A stretch of DNA of 57,365 bases from Nanobdellati archaeon (GTDB lineage: Archaea > Nanobdellota > Nanobdellia > UBA10117), in contig JAGVWI010000001.1 of the NCBI GenBank assembly GCA_018304345.1, forward strand, positions 11,191 to 68,555, in the 5' to 3' direction. The notes under the pieces are model-generated. The model saw only the letters and a program-made list of their open reading frames with translations. It was not told the DNA's origin and searched no databases. Positions 1-57,365 of this stretch are shown here, in pieces. The translations under genes and the position numbers were made by a program. Within the stretch, counting starts at the first letter, position 1. Every line of letters begins with the position of its first letter.

Positions 1-98
1 CTCGAAGTTATGCCGGCATATTTGCAGGCATCTTTGCGACTCATACAGATTTCATATCTAGCATAAATAAAATCTTTTGTCTGCTTATCTGTTGGCAT
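1..98 (-). CDS. Partial small helix-turn-helix protein (terminase-small-subunit-like)
   Basis: An open frame starts at an ATG at 98 (minus strand) and runs off the window edge, giving about 32 residues beginning MPTDKQTKDFIYARYEICMS. The pattern 'F..Y..C.SRKDACKYAGIT' resembles the N-terminal helix-turn-helix of phage terminase small subunits and related DNA-binding proteins. It overlaps the end of the upstream gene by 14 bases, which fits one minus-strand operon. The next gene (85-462) has a similar 'SRERAAYMVGI' pattern, so the two may be related. Function beyond DNA binding is inference, and most of the protein is outside the window. Confidence 0.5.
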   Translation of the reverse strand, partial: MPTDKQTKDFIYARYEICMSRKDACKYAGITS

Positions 99-462
99 AT
101 TCGTTAACCCTCTTTTCCAATTCCTCAATCGGCATATCAATTAAGTCTAACAGATCTTCAGGTATTTCTCTCGTTGCAAATTCTGCAGCCATTATACAGT
201 TCTTTGCAGTTATTGGGTCAACACCAAGCATTTTTGCAATATCTTTAAGCGTCATAGTTTTTGATAAGTCTAGAATTCTTTGCAAATCAGAATCGCTTAA
301 GTTTGGATAGCATTTGTGTCTTTTTACTATGCCTTCGTCTTTAATAAGTGTTTTAGCAGAACGTGGATGTATTCCAACCATATAAGCAGCTCGCTCTCTG
401 CTAAATCCAAGATTAAGATAAGCATTCCTAAATTCTTCTATCTGTATATGATCATATTTCAT
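85..462 (-). CDS. Small helix-turn-helix protein, possible DNA-binding regulator
   Basis: This 125-residue protein has two stretches that look like helix-turn-helix units: residues ~10-45 (FRNAYLNLGFSRERAAYMVG, then IHPRSAKTLI) and ~50-90 (LSDSDLQRILDLSKTMTLKD, then IAKMLGVDPITAKNCI). Repeated HTH units of this sort occur in resolvase-type regulators and terminase small subunits. Its start overlaps the stop of the upstream 459-737 gene by 4 bases, so the two are probably cotranslated. The pattern matches the partial protein at the window edge. No enzymatic motif is visible. The exact role is unknown; a viral or plasmid origin is plausible but not shown. Confidence 0.6.
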   Translation of the reverse strand: MKYDHIQIEEFRNAYLNLGFSRERAAYMVGIHPRSAKTLIKDEGIVKRHKCYPNLSDSDLQRILDLSKTMTLKDIAKMLGVDPITAKNCIMAAEFATREIPEDLLDLIDMPIEELEKRVNEYANR

Positions 463-737
463 TTTTCAATGTCCGTTTTACTATAGTTTAAAGAATCAAT
501 TGGTAATTTAATTTGAAGGGATTTTAAGTTTGTATTAATTATACCACAAGCATAACCGCACATATATGAATCATTGTCAGATTCTTCACATTTTAAATTT
601 TGTAAACCTCTGGCATAACCTCTATCAAAAGAAGTTTGGTCTATTGGCGTAGAAGTTTCAGAAATAATAGCTTCCAGTTTTGCATTGTTTCCTAAATCTT
701 CAGTTTTTATTAATTTTATGTTAAATGTTCCTTTCAT
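459..737 (-). CDS. Small hypothetical protein
   Basis: This 92-residue protein is not recognised. Residues ~38-70 (FDRGYARGLQNLKCEESDND, then SYMCGYACGI) contain two 'GYA.G' repeats with three cysteines nearby, resembling short helical repeats seen in phage-type small proteins. It lies between two other small genes on the same strand: 9 bases separate it from 747-1058 upstream, and it overlaps 85-462 by 4 bases. That spacing supports a real polycistronic unit. No signal peptide or membrane segment is evident. Confidence 0.5.
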   Translation of the reverse strand: MKGTFNIKLIKTEDLGNNAKLEAIISETSTPIDQTSFDRGYARGLQNLKCEESDNDSYMCGYACGIINTNLKSLQIKLPIDSLNYSKTDIEK

Positions 738-746
738 TTATGCACC

Positions 747-1058
747 TTAGATTTTATCTTCTAATTTAGAGTGCTTAAGAAAAACTTGAAAACGTTTTCT
801 TAGGCGATATAAATCTTCTAGTGTAGCGTCGTCTTTTGTACTAAGATCTTTCATATAGTCTAGTAATTCGTCCATTACTTCTACGTCATCAAGAACACGA
901 CTACCTGATACTTTTGGAAAAATATCTTTATGTTCTTTGTAGAGTAGAATGTAAGTAATTAAGTCAAGATGTTTAGTTTTAATATAATTATCAATAGTTT
1001 TCTCGCTATCTGTTACAATTCCTTCGTTGCTATAGTTTAGATTTGTAGCGACAGTCAT
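747..1058 (-). CDS. Small hypothetical protein, first gene of a minus-strand accessory operon
   Basis: This is a 103-residue, mostly helical, charged protein with no recognised motif. It appears to be the first gene of the minus-strand run 1058-1, because an AT-rich TATA-like stretch lies just upstream (about 1077-1092 read on the minus strand) and the divergent EF-2 gene starts beyond it. The C-terminal part has alternating leucines and charges (DLYRLRKRFQVFLKHSKLED) that suggest a helix or coiled coil. Function unknown. Confidence 0.5.
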   Translation of the reverse strand: MTVATNLNYSNEGIVTDSEKTIDNYIKTKHLDLITYILLYKEHKDIFPKVSGSRVLDDVEVMDELLDYMKDLSTKDDATLEDLYRLRKRFQVFLKHSKLEDKI

Positions 1059-1288
1059 ATTATCTCATACATACTCTATGTATATAATAGCTATATAGAC
1101 AACAATAGCCTATTTAAATCTTTCTATATTGTAATAAATCATTTAAGTGGTGTTTTTAGTATGTAATCCCCTAGTATATTAGCTTTATAATTTTCTAAGA
1201 AAATACTGGTTTTTGGTCTTAAAACTCTGCAGACTTTCAATATTTACAATAGATAAGGCTTTTATATAGACTTACGAAAAGCTGATGT
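1059..1288. promoter_or_regulatory. Divergent promoter region between accessory operon and EF-2
   Basis: This 230-base AT-rich spacer separates the minus-strand accessory genes from EF-2. On the plus strand a TATA-like box (TTTATATA, about 1260-1267) lies 22-29 bases before the EF-2 ATG at 1289, which predicts a leaderless or very short-leader mRNA. On the minus strand the sequence near 1077-1092 is TATA-like and could serve the other operon. No other gene or structured RNA was seen. Confidence 0.6.
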
Positions 1289-3484
1289 ATGGCAGTTGCT
1301 AAGTCAACAGTTGAGAAAATTCACGAATTGATGAAGAATTCTGATAACATTAGGAATATTGGAACTATTGCGCACATTGACCACGGTAAAACAACCCTAT
1401 CAGATAATTTAATAGCAGGAGCTGGTATGATGTCCGAAGAGCTGGCGGGAGAACAGCGAGTTCTTGATTACGATCCGCAGGAAGCAGCAAGGGGAATTAC
1501 AATTAATGCGGCAAATATTTCTATGATTTATAATTATAACAACACAGATTTTTTAATAAATTTGATTGACACTCCAGGCCATGTAGATTTTAGCGGCGAG
1601 GTTACAAGAGCTATGAGAGCAATTGACTGCGCACTAGTTTTGGTTGATGCGGTTGAAGGAATTATGCCGCAAACAGAAACCGTATTGAGGCAAAGTTTGA
1701 AAGAAGGCGTCAAACCAGTTTTGTTCATCAACAAAGTTGACAGATTAATTAAGGAATTAAAATTGCCGCCAGAGAAAATGCAGGAAAGATTCATCGCAAT
1801 AATTGCAGATGTCAACAGAATTATTGAAAGTCTTGCTCCGAAACAATTCAAGCAGTTGTGGCAGGTGCAAGTTCAGAATGGTTCTGTTTGTTTTGGCAGT
1901 GCAAAACATAGATGGGCGTTGTCAGTCCCAATGATGAAAAAGAAAAATATCACTTTGAAAGATGTTATCGCCGCTTACCAAGGCGGAGATGATGATTACA
2001 GAACGTTAGGACGAAGTGCAACTTTGCACGAAGCAGTTTTAGATATGGTAATCCAGCACGGACCAAGCCCAAAGAAAGCACAAGAATACAGAATTCCAAT
2101 AATTTGGAAAGGTGAATTGGAATCTGAAACTGGAAAAGAATTGTTAGCGGGCAATCCAAGTTCAGAAACAATTTTTGTAGTTACAAAAGTTACAATTGAC
2201 CCGCAGGCAGGAGAGGTATTTACTGGCAGAGTATTCTCAGGAACTTTGAAGAAAGGTCAGGAATTATATTTGAATACAGCTAAATCGAAAGAGCGAGTTC
2301 AGCAAGTTACAATTTACAAGGGCGCTACGAGGCTGTTAATTGAAGATGCACCTGCTGGAAATATTGTTGGCGTAGTCGGATTGAGGAATGCGGGTTCTGG
2401 AGAAACTTGCTCGGAAAAAGAAGTTACACCATTTGAATCTATTAAGCACTTATTTGATCCAGTAGTCACCGTTGCAATTGAGCCAAAGAATCCGCAGGAC
2501 TTACCAAAATTAATTGACGTTTTGAAAGGTGTTGCTAAGCAGGATCCAACTGTAGCAATCAGCATCAACGAAGAAACCGGAGAGAATTTATTTTCTGGAC
2601 TCGGCGAACTGCATATTGAAATTTGGATGTATAGAATAAAAAATGACAAGGGTATTGAAATAGTTACAAGTCCGCCAATTGTAGTTTATCGGGAAGCAAT
2701 TACAAAGAAGTTTGGTCCAGTAGAAGGTAAATCTCCAAATAGACATAATAAATTATATGTAACCGCTGAACCTCTTGATAAACCAATTTATGATTTATTG
2801 AAATCTGGAACAATTCCAGACGGCAAGATGAAGAAAAATAAAAATGAAGTTGTAGCAGCTTTGATAGAAGCAGGAATGGATAAAGACGAAGCAAAGAGTG
2901 TAATATACACTCACAACGGAAATGTTTTAGTGGAAGCGACAAGAGGTCAGGTACATTTGAATGAAATTATTGAAATGGTAATGGAAGGCTTCAAACTTAC
3001 AATGCAGTCGGGTCCGATTGTAAAAGAGCCGTGCATTGGTTTAAAAATAACTATTAATGATGCAAAGTTGCACGAAGATTCAATTCACAGAGGTCCGGGA
3101 CAAATGATTCCCTGCTCCCGACAGGCAATTTCAAATGCAATGTTATCATCTGGTGTAGTTTTGTTTGAACCAGTACAAACTATAAGATTAGATACGCCTG
3201 CAGAATATTTGAATGCGGTTACAAAGTTAATTGTCGGACGAAGAGGACAGTTGTTAGAAACAGCTCAAGAAGGCGATCACGCAACCATTAAAGCAAAAGT
3301 TCCGGTTGGAGAGATGTTTGGTTTTACATCTGCATTAAGAAGTGGAACTTCTGGAAGAGGCGCTTGGTTCCTGTCAGATCAGGACTTTGAGAAACTTCCA
3401 AATTCATTACAATCAGATATAGTTGGCAAGTTAAGAAAGAGAAAAGGTTTGCCGATAGATCTACCAAGACCTATTTTAGACTAG
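1289..3484 (+). CDS. fusA: Elongation factor 2 (aEF-2)
   Basis: This is the GTPase that drives tRNA-mRNA translocation on the archaeal ribosome. The 731 residues match the usual archaeal length. The G domain shows AHIDHGKTT (P-loop, near residues 28-36), RGITI (switch I), DTPGH and NKVD. Domain IV carries LHEDSIHRGPGQMIP, in which His600 is at the position modified to diphthamide in archaea and eukaryotes. A TATA-like box at 1260-1267 gives a leaderless transcript at the ATG 1289. An upstream ATG at 1285 hits a stop at once and is excluded. It heads a translation cluster with EF-1A and S10. Confidence 0.97.
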   Translation: MAVAKSTVEKIHELMKNSDNIRNIGTIAHIDHGKTTLSDNLIAGAGMMSEELAGEQRVLDYDPQEAARGITINAANISMIYNYNNTDFLINLIDTPGHVDFSGEVTRAMRAIDCALVLVDAVEGIMPQTETVLRQSLKEGVKPVLFINKVDRLIKELKLPPEKMQERFIAIIADVNRIIESLAPKQFKQLWQVQVQNGSVCFGSAKHRWALSVPMMKKKNITLKDVIAAYQGGDDDYRTLGRSATLHEAVLDMVIQHGPSPKKAQEYRIPIIWKGELESETGKELLAGNPSSETIFVVTKVTIDPQAGEVFTGRVFSGTLKKGQELYLNTAKSKERVQQVTIYKGATRLLIEDAPAGNIVGVVGLRNAGSGETCSEKEVTPFESIKHLFDPVVTVAIEPKNPQDLPKLIDVLKGVAKQDPTVAISINEETGENLFSGLGELHIEIWMYRIKNDKGIEIVTSPPIVVYREAITKKFGPVEGKSPNRHNKLYVTAEPLDKPIYDLLKSGTIPDGKMKKNKNEVVAALIEAGMDKDEAKSVIYTHNGNVLVEATRGQVHLNEIIEMVMEGFKLTMQSGPIVKEPCIGLKITINDAKLHEDSIHRGPGQMIPCSRQAISNAMLSSGVVLFEPVQTIRLDTPAEYLNAVTKLIVGRRGQLLETAQEGDHATIKAKVPVGEMFGFTSALRSGTSGRGAWFLSDQDFEKLPNSLQSDIVGKLRKRKGLPIDLPRPILD

Positions 3485-3526
3485 AGTGTAGTAAGCCTTT
3501 TATTAGAGAAATATTTGCTAATTAGT

Positions 3527-3997
3527 ATGCAAAATAGTGACCAAAAACCATTAGATAGAGAAAAATATCAACAGCCACTAACTAGAGATGATACTAATTT
3601 TTTATTGCCGACTAGAACTATAAGCACCGATGAATTACAATCTGCAAAAGAATTAGGAGCTTTTTTAGCAAATGAATTTTATGATAATTTGGTAAAAGGA
3701 CTGAAAGATAACTTTAAGCACACAGGAGATTTATATCGGCTAACTAATTCTATAACGTCTTTTAATCAATTGTCTGAAGAAGCTAAGCATAAGTTAAAGC
3801 CCGTTTATTACTACAGAAAAAAACTTGGCGACGATAATATTTTTAGGCAATATTCTACTTGGATGAAATTAGGTTTTATACAAGAGTTTAAGATGAATTT
3901 CGTTTTTGATGAAGCCAGAAATCCAGCTCCATTAGCAAATACCGTTATAGACAAGTATTTGAGCTTGGAAAATACCCTAGAATTAGCCGAGGCGTAG
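3527..3997 (+). CDS. Hypothetical protein between EF-2 and EF-1A
   Basis: This 156-residue protein is not recognised. The ATG at 3527 is preferred over a TTG 12 bases earlier, because a TATA-like TTTATTAG (~3497-3504) lies 25-30 bases upstream of it. The sequence is hydrophilic and probably helical, with no cysteines, signal peptide or membrane segment (central part: KELGAFLANEFYDNLVKGLK). It sits 42 bases after EF-2 and 55 bases before EF-1A and appears to have its own promoter, so involvement in translation is only a positional guess. Confidence 0.55.
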   Translation: MQNSDQKPLDREKYQQPLTRDDTNFLLPTRTISTDELQSAKELGAFLANEFYDNLVKGLKDNFKHTGDLYRLTNSITSFNQLSEEAKHKLKPVYYYRKKLGDDNIFRQYSTWMKLGFIQEFKMNFVFDEARNPAPLANTVIDKYLSLENTLELAEA

Positions 3998-4052
3998 GTC
4001 GATTTTAAGGAAGCAAAAACCTTTTAAATGCAGGGTTTAAGGTCAATCTATA

Positions 4053-5330
4053 ATGGCAGATAAAAAACCACACATAAACTTGGTAGTTATCGGTCACGTA
4101 GACCACGGTAAATCTACAACTGTAGGTAGAATTCTATTCGATACTGGAGCTGTTACACAACAGGAATTAGACAAGTTAAAAGCAAGAGCAGCTGAAGTAG
4201 GAAAAGCAGGTTTTGAATTTGCTTTCATCATGGATAAGGTCAAGGAAGAACAGGAAAGGGGAGTTACAATTGACTTATCGTACAAGGAATTTAAGACACA
4301 AAACTATTACATTACTATTATTGATGCACCTGGACACAAGGACTTCGTAAAGAATATGATTACAGGAACATCTCAAGCAGACGCAGCTTTGCTTGTAGTT
4401 TCTGCAAATCCTGGTGAAGGTGTAATGGAGCAGACAAAAGAGCACATCTTTTTAGCAAAGACACTTGGCGTACCGCAGCTTATGGTAGCGGTAAACAAGA
4501 TGGATATGGCTAAATATGATGAAGCCAGATTTAACGAAGTTAAAGCAGAAGTACAAAAACTTTTGAAAGGTGTCGGCTACAACGTTGAAAAAGTTCCAAT
4601 AATTCCAGTATCATCTTGGAAAGGCGAAAACATAACAAAGCCATCACAACAGCTGGGCTGGTACAAGGGTAAATTCTTAGTTGGCGCATTTGACGACTTA
4701 GCACCACCAGTGAAATCTACTGACAAGCCATTAAGAATGCCTATACAAGACGTTTACACAATTACAGGAATCGGAACAGTTCCAGTAGGAAGAATTGAAA
4801 CTGGTATAATGAAAGTTAACCAACAGGTAATTGTAATGCCATCTGGTAAAACAGGCGAAGTAAAATCTATAGAAATGCATCACGAACAGATGCCTCAAGC
4901 TGAGCCAGGCGATAATGTTGGTATCAACTTAAGAGGTATAAGCAAGGAAGATATGAGACGAGGCGATGTACTTGGTCCTATTGACAGTCCGCCACCAGTT
5001 GTAAAAGAATTCACAGCTAAGATGGTAGTTCTAAACCACCCAACTGTAATCACGGCTGGTTACTGTCCAGTATTCCACGTGCACACTGCACAAGTTTCCT
5101 GCAAGATTAAAGAAATAAAAGCAAAGCTTGATCCCAGAACAGGACAACCACTGCCTGAAAAGCCAGACTTCTTGAAAACTGGCGACACAGCAGAAGTAAT
5201 TGTGGAACCATTGCAGCCACTTGTAATTGAGAAGCAATCTGACAACCCAAAGTTGTCAAAGTTTGCTATCAGAGATATGGGTAGAACGGTTGCAGCAGGT
5301 ATGTGCACAGATTACGTAAAGAGGCAATAA
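4053..5330 (+). CDS. tuf: Elongation factor 1-alpha (aEF-1A)
   Basis: This GTPase delivers aminoacyl-tRNA to the ribosomal A site. The 425 residues are the usual archaeal length. Visible motifs are GHVDHGKST (P-loop, residues ~13-21), DAPGHKDF (G3), NKMD (G4) and a complete set of beta-barrel domains II and III ending in [21 protein letters not shown]-like CTTTTAAA at about 4021-4028 lies 25-32 bases before the ATG, indicating a short leader. S10 follows after 193 bases with its own promoter, unlike the tight tuf-rpsJ coupling seen in many archaea. Confidence 0.97.
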
Positions 5331-5434
5331 AACCCCTTTAGGATTTTTATGACAATTATTAATTTGATGTTTATTGCAAAGCAGGTTTTTGATTTAATAG
5401 CATCAAAAATACAATAGTTCTAATATTACGATAT

Positions 5435-5523
5435 CTTTTTAAACGGACTTTTGGATTTATTAGTGTTGTTTATCGCATTGCGGTAGGCAATTACGATGTT
5501 TATCATCGGGATGAGTATAGTAT
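5435..5523 (+). promoter_or_regulatory. Promoter and structured leader of rpsJ
   Basis: A TATA-like CTTTTTAAAC at 5435-5444 predicts transcription from about 5465, leaving a leader of roughly 58 bases, unusual in a window where most leaders are near zero. The leader can form two hairpins: a six-pair stem 5471-5476/5480-5485 with loop AUU (one G-U pair), and a five-pair stem CGATG (5494-5498)/CATCG (5504-5508) with loop TTTAT. A role in ribosomal-protein autoregulation is inference. Confidence 0.5.
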
Positions 5524-5832
5524 ATGCCAAAAGCAAGAATTAAGTTATACAGCACAGACATAAAGAAATTGAATAAAATAGTTAGTCAGATAACTGAGAT
5601 TGCAAAGAAAGTAGGCATATCTTATGCAGGTCCTATTAATTTACCAACTAAGAAGCTAGTCATAAGTACAAGAAAATCTCCAAACGGCGAAGGTTCTGAA
5701 ACCTACGACAGATGGGAGATGAGAATCCACAAACGACTAATAGATATTGCGGCCGATGAGCGCGCTTTGCATTTGGTGATGAGAGTTCCTATACCACAGG
5801 ATGTTAATATAGAAATCAGAGTTATAGACTAA
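5524..5832 (+). CDS. rpsJ: Ribosomal protein S10 (uS10)
   Basis: This 102-residue small-subunit protein has the typical uS10 pattern: an N-terminal strand ARIKLYSTDIKKLNKIVSQI, the loop 'AGPINLPTKKLVISTRKSPNG', then WEMRIHKRLIDI and the C-terminal VNIEIRVID. It binds 16S rRNA in the head of the 30S subunit. A structured leader precedes it (see 5435-5523). The downstream gene (RNR) has its own AT-rich promoter, so S10 is probably monocistronic here. Confidence 0.95.
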   Translation: MPKARIKLYSTDIKKLNKIVSQITEIAKKVGISYAGPINLPTKKLVISTRKSPNGEGSETYDRWEMRIHKRLIDIAADERALHLVMRVPIPQDVNIEIRVID

Positions 5833-5952
5833 TGGTATTATATAATTAAAGTATATTCTACACAATACAATTCCTCATTTGTTTACTCAAGTATATAAAT
5901 ATATTTTAAACTCTAGCACTTTGCCAACACTAACTTTGGGGAGTTGACTATA

Positions 5953-8900
5953 GTGGGTATATCTGAAAAAGCAAATTTATCTATGTTGGCTGATGTTGAT
6001 GACGCCCATATAAACATAAGTGAAAATCAAGAGAAAGTCATCCGTAATAAATATATAAAAGACGACCCAAGCGTTGAAATCTGGCTTAGACGAATTGCAA
6101 GAAATATTGCGTTAGCAGAATTAATTTACCATTCAAAATTCCACGAGAAAATATTTGATGGTGTTAAGAATACTTTACAAAAATCAGATATCGGCAATGG
6201 AAGATTATCAAATAGTTTTCTGATACACGCTGGATTGCATAATCACAGTTCAAGAAAAGAAAACTTCAATAAGTTTATGCATAATTTGTATGAATTGGTT
6301 TCTGAAAATGAGGAAGCCTATAAAATTGTTAATGCTGCAGAAAAGAAATTTTACGATATGCTTTCTAAGTGGAAATTCCTGCCGAACTCTCCAACTTTGA
6401 TGAATGCAGGAAGGCGTTTGCAGCAGCTATCTGCCTGCTATGTTCTTCCGATTGACGATTCGGTTGAAGGCTGGATGAAAGCAGCAACAGATGCGGCAAT
6501 AATTCATAAAACCGGCGGCGGAACTGGCTTTGCAGCATCAAGAGTTAGATCAAAAAACTCAATGGTTGAGAGTACAAGAGGCATTGCCTCGGGACCTATG
6601 TCGCCATTTATGATAATAAATTCTACAACAGAGCAAATCAAACAAGGCGGACAAAGGCGAGGTGCTAATATGGGTATTTTATCTGTTTATCACCCAGATA
6701 TTAGGGAGTTTATAGAATTCAAAAAACCGCAGGGACAGCTGGAAAACTTTAACATATCTGTTGCACTGGACGAGAATTTTATGAATAAAGTTGAATCTGA
6801 TGACGAAATAGAGTTAGTAGATCCGTATACAAAAGAAATTATTGCGAAGGAAAAAGCAAAGGATATTTTTGATTTGATGGTAAAGTGCGCTTGGGAAACT
6901 GGTGATCCTGGTTTCGTTTTCATTGACAGAATTAATGCGAGCGGCTCAAATCCAACACCAGCTTTAGGAGAAATAGAAAGCACGAATCCTTGTGTAGCTG
7001 AAGGAACTTTAGTAAATACGCCTTTCGGATATAGAAAAGTAGAAGATTTGAAACAAGGAGATAACATTAGCACTGTTTTCGGTAGCGAACCAATTAAAGC
7101 AATTGAAGTGCATAATGATGTACCTGTTTTTAAAGTGAAATTTTCAGACGGCGGTGAACAAATAGTCACTTCTGCACATAGATATTTCGCAGTTAAAAAA
7201 GGAAGCCAAAGCAAAAAAGTTCAAGATGTAAGATTAGACGAATTGGAAGTCGGTGACTATGTGCGAGTTGAGCCAACTCATGTGCTAATTTCAGAACCCG
7301 AAAAATATGCACAAGGTTTGAGAAAAGGAATTTTATTAGGAGATGGCTGTTACACACAAGACTGCTATGATAAAAATATTGTTAAAATTGCAACAAGTAT
7401 AGATGATACAGAATATAACGAAAATGTAAAAGAATTATTTGGCGACTGGAATTTTAGAAAAGATGATATTAGCAACAATAGCAAGTCTGTAAATATGCTA
7501 ATAAGTAATGGTAGAGATTTAATGCAGACAGTTGGCTTAACGCAAGCATATTCATATCAAAAAACATTTGACATTGAGCAAATTACTAGCATAGAAGAAA
7601 CAATTGGTATTTTAGATGGCTTATTGGCAACTGATGGTGATATTTTACTGAAATCAAACCATCCGCAGATAAGATTTACAACAAGCTCAGAAGATTTAGC
7701 ACAAAATATTAGACGGCTTTTGCTTATGATTGGTTGCCACGGAAGAATTTTTTCCGAATTTAGAGATGACGGCGGAGTAATTAACGGCAGGAAAATAGTT
7801 AGAAAACACACAAAGTATACTATTGTTGTTTCGGGAGCAAGCGCCGATAAATTAGCAAAAATATCTAAACTTGAAAAGATAAATCCAATTAAAGGTAAAA
7901 AGTTGCGAGAGCTTACAAAAGAGTGGTTAACTACCGGTAATACTTGGAAAGCAAAAATAATTTCAATTGAGTCAGTAGGAACAGCAAAAGTTTTTGATTT
8001 ATACTGCGAAAAGAGCGATACTTGGATAACAGATGGTTATGTACAGCGTGGTTGTGGGGAGCAGCCTTTATTGCCGTACGAACCGTGCAACTTAGGCTCG
8101 ATTAATTTGTCTAAGTTTGTAAGACCTGACGGTTCTGATATGGACTGGACTGCGTTAGGGGAAATAGTTGACTTAACTACGCATTTTTTAGATAATGTTA
8201 TAGAAGTAAATAATTACCCTCTGCCAGAAATAGAAGTAATAGCAAAAGGTAACAGGCGAATTGGATTAGGAGTTATGGGCTGGGCAGAAAGTTTAGTTAT
8301 GCTCGGTATACCATATGATTCTGAAGCGGCAATTAAAAAAGCAGAACAAGTAATGGAATTTATTAACAAATCCTGCTTGAAAGCTTCTGAGAAATTAGCA
8401 GAACAGAGAGGCGTTTTCCCAAACTTCAAAGATAGTATATTTGATGAAAACGGAAAATATTTTAGAGTAAGAGCTTTCCCGCGAAACTGCGCCAGAACTA
8501 CAATTGCGCCAACCGGAACAATCGCGATAACGGCTGCTTTGCAAGGCTCTGGTATTGAACCATTTTTCTCAATTGCATACTTTAGATATGATGCACAAGG
8601 AATAGATATGTTAAAAGAAGGTAAGACACCAAGTGATGACCACACTTTCTTTGAATATAATAAATTATTTGGAGAAGTTGCAAAGAAAAATAATTATTTC
8701 GGATTGGAGGAAAGAGAATTATGGAGGAGAATATCAGACAACCACGGCTCTGTAAGAGGTATAAAAGAGATTCCAGAACACATACAGAAAGTTTTCTGCT
8801 CGTCTTATGATGTTACAACCGAGTATCACATAATGCAGCAAGCTGCATTCCAAAGGCACACAGATAATGCAGTTTCAAAGACAATAAATATGCCAAATTC

Positions 8901-9615
8901 TGCGACGGTTGAAGATGTTTGGAAGGCATACTTCTTTGCGTACAAGCAGGGAGTCAAAGGCGTTACAATTTATAGAGATGGAAGCAAGAGTTTCCAAGTC
9001 TTATCAAATAAAAGTCAAGTTAAAACCGAAACCAAAGAGGCAGATGAAATTGCAAAAAAGAAATTTATTGCTGCAGTTGTAAGACAGAGACCAGAAGAGG
9101 TTTCTGGAACTACTTATAAAATAAAAACTGGCTACGGAAATTTGTTTGTTACTGTTAATAATGACGAGCAAAATCAACCATTTGAAGTCTTTGCGACTAC
9201 CGGCAAAACTGGCGGTGTACTTGCAGCAAAAGCCGAAGCAATTTGCAGACTTATTTCATTGAACTTAAGAGCAGGCATAAGCTCCGAAGAAATAATTGAG
9301 CAGCTAAAAGGTATTAGAGGTCCAATGCCGACGTGGAGTAAATATGGTGTTGTATTCTCAATTCCAGATGCGGTTGCTAAGATACTTGCGATTCATATAA
9401 ACAGAGGGCAGACTAATTTGTCTCAGTTTTCAAATGAAGTTAAGCAGTCAACTTTACCCGAACCAATGCCAAAACTAAATGGTCTGCAGAAGACCATTCC
9501 TATGGCAATTGCAGATACTGGAGAGATACCAGAATGTCCTGATTGCAAAAATATTTTGCAGTTTGGAGAGGGCTGTGCAGTATGCCATTTCTGTGGCTAT
9601 TCTAAGTGCAGTTAG
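5953..9615 (+). CDS. nrdJ: Adenosylcobalamin-dependent (class II) ribonucleotide reductase with an in-frame intein
   Basis: The product reduces ribonucleotides to deoxyribonucleotides. Of 1220 residues, 354 are an intein (codons 6991-8052), so the spliced enzyme would be 866 residues. Extein signatures are PNSPTLMNAG, LSACYV, the NP-CGE active site divided by the intein, EPCNLGSINL, APTGTIA, a TSCPD-like C-terminal domain (~residues 1035-1160) and a terminal cysteine cluster (CPDC..C..CHFCGYSKC). The GTG at 5953 is chosen because GGGGAG (5938-5943) lies nine bases before it. TTG 5944 and ATG 5983 are alternatives. The intein separates the Asn-Pro from the thiyl-radical cysteine, so unspliced protein should be inactive. 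Confidence 0.93.
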   Translation: MGISEKANLSMLADVDDAHINISENQEKVIRNKYIKDDPSVEIWLRRIARNIALAELIYHSKFHEKIFDGVKNTLQKSDIGNGRLSNSFLIHAGLHNHSSRKENFNKFMHNLYELVSENEEAYKIVNAAEKKFYDMLSKWKFLPNSPTLMNAGRRLQQLSACYVLPIDDSVEGWMKAATDAAIIHKTGGGTGFAASRVRSKNSMVESTRGIASGPMSPFMIINSTTEQIKQGGQRRGANMGILSVYHPDIREFIEFKKPQGQLENFNISVALDENFMNKVESDDEIELVDPYTKEIIAKEKAKDIFDLMVKCAWETGDPGFVFIDRINASGSNPTPALGEIESTNPCVAEGTLVNTPFGYRKVEDLKQGDNISTVFGSEPIKAIEVHNDVPVFKVKFSDGGEQIVTSAHRYFAVKKGSQSKKVQDVRLDELEVGDYVRVEPTHVLISEPEKYAQGLRKGILLGDGCYTQDCYDKNIVKIATSIDDTEYNENVKELFGDWNFRKDDISNNSKSVNMLISNGRDLMQTVGLTQAYSYQKTFDIEQITSIEETIGILDGLLATDGDILLKSNHPQIRFTTSSEDLAQNIRRLLLMIGCHGRIFSEFRDDGGVINGRKIVRKHTKYTIVVSGASADKLAKISKLEKINPIKGKKLRELTKEWLTTGNTWKAKIISIESVGTAKVFDLYCEKSDTWITDGYVQRGCGEQPLLPYEPCNLGSINLSKFVRPDGSDMDWTALGEIVDLTTHFLDNVIEVNNYPLPEIEVIAKGNRRIGLGVMGWAESLVMLGIPYDSEAAIKKAEQVMEFINKSCLKASEKLAEQRGVFPNFKDSIFDENGKYFRVRAFPRNCARTTIAPTGTIAITAALQGSGIEPFFSIAYFRYDAQGIDMLKEGKTPSDDHTFFEYNKLFGEVAKKNNYFGLEERELWRRISDNHGSVRGIKEIPEHIQKVFCSSYDVTTEYHIMQQAAFQRHTDNAVSKTINMPNSATVEDVWKAYFFAYKQGVKGVTIYRDGSKSFQVLSNKSQVKTETKEADEIAKKKFIAAVVRQRPEEVSGTTYKIKTGYGNLFVTVNNDEQNQPFEVFATTGKTGGVLAAKAEAICRLISLNLRAGISSEEIIEQLKGIRGPMPTWSKYGVVFSIPDAVAKILAIHINRGQTNLSQFSNEVKQSTLPEPMPKLNGLQKTIPMAIADTGEIPECPDCKNILQFGEGCAVCHFCGYSKCS
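6991..8052 (+). mobile_element. LAGLIDADG intein inserted at the NP/CGE active site of nrdJ
   Basis: The inserted 354 codons start with Cys (CVAEGTLVNTPFGYRKVEDL, block A), contain block B VTSAHRYF (T..H) and two dodecapeptide motifs (RKGILLGDGCY near intein residue 112 and LDGLLATDGDI near 207), and end with VFDLYCEKSDTWITDGYVQRG followed by the extein CGEQ. The two acidic dodecapeptide residues remain, so a homing endonuclease could be active. The C-terminal end is abnormal: the expected His-Asn before the +1 Cys is Arg-Gly, so the Asn needed for cyclisation is missing. The frame is fully open, with no sign of decay elsewhere. Confidence 0.9.
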
Positions 9616-9654
9616 ATAGAAAAGTTTAACTTACATCGTTGCACAAATAAAATT

Positions 9655-10272
9655 ATGAACAAGCGAGAATATTTCTTATCAATTTTTAAATTAGCCAGAA
9701 AGAAATATGATAAATTAGATAAGAGACTTGCCGCTGAAGACTGGGAGCACGACTGGCAGACTTTAATTGCAACCTTAATGTCGGCTCAAAGCAGAGATGA
9801 GACAACAATTCCAATTGCAGAAAAGTTATTTAGTAATTATCCAACTCTTAAGGCGTTAGCCAGAGCAAAATACGATGATGTCCTGCAGATTTTTAAAAGT
9901 CTTAATTATAATAGAACCAAAGCTAAGCACGTAATTGAAGCTGCTAAATTTATTTTGAAACATTATGATGGAAAAATTCCTGAAGACGTTGAAAAACTAA
10001 TAAAAATTCCTGGAGTCGGCAGGAAAACAGCAAACGTGGTGAGGAGCGAGGTACACAGCTCTGCTGCTATCGGCGTAGATACTCATGTTCACAGAATCTC
10101 AAACGTTTTGGGTTTAGTAAAAACAAAAACTCCGCATCAAACGGAAATAGAATTAGTTAAAATTATACCAAGTAAATATAGAAGCGAAGTAAATAGAATT
10201 TTTGTATTATGGGGAAAGCACGTTACAGGCAGAGACAAAAAGAAGTTTTTAGAAAATATAAACTATAAGTAA
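9655..10272 (+). CDS. nth: Endonuclease III-family DNA glycosylase without the iron-sulfur motif
   Basis: This 205-residue HhH-GPD protein would excise oxidised pyrimidines and nick the resulting abasic site. The helix-hairpin-helix IPGVGRKTANVV contains the catalytic Lys, and GVDTHVHRI contains the catalytic Asp. The region 'MSAQSRDETTI' matches the family's 'LSAQTTD'. The usual C-terminal C-X6-C-X2-C-X5-C ligands for the [4Fe-4S] cluster are absent; the protein ends HVTGRDKKKFLENINYK. It starts a repair/oxidative-stress cluster with the rubredoxin-like protein, SOD and Ogg. Confidence 0.9.
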   Translation: MNKREYFLSIFKLARKKYDKLDKRLAAEDWEHDWQTLIATLMSAQSRDETTIPIAEKLFSNYPTLKALARAKYDDVLQIFKSLNYNRTKAKHVIEAAKFILKHYDGKIPEDVEKLIKIPGVGRKTANVVRSEVHSSAAIGVDTHVHRISNVLGLVKTKTPHQTEIELVKIIPSKYRSEVNRIFVLWGKHVTGRDKKKFLENINYK

Positions 10273-10306
10273 TAACCTTTAAGAAAGCAGATATTTATTT
10301 CTAATT

Positions 10307-10531
10307 ATGGAACTAATGCGATGCAAATACTGCAGCTATGAATTGATACCAGAAGACTTTGAAAAGAAAGAAGTCGGATGGAAATGCAGCTGCGGCGCTG
10401 CAAAAGAAGATTTCAAACCAGCAAAAGACTTTCTTGACGAGGCAATAGATATTCTTAGCGGATATAAAGAGGGTACAACTTCTCCAGAGGTTATAGAGCA
10501 TTCGTGCGGCTGCGCTGATCCAGAGCAATAA
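10307..10531 (+). CDS. Small rubredoxin-like metal-binding protein
   Basis: The 74-residue protein has a rubredoxin-like core: MRCKYCSYELIPEDFEK (CxxC), then VGWKCSCGAAKEDFK, matching the family's 'W.CP.CGA.KDQF' except that the second pair is C-S-C rather than C-x-x-C. A third cluster HSCGCADPEQ closes the protein. Rubredoxins carry single electrons, often to superoxide- or peroxide-reducing enzymes, which fits its position 46 bases before SOD. Altered ligand spacing could mean a zinc ribbon rather than an iron site. The start could be ATG 10307 or 10316. Confidence 0.65.
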   Translation: MELMRCKYCSYELIPEDFEKKEVGWKCSCGAAKEDFKPAKDFLDEAIDILSGYKEGTTSPEVIEHSCGCADPEQ

Positions 10532-10577
10532 CCGACTAATTTATTAAATTAGCTTCTAATCGTTAATTGATATAAAT

Positions 10578-11192
10578 ATGGTATTCCAAGTTAAATCTAA
10601 GGATGAGTTAAAACCAAAAGCATTGAAGGGGATTTCTGATGCTCAGATAGAACCGCATTTTGAAAAACACTACAAAGGCTACATAGCAAAATTAAATGAA
10701 GGCTGGTTGAAATGGCAGAGCGTTGATACGAGCAAAGCAAATCAAAATCTCTCAGACGTTAGGACTCTAAAGGTAGAAGAGTCGTGGAACTGGATGGGAA
10801 CCGTTCTTCACGAATTGTATTTTGAGAATCTAAAACAAAACTCTGGACAAATTAGCACCGCTCTTAAAGGAGAAATAGAAGAAATCTTCGGAAGCTGGGA
10901 TAAATTCAAACAGGATTTCATTGCAACTGGAACAGCTTTGAAAGGCTGGGCTGTGTTAGTTTTGGATTTATCAACAGGAAAGTTGATGATAAATGGTTTA
11001 GATGCGCACAATGTGGGTGGCTTTCTAAATGCAATTCCAATATTAGTTTTAGATGTATATGAACACGCATACTATTTGGATCAAGGTCCTGCAAGAGGCA
11101 AATACATAGATGCTTTTTTCGAAAACATAAATTGGGAAATTGTAAATAAAAGATACGAGAAAGCTAAAAAAGCATACATTGCAGTGAAATGA
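10578..11192 (+). CDS. sodA: Iron/manganese superoxide dismutase
   Basis: This 204-residue enzyme dismutates superoxide. Expected metal ligands are present: His in IEPHFEKHYKGYI, His in MGTVLHELYFENL, and Asp and His in VLDVYEHAYYLD. The normally conserved Trp of 'WEHAYY' is Tyr here, and the usual 'QN(R/K)' after it is QGPARGKYIDAF. The C-terminal FFENINWEIVNKRY is typical. Metal choice cannot be decided by eye. Three bases separate it from the downstream Ogg gene, so they are cotranscribed. Its presence implies at least occasional oxygen exposure. Confidence 0.93.
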   Translation: MVFQVKSKDELKPKALKGISDAQIEPHFEKHYKGYIAKLNEGWLKWQSVDTSKANQNLSDVRTLKVEESWNWMGTVLHELYFENLKQNSGQISTALKGEIEEIFGSWDKFKQDFIATGTALKGWAVLVLDLSTGKLMINGLDAHNVGGFLNAIPILVLDVYEHAYYLDQGPARGKYIDAFFENINWEIVNKRYEKAKKAYIAVK

Positions 11193-11195
11193 TAT

Positions 11196-11843
11196 ATGGC
11201 AGCAAACTTAACTCTGCTCTACGCAACTAAGAAAGAAGATATTAAAAAAAGATTGGAGGACTATAAAAAAATCTGGCACGAAAACGACGAGAAGATATTT
11301 TCTGAATTAGCTTTTTGTTTATGCACGCCGCAGACTAAAGCCAGTGCAGGTGATTTAGCAGTTAAACGACTACTCGAAGCTAATGTTTTATTTACAGGTA
11401 AATTTGAAGACATACAACCGCATTTAACTAAATCTGGCGTGCGATTTAGTAATAATAAATCTAAATATATTGTTGAAGCAAGAGAATTCTTTTCGCAAAA
11501 TAACAAAATGAATATAAAATCTAAACTTAATACGACAGATATTGTTGGATTAAGAAATTGGCTTGCGGATAATGTCAAAGGGTTAGGGATGAAAGAAGCC
11601 TCCCACTTTTTGCGAAATATTGGTTTCGGCAGGGATATAGCCATACTTGATAGACATATCTTGCGTAATATGATTAAATATGAAATAATTCCAGAGTTGC
11701 CGAAAACGATTTCTAAGAAGAAATATCTCGAGTTAGAAGAAGCTCTAAAGAAGTTTTGTAGAACTTCTGGAATTGGATTAGACGAAATAGACTTGTTATT
11801 CTGGTCAGAATACGGAAGTTTGCCTATAGAGAAAATGAAATAA
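11196..11843 (+). CDS. ogg: 8-oxoguanine DNA glycosylase (Ogg2-type)
   Basis: This 215-residue HhH-GPD protein matches the archaeal Ogg2 family, which removes 8-oxoguanine and cleaves the abasic site. Seen are FCLCTPQTKA in the N-terminal helical part, KGLGMKEASHFLRN (hairpin with the catalytic Lys) and the catalytic Asp of AILDRHILRN, ending with SEYGSLPIEKMK, close to the usual Ogg2 C-terminus. It follows SOD by three bases. Its TAA at 11841-11843 directly abuts the 3' end of the minus-strand tRNA-Val. Confidence 0.9.
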   Translation: MAANLTLLYATKKEDIKKRLEDYKKIWHENDEKIFSELAFCLCTPQTKASAGDLAVKRLLEANVLFTGKFEDIQPHLTKSGVRFSNNKSKYIVEAREFFSQNNKMNIKSKLNTTDIVGLRNWLADNVKGLGMKEASHFLRNIGFGRDIAILDRHILRNMIKYEIIPELPKTISKKKYLELEEALKKFCRTSGIGLDEIDLLFWSEYGSLPIEKMK

Positions 11844-11933
11844 TGAGCCGAGGAGGATTTGAACCTCCGGCCTCCGCCTTTCTTAGTATTTTACTTGTAA
11901 GGGCGACGTCATACCGGGCTAGACTATCGGCTC
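11844..11933 (-). tRNA. tRNA-Val(UAC) with a 16-base intron
   Basis: The acceptor stem GAGCCGA/TCGGCTC is perfect, with discriminator A at 11844 and T-arm GGAGG-TTCAAAT-CCTCC. The anticodon stem TCGCC/GGCGG closes the loop C-U-UAC-A-[intron]-A. The insertion AGTAAAATACTAAGAA (11895-11880) lies at the canonical 37/38 position and contains a small AGTA/TACT helix suited to a bulge-helix-bulge. CCA is not encoded. Confidence 0.93.
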
Positions 11934-11965
11934 ATTAGATTAGTCTCAGCAAGCGATTTAAAAAC

Positions 11966-12298
11966 TTACTCTCCGAAGATAGAACCCATACCAGCAAGGC
12001 TTTCTTCTTCAGCCCCTTCAAATCTCTTTTTTACGTCGTCTTTCTCAGCACCAGAGAGTTTTTTTGCGCCGGCATCTAAAAGCATCTTTTCATTTTTTTC
12101 AAAGAATTCGTCTGAAGCCTTTATGTATAGATAATTAACTAATTTATTTATTCCCAATGTGCCAGCTTCTTGTAATCTGTAGCCCTGCACAACAAAAGGA
12201 TTTTTTGTCCAATTTCCTTTTTCATCTTTTGTGTCAGAAGCGTCCAAGATTTTCTTTACGTCTCCAAGATTCTTTATTTCGTATACGTTTGTTGTCAT
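11966..12298 (-). CDS. Hypothetical acidic protein
   Basis: This 110-residue protein is not recognised. It begins MTTNVYEIKNLGDVKKILDA and ends with an acidic helix (KKRFEGAEEESLAGMGSIFGE). The central YRLQEAGTLGINKLVNYLYIKASDEF is likely helical. It has no cysteines, signal peptide or membrane segment. It stands alone on the minus strand between tRNA-Val and a small membrane protein, and codon use looks like that of its neighbours. A conserved cytosolic protein of unknown role is the best description. Confidence 0.6.
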   Translation of the reverse strand: MTTNVYEIKNLGDVKKILDASDTKDEKGNWTKNPFVVQGYRLQEAGTLGINKLVNYLYIKASDEFFEKNEKMLLDAGAKKLSGAEKDDVKKRFEGAEEESLAGMGSIFGE

Positions 12299-12329
12299 AA
12301 CAGAAAATCTATTTGAGCGTTAATAAACT

Positions 12330-12515
12330 TTAGTGTTTGTTTAGTGCTTGTTCCATTTTGTGCCAGCCAGTTTTCTTATTTAAATGCATCCAGAATGCGA
12401 TGAGAAAAAGTGCTAGAGCAAATATAGAAATTTTGTATTGCTTAGCAAGTAACTCTAAAATAAACCAGCCTAATGAAATCATGACTAAACTTAGACTTTT
12501 ATGAGACGCTTTCAT
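12330..12515 (-). CDS. Small membrane protein
   Basis: This 61-residue protein has two probable membrane helices separated by a short charged turn (SLVMISLGWFILELLA, KQYK, ISIFALALFLIAFW), then a basic tail HLNKKTGWHKMEQALNKH. It lies seven bases after the toxin gene of the MazEF pair on the same strand and could be cotranscribed with it. No family recognised. Confidence 0.5.
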   Translation of the reverse strand: MKASHKSLSLVMISLGWFILELLAKQYKISIFALALFLIAFWMHLNKKTGWHKMEQALNKH

Positions 12516-12522
12516 TGGATAA

Positions 12523-12828
12523 CTATTTGAATAAGTCGTTAATATCTTTAATTATTTTATCATAACACTTTTTAGTAATTTTTGCTAATGTCTTTTCTGC
12601 TCTTGATTTTAAAATAGTTTGTATCTGCCAATATTTAGCAGTACTTTTGAAAGGCAAATCTCCTTCTTCAAATTCAAGTAATGAGCCCTTGACGTCAGGA
12701 TTACTTGTTATTGCGCATACAATAAAATCATTTAGTTTTTCGCCGAGTATTAGAACTGGTCTTCTTTTGTTCCCGTCTAAATCAGAATAGGGAAAATTTA
12801 TTACAACAATATCTCTTTTATATAGCAT
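12523..12828 (-). CDS. mazF: MazF/PemK-family toxin (putative endoribonuclease)
   Basis: The 101-residue protein has the PemK/MazF fold signature: LYKRDIVVINFPYSDLDGNK at the N-terminus, then RRPVLILGEKLNDFIVCAITS, with the family's 'D.....P.S...GNKRRPVLV' arrangement. MazF proteins cleave single-stranded mRNA at short motifs. The ATG at 12828 fits the family N-terminus; an upstream ATG at 12843 would add five residues. It overlaps the antitoxin gene by 11 bases, the usual antitoxin-first arrangement. Confidence 0.88.
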   Translation of the reverse strand: MLYKRDIVVINFPYSDLDGNKRRPVLILGEKLNDFIVCAITSNPDVKGSLLEFEEGDLPFKSTAKYWQIQTILKSRAEKTLAKITKKCYDKIIKDINDLFK

Positions 12829-13057
12829 CGTCCCATCTTGCATCGTATGGATTATCCCAAGTTTTCTTCAAAGTTTCTTCTCCAGCTAACATCCAGAGAT
12901 AATCTTCATCGAGCTTAATTTTTTTAATAATGAGTTTACCTTTATCTTCAGAAATAGCGAGCTTTGCACCTTTTTCTATGAGTAAATTAGCTCTTAGATT
13001 CTTAGGAATAACTATTTGACCCTTTTCGCCAACTCTTATAATTTCAGTTTTTGTCAT
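12818..13057 (-). CDS. mazE: AbrB/MazE-type antitoxin
   Basis: This 79-residue protein begins with a swapped-hairpin AbrB DNA-binding domain (TEIIRVGEKGQIVIPKNLRA, residues ~3-22, then 'GAKLAISEDKGKLIIKKI'). The C-terminal segment DEDYLWMLAGEETLKKTWDN is the likely toxin-neutralising tail. Such antitoxins usually repress their own operon. A palindrome-rich stretch at 13054-13077 covers the start codon and the area just upstream, and a TATA-like TTTTTATAG lies at about 13080-13088 (minus strand). Confidence 0.88.
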   Translation of the reverse strand: MTKTEIIRVGEKGQIVIPKNLRANLLIEKGAKLAISEDKGKLIIKKIKLDEDYLWMLAGEETLKKTWDNPYDARWDDAI

Positions 13058-13077
13058 ACTAGTAGGAATATCATACT
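13054..13077. promoter_or_regulatory. Candidate operator of the MazEF operon
   Basis: Two overlapping imperfect palindromes sit between the TATA-like box and the antitoxin start: TCATACTAGTAGGA (13054-13067, centred on CTAG) and AGTAGGAATATCATACT (13061-13077). TCATACT occurs twice, 17 bases apart. The position, covering the predicted transcription start and the antitoxin ATG, suits autorepression by an AbrB-type dimer. Binding is inferred. Confidence 0.45.
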
Positions 13078-13110
13078 GCTATAAAAATATTACGTATACT
13101 TTTAAGAGAA

Positions 13111-13184
13111 TGCCCCCAACAGGATTTGAACCTGTGACCTACAGTTTACAAAACTGCCGCTCTACCGGACTGAGCTATGGAGGC
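13111..13184 (-). tRNA. tRNA-Thr(UGU)
   Basis: Acceptor GCCTCCA/TGGGGGC (one G-U pair), D arm with GCTC..GAGC, anticodon loop UUUGUAA (anticodon UGU) on stem GCAGT/ACTGT, T-arm ACAGG-TTCAAAT-CCTGT, discriminator A. No intron; CCA not encoded. Confidence 0.95.
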
Positions 13185-13220
13185 GTAACTTTAGGTTTAG
13201 AATTGAGTTTATAAGAATTA

Positions 13221-13523
13221 TCACTCAGCTTTCTTTCTGCCTTTTTTAACCCATTTTTCAAGGCTTATTTCTTTGCCACAATTGTCACAAGCGAATGTAA
13301 ATGCGTCAACAGTTTTTTTCTTGCCTTTAATTTCCATTCTTTTTTTCTCACGCTCAAATAGCTGCTGCTTTTCTCCAGATTTTTTGCAGTGCGGACAGGT
13401 GTATTCTATGTTAGCTAAATCTTCATCTTCAAATTTCCAAACCATAATTGCGCAGTTGCCGGCCAGAGTTCTTCTAGTAAAATATGCTAATTTATCACCT
13501 GGACCAGGTTTTCTCAATGTCAT
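13221..13523 (-). CDS. Small zinc-ribbon protein
   Basis: This 100-residue protein has two CxxC pairs: YTCPHCKKSG (residues ~41-50) and FACDNCGKEI (~77-86), separated by a basic segment. This arrangement forms a zinc ribbon. The N-terminus MTLRKPGPGDKLAYFTRRTL and the C-terminus KWVKKGRKKAE are strongly basic, consistent with nucleic-acid or ribosome binding. No specific family recognised. It is flanked by minus-strand tRNAs. Confidence 0.65.
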   Translation of the reverse strand: MTLRKPGPGDKLAYFTRRTLAGNCAIMVWKFEDEDLANIEYTCPHCKKSGEKQQLFEREKKRMEIKGKKKTVDAFTFACDNCGKEISLEKWVKKGRKKAE

Positions 13524-13556
13524 ATTTAGAGAATTATTTTTGCATTTAAAAGATTA

Positions 13557-13642
13557 TGCAAGGGACAGGATTTGAACCTGCGAAGACACTAAGTCATAGG
13601 ATCTTAAGTCCTACCCCTTTGACCAGGCTTGGGTACCCTTGC
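13557..13642 (-). tRNA. tRNA-Leu(UAA)
   Basis: A class II tRNA of 86 bases with acceptor GCAAGGG/CCCTTGC, anticodon loop CUUAAGA (anticodon UAA) on stem TAGGA/TCCTA, a long variable arm, T-arm GCAGG-TTCAAAT-CCTGT and discriminator A. No intron. Confidence 0.95.
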
Positions 13643-13682
13643 ATTAAATTATCTCTGTAGTGTTAGTTTTAAAGTTTAGCTA

Positions 13683-13705
13683 ATGAGTATCAATCTGATG
13701 CTCAT
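13683..13705. promoter_or_regulatory. Inverted repeat upstream of the glycosylation operon
   Basis: ATGAGTATCA (13683-13692) and TGATGCTCAT (13696-13705) are inverted arms of ten bases with one mismatch and a three-base centre. It lies about 20 bases upstream of a TATA-like AGTTTAAAT (~13725-13732), which is 23-30 bases before the ATG at 13755. This is where an archaeal activator or repressor would bind. The regulator is unknown. Confidence 0.4.
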
Positions 13706-13754
13706 AACTTTTCTAATGAGAATAGTTTAAATGACTTAGCAATTCGGTAATGCT

Positions 13755-14600
13755 ATGGATATAGAGTACGTGAATTGCAACTTGTGCGGTAAGGATGATA
13801 CAACGTTTGTAACTAAAACAGTACAGGACGGACAGGAATTCAAACTTGTAAAATGCGCCTCCTGCGACCTAATTTATCTGAATCCGAGATTGACGTGGGA
13901 TACTATAAAAGGAATTTATTCAGAAAACAAGCTTGATAATTTCCAATATTATCTAAATACGAAAGATTTAGATGAGCAAACTTTTACCGAAAGATTAAAT
14001 CTCATTAGGCAATATACTACGCCAGGAAAAGTTTTGGATATTGGAAGTAGTATAGGTATATTTCTGCACGCCGCACATAAACAAGGCTGGCAAATTTTTG
14101 GAATGGAACTAAACAAAGAAGAGGCAAAATATTCGGAAGAGAATTTTGGAGTTAAATTAGTATCAAGTTACGGAACAAAACCAAAGTTTGATTTAATTAA
14201 TATGAGTGATGTAATTGAGCATTTCACTCATCCAAAAGAAGAGCTTCAAAAGATAAGCAAAGCTCTAAAACAAAACGGACTGCTCTTGATTTCTACGCCG
14301 GATTTTGATAATAAATTAACAAGAAAAGTAGCAATTAAACCACACGAACATCTTTATTACTTTGATAAAACTACATTAACAAAACTTTTAGAGGATACTG
14401 GTTTCAAAGTTTTGTATATTGAATCAACTACGAGAAAGCTCTCACTTAAAACATTAAGATACAGTTCAAGTTTCAATACATCCAAAGTAAAGAAATTTAT
14501 TTTGGATATCATAGTATATACTAAAACATACAAGATCTTTGATTTTTTTGTAAATAAGACCAATCCAGATTTATTGGTAATAGCGCAGAAGATACTTTAA
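13755..14600 (+). CDS. SAM-dependent methyltransferase with N-terminal zinc knuckle
   Basis: This 281-residue class I methyltransferase has an N-terminal Cys cluster (CNLCGKDD, then VKCASCDLIYLNPRL) of the kind found in sugar C-methyltransferases. The SAM-binding loop VLDIGSSIGIFL is at ~residues 94-105 and the acidic MSDVIEHFTHPKEEL at ~150-163. The two following genes are a GT2 glycosyltransferase and a membrane glycosyltransferase, so it likely modifies a glycan or lipid-linked sugar. The substrate cannot be assigned. A palindrome precedes its promoter. Confidence 0.8.
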   Translation: MDIEYVNCNLCGKDDTTFVTKTVQDGQEFKLVKCASCDLIYLNPRLTWDTIKGIYSENKLDNFQYYLNTKDLDEQTFTERLNLIRQYTTPGKVLDIGSSIGIFLHAAHKQGWQIFGMELNKEEAKYSEENFGVKLVSSYGTKPKFDLINMSDVIEHFTHPKEELQKISKALKQNGLLLISTPDFDNKLTRKVAIKPHEHLYYFDKTTLTKLLEDTGFKVLYIESTTRKLSLKTLRYSSSFNTSKVKKFILDIIVYTKTYKIFDFFVNKTNPDLLVIAQKIL

Positions 14601-14624
14601 AAGACTTTGTAAATTGGTTTCTGT

Positions 14625-15323
14625 ATGCCGAAAATCATAGTTACAATACCTACTTGGAACGAAAGTCTAAACATAAAATTACTAATAGATGAGATTTTAG
14701 CTTTGAAAAATAAGGATTTAGAAATTGTTGTAGCTGATGATAATAGCCCAGATGGAACTTGGAAAATTGTTGAAGAGATTTCAAAAACAAACAAAAAAGT
14801 TCATTTGTTACACAGAGTAACAAACAAAGGTAGAGGTTTAGCAGGAATTGACGGCTTCAAAAAAGCTATGGAACTTGGCGCAGATATAATTGTAGAGATG
14901 GATGCTGATTTTTCGCATCACCCACGACATATTCCTGAACTTGTTAACTCTCTTCAAAATGCAGACGTCTCAATTGGCTCAAGATTTAAGATTGGTGGCT
15001 ATGATAAGCGGGGATTGAAACGAAGAGTTTTGACGAAAGGCTCTAACGCTTTCGCAAATATAGTTTTGGGAGTAAACCTAACAGATCCAAATTCCGGTTA
15101 CAGATGCTATAAGCGGGAAGCTATGGGAAAAATTGTAGATAAACTAAAAGCGCCGGGACCAGATATAGTTCAAGATGTAATAGATAAATGCAAAATAAAT
15201 AATTTAAAACTGATTGAGATACCAATAGATTTTCAGGACAGAGAGCGCGGTGAAACTACAAAAACTTTCAAGGATTTTATTAATGGTGCAGTTACAACTC
15301 TAAAATTGAGATTCTCGCGATGA
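14625..15323 (+). CDS. Dolichol-phosphate mannosyltransferase-like GT2 glycosyltransferase
   Basis: This 232-residue GT-A fold enzyme resembles polyprenyl/dolichol-phosphate sugar synthases. Visible are IPTWNESLNI, VVADDNSPDGTW, the metal-binding EMDADFSHHPRHIP (DAD motif), IGSRFKIGG, NPNSGYRCYKREA-like DPNSGYRCYKREA and a C-terminal DRERGETTKTF. It would transfer a nucleotide sugar to polyprenyl phosphate on the cytosolic face. It starts 24 bases after the methyltransferase, and its stop overlaps the next gene's ATG by four bases, so the enzyme and its likely membrane consumer are cotranslated. Confidence 0.9.
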   Translation: MPKIIVTIPTWNESLNIKLLIDEILALKNKDLEIVVADDNSPDGTWKIVEEISKTNKKVHLLHRVTNKGRGLAGIDGFKKAMELGADIIVEMDADFSHHPRHIPELVNSLQNADVSIGSRFKIGGYDKRGLKRRVLTKGSNAFANIVLGVNLTDPNSGYRCYKREAMGKIVDKLKAPGPDIVQDVIDKCKINNLKLIEIPIDFQDRERGETTKTFKDFINGAVTTLKLRFSR

Positions 15324-16885
15324 AAATTAATATCAAACATTTGGTTTTGCTAAGTATTATTTTAGCGGCTGCTTTTGCTGTACGTTTTTACGATTTAGAA
15401 ACATCGTCTTTTGAAGGACATATTCTGAGAGATATAGAAATTGCAGAAAGTATAGCTTATGACCACGAAATAAGATTAGCGGGAGTTACTCATAAAATTG
15501 AGCAAGATTCCGGTCAGCAGTCTTTTGGACCGCTCTATTACTATATGTTAGCACTGCCACTGATGTTCACAAAAGATTCTATTAGTAATCCGATAATTAT
15601 TATTTCAATAATAGCGTTGCTTAATGTTTGCGCAGTTTTTCTTTTGTATAGATTAGGAAAAGACTTTTTTTCCGAGAAAGTTGGATTGATAGCTGCGACT
15701 CTATTAGCACTTAGTCCGTGGGATATTTTGTATTCTAGATTTATTACTACTCCAAATTTCCTGCCGTTTTTTGTTATAATACTAGCGTATTCTCTTCTGA
15801 AAATAGTTTTGAAAAAAGATTACAGATATTTTATACCATTGGCAGTAGCAGGAGCTTTGTCATTACACTTTCATTTGTCAGTTTTGTTTTTAGCACCAGT
15901 AGTCGGACTGATTTTAGTATTATCTAAACTTGAGTTGAAACCTAAGTATGTTTTAGCGTGTATAGCTATTTTTGCATTAGCACTAGCACCTATGCTTTAC
16001 TATAATATTTCTAATGATTCTTTGGGTTCGCTGAACTTTTTATCCGAGAGAATTGGCGAAGAGTTTTCACGTTCTGAAGCGGCTTTAGAATCGTTTGGAA
16101 TTCCGTTGGTTGTATCTTCAAATTATTTGGGAAAATACTGGTTCGGCAATGCGAATATATTCTCAGATTTCGGAAATTGGTTTTATCTCGCATCAAGTGT
16201 TTTGATAGCCAGCTTATTTATTTTTGGAATGATTTACTTAGCTAGAAATTTTGTAAAGAAGAAATCTTATGGCGTTTTGCTGGACTGGATTTTAATCCCA
16301 ATTTTAATAATAGTTTTGCTCGGAAAAAATGTAAGTCCGCACTTTTTTGTAATAATTATGCCCGCTATGTTTATAGTTATAGCTTTAGCATTAGAACATT
16401 TGTCAAAGAAAACAGCTTTAGCGTATTTGCTATTAGCTATAGTAATAATTTCAAATGTCTTCACGTTTTACACCGCATTTGATTTTCTGCAGGAAAATGG
16501 CGGAACGTCATCCGCTTTTGGACTTAGTTACAAAGCAAAAATGGAAGTAGTAGATTATATAACATCTATCGCGCCAGATAAAACTACACCAATATTTTTC
16601 TTGGATTACAATAAAAGAGATTTCTTATATTTGTTCAACAAGCTTGGCTACACAAATATTAGTGGAATATCTCTGGAAGAATTCGAAAAGCAAAAAGAGG
16701 GCGTGCTTATAGTAGATAGGTATAGTATGTTTGGATATGCTGAACATAAACTGACAGAAGAGCAGAATGACTTTTTAGATAAAGCAGACAAGATTACAAT
16801 AAAAAACATTGAAATTGTAAGTGCTCCCGGCGAGATTGGTCGGAATTACAAAGTAATTCCTACGCCCCAAATCTATATGAATTAA
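15320..16885 (+). CDS. Multi-pass membrane glycosyltransferase (GT39/ArnT-like, GT-C)
   Basis: This 521-residue protein has about ten hydrophobic helices, an acidic first loop (YDLETSSFEGHILRDIEIAE) with the 'D' expected in GT-C catalytic loops, and a C-terminal extracytoplasmic domain from ~residue 405. It probably transfers a sugar from a lipid-phosphate donor made by the preceding GT2. The last ~21 codons are unusual: VSAPGEI is read from an 18-base copy of the neighbouring tRNA-Glu 3' end, and GRNYKVIPTPQIYMN from the first unit of a 55-base tandem repeat that supplies the stop. The native C-terminus has probably been replaced. Confidence 0.82.
   Translation: MKINIKHLVLLSIILAAAFAVRFYDLETSSFEGHILRDIEIAESIAYDHEIRLAGVTHKIEQDSGQQSFGPLYYYMLALPLMFTKDSISNPIIIISIIALLNVCAVFLLYRLGKDFFSEKVGLIAATLLALSPWDILYSRFITTPNFLPFFVIILAYSLLKIVLKKDYRYFIPLAVAGALSLHFHLSVLFLAPVVGLILVLSKLELKPKYVLACIAIFALALAPMLYYNISNDSLGSLNFLSERIGEEFSRSEAALESFGIPLVVSSNYLGKYWFGNANIFSDFGNWFYLASSVLIASLFIFGMIYLARNFVKKKSYGVLLDWILIPILIIVLLGKNVSPHFFVIIMPAMFIVIALALEHLSKKTALAYLLLAIVIISNVFTFYTAFDFLQENGGTSSAFGLSYKAKMEVVDYITSIAPDKTTPIFFLDYNKRDFLYLFNKLGYTNISGISLEEFEKQKEGVLIVDRYSMFGYAEHKLTEEQNDFLDKADKITIKNIEIVSAPGEIGRNYKVIPTPQIYMN
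16820..16837. repeat. 18-base copy of the tRNA-Glu 3' end inside the GT39 gene
   Basis: AGTGCTCCCGGCGAGATT at 16820-16837 is identical to 17003-17020, which spans the discriminator, acceptor 3' strand and part of the T arm of tRNA-Glu(CUC) in antisense. The copies are 183 bases apart. The stretch between them (16838-17002) is exactly three times 55 bases and holds the tandem repeat. A tRNA-3'-end direct repeat is the usual footprint of integration at a tRNA gene. Confidence 0.7.
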
Positions 16886-16975
16886 CTGGGTTGGTCGGAA
16901 TTACAAAGTAATTCCTACGCCCCAAATCTATATGAATTAACTGGGTTGGTCGGAATTACAAAGTAATTCCTACGC
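16836..16975. repeat. 55-base tandem direct repeat, about 2.5 copies, with internal hairpin
   Basis: Units start at 16836, 16891 and 16946; the first two appear identical and the third diverges after 30 bases. Each begins TTGGTCGG and contains the perfect hairpin GGAATTAC-AAA-GTAATTCC (first copy 16842-16860), followed by TACGC. Read on the minus strand, the third unit joins the conserved tRNA-downstream element (GAGAGCGTAGGAATTAC). The array lies between GT39 codons and tRNA-Glu. Confidence 0.85.
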
Positions 16976-16982
16976 TCTCGCC
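16963..16982 (-). repeat. tRNA-downstream conserved element, copy C (after tRNA-Glu)
   Basis: On the minus strand, GGCGAGAGCGTAGGAATTAC begins about 23 bases past the tRNA-Glu 3' end. Extended to about 41 bases, it matches the element after tRNA-Gly at roughly 34 of 41 positions; a shorter copy follows tRNA-Lys. In all three, the GCGTAGG core starts about 30 bases from the discriminator base. Confidence 0.65.
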
Positions 16983-17004
16983 TTTCGCTTCGTAAATGAA
17001 ATAG

Positions 17005-17079
17005 TGCTCCCGGCGAGATTTGAACTCGCGTCCCAAGCTTGAGAAGCTCGTATCCTTGGCCGGGCTAGACTACGGGAGC
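17005..17079 (-). tRNA. tRNA-Glu(CUC)
   Basis: Acceptor GCTCCCG/CGGGAGC, anticodon stem CGAGC/GCTTG with loop UUCUCAA (anticodon CUC), T-arm GCGAG-TTCAAAT-CTCGC, discriminator A at 17005. No intron. An 18-base copy of its 3' end lies 183 bases downstream inside the GT39 gene. Confidence 0.93.
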
Positions 17080-17086
17080 TTGACAG

Positions 17087-17161
17087 CGGGCGTTGAAGGA
17101 TTCGAACCTCCGATCTCTCGGTCCGAAGCCGAGCGCTCAATCCAGGCTAAGCTAAACGCCC
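17087..17161 (-). tRNA. tRNA-Arg(UCG)
   Basis: Acceptor GGGCGTT/AACGCCC, anticodon stem CTCGG/CCGAG with loop CUUCGGA (anticodon UCG), T-arm GGAGG-TTCGAAT-CCTTC, discriminator G. It lies seven bases upstream of tRNA-Glu on the same strand, probably one transcript. Confidence 0.94.
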
Positions 17162-17213
17162 ACAAGTGTTTATCTGAAAAGAGATTTAAAAGCTTGAGTA
17201 TTGTTTTAGATTT

Positions 17214-18026
17214 ATGATTTATGTAGGTTCTGGCGGAGTTCCAACTTCCTCCAAAGAGCGTTCAACAATTGGCGGAATAAAAGAAATAGCTAAACTAAAA
17301 TTAGATGCAATGGAAGTTGAATTCGTTCGTGGAGTTAAAATGTCAGAGTCAATGGCAAAGGAAGTTGGACAAACTGCAGAAGAGTATAAGATTAGATTAA
17401 GTGTTCACGCTCCCTATTACATAAATTTGCTTTCACCAGATAAGGAGTTAGTAAAAAAATCAAATGAACGAGTAATTGATTCATTAGACAGAGCAGAAAT
17501 TATGAAGGCTGATGCCGTTGCAGTTCATATGGGTTTCTTAGGGAAACTTTCTGCAAAAGAAGCAAATGAAATTATGAAAGAAAGAGTTGCAGACTTAATT
17601 GAACTTATGAAAAAACAAGGAATAACCAAAGTAAAACTTGGACCAGAAACAATGGTTAAGAAAGGACAATGGGGCTCATTTGAAGAAGTTGTTGAGATGT
17701 ATAAGCACTATAAAAAATATCTAACGCCGTATTTAGACTGGGGACATATGTTTGCTTATTTTGGCGGCACAATAGATTACAAAAAAATTCTTGATGAAAT
17801 AGAAAAATTAAATCTGAGTCATATTAACTCTCACTTTAACTGCGTAAAATACAGCGCCGCAAGTAAAAGTTACGTTGATGTTCATCAACCAATTGCTGCA
17901 AAAACTCCGGATTTCAAACCTCTCGCAGAAGAATTAAAGAAACGCAAGTTAAACATTACTTTGATTTGCGAAACTCCAGAGTTAGAAAGAGATGCGTTAG
18001 AAATGAAACGTATATTAGGGTTCTAA
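17214..18026 (+). CDS. nfo: Endonuclease IV-like AP endonuclease (TIM barrel)
   Basis: This 270-residue protein of the AP endonuclease 2 family would cut DNA 5' of abasic sites made by the glycosylases elsewhere in the window. Zinc-site residues are visible in LSVHAPYYINL, AVAVHMGFLG, KLGPETMVKKGQWGS, DWGHMF, LSHINSHFNCV and ICETPELE, in the family order. The N-terminal MIYVGSGGVPTSSKERST is standard for archaeal members. It converges with the AsnRS gene, overlapping its 3' end by 12 bases. Confidence 0.87.
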   Translation: MIYVGSGGVPTSSKERSTIGGIKEIAKLKLDAMEVEFVRGVKMSESMAKEVGQTAEEYKIRLSVHAPYYINLLSPDKELVKKSNERVIDSLDRAEIMKADAVAVHMGFLGKLSAKEANEIMKERVADLIELMKKQGITKVKLGPETMVKKGQWGSFEEVVEMYKHYKKYLTPYLDWGHMFAYFGGTIDYKKILDEIEKLNLSHINSHFNCVKYSAASKSYVDVHQPIAAKTPDFKPLAEELKKRKLNITLICETPELERDALEMKRILGF

Positions 18027-19289
18027 TCTATCTGCTGTTCTTGGGAATGGAATGGTATCCATTATGTGCTCTGTTCCAGTAAGCCACATTACTAATCTTT
18101 CTACTCCTAATCCGAAACCAGAATGCGGAACGCTTCCGTATTTTCTTAAATCCATATACCAGTCATAATCTTTTGTTTTTAACTTAAAGAGTTTTAGACT
18201 TTCTTTTAGTTCTTTTTCATCGCTAATTCTTTCACTGCCACCTGTAGTTTCGCCAACACCAGGTATAAGTAAATCGCCCGCAAGAACAACTTTTTTGTCG
18301 TGCGGATCGACTTTCATATAGAATGCTTTCATATCTCTTGGGAAATGTGTTAAGAAAACTGGCGCACCTAAATCTGCAACTAATTTTCTTTCGTCTTCGT
18401 CTGTCAAATCATAACCCCAGCTTTTGCCTAATCTCTTTAGCGCCTCTTTGTATTTCATTCTAATAAATGGCGCTTTGATTTTTTTCAAATCTGAAGTATC
18501 TCTGCCTAATTCTTTCAGCTCTTTTTCGCAATGTTGTAAAATATATTCAACAATAAATGTAATTAATTCTTCTTCAAATTTTAACAGTTCATCAAATTCC
18601 ATCCACGCCGTTTCCATTTCGTGATGCCAATATTCTGCAAGATGTCTTCTTGTTCTAGATTTTTCTGCTCTGAAACTTGGAGCGATGCAATAGATTTTTT
18701 CTAAGCCGAACATTAAAGCTTCGGCATATAATTGCCAGCTCTGTGTTAGATATGCTGACTGGCCAAAGTAATCTACTTTAAACAAAGTTGAGCCACCTTC
18801 AGATGCACTTTTGGTGAAGCTTGGACTTTGTATTTCGTAATAACCTTTTTGAGTGTAAAATTCTCTTATAGCTTCAAATATTTTCGAACGCACTTTGAAA
18901 ATTGGAACTAATTTTGTGCTTCTAACCCAAAGATGTCTAACTTTTCTTAAATATTCTTCGGAAAAATCTTTCTGTATCGGAAATGCTTCAGATAAGCCAA
19001 TTATTTTTAGTTTAGAAACTTGTAATTCGTATCCAGTTGGAGCTCTGCTATCTTGTTTTACTTTTCCAGTAACTTCGCAGGAACTTTCAATTGTTATTTT
19101 TTCAGCCTCTTTCCAAGCATCGCTGTCTTTCTTTATAATTGCCTGAATTTGTCCGGTGCTATCTCTAAGTATTAGAAAAATTAATTCTTTCTGTCCTCTT
19201 TTTCTATGAACCCAGCACCTAAAAGAAACGTGCTTTTCGTCAGATTCTAAACTAAGAGCCCGCCCAATAGGAATAAATTTTTCAGACAT
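18015..19289 (-). CDS. asnS: Asparaginyl-tRNA synthetase
   Basis: This class IIb synthetase has 424 residues. It has an N-terminal OB-fold anticodon-binding domain (VSFRCWVHRKRGQKELIFLI) and a catalytic core with motif 2 (FRAEKSRTRRHLAEYWHHEM) and motif 3 (GFGLGVERLVMWL). 'GVGETTGGSERI' and 'YMDLRKYGSVPHSGFG' favour AsnRS over AspRS, whose motif would read S-G-A-Q-R. The start is ATG 19289, because GGAG lies six bases before it; an in-frame upstream ATG would add 15 atypical residues. Its presence means Asn-tRNA can be charged directly. Confidence 0.88.
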   Translation of the reverse strand: MSEKFIPIGRALSLESDEKHVSFRCWVHRKRGQKELIFLILRDSTGQIQAIIKKDSDAWKEAEKITIESSCEVTGKVKQDSRAPTGYELQVSKLKIIGLSEAFPIQKDFSEEYLRKVRHLWVRSTKLVPIFKVRSKIFEAIREFYTQKGYYEIQSPSFTKSASEGGSTLFKVDYFGQSAYLTQSWQLYAEALMFGLEKIYCIAPSFRAEKSRTRRHLAEYWHHEMETAWMEFDELLKFEEELITFIVEYILQHCEKELKELGRDTSDLKKIKAPFIRMKYKEALKRLGKSWGYDLTDEDERKLVADLGAPVFLTHFPRDMKAFYMKVDPHDKKVVLAGDLLIPGVGETTGGSERISDEKELKESLKLFKLKTKDYDWYMDLRKYGSVPHSGFGLGVERLVMWLTGTEHIMDTIPFPRTADRLEP

Positions 19290-19422
19290 AATGTACTCCA
19301 ATATACTGCTGACTAGAAACGTGTTTATGCACAATTCGGAATACTAGTCTTTTGCATAACGTTATCATTTTGATTGTATTATTAAAAGTTATGCTTTTAA
19401 AATGTTAGAGTATGTTAAAACT

Positions 19423-20007
19423 ATGAAATTCATAGCTGAAGGGGCTGAAGCAAAAGTCTATTTGGACAAAAATAAGATTATCAAGGATAGAGTAAAAAAG
19501 GCTTACAGACTGCCGATTATTGATGAGAACTTGCGGAAATTAAGAACGAGAAGCGAAGCAAAACTAATCCGTGAGGCAGAAAGAGCGGGAGTAAATGTTC
19601 CAGCTGTTTTAGAAACTAATGACAAGACTTTCAAATTAGAAATAGAATTTTTGGACGGAGAAAAAGTCAGAGATGTGCTGGATGAAAACTGGAAACTCGG
19701 AGAGAAAATTGGAGAGCAGATTTACAAATTGCATTCCAGAAAAATTGTGCACGGCGACTTGACAACATCTAATATGATTCTTAAAAACAATAAAATATAT
19801 TTGATAGACTTTGGACTTGGAATGATAACAGACAGAGCTGAAGATATGGCTGTTGATTTACATTTGTTTAAAGAGTGCCTTATATCTCGGCATAATTCAG
19901 TTTGGCAAAAAGTTTGGAGAGGCTTTCTAAAATCTTACAAAAATGAAAAAGTTTTGAAGCATTTGAAGAAGGTTGAAGCGCGAGGACGTTATAAGAAACT
20001 CGACTGA
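19423..20007 (+). CDS. bud32: KEOPS complex kinase/ATPase Bud32
   Basis: This 194-residue small kinase-fold protein is the KEOPS subunit that supports Kae1 in making the t6A base of ANN-decoding tRNAs. Motifs are GAEAKVYL, the ATP-binding Lys in IIKDRVKKAYR, HGDLTTSNMI (catalytic loop) and LIDFGLG (DFG), with the typical short C-terminus. It is separate from Kae1, which is often fused in euryarchaea. A TATA-like CTTTTAAAA at 19394-19402 favours ATG 19423 over ATG 19402. Confidence 0.92.
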   Translation: MKFIAEGAEAKVYLDKNKIIKDRVKKAYRLPIIDENLRKLRTRSEAKLIREAERAGVNVPAVLETNDKTFKLEIEFLDGEKVRDVLDENWKLGEKIGEQIYKLHSRKIVHGDLTTSNMILKNNKIYLIDFGLGMITDRAEDMAVDLHLFKECLISRHNSVWQKVWRGFLKSYKNEKVLKHLKKVEARGRYKKLD

Positions 20008-20011
20008 ACCA

Positions 20012-20057
20012 AGAAAATCTACGGATTTTCTAGTTTTGAAAACCTTCGGGTTTTCAA
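20012..20057 (+). terminator. Two UNCG-tetraloop hairpins after bud32
   Basis: Right after the bud32 stop are two perfect stem-loops: AGAAAATC-TACG-GATTTTCT (20012-20031) and TTGAAAACC-TTCG-GGTTTTCAA (20036-20057). Both have c(UNCG)g tetraloops, the most stable RNA loop class. The first sequence recurs in the rpsO leader. They may stabilise or define the bud32 mRNA 3' end; archaeal termination normally needs only U-runs. Confidence 0.5.
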
Positions 20058-20060
20058 TAA

Positions 20061-20179
20061 GCTTTAAAAAGACACTAAGTAGGCTTATTTTATAGTTGAG
20101 GGTGGGTTGGTTCGGCTTATGCTGGACGGGCGCACACCAATACAAAGAAAATCTACGGATTTTCAATATTATTTAAAAA
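20061..20179 (+). promoter_or_regulatory. Promoter and structured leader of the S15-S3Ae operon
   Basis: TATA-like GCTTTAAAAA (20061-20070) and ATTTTATAG (20087-20095) precede a GC-rich stretch unlike its surroundings. It can fold into a stem TTCGGC (20111-20116)/GCTGGA (20121-20126) with a UUAU loop, enclosed by GGTG (20101-20104)/CACC (20135-20138). A GAAAATC-TACG-GATTTTC hairpin (20147-20164) follows, 15 bases before the S15 start. A leader of 60-90 bases is unusual here and suggests RNA-level control, possibly by S15. Confidence 0.5.
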
Positions 20180-20632
20180 ATGGCGAGAATGCATTCCCGA
20201 AGAAAAGGGAAATCAAAGTCTAGAAAACCTCTTACAGAGGCTCTGCCAGAGTGGGTTTCTTACAAACCTCAAGAGGCAGTTACATTAGTCTTAAAGCTTG
20301 CAAAAGAAGGAAACAAAGCAAGTGCAATTGGACTTTTGCTAAGAGATAAATATCAAATTCCAGATTTCCAAAAACTTACTGGTAAAAAGATTAATGTTAT
20401 TTTGAAGGAGAATAAAGTATCTCACGAACTTCCCGAAGATTTGAATAATTTAGTTACCAAAGCTTTTCAAGTAAAGAAACATCTTGAAACAAATAAGAAA
20501 GATATGGTTTCAAAAAGAGGTTTACAATTAACAGAGTCAAAAATTAACAGACTCGCAAAATACTACAAAAGGAGGGATGTTTTGCCTGCGAAATGGAAAT
20601 ATGAGCAAGAGAAGGCAACATTTGCTAAATAA
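20180..20632 (+). CDS. rpsO: Ribosomal protein S15 (uS15)
   Basis: This 150-residue archaeal-type uS15 has the archaeal/eukaryotic N-terminal extension (MARMHSRRKGKSKSRKPLTE) and the core LQLTESKINRLAKYYKRRDV. It binds the central domain of 16S rRNA. It is followed by S3Ae after two bases, and its leader is structured. The start is the only ATG with the RMHSRRKG N-terminus conserved in archaea. Confidence 0.95.
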   Translation: MARMHSRRKGKSKSRKPLTEALPEWVSYKPQEAVTLVLKLAKEGNKASAIGLLLRDKYQIPDFQKLTGKKINVILKENKVSHELPEDLNNLVTKAFQVKKHLETNKKDMVSKRGLQLTESKINRLAKYYKRRDVLPAKWKYEQEKATFAK

Positions 20633-20634
20633 TT

Positions 20635-21201
20635 ATGGCTAAACCAGTAAAGGTACAAAAGTTGAAGAAAAGATGGTTTGCAGTTATAGCTCCAGAAATT
20701 TTCAAAAATAGGGAAATCGGCGAAGTTGCTGCAATAGAGCAGAATAACTTGTTAGGAAGAACTGTTGAAGTCAGTGCAGCTAAATTGACAGATACGCCGA
20801 AAGATCAACACAGAAAAATAGTTCTGCAGCTAAGTGATTTAGCAGGCGATAAAGTTAATTCTATTGTAAAGAAAAGTTTCTTTTTAGATAATTACATCCA
20901 GAGAACTATAAGGCGATATAAAGAGAGATTTATACTCGCGGAAAATTTCAAGGCAAAAGATGATACCATAAAACTTAAAGTTTTGGTTTTGGCGGTAAAG
21001 AAGTTACACCAAAAAGTCAGAGCAAGTTTAATTAGATATATAAGAGCAAGTCTTACAGAAAAACTTTCTACTGCAAAGACTGATGAACTTTTCTTGCCAG
21101 CAAATTTAGAGAAGATAAGCGGTGAACTGCGAAACGAAATAAAAAATATCTATCCAGCTGACAAAGTTATAATTTGGAAGACGGAAGTTAAAAAGAAATA
21201 A
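20635..21201 (+). CDS. rps3ae: Ribosomal protein S3Ae (eS1)
   Basis: The 188-residue protein matches eS1/S3Ae, found only in archaea and eukaryotes: KRWFAVIAPEIFKNREIGEV near the N-terminus, NNLLGRTVEVS, and RRYKERFILAENF. It helps form the mRNA exit channel on the 30S subunit. It is cotranslated with S15 and ends convergently, right against the FttA gene. Confidence 0.93.
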   Translation: MAKPVKVQKLKKRWFAVIAPEIFKNREIGEVAAIEQNNLLGRTVEVSAAKLTDTPKDQHRKIVLQLSDLAGDKVNSIVKKSFFLDNYIQRTIRRYKERFILAENFKAKDDTIKLKVLVLAVKKLHQKVRASLIRYIRASLTEKLSTAKTDELFLPANLEKISGELRNEIKNIYPADKVIIWKTEVKKK

Positions 21202-23079
21202 TTATCTAAGTCTTATAGTTTCAAGATTTCTTGGAGCTGTTGTTTCAACTCTGAACGATTTGTGAATACTTGACGCAAGGTCAAGAGTTTTAGACTGCTC
21301 GCCGTGTACGATTATAACTTTTCTTGGCCGTGGCTTCACTTTTTGGATATACTCCATCAATTCAATTCTGTCGCAATGTCCAGACAAGCCGCTAATAGTG
21401 TGTAATTCTATTTTTACTTTTACAAATTCGTTATCAACTTGCACCTCGCTTGCACCGCTTTGAATTTTTTTACCAAGTGAGCCTTCGCCCTGATAATTTA
21501 CAAATATCATAGAGTTTTTTGGATTGTCTCCAAGTTTCTTGAAATACTCTAAGCTTGGACCGCCGGTTAACATTCCCGATGTAGCTATGAAAACACAAGG
21601 TCCGCCTTCTATCGCCTCCTGTCTTTCTTTTCCAGATCCTACTCTGGTAAATATTGGGGACAAAAATGGATCCTGTCCTTCGTAAAATATTTTGTCTCTA
21701 ACGTCTTTGTTTAGGAATCTTGGATAGGCGTTATGAAGTGCAGCGACATCCCATACCATTCCGTCAAGATATACTTTGAAATCTAATTTTTCTTCCCTCG
21801 CTATATTCTCCAAAACTAACATAATTTCTTGTGATCTACCTACACCGAGAGATGGAATCAAAACTTTTCCTTTACGCGCAAGAGTTTCTTTAATAATTTT
21901 TTCTATATTTGCCTCAGAGTCTTCTCTTGACGGCATAGTATCGTTTGGAAGTCCGTATGTACTTTCCATCATCAGAGTTTCAAGTCTTGGAAACTGCATT
22001 GAAGCTCCATCAAATAATCTGCTGTCTCTTACTTTGAAATCACCCGTATACATAAAGTTGTGATAGCCGTCGCCTATGTGCAAATGTACTAAACAGCTTC
22101 CTAAAATATGTCCTGCGTTGTAAAATGTTAGTCTTACGTCGGGAGTTATGTCTGTAACTTCGCCATATTCAAGTGAAATTGTGTGTTTAATAGCTTCTTT
22201 GATATCAGCACTTGCGAACAAAGGTGTTTTGGAATTAGACTGATTTACTTGTATGTAATCTAATAGTAAGAGTGCAGTAGTATCTCTTGTCGGTTCAGTT
22301 AGATAAACTGGACCGCGGTATCCCATTTTGAATAAAAATGGTAAGAAGCCAGAGTGATCCAAATGTGCGTGAGAAATTATTACTGCATCTAATTCATCTA
22401 TTCTAAATTCAGGAGCATTTAGATATGGAAATTGATATTTACCGTGAGCTGCAACATTTACACCGCAGTCTAAAAGTATTTTTGATTCAGGAGTTTGCAA
22501 TAAGAAACAACTTCTTCCAACTTGACGACCAGCTCCGAGAGCTGTAATTCTTACCCACATTTCTTCGCTTGTACTTAATTGCTGTTCATAGATTCTCTGT
22601 CCGACTTTGTGCAAAAATTTTTTTCTGTCCTCTGAATCTGTGAATAAAACATTTCTGATGTTTGTTGTAATCTTTGATGGTATTACGGAATCTCTTCTTA
22701 CAATTGGTGTCCAGAAAGTTTCTTCCTTAATTTTTTTCAAGTTGTCGCCATCTTTTCCAATAGCTAGTCCTGGTTTTTTTACTTCAATCGTCAAAAGACT
22801 TCTAGCGGGCTCAAAGAGTATTTGATGAATGTCAGCTTCTTTTGGAATTATTTCTCTAACTAATTTCTCAGCCTCTTTGGTACCCATTCTTAGTGAGCCG
22901 TCTGCACGTAAATCAATTCGTTTCTTTACTTCGCTTACGAGCGCTCTAATAATATCTCCACCTTGTGCAAAAAAAGTCTTGTTTTTAGTATAAATTACAA
23001 TATTTGCCCCTTCATAGCTTGTACTCTCTATAGCTGCGTCTGCTGGTAATTTATTTAAGATGTCATTTAATACAGTCAT
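21202..23079 (-). CDS. fttA: Transcription termination factor FttA / aCPSF1 (KH-MBL-beta-CASP nuclease)
   Basis: The 625-residue ribonuclease is the archaeal CPSF1, which cleaves nascent RNA and terminates transcription. Order: N-terminal KH domains (~residues 1-145; GLAIGKDGDNLKKI), metallo-beta-lactamase motif SHAHLDHSGFLP, MYTGDF, then beta-CASP (LMMESTYG, FIATSGMLTGGPSLEYF) and the C-terminal LSGHCDRIELM with VIIVHGEQ. All zinc ligands appear present and length is normal. It lies 17 bases after psmB on the same strand. Confidence 0.95.
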   Translation of the reverse strand: MTVLNDILNKLPADAAIESTSYEGANIVIYTKNKTFFAQGGDIIRALVSEVKKRIDLRADGSLRMGTKEAEKLVREIIPKEADIHQILFEPARSLLTIEVKKPGLAIGKDGDNLKKIKEETFWTPIVRRDSVIPSKITTNIRNVLFTDSEDRKKFLHKVGQRIYEQQLSTSEEMWVRITALGAGRQVGRSCFLLQTPESKILLDCGVNVAAHGKYQFPYLNAPEFRIDELDAVIISHAHLDHSGFLPFLFKMGYRGPVYLTEPTRDTTALLLLDYIQVNQSNSKTPLFASADIKEAIKHTISLEYGEVTDITPDVRLTFYNAGHILGSCLVHLHIGDGYHNFMYTGDFKVRDSRLFDGASMQFPRLETLMMESTYGLPNDTMPSREDSEANIEKIIKETLARKGKVLIPSLGVGRSQEIMLVLENIAREEKLDFKVYLDGMVWDVAALHNAYPRFLNKDVRDKIFYEGQDPFLSPIFTRVGSGKERQEAIEGGPCVFIATSGMLTGGPSLEYFKKLGDNPKNSMIFVNYQGEGSLGKKIQSGASEVQVDNEFVKVKIELHTISGLSGHCDRIELMEYIQKVKPRPRKVIIVHGEQSKTLDLASSIHKSFRVETTAPRNLETIRLR

Positions 23080-23096
23080 CGTAACTTTAAGCTACA

Positions 23097-23732
23097 CTAT
23101 TTAGATTTCGCTGTAACTTTCTCCGGCTCTACTTTTCGGTAACCGCCTTTATCGATTACCACAACATTTACGCCTTCACCACTGAATATATCGCGCTTTA
23201 TTGCTGAGTTTATAGCTTTGTATGCTAATTTTATTCCTTCTTCACTTGACATTCCTTCTCTCCAGTTATCTTCAAGTACTCCAAAAGCCATTGGGCTTCC
23301 GCTTCCTGTGGCGGTAAAATTCTTTTCTTGGATTATGCTACCACCCATATCTAGACTGAATACTCCAAATTTATTTCCGTTATCTTTTCCGCCGACGATT
23401 AACTGAACATAATAAGGGATGAATGATTTTGCTCTTTCAAGAACTACATTCCCCGTCAAATTTGCTGCGACTGTTAGGCTTGGATCCATTCCAGTGTTTA
23501 AGTGATACAAGCGCATTTCTGCTTTCATCAACTTTGCGAGAGCCTGTCCATCAGCTGCACTGCCAGCGAAAGTCATACCTATGAATGGAGTAACTTCAAA
23601 TATTTTGTCAACATCTTTGTTGGCGATTAACGAACCAAGTGTCGCTCTTTTGTCTGCCGCGAGAACAATAGAATCTTTGCAAACAATTCCTACAGTTGTC
23701 GTTCCTTTTTTGTAATCTTCTTTATCAATCAT
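23097..23732 (-). CDS. psmB: 20S proteasome beta subunit
   Basis: The 211-residue precursor has a short propeptide MIDKEDYKKG ending in Gly, then the catalytic Thr in TTTVGIVCKDSIVLAADKRAT with Asp17- and Lys33-type residues (AADKRAT, KDVDKIFEV). The helix GSAADGQALAKLMKAEMRLY and DRIDL-type C-terminal region (here AFGVLEDNWREGMSSEEGIKL) are typical. It forms the proteolytic inner rings with alpha subunits not encoded here. SD-like GAGG lies seven bases before the ATG, and a TATA-like TTTTTAAAG is at ~23780-23788. Confidence 0.95.
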   Translation of the reverse strand: MIDKEDYKKGTTTVGIVCKDSIVLAADKRATLGSLIANKDVDKIFEVTPFIGMTFAGSAADGQALAKLMKAEMRLYHLNTGMDPSLTVAANLTGNVVLERAKSFIPYYVQLIVGGKDNGNKFGVFSLDMGGSIIQEKNFTATGSGSPMAFGVLEDNWREGMSSEEGIKLAYKAINSAIKRDIFSGEGVNVVVIDKGGYRKVEPEKVTAKSK

Positions 23733-23805
23733 TGATAACCTCTAATTCCTCAGAGAACTAAATGTAAAGAGTGTAGCATCTTTAAAAACTTTTTGTATGG
23801 TTGCT

Positions 23806-23884
23806 AATACGATTTTGCTATACAGAGCTGAACATACAATTCAGCGAGTTTAGCAAAATACACAATCAATACGATTTTGCTATA
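23806..23884. repeat. Duplicated 17-base segment spanning the proS 3' end
   Basis: AATACGATTTTGCTATA occurs at 23806-23822 and 23868-23884; the second copy encodes the last ProRS residues (YIAKSY and stop). Between them, TAGCAAAAT (23851-23859) is the inverse of ATTTTGCTA in both copies, and GCTGAA/TTCAGC forms a further hairpin. The stretch lies after proS and before the psmB promoter and could mark the proS transcript end. Confidence 0.45.
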
Positions 23885-25317
23885 TATACTGTTGCAGTAG
23901 CTTTTTTGCTGCATACTACGCATTTGCCGCTGGCTCTTGATTTATCATCAAATAACATTCCACGAACCTTTCCGCCGTCGGTTGCCTGTTGTATTTTGTC
24001 TGCACATTTTTCTCCAGATTTGTCAAGTGCGCAGAATTTTGTTTTCACTAAGCCCTTGTTTGTATTTAATATTTTTACAAGGTGCTCAAACGTATTTGCT
24101 TCTTTAATATTCTCGCGCAAAAACTTTTCTGCATTCTCTGAAATAGATTTCAAAATTACACTTTCATAAGATTTTATTTTTCTTTCTAATTGTTTCTCTG
24201 CAATTGTTTCTCTTTTTCTTATATCTCTTCTAACTATGGTTATTTTCTTAGCTTTCACTTCTTTAGGGCCTACTTCTATTCTGACTGGAACACCAAGCAT
24301 TTCCCATTCATTGTATTTCCAGCCAGGTTTGTTGTCAGAATTATCATATTTTACTCTGTATTGCTTTGACAACTTTTTTTCAAGTTCTTTGCATTTTCTA
24401 TCTACAGCTTTGTCATTTTTTTCAAATACAATTGGTACAATTACGATTTGTATCGGAGCGATTTTGAATGGTAATACTAAACCGAAATCGTCACCGTGCA
24501 CACCTATTATTGCAGCCATAATTCTCCAAATTCCTGGACCGAAGCATGTCTGATAGCCGAACTGCGATTTTTCATTTTGATCAATAAATTTTACATTGTA
24601 CGCTTTTGCGAATCTTTGTCCCAAATCGTGAGTTGAAGCAATCTGGCTTACTTTGCCGTCAGGCATTAGGCAGTCCGCTCCGTAGGTATCATCTGCACCA
24701 GCAAATTTATCCCAGCTCGGTCGTTTGAAATACAAGAAAGGCAGTCCAAGTTCGCCAGTAATTATTTCGCTTGTGATTTGCATATCTTTTTCTACTTGTT
24801 TCAAAACTTCTTCGTTAGTTTCAAAAACCGCGTGAGTTTCAAAAAAGATAAATTCTCTGCCTCTCAAAAATGGCCGCGTCGTAGATTCCCCTCTGTATGT
24901 TGTAATTCTTGATTGATAATTTTTCCAAGGTAAATCTTTCCAGCTTCTAATCCATAAACTATACAGCGGATAAATCTGCGATTCGCCAGTTGGTCTTAGA
25001 TAAAGCGGAGTTTCAAGTTTAGTTTTGCCCATTCGCTCAACCCAGAATAATTCTGGTGCAAATTCAACGTGCTCTTTTTCCTTTTTGATGTTTTCTTCTG
25101 GAATTAAAAGAGGAAGTAATATTGGAGAATAGCCGTCTTTTTCTACCTGCTGCTCTAAAAGAGCTTCAAAACGTCTAATAATTTGGACTGACCAAGTCCT
25201 ATGTGGTACGAAACCTTGTACGCCATAGCGCATATCAACCAACTTTGCGCCGTTTTCGCCGGTTATTTCGGTATACCATTCAGAGAAATTCTGAGATTTT
25301 TTGTTCTTAAGAGCCAT
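23866..25317 (-). CDS. proS: Prolyl-tRNA synthetase (archaeal/eukaryotic type)
   Basis: This 483-residue class IIa synthetase charges tRNA-Pro. Motif 2 (RPTGESQIYPLYSLWIRSW), QSRITTYRGESTTRPFLRGREFIFFETH, the GADDTYGADC segment and the anticodon-binding domain (FKIAPIQIVIVPIVF) are typical of the eukaryote-like form. The C-terminal zinc-binding domain holds two Cys pairs (FCALDKSGEKCADK and GKCVVCSKK) and ends in Tyr, as in this class. It is separated from psmB by a repeat-containing spacer. Confidence 0.94.
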   Translation of the reverse strand: MALKNKKSQNFSEWYTEITGENGAKLVDMRYGVQGFVPHRTWSVQIIRRFEALLEQQVEKDGYSPILLPLLIPEENIKKEKEHVEFAPELFWVERMGKTKLETPLYLRPTGESQIYPLYSLWIRSWKDLPWKNYQSRITTYRGESTTRPFLRGREFIFFETHAVFETNEEVLKQVEKDMQITSEIITGELGLPFLYFKRPSWDKFAGADDTYGADCLMPDGKVSQIASTHDLGQRFAKAYNVKFIDQNEKSQFGYQTCFGPGIWRIMAAIIGVHGDDFGLVLPFKIAPIQIVIVPIVFEKNDKAVDRKCKELEKKLSKQYRVKYDNSDNKPGWKYNEWEMLGVPVRIEVGPKEVKAKKITIVRRDIRKRETIAEKQLERKIKSYESVILKSISENAEKFLRENIKEANTFEHLVKILNTNKGLVKTKFCALDKSGEKCADKIQQATDGGKVRGMLFDDKSRASGKCVVCSKKATATVYIAKSY

Positions 25318-25407
25318 AAATATTGGTAATAGAGCTAAAATATAAGCTTTTCATATTGTATATTCTAAACTAATAATTGATTTAAAACTCTTAAACTTCA
25401 TTTCTGT

Positions 25408-26682
25408 ATGTATAAATTAGCCGTAATATCCGATACGCATCTTGGTTTTGCCTATGATACAGAGAAGCAGGAAGACTCATTTAGTAATTTTGAACAAGCG
25501 TTAAATCTGGCACTTCTGGAGCAGCCAAGAGTTATTTTGTTAGGCGGCGATATTTTTCACGATAGAATACCTAAGCAGGAAGTTCTTGGCAAAGCGATTG
25601 AGATATTTACTAAAGCTAACAGAGCTATGAAGAAAAAAATAACAGTTATTAGGAAAATAAAAGATGGAAAAGTTGAGCTTGAAAAGTTTCAGATTCCACC
25701 GATAATCGCCATTTGGGGAACTCACGAACGCCGACACAAAGGCAGCACTAATCCAGTTCAGATTTTAGAAAAAGCTGGATTGCTTTACTGCTTACACGCC
25801 GAATCTATTTTGTTAGAAATGGATACAGATAAGATAGGAATACACGGTTTGTCAGGAGTTCCAGAGGCTTATGCGAAAGATACTCTGCGTACTTGGAATC
25901 CTCATCCGTTCAAAGAGGGTCCAAATGTTTTGATGGTGCATCAGAATTTCAAAGAAATAATGCCGCCAGTAGATCATTATCTTGAGTTCAAAGATTTGCC
26001 TCCAGAGTTCAATGTTTATTTACTCGGACATGTTCACAATACGTCTCAGAATAAGCATCCTATTTCTAAAACTCCAATAATAACTGTTGGTTCAACTGTT
26101 AGCACGCAGATGCAAAAAATTGAAAGCGAATCCGAAAAAGGATTTTACATACTTGAATTCGGACGAATGCAAGGCGGAATAAAATTCGTTCCTATACAAA
26201 CCAGAAAATTAATCTACGAAGATTTTGATATAACTGGCAATAAACCGAGCGATGTTTATTTCAAACTCGCAGAAAAGCTTGATGCTTATCTGAAAAAAAG
26301 TTATGACTTAAAACCAATGATTAGAATTAGGTTAATCGGAAAATTGCCGGATGGCTTCTCGCCAGAAGATATCAAATTATCAAAATTGATTCGCGAGTAC
26401 AGCGATAAGTGTATAATTAGTTTAGACAAAAGTAAGATGTCTTCAAGCGAATTGGATAAAAGTTCGCAACTACTTCAAGATATAAAGCAAAATAAATTTT
26501 TGGTTGACAAAGTTGGACTTGAAATTCTTGCAAAAAATCTGAAGACTGAACTTAAGCTCGAAACACTGCATAATTTATTTGAACTGTTGTCTGCTGGCGA
26601 ACTGGAAAAAGCAGAACAGGAATTGGAGGCCGGACATGCTGAAAAAAATAAAACTGCAGAACTGGAAAGCACACAAGCTTAG
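25408..26682 (+). CDS. mre11: DNA double-strand break repair nuclease Mre11
   Basis: The 424-residue metallophosphoesterase works with Rad50 in resecting DNA ends. Motifs in order: ISDTHLGF, GGDIFHDRIP, GTHERRHKG, VLMVHQNF and LGHVHNT. The third motif is normally GNHD/E; the Asn that helps bind the second metal is Thr here, which is worth testing. A C-terminal coiled region (~residues 395-424) precedes the stop. The rad50 start lies 47 bases inside its 3' end, so the pair is translationally coupled. Confidence 0.92.
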   Translation: MYKLAVISDTHLGFAYDTEKQEDSFSNFEQALNLALLEQPRVILLGGDIFHDRIPKQEVLGKAIEIFTKANRAMKKKITVIRKIKDGKVELEKFQIPPIIAIWGTHERRHKGSTNPVQILEKAGLLYCLHAESILLEMDTDKIGIHGLSGVPEAYAKDTLRTWNPHPFKEGPNVLMVHQNFKEIMPPVDHYLEFKDLPPEFNVYLLGHVHNTSQNKHPISKTPIITVGSTVSTQMQKIESESEKGFYILEFGRMQGGIKFVPIQTRKLIYEDFDITGNKPSDVYFKLAEKLDAYLKKSYDLKPMIRIRLIGKLPDGFSPEDIKLSKLIREYSDKCIISLDKSKMSSSELDKSSQLLQDIKQNKFLVDKVGLEILAKNLKTELKLETLHNLFELLSAGELEKAEQELEAGHAEKNKTAELESTQA

Positions 26683-28921
26683 CGAATTTAATTTTTCTCC
26701 CGGTACGAATGTAATAATTGGGAATATGGGTGCCGGCAAGAGCTCTATTTTGCAGGCTATCTCTTACGCTATTTTCGGAACTTTTTCAGAACTGAAAAGC
26801 AGAGAAGTAAAAGTATCTGATTTGCAGACAAGAGGCGAGTCAGAAATAACTTCAGAGGTAGATTTGACATTATATCCGAACGAACGTGAATATCACATAA
26901 TAAGAACTATAAAAAATGGTAACACTTCTGAAGCTGTAGTAAGAGACAATAATAACCAAATGCTTGCCGGAACAAATTCTATGCAAGTCACAGATTTTTT
27001 AGCAGAAAAATTAGGACTTGACGAAGATGTTTTTTTGAGAACAGCTTACGCAAAACAAAATGATATTGATATGTTTTTACGATTGAGCCCCGGAGAGCGA
27101 AAATTAAAACTTGACGAACTTATGGGGCTGTATAAATTTGAAGACGCAAGAAGAAATGCAGTTAAGCTGGCGAATCAAATTGCAGCAAAAAGAGATGTGC
27201 AGGCGAGTTTTTTAGGAAATTTTGATTTTGAAAAGGCGCGAACAGAGATAGTTAATTTGGTAAGTGAAACAGAGAAACTTAAGCACGAAAGAGGCGAACT
27301 CGGCGGTAAAATTATTGAATCCGAACGGACAAAATCAGAGCTTAGCATTAGAATAAGAACTTTAAGGATACAACTTGATAATTATAATAGATTGATTGAG
27401 CGCAGGGAAGTTTACAGAAAACAGCTTGAAGAAATCAGCAAGAAAGTTTCTCCCGGATTAGATGAAAGTTTGGAATCCGTAAGGCTTAGATTAAATGAAA
27501 TTACATCTAGAATTGATGAAGTAAAACGCGCGAAACAAAACAGCAGGGAAGATTTGGAAAGAGGAAGGAACAGCTCTCTTGAAATAGAAAAAATATATGG
27601 TAGTTTAGAAGAAAAGAATACAGAAATATTAGCAGTACTAAAAGAAATTGATGATTCTAAATTTGAGCTTGAGAAGCTTAAACAATATGGACCAGTTAAC
27701 GACATCCAGGCTAAACTTTCTGACATTGAGTTGAAAATAGACGAAAGTTTAGAAAGAAAAAATCAAATGGCTGGTGAAGTTAGCGTATTGAGAAGCCACT
27801 TATCTGAATTAGAGGGTGTTGATGGTGCTTGTCCTGTTTGTTCAACAAGACTTGAGCAAGTAACAAAAGATGTTTTGATTCAAGAGAGACGCACCAGAAT
27901 AGCAAATTTTACCGAACAGATTTCACACCTAGAGAATTTAGCAGGAGATTTGCGCACGGATAAAGTAAATCTGCAAAAAGTTCACGAGCGCCAAAAACTA
28001 TTGTTCCAAAAAATTGATAGAGAAAGTGAACTAAGAAAAAAAGAGAGAGAAAATATGATTAAATTATCCGAGCTTCGCGGTAGACGTGCTGCTTTTACAG
28101 AATCTTTTTCACAAATTTCAAACCGCGCCAGCAATCTTGATAAAGAAATAGAAACTTTGGAAATAGAGAGGCGCACACTTACGGAGAAAAAACAAATCCT
28201 TGAATTAAAGAGCCAAAAGTACAAACTTGCAAAAGATTTGGAAAGTATTGAAACATCTATTTCTAGCGTTAAGATTAATGAACAAGCAGTTGATACGGTT
28301 GAAAACCAATATAGAAGTTCAGTTCAAGAATTAGAAAGAATTGCATCACGTCAAAAGTCACTTGAGTACATAATTGAAGAAAAAGAAAAGAGATTAGCAG
28401 ATATACAGACAAGGCAGGAGCAGTTTAAAAATATAGAAAAAGAAGTTGAATATCTTGGTACTAAGGTAGATTTCTTACATCAGTTTAGAAATGCACTTTT
28501 GGCGGCACAGGAAGCTCTGAGGAGAGAGCTGGTTACAGCTGTAAACGAAGTTATGTCGAGCATATGGGCGCAAATTTATCCATACGACAGATGGACATCA
28601 GCGAGATTAGATGCAACAGATAGCGATTATGTTTTGCAGTTACGTGAGCACGAGGGAGAATGGCTGAATGCTGCTGGCTATGCATCTGGCGGAGAGAAAA
28701 TTATCGCATCACTTGCATTAAGAATTGCGTTTACAAAAATACTAACTCCGCAGCTTAACGTTTTGATACTTGACGAACCGACGCATAATATGGATGACAA
28801 AGCAATTGCAACGTTTGTAGAAGTTTTGCAAAATGACTTATCTAGCTTTTTGGATCAGATATTCATAATAACGCATAACGAAAAGTTAGCAGAAGCCGGC
28901 AACAATATAATCAGAATTTAA
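26636..28921 (+). CDS. rad50: DNA double-strand break repair ATPase Rad50
   Basis: The 761-residue SMC-like ATPase tethers DNA ends and drives Mre11. Walker A is IIGNMGAGKSSILQ (~residues 30-43). Long coiled coils flank a CPVC zinc hook near residues 399-402. The signature is YASGGEKIIASLALRIAF and Walker B is VLILDEPTHNMDD. ATG 26636 is chosen because MLKKIKLQNWKAH is the family N-terminus; it overlaps mre11 by 47 bases. The coiled coils are on the short side for archaeal Rad50. Confidence 0.94.
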   Translation: MLKKIKLQNWKAHKLSEFNFSPGTNVIIGNMGAGKSSILQAISYAIFGTFSELKSREVKVSDLQTRGESEITSEVDLTLYPNEREYHIIRTIKNGNTSEAVVRDNNNQMLAGTNSMQVTDFLAEKLGLDEDVFLRTAYAKQNDIDMFLRLSPGERKLKLDELMGLYKFEDARRNAVKLANQIAAKRDVQASFLGNFDFEKARTEIVNLVSETEKLKHERGELGGKIIESERTKSELSIRIRTLRIQLDNYNRLIERREVYRKQLEEISKKVSPGLDESLESVRLRLNEITSRIDEVKRAKQNSREDLERGRNSSLEIEKIYGSLEEKNTEILAVLKEIDDSKFELEKLKQYGPVNDIQAKLSDIELKIDESLERKNQMAGEVSVLRSHLSELEGVDGACPVCSTRLEQVTKDVLIQERRTRIANFTEQISHLENLAGDLRTDKVNLQKVHERQKLLFQKIDRESELRKKERENMIKLSELRGRRAAFTESFSQISNRASNLDKEIETLEIERRTLTEKKQILELKSQKYKLAKDLESIETSISSVKINEQAVDTVENQYRSSVQELERIASRQKSLEYIIEEKEKRLADIQTRQEQFKNIEKEVEYLGTKVDFLHQFRNALLAAQEALRRELVTAVNEVMSSIWAQIYPYDRWTSARLDATDSDYVLQLREHEGEWLNAAGYASGGEKIIASLALRIAFTKILTPQLNVLILDEPTHNMDDKAIATFVEVLQNDLSSFLDQIFIITHNEKLAEAGNNIIRI

Positions 28922-28947
28922 GAAAAACATTAGTTTTTATTCGAAAT

Positions 28948-29412
28948 TTACAAATATGTATCGTTTGTGGAATGTCTTTTGGATTTTTTTGTAATAATAT
29001 TTTTTGCTAAGTCTGCTAAATTTGCAAGTTCTTTATCAACTTTCCTTGCACTTGGTGTAGCTAAATCAACAATTATATTTAGTAATTTACTATCTAAGCT
29101 TTGTGAAAATCCGCGATGATTTAAGCTTCCAATAGCACTGTTGCCTTTGGTTATAATTCCAGTATATGCATCACCCTTCAATGTTCTTCGTATGGTCAGA
29201 GTATATAATTCACTATTATATTCAGTTTTATATCTTGTAATAGAACCTAAGTATCTTTCATCGCTGTCAATTGTACCCAGAGATGGTGCCCAATTTTCAG
29301 GAGTTTGATTTTCAGCTAAAATATCTATTTTGCTACGCGGTTCAATTAGTACTCTTGAACCAAGCGGACCTTGAACTACTCCTTTTCTGTTGTTATACGG
29401 ATCGTTGGGCAT
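28948..29412 (-). CDS. Hypothetical protein
   Basis: This 154-residue protein is not recognised. The N-terminal 60 residues are Pro/Gly-rich (NRKGVVQGPLGSRVLIEPRS). The middle looks like beta strands (YLGSITRYKTEYNSELYTLT), and the C-terminus is a helix with many alanines and lysines. It has no signal peptide, membrane helix or cysteines. It lies alone on the minus strand, tail-to-tail with rad50 (26-base gap). Confidence 0.5.
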   Translation of the reverse strand: MPNDPYNNRKGVVQGPLGSRVLIEPRSKIDILAENQTPENWAPSLGTIDSDERYLGSITRYKTEYNSELYTLTIRRTLKGDAYTGIITKGNSAIGSLNHRGFSQSLDSKLLNIIVDLATPSARKVDKELANLADLAKNIITKKSKRHSTNDTYL

Positions 29413-29511
29413 AGGAGCAAAAATCAGTAAATGTCATTTATAAAATTTGCGATAGTAAAAAGATAGTTGTTATCTTATTGCGTGATATATGGTGTGTTTG
29501 TAAAATTATAA

Positions 29512-29531
29512 ATTGGGACCGAAGTCCCAAT
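29512..29531 (-). terminator. UUCG hairpin downstream of the 78-residue gene
   Basis: On the minus strand, TTGGGAC-TTCG-GTCCCAA forms an eight-pair stem (including the flanking A-T pair) with a c(UUCG)g tetraloop, followed by TTTATAATTTT. It begins about 32 bases past the stop of the 29563-29799 gene and resembles the hairpins after bud32. A 3'-end or stabilising role is inferred. Confidence 0.45.
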
Positions 29532-29562
29532 AGTTTACCTTATGTGTTTTCGAAAACTAATT

Positions 29563-29799
29563 TTATATAGTTTTCAAAAGATCAGCAACTTTGCTTGCTG
29601 TATCATCATCTGTTGGTAAACTTACAGAGTTTCGGAATCTTTTGCCTGCATTTTCAGGCAAGTAAAATCCTTTTGAGATCGAGATAAACTCGTTCTCGCC
29701 TTCTTCTGTTTTTGCTACTTTTCTTGCAACTTCAATGAAGTTGTTTCGTCCAAATTTTATTTCTTCGGCTTTTACAGTTATGAATTCAACTCGTGCCAT
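29563..29799 (-). CDS. Small conserved-looking hypothetical protein
   Basis: This 78-residue protein (MARVEFITVKAEEIKFGRNN... ending in ASKVADLLKTI) has alternating strands and a C-terminal helix, with no cysteines or membrane segment. The start is well supported by GGAG five bases upstream of the ATG. The sequence FIEVARKVAKTEEGENEFIS suggests a small cytosolic or nucleic-acid-associated protein, but no family is recognised. A UUCG hairpin follows. Confidence 0.6.
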   Translation of the reverse strand: MARVEFITVKAEEIKFGRNNFIEVARKVAKTEEGENEFISISKGFYLPENAGKRFRNSVSLPTDDDTASKVADLLKTI

Positions 29800-29954
29800 T
29801 TTGTCTCCGTTGTAAGGCTAAGAACTAAGCGAACATGTATGTTTAATACGAGTTCTTGGTGTTCATTCGCCAATTTTTTAGTGTTATTGCGTCTTATAAA
29901 CTTTACGCTGTTATAGTAATGGTTTTATAGTGCATTAGCCAGTTTTATTTGGCC

Positions 29955-31502
29955 ATGAAATATATAGTATATTTGTTAGTTTTAATAGTTATAATCGGTG
30001 GGCTGTCTGTAATATTCTTAACAGACCAGAATTTTACTCTTACGGGGGCTGCTATAGGTTTGCAAACTATTCCAAATACACCTAAGGATGCTGAACTGCG
30101 TTCCGGCACAAATAAAAAAAATTATGGTACTTCTGAAGAAATAGATATAGACAAAAATGACAGGAATTCTATTTTTGAGTTTAATCTTTCATCATTGCCG
30201 GCGAATTCAACATTGTCATCTGCAGCTATGAGACTTTTTATCACAGATGCGACACAAGATGACAAAACTGCAGCAATTGATGTTTACAGACTAACAAGAG
30301 AGTGGGCAGAAGGAACTGGTGACGGCCAGAAGACGAATGATGGCGCCACTTGGAAGTATTACAACAATAATGATAATTGGGATAATTCCGGTGGCGATTA
30401 TGATGTATTTATTTGGGCAACAACAGGCGTAACAAATGAATCCAATTGGTATAGCTGGGATATTACGCATCTTGTTAAGAGCTGGTATAATGGAACTTAT
30501 ACGAACTACGGACTTTTGATTTTGACAGAATCAAATAATGTCGGCAGAAAAACTTTTGCATCAAGCGAAAATACCAATGCAAGTATAAGACCGCAGTTGG
30601 TTTTGAATTACTCAACACCGCCAATAATTTCAAATGTAAATTCTACATTAGTAGAACATACTACTGCAAATATAATTTGGAATACAGATGATGCATCTAA
30701 CTCAACTGTTAATTATGGACTAACGACTTCGTTAGGAACTTTAACTACGAATTCCACTTCTGTAACTTCACATAATATTGGTTTGGCTAACTTACAAGAT
30801 AACTTAACAACGTATTATTATCAAGTAATGTCTTGCAACTCTGCAAGTTTGTGCGTTGAGAGTTCTGTTTATTCTTTTACAACTCTTCAAAATATTACCG
30901 AACCAGAGCCAAATATAGATATTACTGCACCAGACGTTACAATAACTTCGCCCGAAAATATAACTTTTGAAACGCCGTTAATTAATATAAATTACATAGT
31001 ATCAGATGATGTGCAATTGGATTCCTGCTGGTATGCTTTGGATAATGAGGAAAATGTAACCTCAGAAAGCTGCAGCAACTGGGGAAACGTAACGATGAGT
31101 GAGAGCCAGCACGAACTTCACATATATGCAGCAGATAATTCTAGTAACATTGGAAGCGATTCAATTTTATTTATAATTGATTTACCGGAAGAACAGCAGG
31201 AGCAGTCTGGCGGGAACCCGCCACAATCAATTGGTTCTAGTGGTGGCGGCGGAAGCAGTACGAGCGAAGACGGAGGATTAGTTGCAGCATCTCAGTTGGA
31301 AATCCAGTCCGAACAGACAGACTTCGTTGAAAAAGTTTCTAACGAACCACAACCAGCCCAGAATTTAGATTTCCTAACGGGTGGATTCACAGTAAGTAAT
31401 CTCTCAAGTCCAGAAACGATTGGTATTTCATTTGCACTTTTGTTAGTTTCAATTGCAGCTTTGTTAAGTTATATTCATCCTGAATGGCTCAGATGTAAGT
31501 AG
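29955..31502 (+). CDS. Membrane-anchored surface protein with DNRLRE-like and fibronectin-like domains
   Basis: This 515-residue surface protein has an N-terminal membrane anchor (MKYIVYLLVLIVIIGGLSVI) followed by FTLTGAAIG, a 'TGAA' motif common after anchors in DPANN surface proteins. Residues ~30-205 resemble the DNRLRE domain (SIFEFNLSSLPANSTLSSAA, TREWAEGTGDG, NASIRPQLVLNY). A fibronectin-III-like domain (~207-290) and an Ig-like domain (~300-385) follow, then a Gly/Ser linker and a C-terminal membrane helix (IGISFALLLVSIAALLSYI). ATG 29955 is favoured over a TTG six bases upstream by a TATA-like box ~28 bases before it. Confidence 0.8.
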   Translation: MKYIVYLLVLIVIIGGLSVIFLTDQNFTLTGAAIGLQTIPNTPKDAELRSGTNKKNYGTSEEIDIDKNDRNSIFEFNLSSLPANSTLSSAAMRLFITDATQDDKTAAIDVYRLTREWAEGTGDGQKTNDGATWKYYNNNDNWDNSGGDYDVFIWATTGVTNESNWYSWDITHLVKSWYNGTYTNYGLLILTESNNVGRKTFASSENTNASIRPQLVLNYSTPPIISNVNSTLVEHTTANIIWNTDDASNSTVNYGLTTSLGTLTTNSTSVTSHNIGLANLQDNLTTYYYQVMSCNSASLCVESSVYSFTTLQNITEPEPNIDITAPDVTITSPENITFETPLININYIVSDDVQLDSCWYALDNEENVTSESCSNWGNVTMSESQHELHIYAADNSSNIGSDSILFIIDLPEEQQEQSGGNPPQSIGSSGGGGSSTSEDGGLVAASQLEIQSEQTDFVEKVSNEPQPAQNLDFLTGGFTVSNLSSPETIGISFALLLVSIAALLSYIHPEWLRCK

Positions 31503-33008
31503 TCATAGAAATTCATTGCCGTCGGCAAGCTTACTATTCTCATTCTTCGCTTCCCACAGAATCGCATAATCTTCAAGTTTTGTGCCGTGCGATTCTTTGG
31601 TTTTGCGTTCTCTAACTTTTATAAAAACTGGATGATTAGCAGCTTCTCCTATTACAATAGCTTCGCCAACTTTTAGGCTTGAAATCATATCTAGCGTCCC
31701 TGATGAAATAGCTTCAGCCGACTTTTTAATGTGATCTAAGTCGTATGGATTTGTCACGCGCATTATTATTTGTGTATTGCATTGCGACAACGCAGTTGTT
31801 GACAACTGAACTGGTCTCTGTGAAATTAGACAAATATTCGCATAAAACTTTCTACCTTCTCTTGCAAGAGTTTCAATTATTTTCCGGCTCAACGCATTTT
31901 CAGATTTAGCTCCTTCGGGACAGAAATTATGAGCTTCTTCTATGATTTCAAGATATGGTGGAATAGCATTACGGCGCCTTAGTTCAAACATTCTTTTTGA
32001 AATAAAATCAACTATGAATTGTTTTTTATCTAGACGCAGGATATCTTTCAGATTTAGAATTACAACTTTGCCTTGCTGCATAAAGTCTTCTATTGCGGGA
32101 TAGTCATCGCCGGCAAATACTTTCATATATTCGAGTTCTGACAGCCAACTAATCAAAGCTTCCGCCGTCTTTTTGCCCATAGTCTCATCAACTTTTATTG
32201 ATTCTATTAAGTCGGTCAAATCAAAATTTCCGTCCTCTTTTCTTACGGTTTGTATAATTCTATTTAGATCTCTTACTTGCACACCAGACATCCGCGGTAG
32301 TAATGCCGCAAAAGCTCTGCCAGTCATATGTTTACATCCAACTTTTACTTCATTCGCATCAATTATAGTTATTTTATCCTTTAGCGCAGGATCGTCTTTT
32401 AGATTTTCATATTCGCCGTGGTTATCAATTACTAAGATGGCAATTCTGCCGTCCTTTAAACCTCTATTAACCAGTTCTTCAATAAGTACTGTTGTAGTGT
32501 AACTCTTTCCCGATCCAGAGATCGCCAGTATAGCGAGATGTTTTTGTATCATCCGCGTCATATTAAATTTAGCATCAAGCTCGTGCTGCTGAACTTGTCC
32601 AAGATTTATTCCGCGTTTCATATCTAAGCCAAGAAATTTACTTAGTATTTCAGATTCAACTGATTTAACCTCGCTTCCTGGACTTGGCGGAAAACTTGGG
32701 CGAATTAAATTTTGTTTAGCATCATACGCTCCACTGATGTGCGCTTCTGCAATAGTATATTCCCATTCTTTAACTGGGAAAGCACTATACAACTGGCTGG
32801 TTTTGTTTTGCTCATTTACCGAACCAGCAGATTCAAAATATCTGTTAGTTTTGAAAATATTGGAGACAGTAGCAATAGCTCTACCATCTTCAGTGTCAAC
32901 AGAAACAAATTGTCCGCGTTTTACAATTTGTCCGGCACTTATTACAAAACTAAAATTATTTACTGATGGTCCTTCCGGTGTTGCAATTATAGTTCCTAAT
33001 CTTGTCAT
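31503..33008 (-). CDS. herA: DNA double-strand break repair helicase HerA
   Basis: This 501-residue hexameric bipolar ATPase works with NurA in end resection. An N-terminal HAS beta-barrel (~1-95) is followed by Walker A LAISGSGKSYTTTVL, Walker B (ILVIDNHGEYENL; later PYLEIIEEAHNFCP), and the C-terminal RKFYANICLISQRPVQLSTTAL with the arginine motif. Its ATG overlaps the nurA stop (ATGA), so the two are cotranslated. The resection genes mre11-rad50 lie 2.6 kb away on the opposite strand. Confidence 0.94.
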   Translation of the reverse strand: MTRLGTIIATPEGPSVNNFSFVISAGQIVKRGQFVSVDTEDGRAIATVSNIFKTNRYFESAGSVNEQNKTSQLYSAFPVKEWEYTIAEAHISGAYDAKQNLIRPSFPPSPGSEVKSVESEILSKFLGLDMKRGINLGQVQQHELDAKFNMTRMIQKHLAILAISGSGKSYTTTVLIEELVNRGLKDGRIAILVIDNHGEYENLKDDPALKDKITIIDANEVKVGCKHMTGRAFAALLPRMSGVQVRDLNRIIQTVRKEDGNFDLTDLIESIKVDETMGKKTAEALISWLSELEYMKVFAGDDYPAIEDFMQQGKVVILNLKDILRLDKKQFIVDFISKRMFELRRRNAIPPYLEIIEEAHNFCPEGAKSENALSRKIIETLAREGRKFYANICLISQRPVQLSTTALSQCNTQIIMRVTNPYDLDHIKKSAEAISSGTLDMISSLKVGEAIVIGEAANHPVFIKVRERKTKESHGTKLEDYAILWEAKNENSKLADGNEFL

Positions 33009-34069
33009 AGCGGTCTTCCTTCTCTCCTTAACTCCATTAGCGTCGGGTTGTTACCAAGTTTTTCAGCCAAAGCTGATTTAAAATGCTCTATTTCTACATC
33101 TGTCAGTTTTGCTCTCGCATCAGCTTCAATCAAAACACTCGGATAGCTGTAATTTCTATTGTGCTTTGAAATCTTGCAAACTATTTCAGTTATCTTTTTG
33201 GTAGTTTCATTTAAATTTTCGGGTTTAGAAATGAAATCAAGTCTTAATGGTCTATCGTAATCAACTGGTTTTATATAAGTTACAAATAATTTATTATTCC
33301 AGCTTTCAAAATCTGGAAGATGTAAATCCGTATATGTTATTGATTCTGTTCTCTCGTTTATATCTAAAAGATAATATAAAAATAAAGAATCAGTTGTGTT
33401 GTCGAGTATTTTCATATTTCCTGCAATAATTACCTTTTGATCTGAATTTGAATTTAGAACTTCTGGAATGATTTTTTTATTTAAGTAATTGCAGTATCTT
33501 TGTCCTTTGCTATCTTCTATCGCACCCACTAATAATATGTTTCTTCTTTCGCATTCTGAATAAAGCTGTTTGAAAAGTTCTGTAACATTTGCATAAGTTT
33601 TGTAAATACTGGACGTTGCAAGAATAGCACTGCTTGGATGCAGTATTATTGAACCGTCTCTTATTATTATATCTGGTCTAAATTTTTCAATAGCCTCTAA
33701 CGCCATTTCCAATTCAATTTCCTCACGTTTTAAGTTTGATAAGACGTTAAATTCCTGGTCGGAATATTCTGGATTTACAATAATGGCCTCGGGAAATGGT
33801 CTGGAATTTGGAAGATATTCGCAGCTTTCCAACTTTCCATTAGTAAAGTTAAAACAAGCAGCAACGGCTCGTCTAAGAATCAATCTGGCGCCGTGATAAT
33901 CTTTCTTTAGAAATCCACCATCAATGCCGCAGATTTTCAAATTCCCCAAATCAATATCATCAATTTTATGTTTTATTTTTATACCTTTATCAATCGCATT
34001 TGCCAGAGCTTTTCTTTTGTTGCTTATTTCAGCTATTTTATTGGCTAAATTAGAAAGAATCTCATCCAT
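33005..34069 (-). CDS. nurA: DNA repair nuclease NurA
   Basis: This 354-residue RNase H-like nuclease has an N-terminal helix, then CGIDGGFLKKDYHGARLILR with the first active-site Asp, DIIIRDGSIILHPS and NILLVGAIEDSKGQRYC, and the C-terminal YPSVLIEADARAKLTDVEIE with the conserved Asp. ATG 34069 is chosen over a TTG at 34075; a TATA-like ATATTAAAG (minus strand) lies about 26 bases upstream. Confidence 0.92.
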   Translation of the reverse strand: MDEILSNLANKIAEISNKRKALANAIDKGIKIKHKIDDIDLGNLKICGIDGGFLKKDYHGARLILRRAVAACFNFTNGKLESCEYLPNSRPFPEAIIVNPEYSDQEFNVLSNLKREEIELEMALEAIEKFRPDIIIRDGSIILHPSSAILATSSIYKTYANVTELFKQLYSECERRNILLVGAIEDSKGQRYCNYLNKKIIPEVLNSNSDQKVIIAGNMKILDNTTDSLFLYYLLDINERTESITYTDLHLPDFESWNNKLFVTYIKPVDYDRPLRLDFISKPENLNETTKKITEIVCKISKHNRNYSYPSVLIEADARAKLTDVEIEHFKSALAEKLGNNPTLMELRREGRPL

Positions 34070-34129
34070 ACCCAAAGGTTTTAAGGTACTTTAATATAGT
34101 TTTGTCTGCTAAACAAGAGGTGTATAGCT

Positions 34130-35002
34130 ATGGGAAAAAATAAATTTTACGTAACAACACCAGTGTATTACGTTAACGATTCGCCGCACATTGGGCACGC
34201 ATATACGACTATAGCTGCAGATATTTTGAATAGATGGAGGAAAAGCCAAGGTTACAAAACTTTTTTTCTTACCGGAACTGATGAGCACGGCCAGAAAGTT
34301 CAGGATGCGGCCAAGAAAGCGGGCAAATCAATTAGAGAATTTACAGATTTGAAATCAAAAGATTTCATAGATTTGTTTAGCAAATTAAACATAAAGTATG
34401 ACAGATTCGTAAGAACTACAGACAAAGATCACGAGCAGGTTGCACAAGCAATTGTGAGAAAACTTTACAAGTCAAATGATATATATAAAGGCAAATATGA
34501 AGGTTTGTATTGTATAAGCTGCGAAGCTTACTATACTGAAAAAGATTTAGTGAACGGTAGCTGCCCAATTCATAAAAAGAAAGTTGAATTGGTTTCTGAA
34601 GATACATATTTTTTTAATTTAGCAAAATACCAAGACAAACTTTTGAAATTATACGAGAGTAATCCAGAACTAATTTTGCCTGAGACCAGAAGAAACGAAG
34701 TAATTAGCAAAGTGAAAAGCGAATTGCGCGACTTAAGTATTACTAGAACTAACTTTGACTGGGGAATTCCATTTCCTTTAGATAAAAAACACGTAATGTA
34801 TGTTTGGGCAGATGCTCTTACTAATTATTTGACTGGTGTTGGTTATTTGAAATCAAAAGCTAAACTAAAAGAATACTGGCCTGTTGCGGTGCATTTGATT
34901 GGAAAAGATATACTTTGGTTTCACACAGCAATTTGGCACTCAATTCTACTGTCAGCTGGATTAAAACCATCACGGAAACAAAATGTCAAAATCTCTTGGT
35001 AA
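34130..35002 (+). CDS. metG: Methionyl-tRNA synthetase, N-terminal catalytic part (broken frame)
   Basis: This 290-residue reading frame carries the bacterial-type MetRS N-terminal half: TTPVYYVNDSPHIGHAYTTI with the HIGH motif, FFLTGTDEHGQKVQ, a CP-domain zinc knuckle with Cys (YCISCEAYY, NGSCPIHKK) and GKDILWFHTAIWHSILLSAGLKP. It then shifts into a short tail (SRKQNVKISW) and stops where an intact enzyme would continue through a 'VHGFLTVNGEK'-type strand to KMSKS. The second part starts in another frame 20 bases before this stop. About 12-13 residues of the usual connection are missing, so this is more than a single-base shift. Confidence 0.88.
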   Translation: MGKNKFYVTTPVYYVNDSPHIGHAYTTIAADILNRWRKSQGYKTFFLTGTDEHGQKVQDAAKKAGKSIREFTDLKSKDFIDLFSKLNIKYDRFVRTTDKDHEQVAQAIVRKLYKSNDIYKGKYEGLYCISCEAYYTEKDLVNGSCPIHKKKVELVSEDTYFFNLAKYQDKLLKLYESNPELILPETRRNEVISKVKSELRDLSITRTNFDWGIPFPLDKKHVMYVWADALTNYLTGVGYLKSKAKLKEYWPVAVHLIGKDILWFHTAIWHSILLSAGLKPSRKQNVKISW

Positions 35003-36104
35003 TGTTATTGACCCAAATAAAATAATCTCACAATACGGTTCTGATGCATTTAGATATTTCCTTTTCAGAGAAGTTGCATTCGGTGAAGATGGTAATTTCT
35101 CGGAGAAAGCTTTAGCCACAAGAATTAACAATGAACTTGCAAATGAACTAGGAAATCTTCTGTCAAGAACGCTAACTTTAGTTGAGAAGTTTTCTGAAGG
35201 AAAAATTCCAAAGGGACAAAAATCAAGTCCTTTGTCAACATCATTCAAAAAAACAATCAGAGAGGCAGATGCATTTATTGATAAGTATGAATTCCATCAC
35301 GCACTTGAAACTATTTGGAAATTCATTGCTGATGCGAACAAGCATATTGATTCGCAGAAACCCTGGGACGTTGCGAAGCACGAATCAAAAGCAAGCAAGG
35401 CAAAACTTAATGATATAATATATCAGAGCTGCGAAGCTTTGAGAGCTATTTCAGTTTTAGCTGAACCATTTATGCCGAATACAAGTCTTGAAATTAGAAA
35501 TCAACTCGGGATAAGAGATGGAGAATTATCTCTCGCAAAATTCAAATGGGGACAATTAAAAGCGGGAACTCTAATAAAGAAGGGCGACATATTATTTGAA
35601 AAAATTGATTTTGAAAAAGCCGGATTTGAAGATCCATTTGAAAAACTTGATTTGAAAGTCGGACAGGTTTGGGAAGTAAAACTAATTGAAGGCGCAGATA
35701 GATTATATCAGTTGAAAGTTCACCTTGGAAAAAATGGGCACAGACAAATTGTTGCTGGTTTGAGAGAACATTATACTATTGCACAACTTAAAGGCAAGAA
35801 AGTTGTAGTCGTTGCAAATCTAAAACCCGTTAAATTAAGAGGTGTGCTAAGTCAGGGAATGCTTCTGGCTGCAGAAAGTAAAGATGCAGTCGGATTGCTG
35901 ACACTTGAAAACTCAAATCCGGGCGACGATGTGTTTATTTATGGGCTGGAAAAGAAACCTGTTGAGAATTTAGGTATTGATGATTTTGTAAAAATCACTT
36001 TGAAAGTCAAAGGCGGAAGTGTATTTTACAAGGACAAGCCATTGCAGACTGGTAAGGAAATGGTCAGGGCAGACAAGGTTAAAGATGCTAATAAGGTTAG
36101 ATAA
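34983..36104 (+). CDS. metG: Methionyl-tRNA synthetase, KMSKS and C-terminal part (separate frame)
   Basis: This 373-residue frame begins exactly at the M of MSKSLGNVIDP (the KMSKS loop) and includes the anticodon-binding helix bundle (LLSRTLTLVEKFSEGK, ETIWKFIADANKHIDSQKPW) and the C-terminal EMAP/Arc1p-like tRNA-binding domain (LDLKVGQVWEVKLIEGADRL, LKPVKLRGVLSQGM). Upstream in this frame, H-H-G-N-K precedes the Met, a remnant of the expected 'HG..GxK' strand. It overlaps the first part by 20 bases. It could be a split subunit, a pseudogene or a sequence error. Confidence 0.85.
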   Translation: MSKSLGNVIDPNKIISQYGSDAFRYFLFREVAFGEDGNFSEKALATRINNELANELGNLLSRTLTLVEKFSEGKIPKGQKSSPLSTSFKKTIREADAFIDKYEFHHALETIWKFIADANKHIDSQKPWDVAKHESKASKAKLNDIIYQSCEALRAISVLAEPFMPNTSLEIRNQLGIRDGELSLAKFKWGQLKAGTLIKKGDILFEKIDFEKAGFEDPFEKLDLKVGQVWEVKLIEGADRLYQLKVHLGKNGHRQIVAGLREHYTIAQLKGKKVVVVANLKPVKLRGVLSQGMLLAAESKDAVGLLTLENSNPGDDVFIYGLEKKPVENLGIDDFVKITLKVKGGSVFYKDKPLQTGKEMVRADKVKDANKVR

Positions 36105-36181
36105 GTTTAATGTTCGCATTAGTCAATCTCGTTGCGACAAGATAAGCCTTTTAAGACCTATTTATTTGTAGTATAATAAAT

Positions 36182-36254
36182 GCGCTAGTAGTCTAGCCTG
36201 GTAGGACAGATGCTTGCCAAGCATCAGACCCGAGTTCAAATCTCGGCTGGCGCA
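36182..36254 (+). tRNA. tRNA-Gly(GCC)
   Basis: Acceptor GCGCTAG/CTGGCGC (one G-U), anticodon loop UUGCCAA (GCC) on stem GATGC/GCATC, T-arm CCGAG-TTCAAAT-CTCGG, discriminator A at 36254. No intron. A 14-base copy of its 3' end is found at 36947-36960. Confidence 0.94.
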
Positions 36255-36278
36255 TATTATTTTCTTTACAAAGCAAGA

Positions 36279-36299
36279 GACGAGAGCGTAGGAATTGCG
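36279..36299 (+). repeat. tRNA-downstream conserved element, copy A (after tRNA-Gly)
   Basis: GACGAGAGCGTAGGAATTGC (then G) begins 25 bases after the tRNA-Gly discriminator base. It shares the GAGAGCGTAGGAATT core with copy C after tRNA-Glu and, minus two bases, with copy B after tRNA-Lys. The similarity to copy C extends about 20 bases upstream. Confidence 0.65.
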
Positions 36300-36379
36300 C
36301 AGGCGGTTTAGAGAAAATTTCAGAAATCTAGGGAGTCTACTATAGTAATGTTTTTATAACTTTCTTGAAAGCAACACAT

Positions 36380-36802
36380 ATGAAGTCGTTAGAAGAGCTA
36401 TTTCCGGTCGTTAGAGAAGGACGCTTATCAACTGATTTTGGATTTTCACAATATTCATACCTTCAACAAAATCAAAAACATACTATGCTAACAGGCAGGT
36501 TAGCTAACTTTAAGTTACCAGACGATTATATCGAAGTAGTTGTAAAGCGAGTTAAGCTAGCTGAAGGACTTGTAGAGTATATTCCGAAGGAGACGCCAAT
36601 TGCGCGGTCGACGCCGCCTTTAGGCATCGACGTCAAAAACGATAATTTAATCCGCAGGATTATTAAGGATCCTAAAACATACACCAAAAGCAAAGTCTAT
36701 ACAAAGTCTAAACTTACGGACGACGGCGATACGTCCAAACGTTGGCCCGTAACATACGTTGGCAGACGAAGAGTAGTTGTACAAACGCCCGTTATCCCTT
36801 GA
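36380..36802 (+). CDS. Hypothetical protein carried on the tRNA-Gly insert
   Basis: This 140-residue basic protein is the only gene in the insert. ATG 36380 is preferred to a TTG 15 bases upstream because a TATA-like TTTTTATAAC (36350-36359) lies 21-30 bases before it. The sequence (MKSLEELFPVVREGRLSTDF... KRWPVTYVGRRRVVVQTPVI) shows no family I recognise and has no cysteines or membrane segment. Local composition includes GC-rich motifs (GTCGACGCC, with an inverse copy at 36623-36631) unlike the flanking genes, consistent with recent arrival. Confidence 0.55.
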   Translation: MKSLEELFPVVREGRLSTDFGFSQYSYLQQNQKHTMLTGRLANFKLPDDYIEVVVKRVKLAEGLVEYIPKETPIARSTPPLGIDVKNDNLIRRIIKDPKTYTKSKVYTKSKLTDDGDTSKRWPVTYVGRRRVVVQTPVIP

Positions 36803-36992
36803 TCTTTATAGAAAGGTTTGCGCTCCAAAGAGAAATAAAATATTCTATCAAAGCTCAAACCTTTTAATCTAAAGGCGGAATATCGCCGTCGACGTAAACT
36901 ATTCTTTCCTGCCATGTGCCCTTGCCTAATTTTTGGCCTCTCTGTGCGGCTGGCGCATATCATATTTTATAACTTTTGATTTAACAAGACTT
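36803..36992. other. Right part of the insert and metF promoter
   Basis: No gene is seen in this 190-base stretch. AAAGGTTTG (~36812-36820) and CAAACCTTT (~36856-36864) are inverted repeats about 35 bases apart, and GGCG/CGCC forms a small hairpin near 36875-36885. The tRNA-Gly 3'-end copy ends at 36960. A TATA-like TTTTATAAC (~36964-36972) then lies 21-29 bases before the metF ATG at 36993. Confidence 0.5.
36947..36960. repeat. Copy of the tRNA-Gly 3' end (candidate attR)
   Basis: CGGCTGGCGCATAT duplicates 36244-36257. The bases before it (CTCTGTG) differ from the tRNA's T loop, so only the 3' end is copied, as expected for an attachment core. It sits just upstream of the metF TATA box. Confidence 0.65.
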
Positions 36993-37898
36993 ATGGATAT
37001 TGATAAACTTCTTAGTATGCATCCAATTAATTGCTCACTTGAAGTTACACCGCCAAGCAAAGGTAAAGGCATCAAACCTGTTTTTGAAACTATTAAGCCG
37101 TTTATAGAATTCAAACCGCTTTTTGTTGATGTTACTTATCATTATCACAAGCCAGGTACGCTTAGTATAGCAACTGCAATAAAATATAAGTTCGGTATTG
37201 AAACAGTTCCACATATTGTGTGCGGTGGTTTCACTAAAGAAGAAACAGAAAATTTTCTTGTTGAATTAAGTTATTCAGAATTTGAAAGTGTAATGGCTCT
37301 ACGCGGGGACGCGCCAGAAGGACCCCCGTATATGTTTACACCTAAACCTAATGGATTTCAATACGCGAGTGAATTGGTTGAGCACATAAAAAATATGAAC
37401 CGAGGAAATTATCTAAATAAGGAACAGGAACACAGAATGCCGACAAATTTTTGCATCGGTGTCGGTTGCTATCCTGAAGTTCATCCAGAATCATCTAGTT
37501 TGTTAGAAGATCTAAAATATTTCAAATTAAAACAAGATTTAGGTGCGAGTTATGCAATAACACAGATGTTTTTTGAACCAGAAGTTTATAGAAGCTTTAT
37601 TTCTGAATGCAGGGAATTTGGAATTACACTTCCAATAATTCCAGGAATAAAGGTATTGAGCCATCCTAAACAAGTGGAAGTACTTCCACAGCTTTTTGGC
37701 TGCAAAATTCCAAAAGATCTTTTAGAAGAGGTAATAAGAAAGCAAGATGACATTAATTCTGTTAAGCAGTGGGGAGTTGAACACGCAGTATATCAGTGCG
37801 AACAGCTGCTAAAATATGGTGCGCCAGATTTACATTTCTATGTGCAGAACGATCCAGCTTTGACAGTAGAAGTTATGCACAGATTGGCCAAGCGCTAA
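36993..37898 (+). CDS. metF: Methylenetetrahydrofolate reductase family protein
   Basis: The 301-residue TIM-barrel flavoprotein would reduce 5,10-methylene- to 5-methyl-tetrahydrofolate (or a pterin analogue). Family features: NCSLEVTPPSKGKG near the N-terminus (catalytic Glu), DVTYHYHKPG, PHIVCGGFTKEETENFL, VMALRGDAPEGPP, IGVGCYPEVHPES and YAITQMFFEPEVY, then PIIPGIKVLSH. ATG 36993 fits both a TATA-like box 25 bases upstream and the family start; an in-frame upstream start would read through the tRNA-Gly repeat. Confidence 0.9.
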   Translation: MDIDKLLSMHPINCSLEVTPPSKGKGIKPVFETIKPFIEFKPLFVDVTYHYHKPGTLSIATAIKYKFGIETVPHIVCGGFTKEETENFLVELSYSEFESVMALRGDAPEGPPYMFTPKPNGFQYASELVEHIKNMNRGNYLNKEQEHRMPTNFCIGVGCYPEVHPESSSLLEDLKYFKLKQDLGASYAITQMFFEPEVYRSFISECREFGITLPIIPGIKVLSHPKQVEVLPQLFGCKIPKDLLEEVIRKQDDINSVKQWGVEHAVYQCEQLLKYGAPDLHFYVQNDPALTVEVMHRLAKR

Positions 37899-37960
37899 AA
37901 TTCGTAAACTAATCTGTACGCATAGTTTAAAAATACAAAAATGTCAACTTGGTTACAGTT

Positions 37961-38034
37961 GGGGCCATGGTCTAGCCTGGTTAGGATTCGCGGTTTGGGA
38001 CCGTGCGGCCACAGTTCGAATCTGTGTGGCCCCA
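37961..38034 (+). tRNA. tRNA-Pro(UGG)
   Basis: Acceptor GGGGCCA/TGGCCCC, anticodon loop UUUGGGA (UGG) on stem CGCGG/CCGTG, T-arm CACAG-TTCGAAT-CTGTG, discriminator A. It is followed by TTTTT at 38036-38040, a likely U-run terminator. No intron and no conserved downstream element. Confidence 0.95.
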
Positions 38035-38035
38035 C

Positions 38036-38040
38036 TTTTT
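38036..38040 (+). terminator. U-run after tRNA-Pro
   Basis: Five T residues begin two bases after the discriminator base, a typical archaeal terminator. The next promoter (ATTTATATAG, 38061-38070) lies just beyond. Confidence 0.4.
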
Positions 38041-38090
38041 ATATCTGTATTCTGCAACACATTTATATAGTCCACAAGTGAATGCGAATT

Positions 38091-38336
38091 ATGGTTAAGC
38101 ACAACCTAAGGAAACACGAAGCTTACGGATTGATACTTACTTTTGCAGGCGCAACTTGGATTGGCTTTGGAATTTATGGTACTTTACTCGCAGCAAATAG
38201 ACTTCTAACTAATGTTCCTCTGATATCAGGAACGGAATTACTTTTGTTCCCATTATTTTTTGGATTAGGTGCGCTAATGCTCGCGTTTGGCGAAATAGAA
38301 TTAAGAGAGGCACTTCCAGGTAAAGGAAGGAGGTAA
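38091..38336 (+). CDS. Small two-helix membrane protein
   Basis: This 81-residue protein has a basic start (MVKHNLRKHEAYG) and two membrane helices (LILTFAGATWIGFGIYGTLL and LLLFPLFFGLGALMLAF), ending in a charged tail. The second of two nearby ATGs (38091) is favoured, with TATA-like ATTTATATAG 21-30 bases upstream. The last codons (GGAAGGAGGTAA) double as a very strong Shine-Dalgarno for the next small gene. Function unknown. Confidence 0.6.
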   Translation: MVKHNLRKHEAYGLILTFAGATWIGFGIYGTLLAANRLLTNVPLISGTELLLFPLFFGLGALMLAFGEIELREALPGKGRR

Positions 38337-38337
38337 A

Positions 38338-38463
38338 ATGGCTAAAAAGAAAACAGCTAAATTAGTATTAGGAATGTCTGAGTACGGCTCAAAAGAATTT
38401 ATGGAAGGCGTAGTTGTCGGACTAGTAGTTGGGTTGTTACTGGCAATGTTCGTATTGCGGTAA
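38338..38463 (+). CDS. 41-residue single-helix membrane protein
   Basis: ATG 38338 follows a strong GGAGGT (38329-38334 region) formed by the stop region of the previous gene; one base separates the two genes. The product MAKKKTAKLVLGMSEYGSKE continues into a hydrophobic helix (VVVGLVVGLLLAMFVL) and ends R-stop. The Lys-rich N-terminus and single helix suggest an inner-membrane microprotein partnered with the two-helix protein upstream. Function unknown. Confidence 0.65.
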   Translation: MAKKKTAKLVLGMSEYGSKEFMEGVVVGLVVGLLLAMFVLR

Positions 38464-38536
38464 TCTCCGATACAGGAAAATCTAGTAAATTAACTTAACA
38501 ATAACTTTTTAATCACTTTTCAATCACTTTTCTAAT

Positions 38537-38635
38537 GGGCTCGTAGCTCAGCCTGGTTAGAGCGTTCGACTCTTATTGCCAAGCAAAAAGGCAAGAGCCA
38601 TCGAAATGTCGCGAGTTCGAATCTCGTCGGGCCCA
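38537..38635 (+). tRNA. tRNA-Lys(CUU) with a 24-base intron
   Basis: Acceptor GGGCTCG/CGGGCCC (one G-U), anticodon stem TTCGA/TCGAA with loop C-U-CUU-A-[intron]-A, T-arm GCGAG-TTCGAAT-CTCGT, discriminator A. The intron (38576-38599) is at the canonical 37/38 site and folds on TTGCC/GGCAA. The conserved downstream element follows at 38659-38677. Confidence 0.94.
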
Positions 38636-38658
38636 TTATAATAATATAATTCATAAAA

Positions 38659-38677
38659 GACGAGCGTAGGAATTGCG
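38659..38677 (+). repeat. tRNA-downstream conserved element, copy B (after tRNA-Lys)
   Basis: GACGAGCGTAGGAATTGCG starts 24 bases past tRNA-Lys. It lacks two bases (GA) relative to copies A and C but keeps GCGTAGGAATTGCG at the same distance from the tRNA. Just after it AATTG-CGAAA-CAATT and CAATTA-CTAA-TAATTG can form hairpins (38671-38698 region). Confidence 0.6.
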
Positions 38678-38738
38678 AAACAATTACTAATAATTGTTAC
38701 TTCTTAAAATTTAAATAGTCTATTTTACAATTTACTTT

Positions 38739-39368
38739 ATGGCCGCATTAGATATAGCATTTTTTGTATTATCTTTGGTGTCACTTTTCTCTATAATCAA
38801 TCCTCTCAGCGCAGCTACTGTTTTCATTTCAATTACGCAGTCAAACACACTCAAAGAAAAACGCGCTATGGCAAAAAAGTCGGTACTGATTGCAGCCATA
38901 GTTTTAGTTTTCTTCGCACTCGCAGGCAATTATATTTTGCAGTTTTATAGTATTACTTTAGAAGCATTTAGAATTGCTGGCGGAATATTAATCGGTTATG
39001 TTGGTTTTGAAATGCTAAATTATGGAAAGAAAACATTCAAAACTAAGAAGGAAGAAAGGGAAGCGGTTTTGAAAAAAGATGTTTCAATAATACCTTTGGC
39101 AATTCCTATGATGTCGGGTCCTGGTGCAATTACAACTTCAATAGTTTTGATGAGCCAGACACAAAATATTATTCAAATTCTTATGGTGCTTCTCGCAATA
39201 GTAGTAGTTTACGGCATTACTTATCCTGTTCTTTATGAGGCTAATTATTATGATAAATTATTAGGAGAAAATGGCAGAAGCGTAGTAGAAAAAATAACTG
39301 GTTTTATTGTATTAGTAATAGGTGTACAATTCGTGATAAATGGTATAATGGGTTTATCTGGCATTTAG
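38739..39368 (+). CDS. MarC/UPF0056 family integral membrane protein
   Basis: This 209-residue protein has six predicted membrane helices. Family signatures are FSIINPLSAATVFISIT near the N-terminus, GGILIGYVGFEML, and IPLAIPMMSGPGAITTSIVL, followed by a final helix GFIVLVIGVQFVINGIMGL. The transport role of MarC-family proteins is uncertain. TATA-like ATTTAAATAG (~38706-38715) lies 24-33 bases before the ATG. It is flanked by tRNA genes on both sides. Confidence 0.87.
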   Translation: MAALDIAFFVLSLVSLFSIINPLSAATVFISITQSNTLKEKRAMAKKSVLIAAIVLVFFALAGNYILQFYSITLEAFRIAGGILIGYVGFEMLNYGKKTFKTKKEEREAVLKKDVSIIPLAIPMMSGPGAITTSIVLMSQTQNIIQILMVLLAIVVVYGITYPVLYEANYYDKLLGENGRSVVEKITGFIVLVIGVQFVINGIMGLSGI

Positions 39369-39406
39369 CTAAACTTTTTAATCTAAATTTCTTATGTAAT
39401 ACTATT

Positions 39407-39510
39407 GGGCTGATAGTTAAACCCGGTATAACGCGCGCATGGCATGCGTGAGGCTTGGGGTTCAAATAGCTGGAGAGAAAATCTTTTGCTTGAAAGTCCC
39501 CATCAGTCCA
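39407..39510 (+). tRNA. tRNA-Ala(GGC) with a 30-base intron in the T loop
   Basis: Acceptor GGGCTGA/TCAGTCC (one G-U), anticodon loop AUGGCAU (GGC) on stem CGCGC/GCGTG, discriminator A. The T stem TGGGG/CCCCA is interrupted after TTCAAA by 39467-39496. A bulge-helix-bulge forms: central helix TTCA (39461-39464)/TGAA (39491-39494), bulges AAU and AGU, intron helix AGC/GCT. Cutting after the second base of each bulge restores TTCAAAT-CCCC, a normal seven-base loop. This is the 59/60 position. Confidence 0.9.
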
Positions 39511-39512
39511 TA

Positions 39513-39586
39513 GACGGCATAGTTCAGCCTGGTAGAACGCAGGTTTCATAAGCCTGATGTCGGCGGTTCAAATCCGCCTGCCGTCA
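39513..39586 (+). tRNA. tRNA-Met(CAU), elongator-like
   Basis: Acceptor GACGGCA/TGCCGTC, D arm GTTC/GAAC, anticodon loop UUCAUAA (CAU) on stem CAGGT/GCCTG, T-arm GGCGG-TTCAAAT-CCGCC, discriminator A. No intron; two bases after tRNA-Ala. It lacks the initiator-type pattern, so it is elongator Met, or Ile2 if the C34 is modified. Confidence 0.93.
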
Positions 39587-39625
39587 GTCCGTTACTTCTT
39601 TAAACGTTGAAAGTACGAAATTTCT

Positions 39626-40936
39626 ATGCCAAAACGCAGAAAGGAAAGAGAAACTAATTCTGAAACGGACAGCTCAAAAGCAGCTAAAGCTGTATGGAGC
39701 TTTACAAAATTTCTCGGAAGGAAAACCGCAAAATTTACTAGAGATACATTTTTACTGGCAAGACCATTAGCCAAGAAAGAAAAATTTGACAGCGCTAAAG
39801 TTAAAGAGTATTTGTCAGATTCTGAATTTACAAAATTGATGTGGTTCATAAAGCAAGGCAAAGCAGAAATAAAACTAGAAAAGTTTGGCTGGAATTTTTT
39901 AATTTCCGGAAACGATTTGATGCCAAGAGTTAGATTCGTAAAGCCTGAAAAAAGAAGGTTTAATCCCGATCACGACGTTGAGCTAAAAGATCAAGTTTGG
40001 ATTGATGAGTTAGATAAGAAATTAAGAAATAAATTTTTGCAGCATACTTTTGAAGAATTTGCACCAAGAGCGTGGACAACAATTCCGCAGTTTATAGCTC
40101 CGAATTTAATAGGAATGGAAACTATAAAACAGGCAGCAGCTATGCAATTATTTTCCAAAGATGCATTACATATATTATTGATAGGAGATCCCGGCACAGG
40201 TAAGACAGATATTTTAAGAGCCTCTGCAGATATTTCTCCAATCTCTGCTTATGGTTTAGGTTCCGGAACTTCGGGTGCGGGGTTATCAGTAACAGCTTCT
40301 GGAAATCAGATTTTACCAGGACTTTTGCCTATGGCGCATAATGGTTTGTGTGCAATTGATGAATTGAATTTGATGAAGAAAGAAGATTATGCAGCAATGT
40401 ACAATGCGATGGAAAAAGGATTCGTAACTTATGATAAGGCGGGCAAGCATTACAAGTTTGATGCAATGATAAAGATATTAGCAACAGCAAATCCAAAAGG
40501 CGACAAGTTTGAGAATTACACTACGGAACAAATTAAAAAGCAATTACCTTTCGATTCAGCACTTTTGTCAAGATTTCATTTGATATTTTTTGTAAAACAA
40601 GTTTCGCTCGAAGGCTTTTCAAAAATAGCCGAAAGGATAATCAGTCAGGATAAACCGCAAATCAATAGCAGCGATATAGATTTTCTGAAACGCTATATTA
40701 GATATACTTCAGATTTAGAAATTAAACTATCAGATGACTTAGCAGAAAAAATCAAGGAATTTGTAACTGACTTGAAAGCTAAAGAAAATGAACTTCCATT
40801 TGAGGTTACTCCGAGATTAGTTGTTGGCTTAATGCGAATGGCCAAAGCTTCCGCAAGATTAGAGGCTAGAACTAAAATAGAGGCAAAAGATTTAGAAAGA
40901 GTTTTTGGAGTAGTAAGATCAGCGCTTACAATGTAA
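39626..40936 (+). CDS. MCM-like AAA+ ATPase lacking the MCM N-terminal domain
   Basis: This 436-residue protein carries the MCM AAA+ core: Walker A LLIGDPGTGKTDIL (~residues 183-196), SGTSGAGLSVTA (helix-2 insert region), Walker B LCAIDELNLMKKED (~240), a hairpin-containing MYNAMEKGFVTYDKAGKHYK, ILATANPKGDKF, and LLSRFHLIF with the arginine finger. A C-terminal lid follows (TPRLVVGLMRMAKASARLEA). The first ~150 residues are basic and contain no OB-fold/zinc domain typical of MCM, and the protein is about two-thirds of normal length. It may be a paralogue, not the replicative helicase. Confidence 0.8.
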   Translation: MPKRRKERETNSETDSSKAAKAVWSFTKFLGRKTAKFTRDTFLLARPLAKKEKFDSAKVKEYLSDSEFTKLMWFIKQGKAEIKLEKFGWNFLISGNDLMPRVRFVKPEKRRFNPDHDVELKDQVWIDELDKKLRNKFLQHTFEEFAPRAWTTIPQFIAPNLIGMETIKQAAAMQLFSKDALHILLIGDPGTGKTDILRASADISPISAYGLGSGTSGAGLSVTASGNQILPGLLPMAHNGLCAIDELNLMKKEDYAAMYNAMEKGFVTYDKAGKHYKFDAMIKILATANPKGDKFENYTTEQIKKQLPFDSALLSRFHLIFFVKQVSLEGFSKIAERIISQDKPQINSSDIDFLKRYIRYTSDLEIKLSDDLAEKIKEFVTDLKAKENELPFEVTPRLVVGLMRMAKASARLEARTKIEAKDLERVFGVVRSALTM

Positions 40937-41015
40937 CTTTTGAATTATATTATTTATTACTGGACATCGGACAACATAGCATAAGCGTATTATAAACTAA
41001 AATTTTAATTTCTAA

Positions 41016-41645
41016 ATGGAAGCAAAATTAGCAGAGTTTTTAGGTATACTTACTGGTGATGGCTATGTAACTAAATTACCCAGAACATTTCAATTCGGTA
41101 TAGTTGTGGATGCTATAAAAGATAAAGCATATCTAGAAAACTATGTTAAACCTTTAGTTGAAGAATTATTTGAAGTTAAAACTAAAATAACTTTCAGAAA
41201 TAATGCACTTAATCTAGTTTTTTGCTCAAAAAAGATAGGTGAGTATGTAATTTCTTTGGGTTTTCCAATTGGCAGAAAAGGTAATTTACCAATTGTAGAC
41301 TTTGTTTTAAAAAACGAAAAACTATGGCCCCATTTCTTGCGCGGATATTTTGATACAGATGGTTGTATATTTTGGGATAAACGTAAGATTTACAAAAAAC
41401 CATATCCAAGAATTACTTTTACAACTATTAGTGAAAATCTAGCCAGAGATTTGAAAAATTGTTTGGAAAAACTAGGATTTCCAATACGTATTGCAAAGAA
41501 GAATAGACTCACTACTTTGGCAAAGAGAGGTTATTCAATTACGTATGATATAGAGTTTTATGGTCATAAACACTTAAAAATGTGGAATAATCTCGTAGGC
41601 TCATCAAATCCAACTAAGCAATTGGGTTTGTTAGAGCCTCGGTAG
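41016..41645 (+). CDS. Free-standing LAGLIDADG homing endonuclease
   Basis: This 209-residue single-chain endonuclease has two dodecapeptide motifs: LAEFLGILTGDGYV (residues ~5-18) and FLRGYFDTDGCIF (~107-119), each with the catalytic acidic residue. A TATA-like TATTATAAAC (~40987-40996) lies 20-29 bases upstream of the ATG, so it is expressed on its own. No intein splicing blocks are present. The last three codons and the stop lie inside the tRNA-Thr gene that follows (overlap 41636-41645), linking the element physically to a tRNA 5' end. Confidence 0.9.
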   Translation: MEAKLAEFLGILTGDGYVTKLPRTFQFGIVVDAIKDKAYLENYVKPLVEELFEVKTKITFRNNALNLVFCSKKIGEYVISLGFPIGRKGNLPIVDFVLKNEKLWPHFLRGYFDTDGCIFWDKRKIYKKPYPRITFTTISENLARDLKNCLEKLGFPIRIAKKNRLTTLAKRGYSITYDIEFYGHKHLKMWNNLVGSSNPTKQLGLLEPR

Positions 41646-41709
41646 CGCAGTCCGGAAGCGCGAATCCTTGGTAAGGGTTAGGTCGCCGGTTCAAATCCGG
41701 CCCGAGGCA
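41636..41709 (+). tRNA. tRNA-Thr(GGU)
   Basis: Acceptor GCCTCGG/CCGAGGC, anticodon loop UUGGUAA (GGU) on stem AATCC/GGGTT (one G-U), T-arm CCGG-TTCAAAT-CCGG, discriminator A. No intron. Its first ten bases encode the end of the upstream endonuclease gene, and the 'TAG' of the D-arm region is that gene's stop codon. Confidence 0.93.
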
Positions 41710-41774
41710 CTTATAACAATTTTTAGATTTTCCAATAGCATCATACTTTTAAACGTATTATTTTAGTTTAGCTA

Positions 41775-42251
41775 ATGGCTGAAAAAGATAACTTACAGAA
41801 GCTCAAAGAGAACTACGAAAAACTGCGCAAGAAATATAATTTACCTGAATTTGACAAGCTGGATGATGAATTTGAGATTAGAAAAATAGATTATGATTTG
41901 AATTTAGTTAGAGAGATAAAAAGACTTGTGAGCAGCAGACTGCTTTATATTTCTGATTTACTAGACCCAATTTTAAATCCGCACGAAAGTTTGCGGAGCT
42001 CTATTGAATCAAATGCAGTTTCAGAAGATGATATTAACGAGATGGTAAGATTCTATAAAGAAATTTGGCATCTTTTACACGTAGGCGCAAATGCAAGTTT
42101 CATTTCTGATGACGAAGAGGCTAAGTACATAAATGATATAGTTGCAAGGTGGCCTAAAATCAAGGCAAAAGTCAAATATTTTAGTGATAAATTAATTATA
42201 GCTTGGTCGCAGGCTGAAAAAGATGATGCGCCGTCTCATTATACTGGTTAA
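41775..42251 (+). CDS. Hypothetical helical protein
   Basis: This 158-residue charged helical protein (LQKLKENYEKLRKKYNLPEF... RLVSSRLLYISDLLDPILNP... EIWHLLHVGANASFISDDEE) has no cysteines, signal peptide or membrane segment. It is the sort of short soluble protein common and conserved in DPANN genomes, but I cannot name a family. It has its own AT-rich promoter region and lies between tRNA-Thr and a surface-protein gene. Confidence 0.6.
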   Translation: MAEKDNLQKLKENYEKLRKKYNLPEFDKLDDEFEIRKIDYDLNLVREIKRLVSSRLLYISDLLDPILNPHESLRSSIESNAVSEDDINEMVRFYKEIWHLLHVGANASFISDDEEAKYINDIVARWPKIKAKVKYFSDKLIIAWSQAEKDDAPSHYTG

Positions 42252-42318
42252 TTTATTTACGACTGAATATACTTAATAATAAAGATACCTTTATATACTA
42301 AAATCAGTAGTTTTTGTT

Positions 42319-43749
42319 ATGAGGCCACGGAGATTTGCATTGGTTATTCCTTTGCTTTTAGCTATAGCTCTGATACTCCCCGTAGCAGAGGCTGCAAATA
42401 TTGATATTATTAGTCAGGATGTTAATACAGTTGAGTGGGATGGCACAGCAAACTACAAAGTGACTGTAAAAAATAATGATATTATGCCTCACACTTTGAG
42501 AATACGGGCCGCATCATTAGCGTGGGGCGATGTGGTTTTTGACGAAAATATGCTTTATTTGGGAACTGGTTCACAAAAAACTGTAAATGCAAAAGTTACT
42601 CCGCCAAAAGATGTCAGAATTGGTATATACGATATTCAAGTTATAGCGATTGACGAATATGATACAAGCGTAAGGGGAGTCGGTTTCTTGCGTTTAATAG
42701 CTAATTCAGAATTACCTCACATTGATGCAAATTTCATAACTGGCTCTGCAATTGATCCAGGACCAACCGATATAAATTTAATAGTTAAGAACACTGGTGC
42801 ACTTGGACAAGTAGATTTAACAGGAACATTTTCAACGCCATTTTCTGAATCGCGCTCTTTTGATATCGGCGCTCTTGATATAGAAGATGCTAAAATTTTG
42901 TGGCAGGGAATTTTAGATGTACCATATAATACCAAACCAGATATTTACCCATTCACTTTTACAATTTTCCAAGATGGAGAAGAAGTTAGTAGGACAATAA
43001 AATATGTAAATGTTTTAGAGAAAGAAACGGTGCGGGCAGACGATTCAATTAGGAAAAACTTTTTACAGCAAAAACATATTGTTACGTTAACAAACGTTGG
43101 TAATACGAATGCAGAGAATTCGTATGAGATTCAGATGTCAACTCTTGACAGAATTTTTACAACTAGCAAGCCTGTCGCAGAAACTTCAAACTTACAAGTA
43201 GGACAGCAGTTATCTTGGGATTATGAATTAGCGCAAGGTGAAACTACCACCATAACTTATTTGATTTCATATATTCCAATTTTAGAAATTGCACTTTCAA
43301 TAGTATTATTATTTTATATCGTAGCTTGGTATTACAGGCAGGATGTTGGAATAGTTAAAGAAATAGAGTCGCACGGTAACTCATTGAAAGTTAAATTGAC
43401 TGCAAGAGGAAGCTCACGAAATATGTTAAAATCAGTTATACTGGAAGATTATGTACCAACGCCTCTGAAATTGCAGGATAACTTCGGATCTGTCCACCCA
43501 ACGGCCGTAAAGAAAGAAAGCGGTAAAGTACGAGTTGTTTGGAGAATAGACAATTTGTATCCGGGCGACGAAAAGGTTTTCACTTACACTATGAAATCAT
43601 CTCTTGGCTTGATCGGAGATGTGTTATTACCTGCGGCAAAGGCGAAGGCGCTAGTTGGCGGAGAATCAAAAGTGTTCTACTCTAACAGAGTTGCAATGAA
43701 AGGCAAGATTGACGTAAGCGAAATAGAAGAAGAAAAACCAGAGAGCTAA
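42319..43749 (+). CDS. Secreted/membrane protein with Ig-like (CARDB-like) domains
   Basis: This 476-residue protein has a cleavable-looking signal peptide (FALVIPLLLAIALILPVAEA, with cleavage after AEA). Two or three beta-sandwich domains resembling CARDB/NEW3-type Ig folds follow (ANYKVTVKNNDIMPHTLRIR; INLIVKNTGALGQVDLTG; KHIVTLTNVGNTNAENSYEI). A membrane helix at ~residues 318-340 (IPILEIALSIVLLFYIVAWY) leads into a ~130-residue cytosolic domain containing another strand-rich segment. It probably sits in the envelope as a structural or adhesion component. It is followed seven bases later by a cysteine-rich secreted protein. Confidence 0.7.
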   Translation: MRPRRFALVIPLLLAIALILPVAEAANIDIISQDVNTVEWDGTANYKVTVKNNDIMPHTLRIRAASLAWGDVVFDENMLYLGTGSQKTVNAKVTPPKDVRIGIYDIQVIAIDEYDTSVRGVGFLRLIANSELPHIDANFITGSAIDPGPTDINLIVKNTGALGQVDLTGTFSTPFSESRSFDIGALDIEDAKILWQGILDVPYNTKPDIYPFTFTIFQDGEEVSRTIKYVNVLEKETVRADDSIRKNFLQQKHIVTLTNVGNTNAENSYEIQMSTLDRIFTTSKPVAETSNLQVGQQLSWDYELAQGETTTITYLISYIPILEIALSIVLLFYIVAWYYRQDVGIVKEIESHGNSLKVKLTARGSSRNMLKSVILEDYVPTPLKLQDNFGSVHPTAVKKESGKVRVVWRIDNLYPGDEKVFTYTMKSSLGLIGDVLLPAAKAKALVGGESKVFYSNRVAMKGKIDVSEIEEEKPES

Positions 43750-43756
43750 AATTATA

Positions 43757-44080
43757 ATGTCAAATAACTTTAACGTAACGACAACCGCGTTGGCTATTGC
43801 ATTAGGCGTAATCGCCTTAAGCATTGTTGCTTCACAGACCGGCTTCGCAGTTACAAAAGAACCAGCACAAATAGAGTTCTGCAGTGACGGTGATCTTGGT
43901 TTAGATGCCATACATACTGCAAGTGTATGTGACGACGCTAATGGACTTCACAGAGATGCCTGTGGAAGCGGCAATACCATAATAGAGGGTACGTGCGCAG
44001 GCACAAGCATTTGTGCTTTTGAAGCTATATCGTGTCCTATTGGCGAAGTATGTGCAAACGGCAAGTGCAACGCTGTATAA
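43757..44080 (+). CDS. Small secreted cysteine-rich protein
   Basis: This 107-residue protein has a signal or anchor helix (TTTALAIALGVIALSIVASQ, then TGFAVTKEP) followed by a domain with eight cysteines (EFCSDGD, SVCDDA, DACGSG, GTCAGTSIC, ISCPIGEVCANGKC). 'C..G..C.NGKC' resembles small disulfide-rich modules found in archaeal surface proteins. It starts eight bases after the larger surface gene, probably in one operon. Disulfide bonding outside the membrane is inferred. Confidence 0.65.
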   Translation: MSNNFNVTTTALAIALGVIALSIVASQTGFAVTKEPAQIEFCSDGDLGLDAIHTASVCDDANGLHRDACGSGNTIIEGTCAGTSICAFEAISCPIGEVCANGKCNAV

Positions 44081-44147
44081 ATATTTCTTTTTTTATTTTT
44101 ATATTAATTCTAAAACTTTATAAGAGCAAATTATACCAATAATCTAT

Positions 44148-44249
44148 CCCGCTCTAACTCAACGGTAGAGTGCGCGACTGTAGTTTGTTTGCCGGCACGC
44201 CGGCTAAATAGATATCGCGAAGTTCCTAGTTCGAATCTGGGGAGCGGGA
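44148..44249 (+). tRNA. tRNA-Tyr(GUA) with a 30-base intron
   Basis: Acceptor CCCGCTC/GAGCGGG, anticodon stem CGCGA/TCGCG with loop C-U-GUA-G-[intron]-A, T-arm CCTAG-TTCGAAT-CTGGG, discriminator A at 44249. The intron (44184-44213) is at 37/38 and contains the hairpin GCCGG-CACG-CCGGC. The 3' 24 bases overlap, in antisense, the end of the minus-strand proteasome-like gene. Confidence 0.93.
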
Positions 44250-44993
44250 CTCTTCTTTATCTTTCTTGTATTTACTCAATATATTTTCAAACGCAGCGGA
44301 TTCTGCATCTGCCAGAGCTTTTTTGATTTGTTTACCGTAATTAAAAACACCATCTTTAGTTATTACAGTTATATCTATTGGACCGCCAGAATATAAATCT
44401 ACATCAATTTTTTTCATTCCTTCATATGCTACTTTTAATGCAGTTTCCAAATCAATTCTGTCAGAGCTTCCAACGTCTTCACCTCTTATTTTTTCTAATA
44501 TAGTATTATATATAGGATTTTCAATGCCATCATCAGTACTTTTAACGATTAACGATACTTCGTTATTAAGATCTTGCGTAGTACGAAGGTTTCCATACGA
44601 ATCTATAAAATATAATTCTATTTTTGGTTTGTTTGTTCCAAATAAAAATTGCAAAGTGCCACTTTCACCATCACCATCGGCCAGCATATATTCGGCATTT
44701 AATGTATCAATTTCTATAAAACGTTCTTTTTTTATTGCTTCAAGAATAATTTTTTCTACATCTTTTTCTGTTGTATCCTTATATCTTTTTGGAGATGTAA
44801 GTTTGTTGTAAAATTTTCTTGAGCCATCCCAATATGTGCCCATAGAACTTAGCGCCCAAAATTCGCCAATAGCTGTCTTGTAAAAAGGTGTTCTTCCTTT
44901 GCTTTCATCGTTTCCAAATATGACTTGTGTATCTGTAACTAATACTACTGCCTCTTCGCCACTATTTGTTTTTATACCTAATAGCGTAGTCAT
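44226..44993 (-). CDS. Divergent proteasome-beta-like Ntn-hydrolase
   Basis: This 255-residue protein resembles proteasome beta subunits but is clearly distinct from psmB. After the initiator Met it begins T-TLLGIKTNSGEEAVVLVTDT, with Thr positioned as a nucleophile with no propeptide and Asp as in the 'D17' position. RTPFYKTAIGEFWALSSMGT parallels the Lys33 strand and following turn, and LYSGGPIDITVITKDGVFNY matches the C-terminal beta hairpin. A ~20-residue helical tail follows. Peptidase or ligase activity is inferred. Its last codons overlap tRNA-Tyr in antisense. Confidence 0.7.
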   Translation of the reverse strand: MTTLLGIKTNSGEEAVVLVTDTQVIFGNDESKGRTPFYKTAIGEFWALSSMGTYWDGSRKFYNKLTSPKRYKDTTEKDVEKIILEAIKKERFIEIDTLNAEYMLADGDGESGTLQFLFGTNKPKIELYFIDSYGNLRTTQDLNNEVSLIVKSTDDGIENPIYNTILEKIRGEDVGSSDRIDLETALKVAYEGMKKIDVDLYSGGPIDITVITKDGVFNYGKQIKKALADAESAAFENILSKYKKDKEESRSPDSN

Positions 44994-45036
44994 AGTAAAA
45001 ACCCGAAGGCAAGCGATAAAAAGCTAATCATAACGT

Positions 45037-45046
45037 TTTTAAACAA
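45037..45046. promoter_or_regulatory. TATA-like box upstream of tRNA-Asp, near the divergent proteasome-like gene
   Basis: CGTTTTTAAA near 45037-45046 lies about 25-30 bases before the tRNA-Asp 5' end. A separate TTTTTATCG on the minus strand (~45022-45030) suits the proteasome-like gene. The two promoters therefore sit back to back in 74 bases. Confidence 0.4.
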
Positions 45047-45067
45047 ATTCTAATTGTTATTGTGTAT

Positions 45068-45142
45068 GCTCGTGTAGTCTAGTTTGGTCCAGGATACAAG
45101 CTTGTCACGCTTGAGACGCGGGTTCAAATCCCGCCGCGGGCG
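45068..45142 (+). tRNA. tRNA-Asp(GUC)
   Basis: Acceptor GCTCGTG/CGCGGGC (two G-U pairs), anticodon loop UUGUCAC (GUC) on stem CAAGC/GCTTG, T-arm GCGGG-TTCAAAT-CCCGC, discriminator G. No intron. The next gene starts seven bases later with no room for a promoter, so tRNA and mRNA are probably cotranscribed. Confidence 0.94.
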
Positions 45143-45149
45143 CTTAATT

Positions 45150-45470
45150 ATGGCTGAAAGAATTGAACTTAAAGAGAAAGTGTTAGATGTTCCAAAAAGA
45201 GCAGAAATATTCAGTTACATTTATAGGCATCCAGGTGTAAGGCGAAAAGAACTTGAAAACAAACTCGGTATAGTGTATGAGACTGTAAAATTGCATTTGA
45301 GAGTTTTAGAGAAGTATGACTATATTACTTCGTTTAAGCATAACGGAAATCAATATTTCCTTTATACACACCACAGAGCCCGTATGCGAAAAATGATTCT
45401 AGGGCCAACGTCAGACGATTTAGAAACAACTCTAAAGAGCACCGTTGGTAATAATTATGCAGAAGCATAA
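45150..45470 (+). CDS. Winged helix-turn-helix DNA-binding protein
   Basis: This 106-residue protein contains an ArsR-like winged helix: RAEIFSYIYRHPGVRRKELE (helices 1-2), NKLGIVYETVKLHLRVLEKY (recognition helix) and the wing YITSFKHNGNQYFLY. ATG 45150 is the first start after tRNA-Asp; an upstream frame would run through the tRNA and is rejected. Gene order before the RNA polymerase operon suggests a role in transcription control, possibly of the operon itself, but no target is known. Confidence 0.75.
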   Translation: MAERIELKEKVLDVPKRAEIFSYIYRHPGVRRKELENKLGIVYETVKLHLRVLEKYDYITSFKHNGNQYFLYTHHRARMRKMILGPTSDDLETTLKSTVGNNYAEA

Positions 45471-45471
45471 G

Positions 45472-45588
45472 TTTATATAGGGATAACTTACGAATTTCAC
45501 ATAGCCTTCCCCGTTCCAGTTGACTGCGACACCGAGGGTAAATCGCGAGCAGAACGCGACACATTCGTGGCTGAATGTAATCCCTAAC
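45472..45588 (+). promoter_or_regulatory. Promoter and structured RNA leader of the RNA polymerase operon
   Basis: TTTATATA (45472-45479) is a good TATA box directly after the wHTH stop; transcription from about 45500 leaves a leader of ~90 bases that is clearly richer in GC than its surroundings. Stems: CCCCG (45509-45513) with CG-A-GGG (45533-45538, bulged A); TCGCG (45543-45547)/CGCGA (45555-45559) with loop AGCAGAA; ACATTC (45561-45566)/GAATGT (45573-45578) with loop GTGGCT. If longer transcripts read through from upstream, AGGGAT (45479-45484)/ATCCCT (45580-45585) would close the whole fold. A riboswitch-like or protein-binding leader is inferred. Confidence 0.55.
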
Positions 45589-45828
45589 ATGGTAGCTGCT
45601 GAAAAGAAATTTGATAGTACTAAACATATTCTTGTACCAAAACATATAATTCTTTCAGAAGAAGAAACACAAAAACTTCTTTCTCGTTACAACATTTCAA
45701 AAGTTCAATTGCCTATTATTGCTGCAAATGATCCAGCCATAAAAGCTATGGAACTTCAAAGAGGCGTTGTAGTAAAAGTTGAACGATCAGATGCCCATAA
45801 AACAACTTACTACAGGTTGGTTGACTAA
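45589..45828 (+). CDS. rpoH: RNA polymerase subunit H (RPB5 C-terminal-like)
   Basis: This 79-residue subunit of archaeal RNA polymerase has the RPB5 C-terminal fold: ILVPKHIILSEEETQKLLSR, YNISKVQLPIIAANDPAIKA and the final VVKVERSDAHKTTYYRLV. ATG 45589 gives the standard length; the upstream in-frame region is the structured leader. One base separates it from rpoB''. It is the first gene of the H-B''-B'-A'-A'' operon. Confidence 0.93.
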   Translation: MVAAEKKFDSTKHILVPKHIILSEEETQKLLSRYNISKVQLPIIAANDPAIKAMELQRGVVVKVERSDAHKTTYYRLVD

Positions 45829-45829
45829 T

Positions 45830-47320
45830 ATGGCTAGTGATAAGATAGAGATAATTAACAGATATTTTGAGGAAAATAATTTCGTGCAGTCAAACATAGA
45901 ATCTTTTGATGGTTTTGTAGATTGGAGACTGCAAAAACTTGTTGATGAAATAAAAGAAGCAGTACCGGCTGTTATTCCGCCAGAGGCAGAAGAAGTAAAA
46001 TTTGTTTTTGGAAATGTAAGAGTGGAAAAACCAAGCATCGTTGAGGCTGACGGCGCAAAAAGAAATATTGCTCCAACAGAAGCGCGTATGAGAGATTTAA
46101 CTTACGCCGCAACAGTTTATCTTGAAGTTTCTCTATTAATAGATGGAAAAGAAAGAGAAAGACAGGAAGTTAAGATTTTAGACCTTCCAATTATGCTAAA
46201 GTCAAAGTATTGTTATTTACACGGCTTAAGCAGAGAAGAATTAATCAATATCGGAGAAGACCCATATGACTCTGGCGGTTATTTTATAATTAATGGAACT
46301 GAGAGAGCTCTTGTTCTATTGGAAGATTTAGCATCAAATCAAATTTTTGTAGATTCAGAAGAATCTGGACCAATAACACACATAGCAAGAGTATTTTCAG
46401 CAAGCACACTTTACAAAATTCCTCATTTAGTTGAGAGAGGAAAAGATGGAATATTTTTGATAAGCTTCGCAAGCAACAAAAAAATTCCCGCAACAGTAAT
46501 GTTCAAATCTCTGGGCTACACCAAAGATTCTGATATTCCGGGATTGATTGGAACAGATGACGAAGATGTTATGATTAACATAATTAACGGTTCTGATATC
46601 AAGACTCAAGAAGAAGCACAGGAAGTAATTGCAAAAGAAATGGCAATGCTGATTCCACGGGAGCAGAAATTGCAAAAAGTACAATATATCTTGGATAATT
46701 TATTTTTACCTCACATAAGTATGAAACCGCAGGACAGAGCACGAAAAGCAGTGTTCCTGGGCAGAATGATAAAGAAACTTTTACTATTGAAACAAGGAAA
46801 GATACAGCCAGACGACAAAGACCACTATATGAATAAGAGAGTAAGAATGGCTGGTGATTTGCTGGAAGATTTGTTCAGAGCAAATTTGAAAGTATTAGTT
46901 GGAGATATGCTTTACATTTTCCAAAGAGGAGTAAGGCGCGGAAAGATTTTGACTATTCCATCTATCGTAAGAATGAAATTACCAACACAGAGAATAAAGA
47001 GTGCATTAGCAACTGGAAATTGGACAGGCAATAGACAAGGAGTAAGTCAGAGATTAGACCGAGAAAATGCTCTCGCAACTTTGTCGCATTTACAAAGAGT
47101 TTCAAGTTTACTAGAAGCTACAAGAGAATCTTTTGAAGCAAGACAATTGCATCCAACTCATTGGGGAAGATTATGTCCGCTTGAATCACCAGAAGGAAAG
47201 CAAATCGGTTTAAGAAAAAATCTTGCTTTGTTAGCAACTATAACACCTGAATTGAAAGAAGAGATGGTAACAGATAACTTCCAAACTCTTCAGCATTTAG
47301 GATTGAGGAGGATTGAATAA
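45830..47320 (+). CDS. rpoB2: RNA polymerase subunit B'' (N-terminal half of RPB2)
   Basis: This 496-residue protein is the N-terminal part of the second-largest subunit, split as in many euryarchaea and DPANN. It contains the lobe and protrusion regions, with DPYDSGGYFIINGTERALVL, the fork-loop area (GNWTGNRQGVSQRLDRENAL) and HPTHWGRLCPLESPEGKQIG at its C-terminus. ATG 45830 is used; a start at 45779 would overlap rpoH. Its stop and the rpoB' ATG overlap by one base (TAATG). Confidence 0.95.
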   Translation: MASDKIEIINRYFEENNFVQSNIESFDGFVDWRLQKLVDEIKEAVPAVIPPEAEEVKFVFGNVRVEKPSIVEADGAKRNIAPTEARMRDLTYAATVYLEVSLLIDGKERERQEVKILDLPIMLKSKYCYLHGLSREELINIGEDPYDSGGYFIINGTERALVLLEDLASNQIFVDSEESGPITHIARVFSASTLYKIPHLVERGKDGIFLISFASNKKIPATVMFKSLGYTKDSDIPGLIGTDDEDVMINIINGSDIKTQEEAQEVIAKEMAMLIPREQKLQKVQYILDNLFLPHISMKPQDRARKAVFLGRMIKKLLLLKQGKIQPDDKDHYMNKRVRMAGDLLEDLFRANLKVLVGDMLYIFQRGVRRGKILTIPSIVRMKLPTQRIKSALATGNWTGNRQGVSQRLDRENALATLSHLQRVSSLLEATRESFEARQLHPTHWGRLCPLESPEGKQIGLRKNLALLATITPELKEEMVTDNFQTLQHLGLRRIE

Positions 47321-49115
47321 TGTCTGATGTATTTTTCAACGGCAGTCTTGTAGGTAAAGTAGATGATGCACAGAAATTCGTTGACAGCGTAAAGCAGACG
47401 CGAAGAGAAGGCAAGCTTTCACGACATTTTAATATTCATTACGATCAAAATCAAGATACAATTTTCGTTGCTTTAGATAGAAACAGAGTCACGAGACCTC
47501 TTGTAATAGTAAAGAATGGCATTTCAATGTTAACACAAGATAAACTTGATGCTTTGAGAAACAGAAACATAACTTGGAATAAATTAGTTGATTCCGGTGT
47601 AGTAGAATATCTAGATGCAATGGAAGAGGAAGACGCTTTTGTTGCACTAAATGAAAACGAATTGACAGATAAACACACGCATATTGAAATAAATCCTGTT
47701 ACAATTTTTGGTATATGTACTTCTATAGTTCCTTACGCAAATTTCAATCAGTCATCTAGACTTAACAGAGGTCAAAAGACACAAAAGCAGGCAATGGGTT
47801 GCTATACTCTAAATTACTTGAATAGAATGGATACCGCTATTGATTTGTTACATTATCCTCAAACTCCCATTGTAAGAAGTTTCTCGCAGTCAATGATTGG
47901 CGAAGAAAGATCAGCAGGACAAAATGTCGTAATTGCGATAATTAATTACGACGGCTATAATATGTCAGATGCTTTAGTTTTAAACAAGGCTTCAGTTGAA
48001 AGAGGTTTAGGACGCTCAACACACTTTAGACCTTACGTTACAGAAAAGTTGAGATATCCTGGCGGACAGGTTGATGAAATAAAAATTCCAGATAAGGATA
48101 TTCAAGGTTTCACTCTTGAGCGCGATTATAGACTCCTAAACGAAGATGGAATAATTTATCCAGAGGCAATAATTTCTGGCGGAGATGTTGTAATTGGAAA
48201 GACTTCTCCTCCAAGATTTTTAGGAAAATTAGAAGCATTTAGCACAGCTGCAAATATCAGAAAAGATACTTCTGTTAGAACTAGATACGGTGAAGATGGA
48301 ATAATTAGCAAAGTAGTAATAACAGAAAATGAAGACGGTAGCTCATTAATTAAAGTTGACGTTAGAGATTCAAGATGCCCAGAAATTGGAGATAAATTTT
48401 CAAGCCGACACGGACAAAAGGGCATAGTCGGTGCAATTGTACCACCACAAGATTTACCTTTCACCGCAAGTGGAATTGTTCCTGATGTAGTTTTTTCTCC
48501 TAATGGACTTCCGAAGAGAATGACAGTTTCACAGTTGATTGAAGCTCTTGGCGGAAAAGTTGGTGCACTTGGAGGCAGAACAATTGAGGGTACGGCATTC
48601 CAAAGTGAAGATTCAAAGAGCCTAAGAGAACAACTTTTAGAATTAGGTTTCAGAGATGACGGAACTGAAACTATGTATGATGGTAGAACAGGCCGACAAT
48701 ATACCGCTAAAATTTTTGTTGGAAATATGTATTACTTAAGATTAAAGCATCAGGTTGCAGATAAAATACAAGCAAGAGCAAGAGGTCCAGTAACACTTTT
48801 GACAAGACAACCAACCGAAGGTAAAGCTAAGGAAGGCGGTTTACGACTTGGAGAAATGGAAAAAGATTGTTTTGTTGCTCACGGTGCATCATTACTTATG
48901 AAAGAGCGTTTTGATTCTGACAGAGCAGTCATTTGGATTTGCGGTAAATGTGGAGACAGCGCAGTTCACGACGCATATAGAAACAAAGCATATTGTTTAT
49001 GCGGCGAAAAAGTAAATATACATCCAATTGAAATGTCATATGCTTTCAAATTATTCCTTGACGAATTGAAGAGTTTGCATTTGAAACCAAAACTTGGTTT
49101 AGGAGATACATACTA

Positions 49116-49116
<1 letters not shown>
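47320..49116 (+). CDS. rpoB1: RNA polymerase subunit B' (C-terminal half of RPB2)
   Basis: The 598-residue subunit holds the catalytic-side part of RPB2: RSAGQNVVIAIINYDGYNMS, DSRCPEIGDKFSSRHGQKG (hybrid-binding), GIVPDVVFSPNGLPKRMTV, LRLKHQVADKIQARARGP, and a C-terminal zinc site (WICGKCGDSAVH, YCLCGEKV). The split point relative to B'' is the usual one. It overlaps rpoA' by one base. Confidence 0.96.
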
Positions 49117-53108
<3,992 letters not shown>

Positions 53109-53140
53109 TGGTAATGCTAAATCTAATTATAAGAAGTATG

Positions 53141-53223
53141 GGGTTTGCAAAATGATAAAGCTAAAAAACAAACAAAAAAAGATTTTAGCTAATTATTTTA
53201 AATATATAGGTTTTGCAAAATGA
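53141..53223 (+). promoter_or_regulatory. nusA leader with a duplicated start region and hairpin
   Basis: GGGTTTGCAAAATGA at 53141-53155 is nearly repeated by GGTTTTGCAAAATGA at 53209-53223, the latter containing the nusA ATG. The first copy would start a 13-codon peptide (ATG 53152, ending at 53193). Between them AGCTAAAA (53159-53166) and TTTTAGCT (53183-53190) can pair. A tandem duplication is likely; upstream-ORF control is speculative. Confidence 0.4.
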
Positions 53224-53654
53224 CCACCTTAAAATATGATTTAGAGGTTCTTGGATATATGAATTATTTCAAGAGAGTTACTAAACTAAATCCAAAAGAT
53301 TGCTTTACTGCTGGAGAATCAATAGTTTTTTTTGCGCCAGAAGGAAAAGCAGGCTTGGCTATTGGTAAGAATGGACAAAACGTTGCTTTACTTCAAGATA
53401 AGTTAAAGAAAAACATCAAGGTAATGGAATTCGGAGATGACGCCGAAAAGTTAATTGCAAATTACGTTTTTCCGTTGAAACCAGCTTCAATATCAATTTC
53501 AGAGAGAAGCGGTAAGAGAATAATTGAAATAAAATTTAACTATCCAAGAGAGAGGCGTTCATTGCTGGCAAATACCCAGACTAAATTAAAACAGCTTAAA
53601 ACTATAGTCAACCGCTATCATCCCGAAATAGCTGATTTGCGAGTTCTTCAATAA
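53220..53654 (+). CDS. nusA: NusA-like KH-domain protein
   Basis: The 144-residue archaeal NusA homologue consists of two KH domains: GKAGLAIGKNGQNVALLQDK in KH1 and a second domain ending YHPEIADLRVLQ. It lacks the bacterial N-terminal RNAP-binding domain, as normal in archaea. It lies in the conserved order A''-L30e-NusA-S12-S7. Confidence 0.92.
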   Translation: MTTLKYDLEVLGYMNYFKRVTKLNPKDCFTAGESIVFFAPEGKAGLAIGKNGQNVALLQDKLKKNIKVMEFGDDAEKLIANYVFPLKPASISISERSGKRIIEIKFNYPRERRSLLANTQTKLKQLKTIVNRYHPEIADLRVLQ

Positions 53655-53714
53655 TATAATTTACGAGAGCAATAAGACTTATAAATGGTCTAAAAGTCAT
53701 TTTACATACACAAA

Positions 53715-54155
53715 ATGGGCAAGAAAAGTAGAGGCATGTTTGCTGGAAAGAAATTAAAGAAAAGACGAGCTAAATTTAGATGGAACAATAAATATTTCGT
53801 CAAGAGAATTCTAAAATTAAAAGAAAGAGTTGATCCGTTAGAAGGAGCTCCTCAAGCAAGAGGTATAGTACTTTCAAAGAGACAAGTAGAAGCAAAGCAG
53901 CCTAATTCAGGTATGAGAAAGTGCGTAAGGGTTCAGTTGACAAAAAACGGAAAGCAATTGACAGCTTTTGCACCAAGAGATAAAGCAATTACATTCATTA
54001 ACGAACACGATGAAGTCATCGTTCAAGGAATTGGCGGTAAGCAGGGTGGTCCTAAGGGAGATCTTGCCGGCGTAAAATGGGAAGTTATAAAGGTAAATAA
54101 GCAAGTTCTTAGATCACTTGTAAAAGGAAAAGTGGAGAAAATAGTTGGACGTTAA
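53715..54155 (+). CDS. rpsL: Ribosomal protein S12 (uS12)
   Basis: This 146-residue archaeal-type S12 contains the decoding-centre motif [20 protein letters not shown] and PRGDKA-like 'FAPRDKAI...[21 protein letters not shown]'. It is part of the transcription-translation operon, with S7 starting two bases after its stop. Confidence 0.96.
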
Positions 54156-54156
54156 A

Positions 54157-54822
54157 ATGGGTGAAGAATTACAAATTACAGAGACAACACAATCTGAACA
54201 ACAGACTTCAGAACAATCAAAACCTAAACTTGATTTGAAATTATTTGGACGCTGGTCTACAGATATTGATGTTATAGATATTAGCTTGAGACCATATATG
54301 AATTTATCTCCAATGCACGTAGCATATTCTGCCGGTAGAAATATCAAAAAGCAATTTTGGAAATCCAAGAAATCAATCGTTGAAAGACTATTTGGAAAAC
54401 TTATGATTCCAGGTCACAAGGGAAAAAAGCACTACTGGACTTCAGGTCCAGCTACGGGACAAATTAACACTCAATACAGGATTGTTAAAAAAACTTTTGA
54501 AATAATTGAAAGCAAGACAAAGAAAAATCCAGTTGAAGTTTTTATAAGAGCAATTGAAAAGGGTTCGCCGACTGAAGGTATTGCTTCAATTGAATACGGC
54601 GGAGTACGATATCATAAAGCTGCAGATTTGTCACCTCAAAGACGAATTGATTTAGCTCTGCGATGGATGACACAAGGTGCATTTCAGAAATCAAGAAAAA
54701 ATAAGAGAAAAGTTTGGGAAGCATTAGCAGATGAAATTATGTTAGCAGCCCAAGGCGATGCAAAATCAAATACAGTAGCAAAGGGAGTTGAGCTTCAGAG
54801 ACAAGCTCAAGCAAGCAGATAA
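54157..54822 (+). CDS. rpsG: Ribosomal protein S7 (uS7)
   Basis: This 221-residue archaeal-type uS7 has an N-terminal Gln/Thr/Glu-rich extension, then KLFGRWSTDIDVIDISLRPY, VERLFGKLMIPGHKGKKHYW, ENPVEVFIRAIEKGSP-like 'KKNPVEVFIRAIEKGSPTEG', and RRIDLALRWMTQGAFQKSRK. ATG 54157 is chosen over an in-frame TTG at 54145 that overlaps rpsL. S6e follows after two bases. Confidence 0.95.
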   Translation: MGEELQITETTQSEQQTSEQSKPKLDLKLFGRWSTDIDVIDISLRPYMNLSPMHVAYSAGRNIKKQFWKSKKSIVERLFGKLMIPGHKGKKHYWTSGPATGQINTQYRIVKKTFEIIESKTKKNPVEVFIRAIEKGSPTEGIASIEYGGVRYHKAADLSPQRRIDLALRWMTQGAFQKSRKNKRKVWEALADEIMLAAQGDAKSNTVAKGVELQRQAQASR

Positions 54823-54824
54823 AT

Positions 54825-55274
54825 ATGGTTAAAGCAAAAAATATTAGAGTAATTATCGGGGATTCAAAACTAAAGAGAACTTTCAAGAAAGAGCTCGAAG
54901 GCGAAACTAAATTACAATTATTTGGAAAAAAGATTGGCGAAAAGTTTAGAGGAGAACTATTCAACCTTACTGGTTATGAATTTGAAATAACTGGTGGTGC
55001 AGATAATTCTGGCTTTCCAATGTCGAAATCTGTTGAAGGTGTTGGAAGAACAAAATTACTTTTAAGAAGAGGCTTTGGCTTCAAAGCTTCAAAGAAATTT
55101 TCTGGTATAAGAATGAAAAAAGGCATCGCAGGTAATACAATCAATGAGAGAACAACGCAAGTCAACAGCAAAATAACTAAATGGGGCAGTATTGATTTGA
55201 TGGAACATTTTGGCGTAAAGCCTAAAGAAGAAGTTAAAGCAGAAGATACGAAAGAAGTTATTGCTACAAATTAA
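54825..55274 (+). CDS. rps6e: Ribosomal protein S6e (eS6)
   Basis: The 149-residue eS6 contains FNLTGYEFEITGGADNSGFP, MSKSVEGVGRTKLLLRRGFG and IRMKKGIAGNTINERTTQVN, the family core shared by archaea and eukaryotes, with a short acidic C-terminal tail. It ends the operon and converges with the minus-strand aIF5B region. Confidence 0.94.
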   Translation: MVKAKNIRVIIGDSKLKRTFKKELEGETKLQLFGKKIGEKFRGELFNLTGYEFEITGGADNSGFPMSKSVEGVGRTKLLLRRGFGFKASKKFSGIRMKKGIAGNTINERTTQVNSKITKWGSIDLMEHFGVKPKEEVKAEDTKEVIATN

Positions 55275-55384
55275 ACTCCAAGCGACTTAATTATTATGTA
55301 TGCTAAAATTACTAAACCCATTATCTGAGCAAATGTATTAGTAATATTTTGTTGACCTAACTTATTTACTATCCTTATCGTTCT
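55271..55384 (-). other. Small open frame continuing in phase after the infB stop
   Basis: After the TAG of infB the same frame stays open for 37 codons to a TAA at 55273-55271, encoding IRIVNKLGQQNITNTFAQIM followed by GLVILAYIIIKSLGV, which would be one membrane helix. There is no ATG, GTG or TTG near its beginning; the only ATG leaves 16 residues. It could be chance in AT-rich DNA, a microprotein with a rare start, or readthrough. Confidence 0.2.
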
Positions 55385-57160
55385 CTAAAGACCCCACGTT
55401 TTATGCTCTTTACGTTTAAGCTCTGAAATGTCTTTTAGTACTTGAATTTCCTTTTCATTAAATAATTCTTTTTTCTCTTTTAATGCACGGAAATTTGCTT
55501 CGCTCATAGATGCATAAAGAGTATCTTTTTCATTTATTTGTTTTCCTACTACTGCGCCGTCAATTGCAATAGCTGCCTGCTGGCCGGTAAGTAGTTCTTT
55601 TACATTTTCGCCCGCAAGCTCAATTGTTTTTATTTCACCAACTTCGTGCCCGAGTTTATCAAGAAGTTTACATCCAACTTTTAGCTTTCCAGCTTTTACT
55701 TCTATTCCGACAATTGCGGGTTTAGAAATCCTAAACGTATGATTTGGCAGAATGGTAAACTTTGCAGGCCAAGTTAATTTCTCAACAGCTCTCAAGTGTT
55801 TTGATTCTTTTTTACTTCTTACTAACTCGTCATATTCGTCAATCAAATGATATATAACATTTTTAGAAATGAAAACTATGTTTTCTTTGTTTGCAAGAAG
55901 TTTAGCATCAAAATCTATCTTCACATTAAATGCTAAAATGGCTGTATGAACATCATCTCTTTCGTTGGAAGCAATCGCTTCCATTACGTCTTTTCTGCTA
56001 ACATCTCCGATTTCAGCTTTCAGTATCGGCAAATTTTTACGATTCAAAATTTCGGCGATAGCCTCAAGACTTCCAAGAGTATCTGTTTTTAAGATTACTC
56101 CTGCGTTTTGTGTTTCAATATGACTGCTCTCAAGTTCTGCAGTAATTTCTTTAATAGCTTTCTTTTCTTCTGTTTCATCTCTTGCACTCTGCAAAGGCGA
56201 GCCTGCTAAAATCTTGTCTAAATCGTGCGCAACTATCTTTACACCAGTAGCAGCGTGCACTTCTTCTAAACTAACCCATTTATCTCTTGAAGCTGCTCTG
56301 ATTTCAGCGAGAGGTTTTGGTTTGAGCAAAGCTTTAATTTTAGTTTTTATAATTTCGTGCTTGCCGCCGAGTATTAAATTATCATTTACTTTTAGTGTGC
56401 CGTCATAAATTATAGCATCAGCAGTTGTTCCAATACCTTGTACTTCTTTTACTTCTAATACTGCGCCTTTTGCTGGACCTTCTATCTCTGTTTTCAAATT
56501 GTCTTCCAAGAATTTTTGACTAAGACCAGTTAATAACGCCAATAATTCAGACATACCTTCGCCCGTCTTAGCAGATATAGGAATTATGGCTATAGTCTTT
56601 CTGTAATCATCAACTTTGTTGTACAAATTGGAATTGAAACCCTGTTCAGAGAGCTGACCGAGCAGTTTGTAAAACTGCTTATCAAAATATTCTTTTACAA
56701 TTGGAGTTTGCATAGCATAATTTTTTGTGAAAACTTTGTCGTGTGATTTCCAATTTCTGATTAAATCAACTTTGTTTGCGGCTACAACAAAAGGGACTTT
56801 GAAAGTTTTAAGAATATCAATAGCTTCTCGTGTTTGAGGTTGAATACCTTGCGTTATATCTATTACAACTATGGCAATATCTGCTATACTTCCGCCTCTT
56901 TTTCTTAAATTAGTAAAAGCTTCGTGACCCGGCGTATCAATGAATAACAAACCCGGAATTGTAAATTTCAAATTGAATGTGTGCAGCAATTCGCCGCAGA
57001 TGTTTTTGATAGTTTCAAGAGGAACCTCAGTAGCTCCGATATGCTGAGTAATTCTGCCAGCTTCCTTGCTGGCTATAGTTGTGCCTCTAATATAATCAAG
57101 TACTGAAGTCTTGCCGTGGTCTACGTGACCTAAAACTGTTACGATTGGTTGTCTAATCAT
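55385..57160 (-). CDS. infB: Translation initiation factor aIF5B (archaeal IF2)
   Basis: This 591-residue GTPase promotes subunit joining. It starts straight with the G domain (RQPIVTVLGHVDHGKTSVLD), then GRITQHIGATEV, LFIDTPGHEAF, ANKVDLI and domain II (GAVLEVKEVQGIGTTADAII). Domain III and the long helix lead to domain IV, ending KRKEHKTWGL, as in most archaeal IF5B. ATG 57160 matches the family start; an upstream TTG at 57172 would add four residues. It is on the minus strand downstream of ndk, a conserved archaeal order. Confidence 0.96.
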   Translation of the reverse strand: MIRQPIVTVLGHVDHGKTSVLDYIRGTTIASKEAGRITQHIGATEVPLETIKNICGELLHTFNLKFTIPGLLFIDTPGHEAFTNLRKRGGSIADIAIVVIDITQGIQPQTREAIDILKTFKVPFVVAANKVDLIRNWKSHDKVFTKNYAMQTPIVKEYFDKQFYKLLGQLSEQGFNSNLYNKVDDYRKTIAIIPISAKTGEGMSELLALLTGLSQKFLEDNLKTEIEGPAKGAVLEVKEVQGIGTTADAIIYDGTLKVNDNLILGGKHEIIKTKIKALLKPKPLAEIRAASRDKWVSLEEVHAATGVKIVAHDLDKILAGSPLQSARDETEEKKAIKEITAELESSHIETQNAGVILKTDTLGSLEAIAEILNRKNLPILKAEIGDVSRKDVMEAIASNERDDVHTAILAFNVKIDFDAKLLANKENIVFISKNVIYHLIDEYDELVRSKKESKHLRAVEKLTWPAKFTILPNHTFRISKPAIVGIEVKAGKLKVGCKLLDKLGHEVGEIKTIELAGENVKELLTGQQAAIAIDGAVVGKQINEKDTLYASMSEANFRALKEKKELFNEKEIQVLKDISELKRKEHKTWGL

Positions 57161-57212
57161 ATCTAAAGTCAAATATTGGGTTTTTTAAAATTTGAGTTAA
57201 AAATTTATTATA

Positions 57213-57365
57213 TTAATAGCCGAACCAAATCTGTATTTCACGCTTAGCTTCATCAACTGTACCAGATGCGTGAATCAAATTCTTTACAGAGCGCTGTTCT
57301 TTATCTGCTAAATCATACGAATCTGTTGAAAAGTCTCCGCGGATTGTACCGCCTGCAGCTGATTT
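57213..57365 (-). CDS. ndk: Nucleoside diphosphate kinase (C-terminal part, runs off the window)
   Basis: The last 51 codons of a minus-strand gene encode KSAAGGTIRGDFSTDSYDLA, then NLIHASGTVDEAKREIQIWF. The phrase GTIRGD..., the NLIHAS segment with the active-site-proximal His-Ala-Ser and the terminal EI..WF are specific to NDK, which balances nucleoside triphosphates. The catalytic-His N-terminal part is outside. An ndk-infB pair is common in archaea. Confidence 0.92.
   Translation of the reverse strand, partial: KSAAGGTIRGDFSTDSYDLADKEQRSVKNLIHASGTVDEAKREIQIWFGY

Follow-up and report, generated by a model that had tools for sequence, protein, structure and literature searches.

A 0.7 kb segment at an archaeal tRNA-Gly gene, best read as the largest of several small hairpin insertions at tRNA 3' ends

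The repetitive and double hairpin elements of mitochondria (RHE/DHE) are small tandem hairpins which occur in close relatives only and are mobile without genes of their own, and the hairpin elements of Allomyces were described without target repeats (PMC2800124). In the GTAG REP/RAYT system, GTAG stands at one foot of a palindrome having a stem of 7-8 bp and a loop of at least 3 nt, the units form tandem clusters and movement in trans is presumed (PMC3733652). Casposons give a target duplication of 14-15 bp at the tRNA 3' end (PMC6614799). Archaeal tRNA integrase islands and satellites measure 9-23 kb, with a complete tRNA on one side and a partial copy on the other (PMC9897764).

A segment behind tRNA-Gly(GCC) was compared with these systems in a window of 57,365 nt, the whole stretch of contig JAGVWI010000001.1 that was analysed; coordinates refer to this window unless a genome or contig label is given. 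The palindrome with its GTAG foot, 7-8 bp stem and loop of at least 3 nt, the tandem clusters and the presumed movement in trans are like GTAG REP/RAYT elements, but the copies here are few instead of high-copy and generally extragenic, lie at six loci which are all tRNAs, and show target repeats and a target-matched arm, and a Y1 transposase was not found in the assembly. The duplicated tRNA 3' end, 14 bp at Gly-GCC, is shared with casposons; unlike these, the assembly holds no Cas1, terminal inverted repeats are missing, the insert is far smaller and the sister repeats measure 18-21 bp. As in integrase islands, a complete tRNA stands on one side and its 3' end is repeated at the far end, whereas the inserts span 52 to ~700 bp, have no integrase and belong to a single hairpin family spread over three types of tRNA. 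Each of these three assignments fails a defining test and the segment was therefore not filed under any of them. The differences from RHE/DHE are the archaeal host, the strict tRNA 3'-end targets and the presence of repeats. As in that class, repeated hairpin units were found at several sites of one genome, and presence and absence at the same site differed between relatives, both at Gly-TCC (G002) and in a second hairpin family (G001 vs G000). The only class to which the segment is assigned is that of hairpin insertion elements, where it represents a new variant. The features of the window are as follows.

36181-36255, + strand: intact tRNA-Gly(GCC), the target (ARAGORN; Rfam RF00005, 65.7 bits)
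36244-36257, + strand: left copy of the 14-bp repeat, the tRNA 3' end plus 2 bases
36281-36285, + strand: CGAGA arm, complement of TCTCG, the 3' strand of the T-stem in its own tRNA (sequence; six-locus permutation test)
36286-36298, + strand: GCGTAGGAATTGC, left half of the hairpin family motif
36314-36370, + strand: region upstream of the open reading frame, including a TATA box at 36351-36359 (81% identity to the G010 counterpart, E 2e-7)
36380-36802, + strand: 140-aa protein of a small family (G002, G010, G012)
36812-36864, + strand: stem-loop 3' of the reading frame, with 13-bp arms (36812-36824/36852-36864), 92% complementary
36947-36960, + strand: right copy of the 14-bp repeat
16820-17020, - strand: sister insertion at tRNA-Glu(CTC), with arm GGCGAGA and three palindromes arranged as a 55-bp tandem array
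17003-17020 and 16820-16837, - strand: repeat AATCTCGCCGGGAGCACT behind tRNA-Glu(CTC)
38664-38676, + strand: GCGTAGGAATTGC following the intron-bearing tRNA-Lys(CTT) (38536-38636), whose end is not repeated

The repeat CGGCTGGCGCATAT was present exactly at 36244-36257 and 36947-36960, a spacing of 703 bp, which confirmed the report in the initial annotation of a 14-base tRNA-Gly 3'-end repeat around one gene, here judged credible; metF starts 33 bp beyond the right copy. For the window only, 0.12 copies were expected and two copies were obtained in 1 of 100 shuffles (<=2 mismatches). Judged from the window alone the two copies are modestly unlikely, and the repeat was therefore tested across the genome G000 (438 kb, 20 contigs, 83% complete), which was searched and in places read directly. 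Upstream of the tRNA, the methionyl-tRNA synthetase (34130-36104) was found in two overlapping frames (34130-35002 and 34983-36104) with the break at KMSKS, which is either a sequencing error or a frameshift.

The segment, used as a query against the genome, matched two tRNA-Glu genes and tRNA-Gly(TCC), with similarity extending as much as ~40 nt beyond the tRNA ends. What they have in common is GCGTAGGAATTRC, and the hairpin family has the form GCGTAGGAATTRC...GTAATTCYGACC. The motif was present at six loci, all directly behind tRNAs (Gly-GCC, Gly-TCC, Glu-CTC, Glu-TTC, Lys-CTT and Lys-TTT), at a fixed distance of 28-32 nt, and was absent at 23 other tRNAs of the genome; the sixth locus, an intron-bearing tRNA which ARAGORN did not call, was read as Lys-TTT. 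The conserved tRNA-downstream element noted earlier is real. A copy of the tRNA's own 3' end of at least 14 nt within 800 nt downstream was found for 4 of the 29 ARAGORN tRNAs, the fifth best being 8 nt, and these four (Gly-GCC, Gly-TCC, Glu-CTC and Glu-TTC) are all carriers of the motif. With an 18-nt probe the best four own-end repeats were 18, 16, 15 and 14, and the upstream control never exceeded 9. This genome-wide evidence for repeated tRNA ends is strong.

At Glu-CTC, Glu-TTC and Gly-TCC the motif is the left half of the palindrome GCGTAGGAATTAC-loop-GTAATTCYGACC, present in three copies, two copies and one copy and followed by an exact repeat of the tRNA 3' end over 18, 21 and 18 bp, respectively. 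These inserts of 52-162 bp hold one to three hairpins and are gene-free. The duplicated ends at the two Glu genes include bases past the tRNA, which differ between both genes. The family comprises eight full units at four loci and two left halves, and GTAGGAATTAC-TTT-GTAATTCC gives seven complete units with GTAG foot and palindrome. The repeat length varies from 14 to 21 bp across loci; Lys-CTT and Lys-TTT showed no clear tRNA-end repeat, and terminal inverted repeats joining both insert ends were found at none of the inserts. The exact hairpin pattern gave one match in named genomes, a Colwellia stretch, and hairpin patterns gave none in viral contigs. A CRISPR-like array of a 28-nt palindromic repeat with 27-nt 'spacers' was considered for the Glu loci and rejected, the spacers being nearly identical and Cas1 missing.

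In the Gly-GCC copy the arm, the left hairpin half and the repeat are present, and ~0.6 kb stands in the place of the loop and right half found in the others. The right half was not recognisable; the similarity at 36927-36938 is at chance level (12% of random windows equal it), and a gene inside the hairpin loop is therefore not claimed. A minus-strand frame at 36864-36959, ending in ...QRGQKLGKGTWQERIVYVDGDIPPLD and a stop, resembles a C-terminus but matched nothing in databases, and the minus-strand peptide KLGKGTWQERIVYVDGDIPPLD near the right end, tried as a gene remnant, gave 0 matches in Pfam, PDB and its own genome. The GC-rich inverted repeats of the initial annotation do occur, as the 13-bp arms listed above, but are modest.

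The stretch just 5' of the palindrome was complementary to the T-stem 3' strand of its own tRNA: GGCGAGA at both Glu loci, TGGGA at Gly-TCC, CGAGA at Gly-GCC and GACGA at Lys-CTT. When tRNA ends were drawn at random from the genome, 0 of 20,000 draws equalled the summed match, and permuting the six loci among themselves reached it in 6 of 720 cases; at Lys-TTT, arm and tRNA do not match, and this locus contributed nothing to the sum. The Gly-GCC arm alone is unremarkable, as 6 of 29 tRNA ends fit equally well. Duplicated end, arm and palindrome are predicted to fold as one hairpin of T-arm-like shape. Folding z values were -3.3 for Gly-TCC, -3.4 for an inner Glu unit and -6.3 for a composite in which the Glu outer arms enclose a single palindrome, and the Gly-GCC and Lys-CTT versions did not fold notably better than shuffles.

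The relatives were analysed for empty sites. With one mismatch allowed, the motif adjoined no tRNA in 17 order relatives. In G002, the gene downstream of tRNA-Gly(TCC) is the same as in G000 (MKVAVLFSGGKDSTYAMHRA / MRVAVLYTGGKDSTYAMHRA), and neither motif nor repeat is present; this is a syntenic empty site for the sister copy. Motif and repeat were also missing at Gly-GCC, Glu-TTC and Glu-CTC of G002 and at the Gly-GCC-type tRNAs of G016, G015 and G009. For the Gly-GCC copy itself no empty site was found: metF, the synteny anchor, had no detectable match in the order relatives, and G001, the sole genome of the same genus (52% complete), had no detectable tRNA-Gly. Conservation of the same segment in relatives with no empty sites, the outcome that would speak against an insertion, was not seen.

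A second hairpin family of the same layout and another core, ACCAGC...GCGCTG, was found in G001, both behind tRNA-Trp, where the tRNA end is repeated, and at gene starts, where ATGG and the preceding bases are repeated. The syntenic genes of G000 are without this hairpin; the comparison is cleanest for G001 contig 22 near 2828 vs G000 C7 near 2172, followed by G001 contig 14 near 11520 vs G000 C5 near 3092, and further pairs align less cleanly. Among 378 genomes of the class, the exact-ended pattern occurred in this genus only. At the gene starts (G001 L103:2195-2284, L111:133-166, L116:11520-11553 and L124:14939-14972; G000 C5:24500-24533, L128) the second family was observed to read as an open frame of 16-17 codons, e.g. 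MAALKSTDLAGHHWRRK followed by a stop, which adjoins the ATG of the next gene; a GGAGA-like ribosome site lies close to the end of the frame, and the start-codon region is repeated.

Some further repeats and tRNA irregularities were recorded. Several tRNAs have apparent T-loop introns of ~35-45 nt between TTCRAA and the remaining T-arm (G000 C7:20166-20258, C15:9560-9641, C18:16415-16500 and tRNA-Lys on C5 near 53900-54070; G010 L146), and three of these tRNAs are nearly identical and not called by ARAGORN. Other sequences also form small tandem hairpin repeats, some of them just 5' of tRNA genes, at G000 C5:6324-6445, C6:25996-26066, C4:15553-15636, C5:32576-32802, C17:20223-20378 and C4:2713-2801. 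A hairpin-like motif GCTAATC...GAGGTTTGCAAAATG stands directly 5' of start codons at G000 C3:9698, C6:30311-30381, C15:29571, C16:2961 and C1:64367, with ATGAAT on both sides in two cases. The contig ends C5:54030-54889 and C17:5-864 of G000, beside tRNA-Lys, share 94% identity over 860 bp, which is either strain variation or assembly duplication.

The Gly-GCC segment is probably an enlarged member of a family of tiny-hairpin insertions at tRNA-Gly, -Glu and -Lys 3' ends, and is best read as the largest among several, with a ~0.6 kb enlargement that holds the 140-aa gene. The anatomy, tRNA specificity, duplication, arm match to the own tRNA and absence from relatives are observed directly. A typical copy carries 14-21 bp of duplicated tRNA end at both sides and, between these repeats, an AT-rich linker of ~20 nt, the T-stem-complementary arm and the GTAG-headed palindrome. 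Since the tRNA end is doubled, the insertion is harmless and leaves the tRNA intact, and the arm is able to pair with the duplicated T-stem strand into a T-arm-like hairpin. The repeats may be target-site duplications from a staggered cut at the tRNA end, the copies would be non-autonomous, the hairpin being inserted in trans by some enzyme, and the arm could have arisen, or be preserved, through template switching within the hairpin or through selection for the fold. The ~0.6 kb of promoter, gene and stem-loop that at Gly-GCC separates the left hairpin half from the right repeat would be cargo or a later insertion. More tentatively, the hairpins of this class may be archaeal mini mobile elements, cassette-like and without a known transposase, which bear a target-complementary arm and duplicate their target at harmless sites (tRNA 3' ends, start codons), some copies acquiring genes.

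The integration at tRNA-Gly proposed in the initial annotation is partly supported. A 3'-end insertion with duplication is backed by the genome-wide pattern, the relatives lacking the element and the sister empty site. Its definition as a minimal satellite or relic by the gene is less well supported, because the common denominator is the hairpin family, which is gene-free at the five other tRNAs.

The open reading frame of 140 aa (ATG 36380, stop 36802) belongs to a real gene family, with members in G010 (pairwise E 1e-13), G002 (35% identity) and G012, and the 57 bp upstream share 81% identity with the region upstream of the G010 homologue. The promoter described earlier was recovered as a TATA-like box ahead of the ATG. 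Domain searches of the protein gave no known domain, its AlphaFold model (pLDDT 33) was of no use, and no relatives were found in viral contigs or phages. The homologues in G002, G010 and G012 adjoin neither detected tRNAs nor the hairpin. The gene may be cargo, or an independent or later insert within the hairpin insertion. It is a real possibility that the reading frame with its own promoter entered an older tRNA-Gly hairpin insertion independently and that the homologues mark an unrelated mobile or variable gene. The location of these homologues is in accordance with this, as is the G010 copy, hairpin-free despite its conserved upstream DNA; however, the repeated tRNA ends enclose the gene, and two independent hits on such a tiny target are less parsimonious. 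This alternative concerns the cargo only and is compatible with the hairpin insertion preferred here.

In G000, neither Cas1 (PF01867) nor a RAYT or other Y1 transposase (PF01797) was matched; at 83% completeness, the absence of these enzymes is therefore not final. The single tyrosine recombinase (PF00589) lies on another contig, C14, in agreement with the earlier remark that the segment has no integrase, and by sequence reading and single copy it looks like XerA. A relic or satellite of a tyrosine-integrase element, in which an attP with the tRNA-Gly 3' end recombined and most of the element, integrase included, was lost or never there, leaving 0.7 kb, is rather unlikely. The far-end partial copy of the tRNA, which archaeal integrase islands also show (PMC9897764), and the one tyrosine recombinase of the genome favour it, but this recombinase is XerA-like and away from the segment, and the same hairpin occurs at tRNAs of three kinds (Glu, Gly and Lys), the repeats being locus-specific and three inserts just 52-162 bp. 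The locus-specific duplications, which run past the tRNA end, fit target-site duplication by one family at several tRNAs better than a single tRNA-Gly attP.

Least probable is a functional tRNA trailer, an RNA structure selected for example for 3' processing or regulation and spread by duplication and gene conversion instead of transposition. The constant distance behind the tRNA, the T-arm-like fold and the arm fitting its own tRNA would suit it, whereas the same tRNAs of family and order relatives lack the structure, the copy number varies from one to three with 23 other tRNAs bare, and the genus's second hairpin family stands also at gene starts.

Archaeal hairpin insertions with a strict, self-repairing choice of target join the small set of REP-like elements, and they raise the question of which enzyme puts hairpins of 50-160 bp at tRNA ends while duplicating the end. 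Repeated tRNA ends are routinely taken as footprints of integrase islands; here they surround inserts down to 52 bp, which calls for caution with integrase-island assignments in small archaeal genomes.
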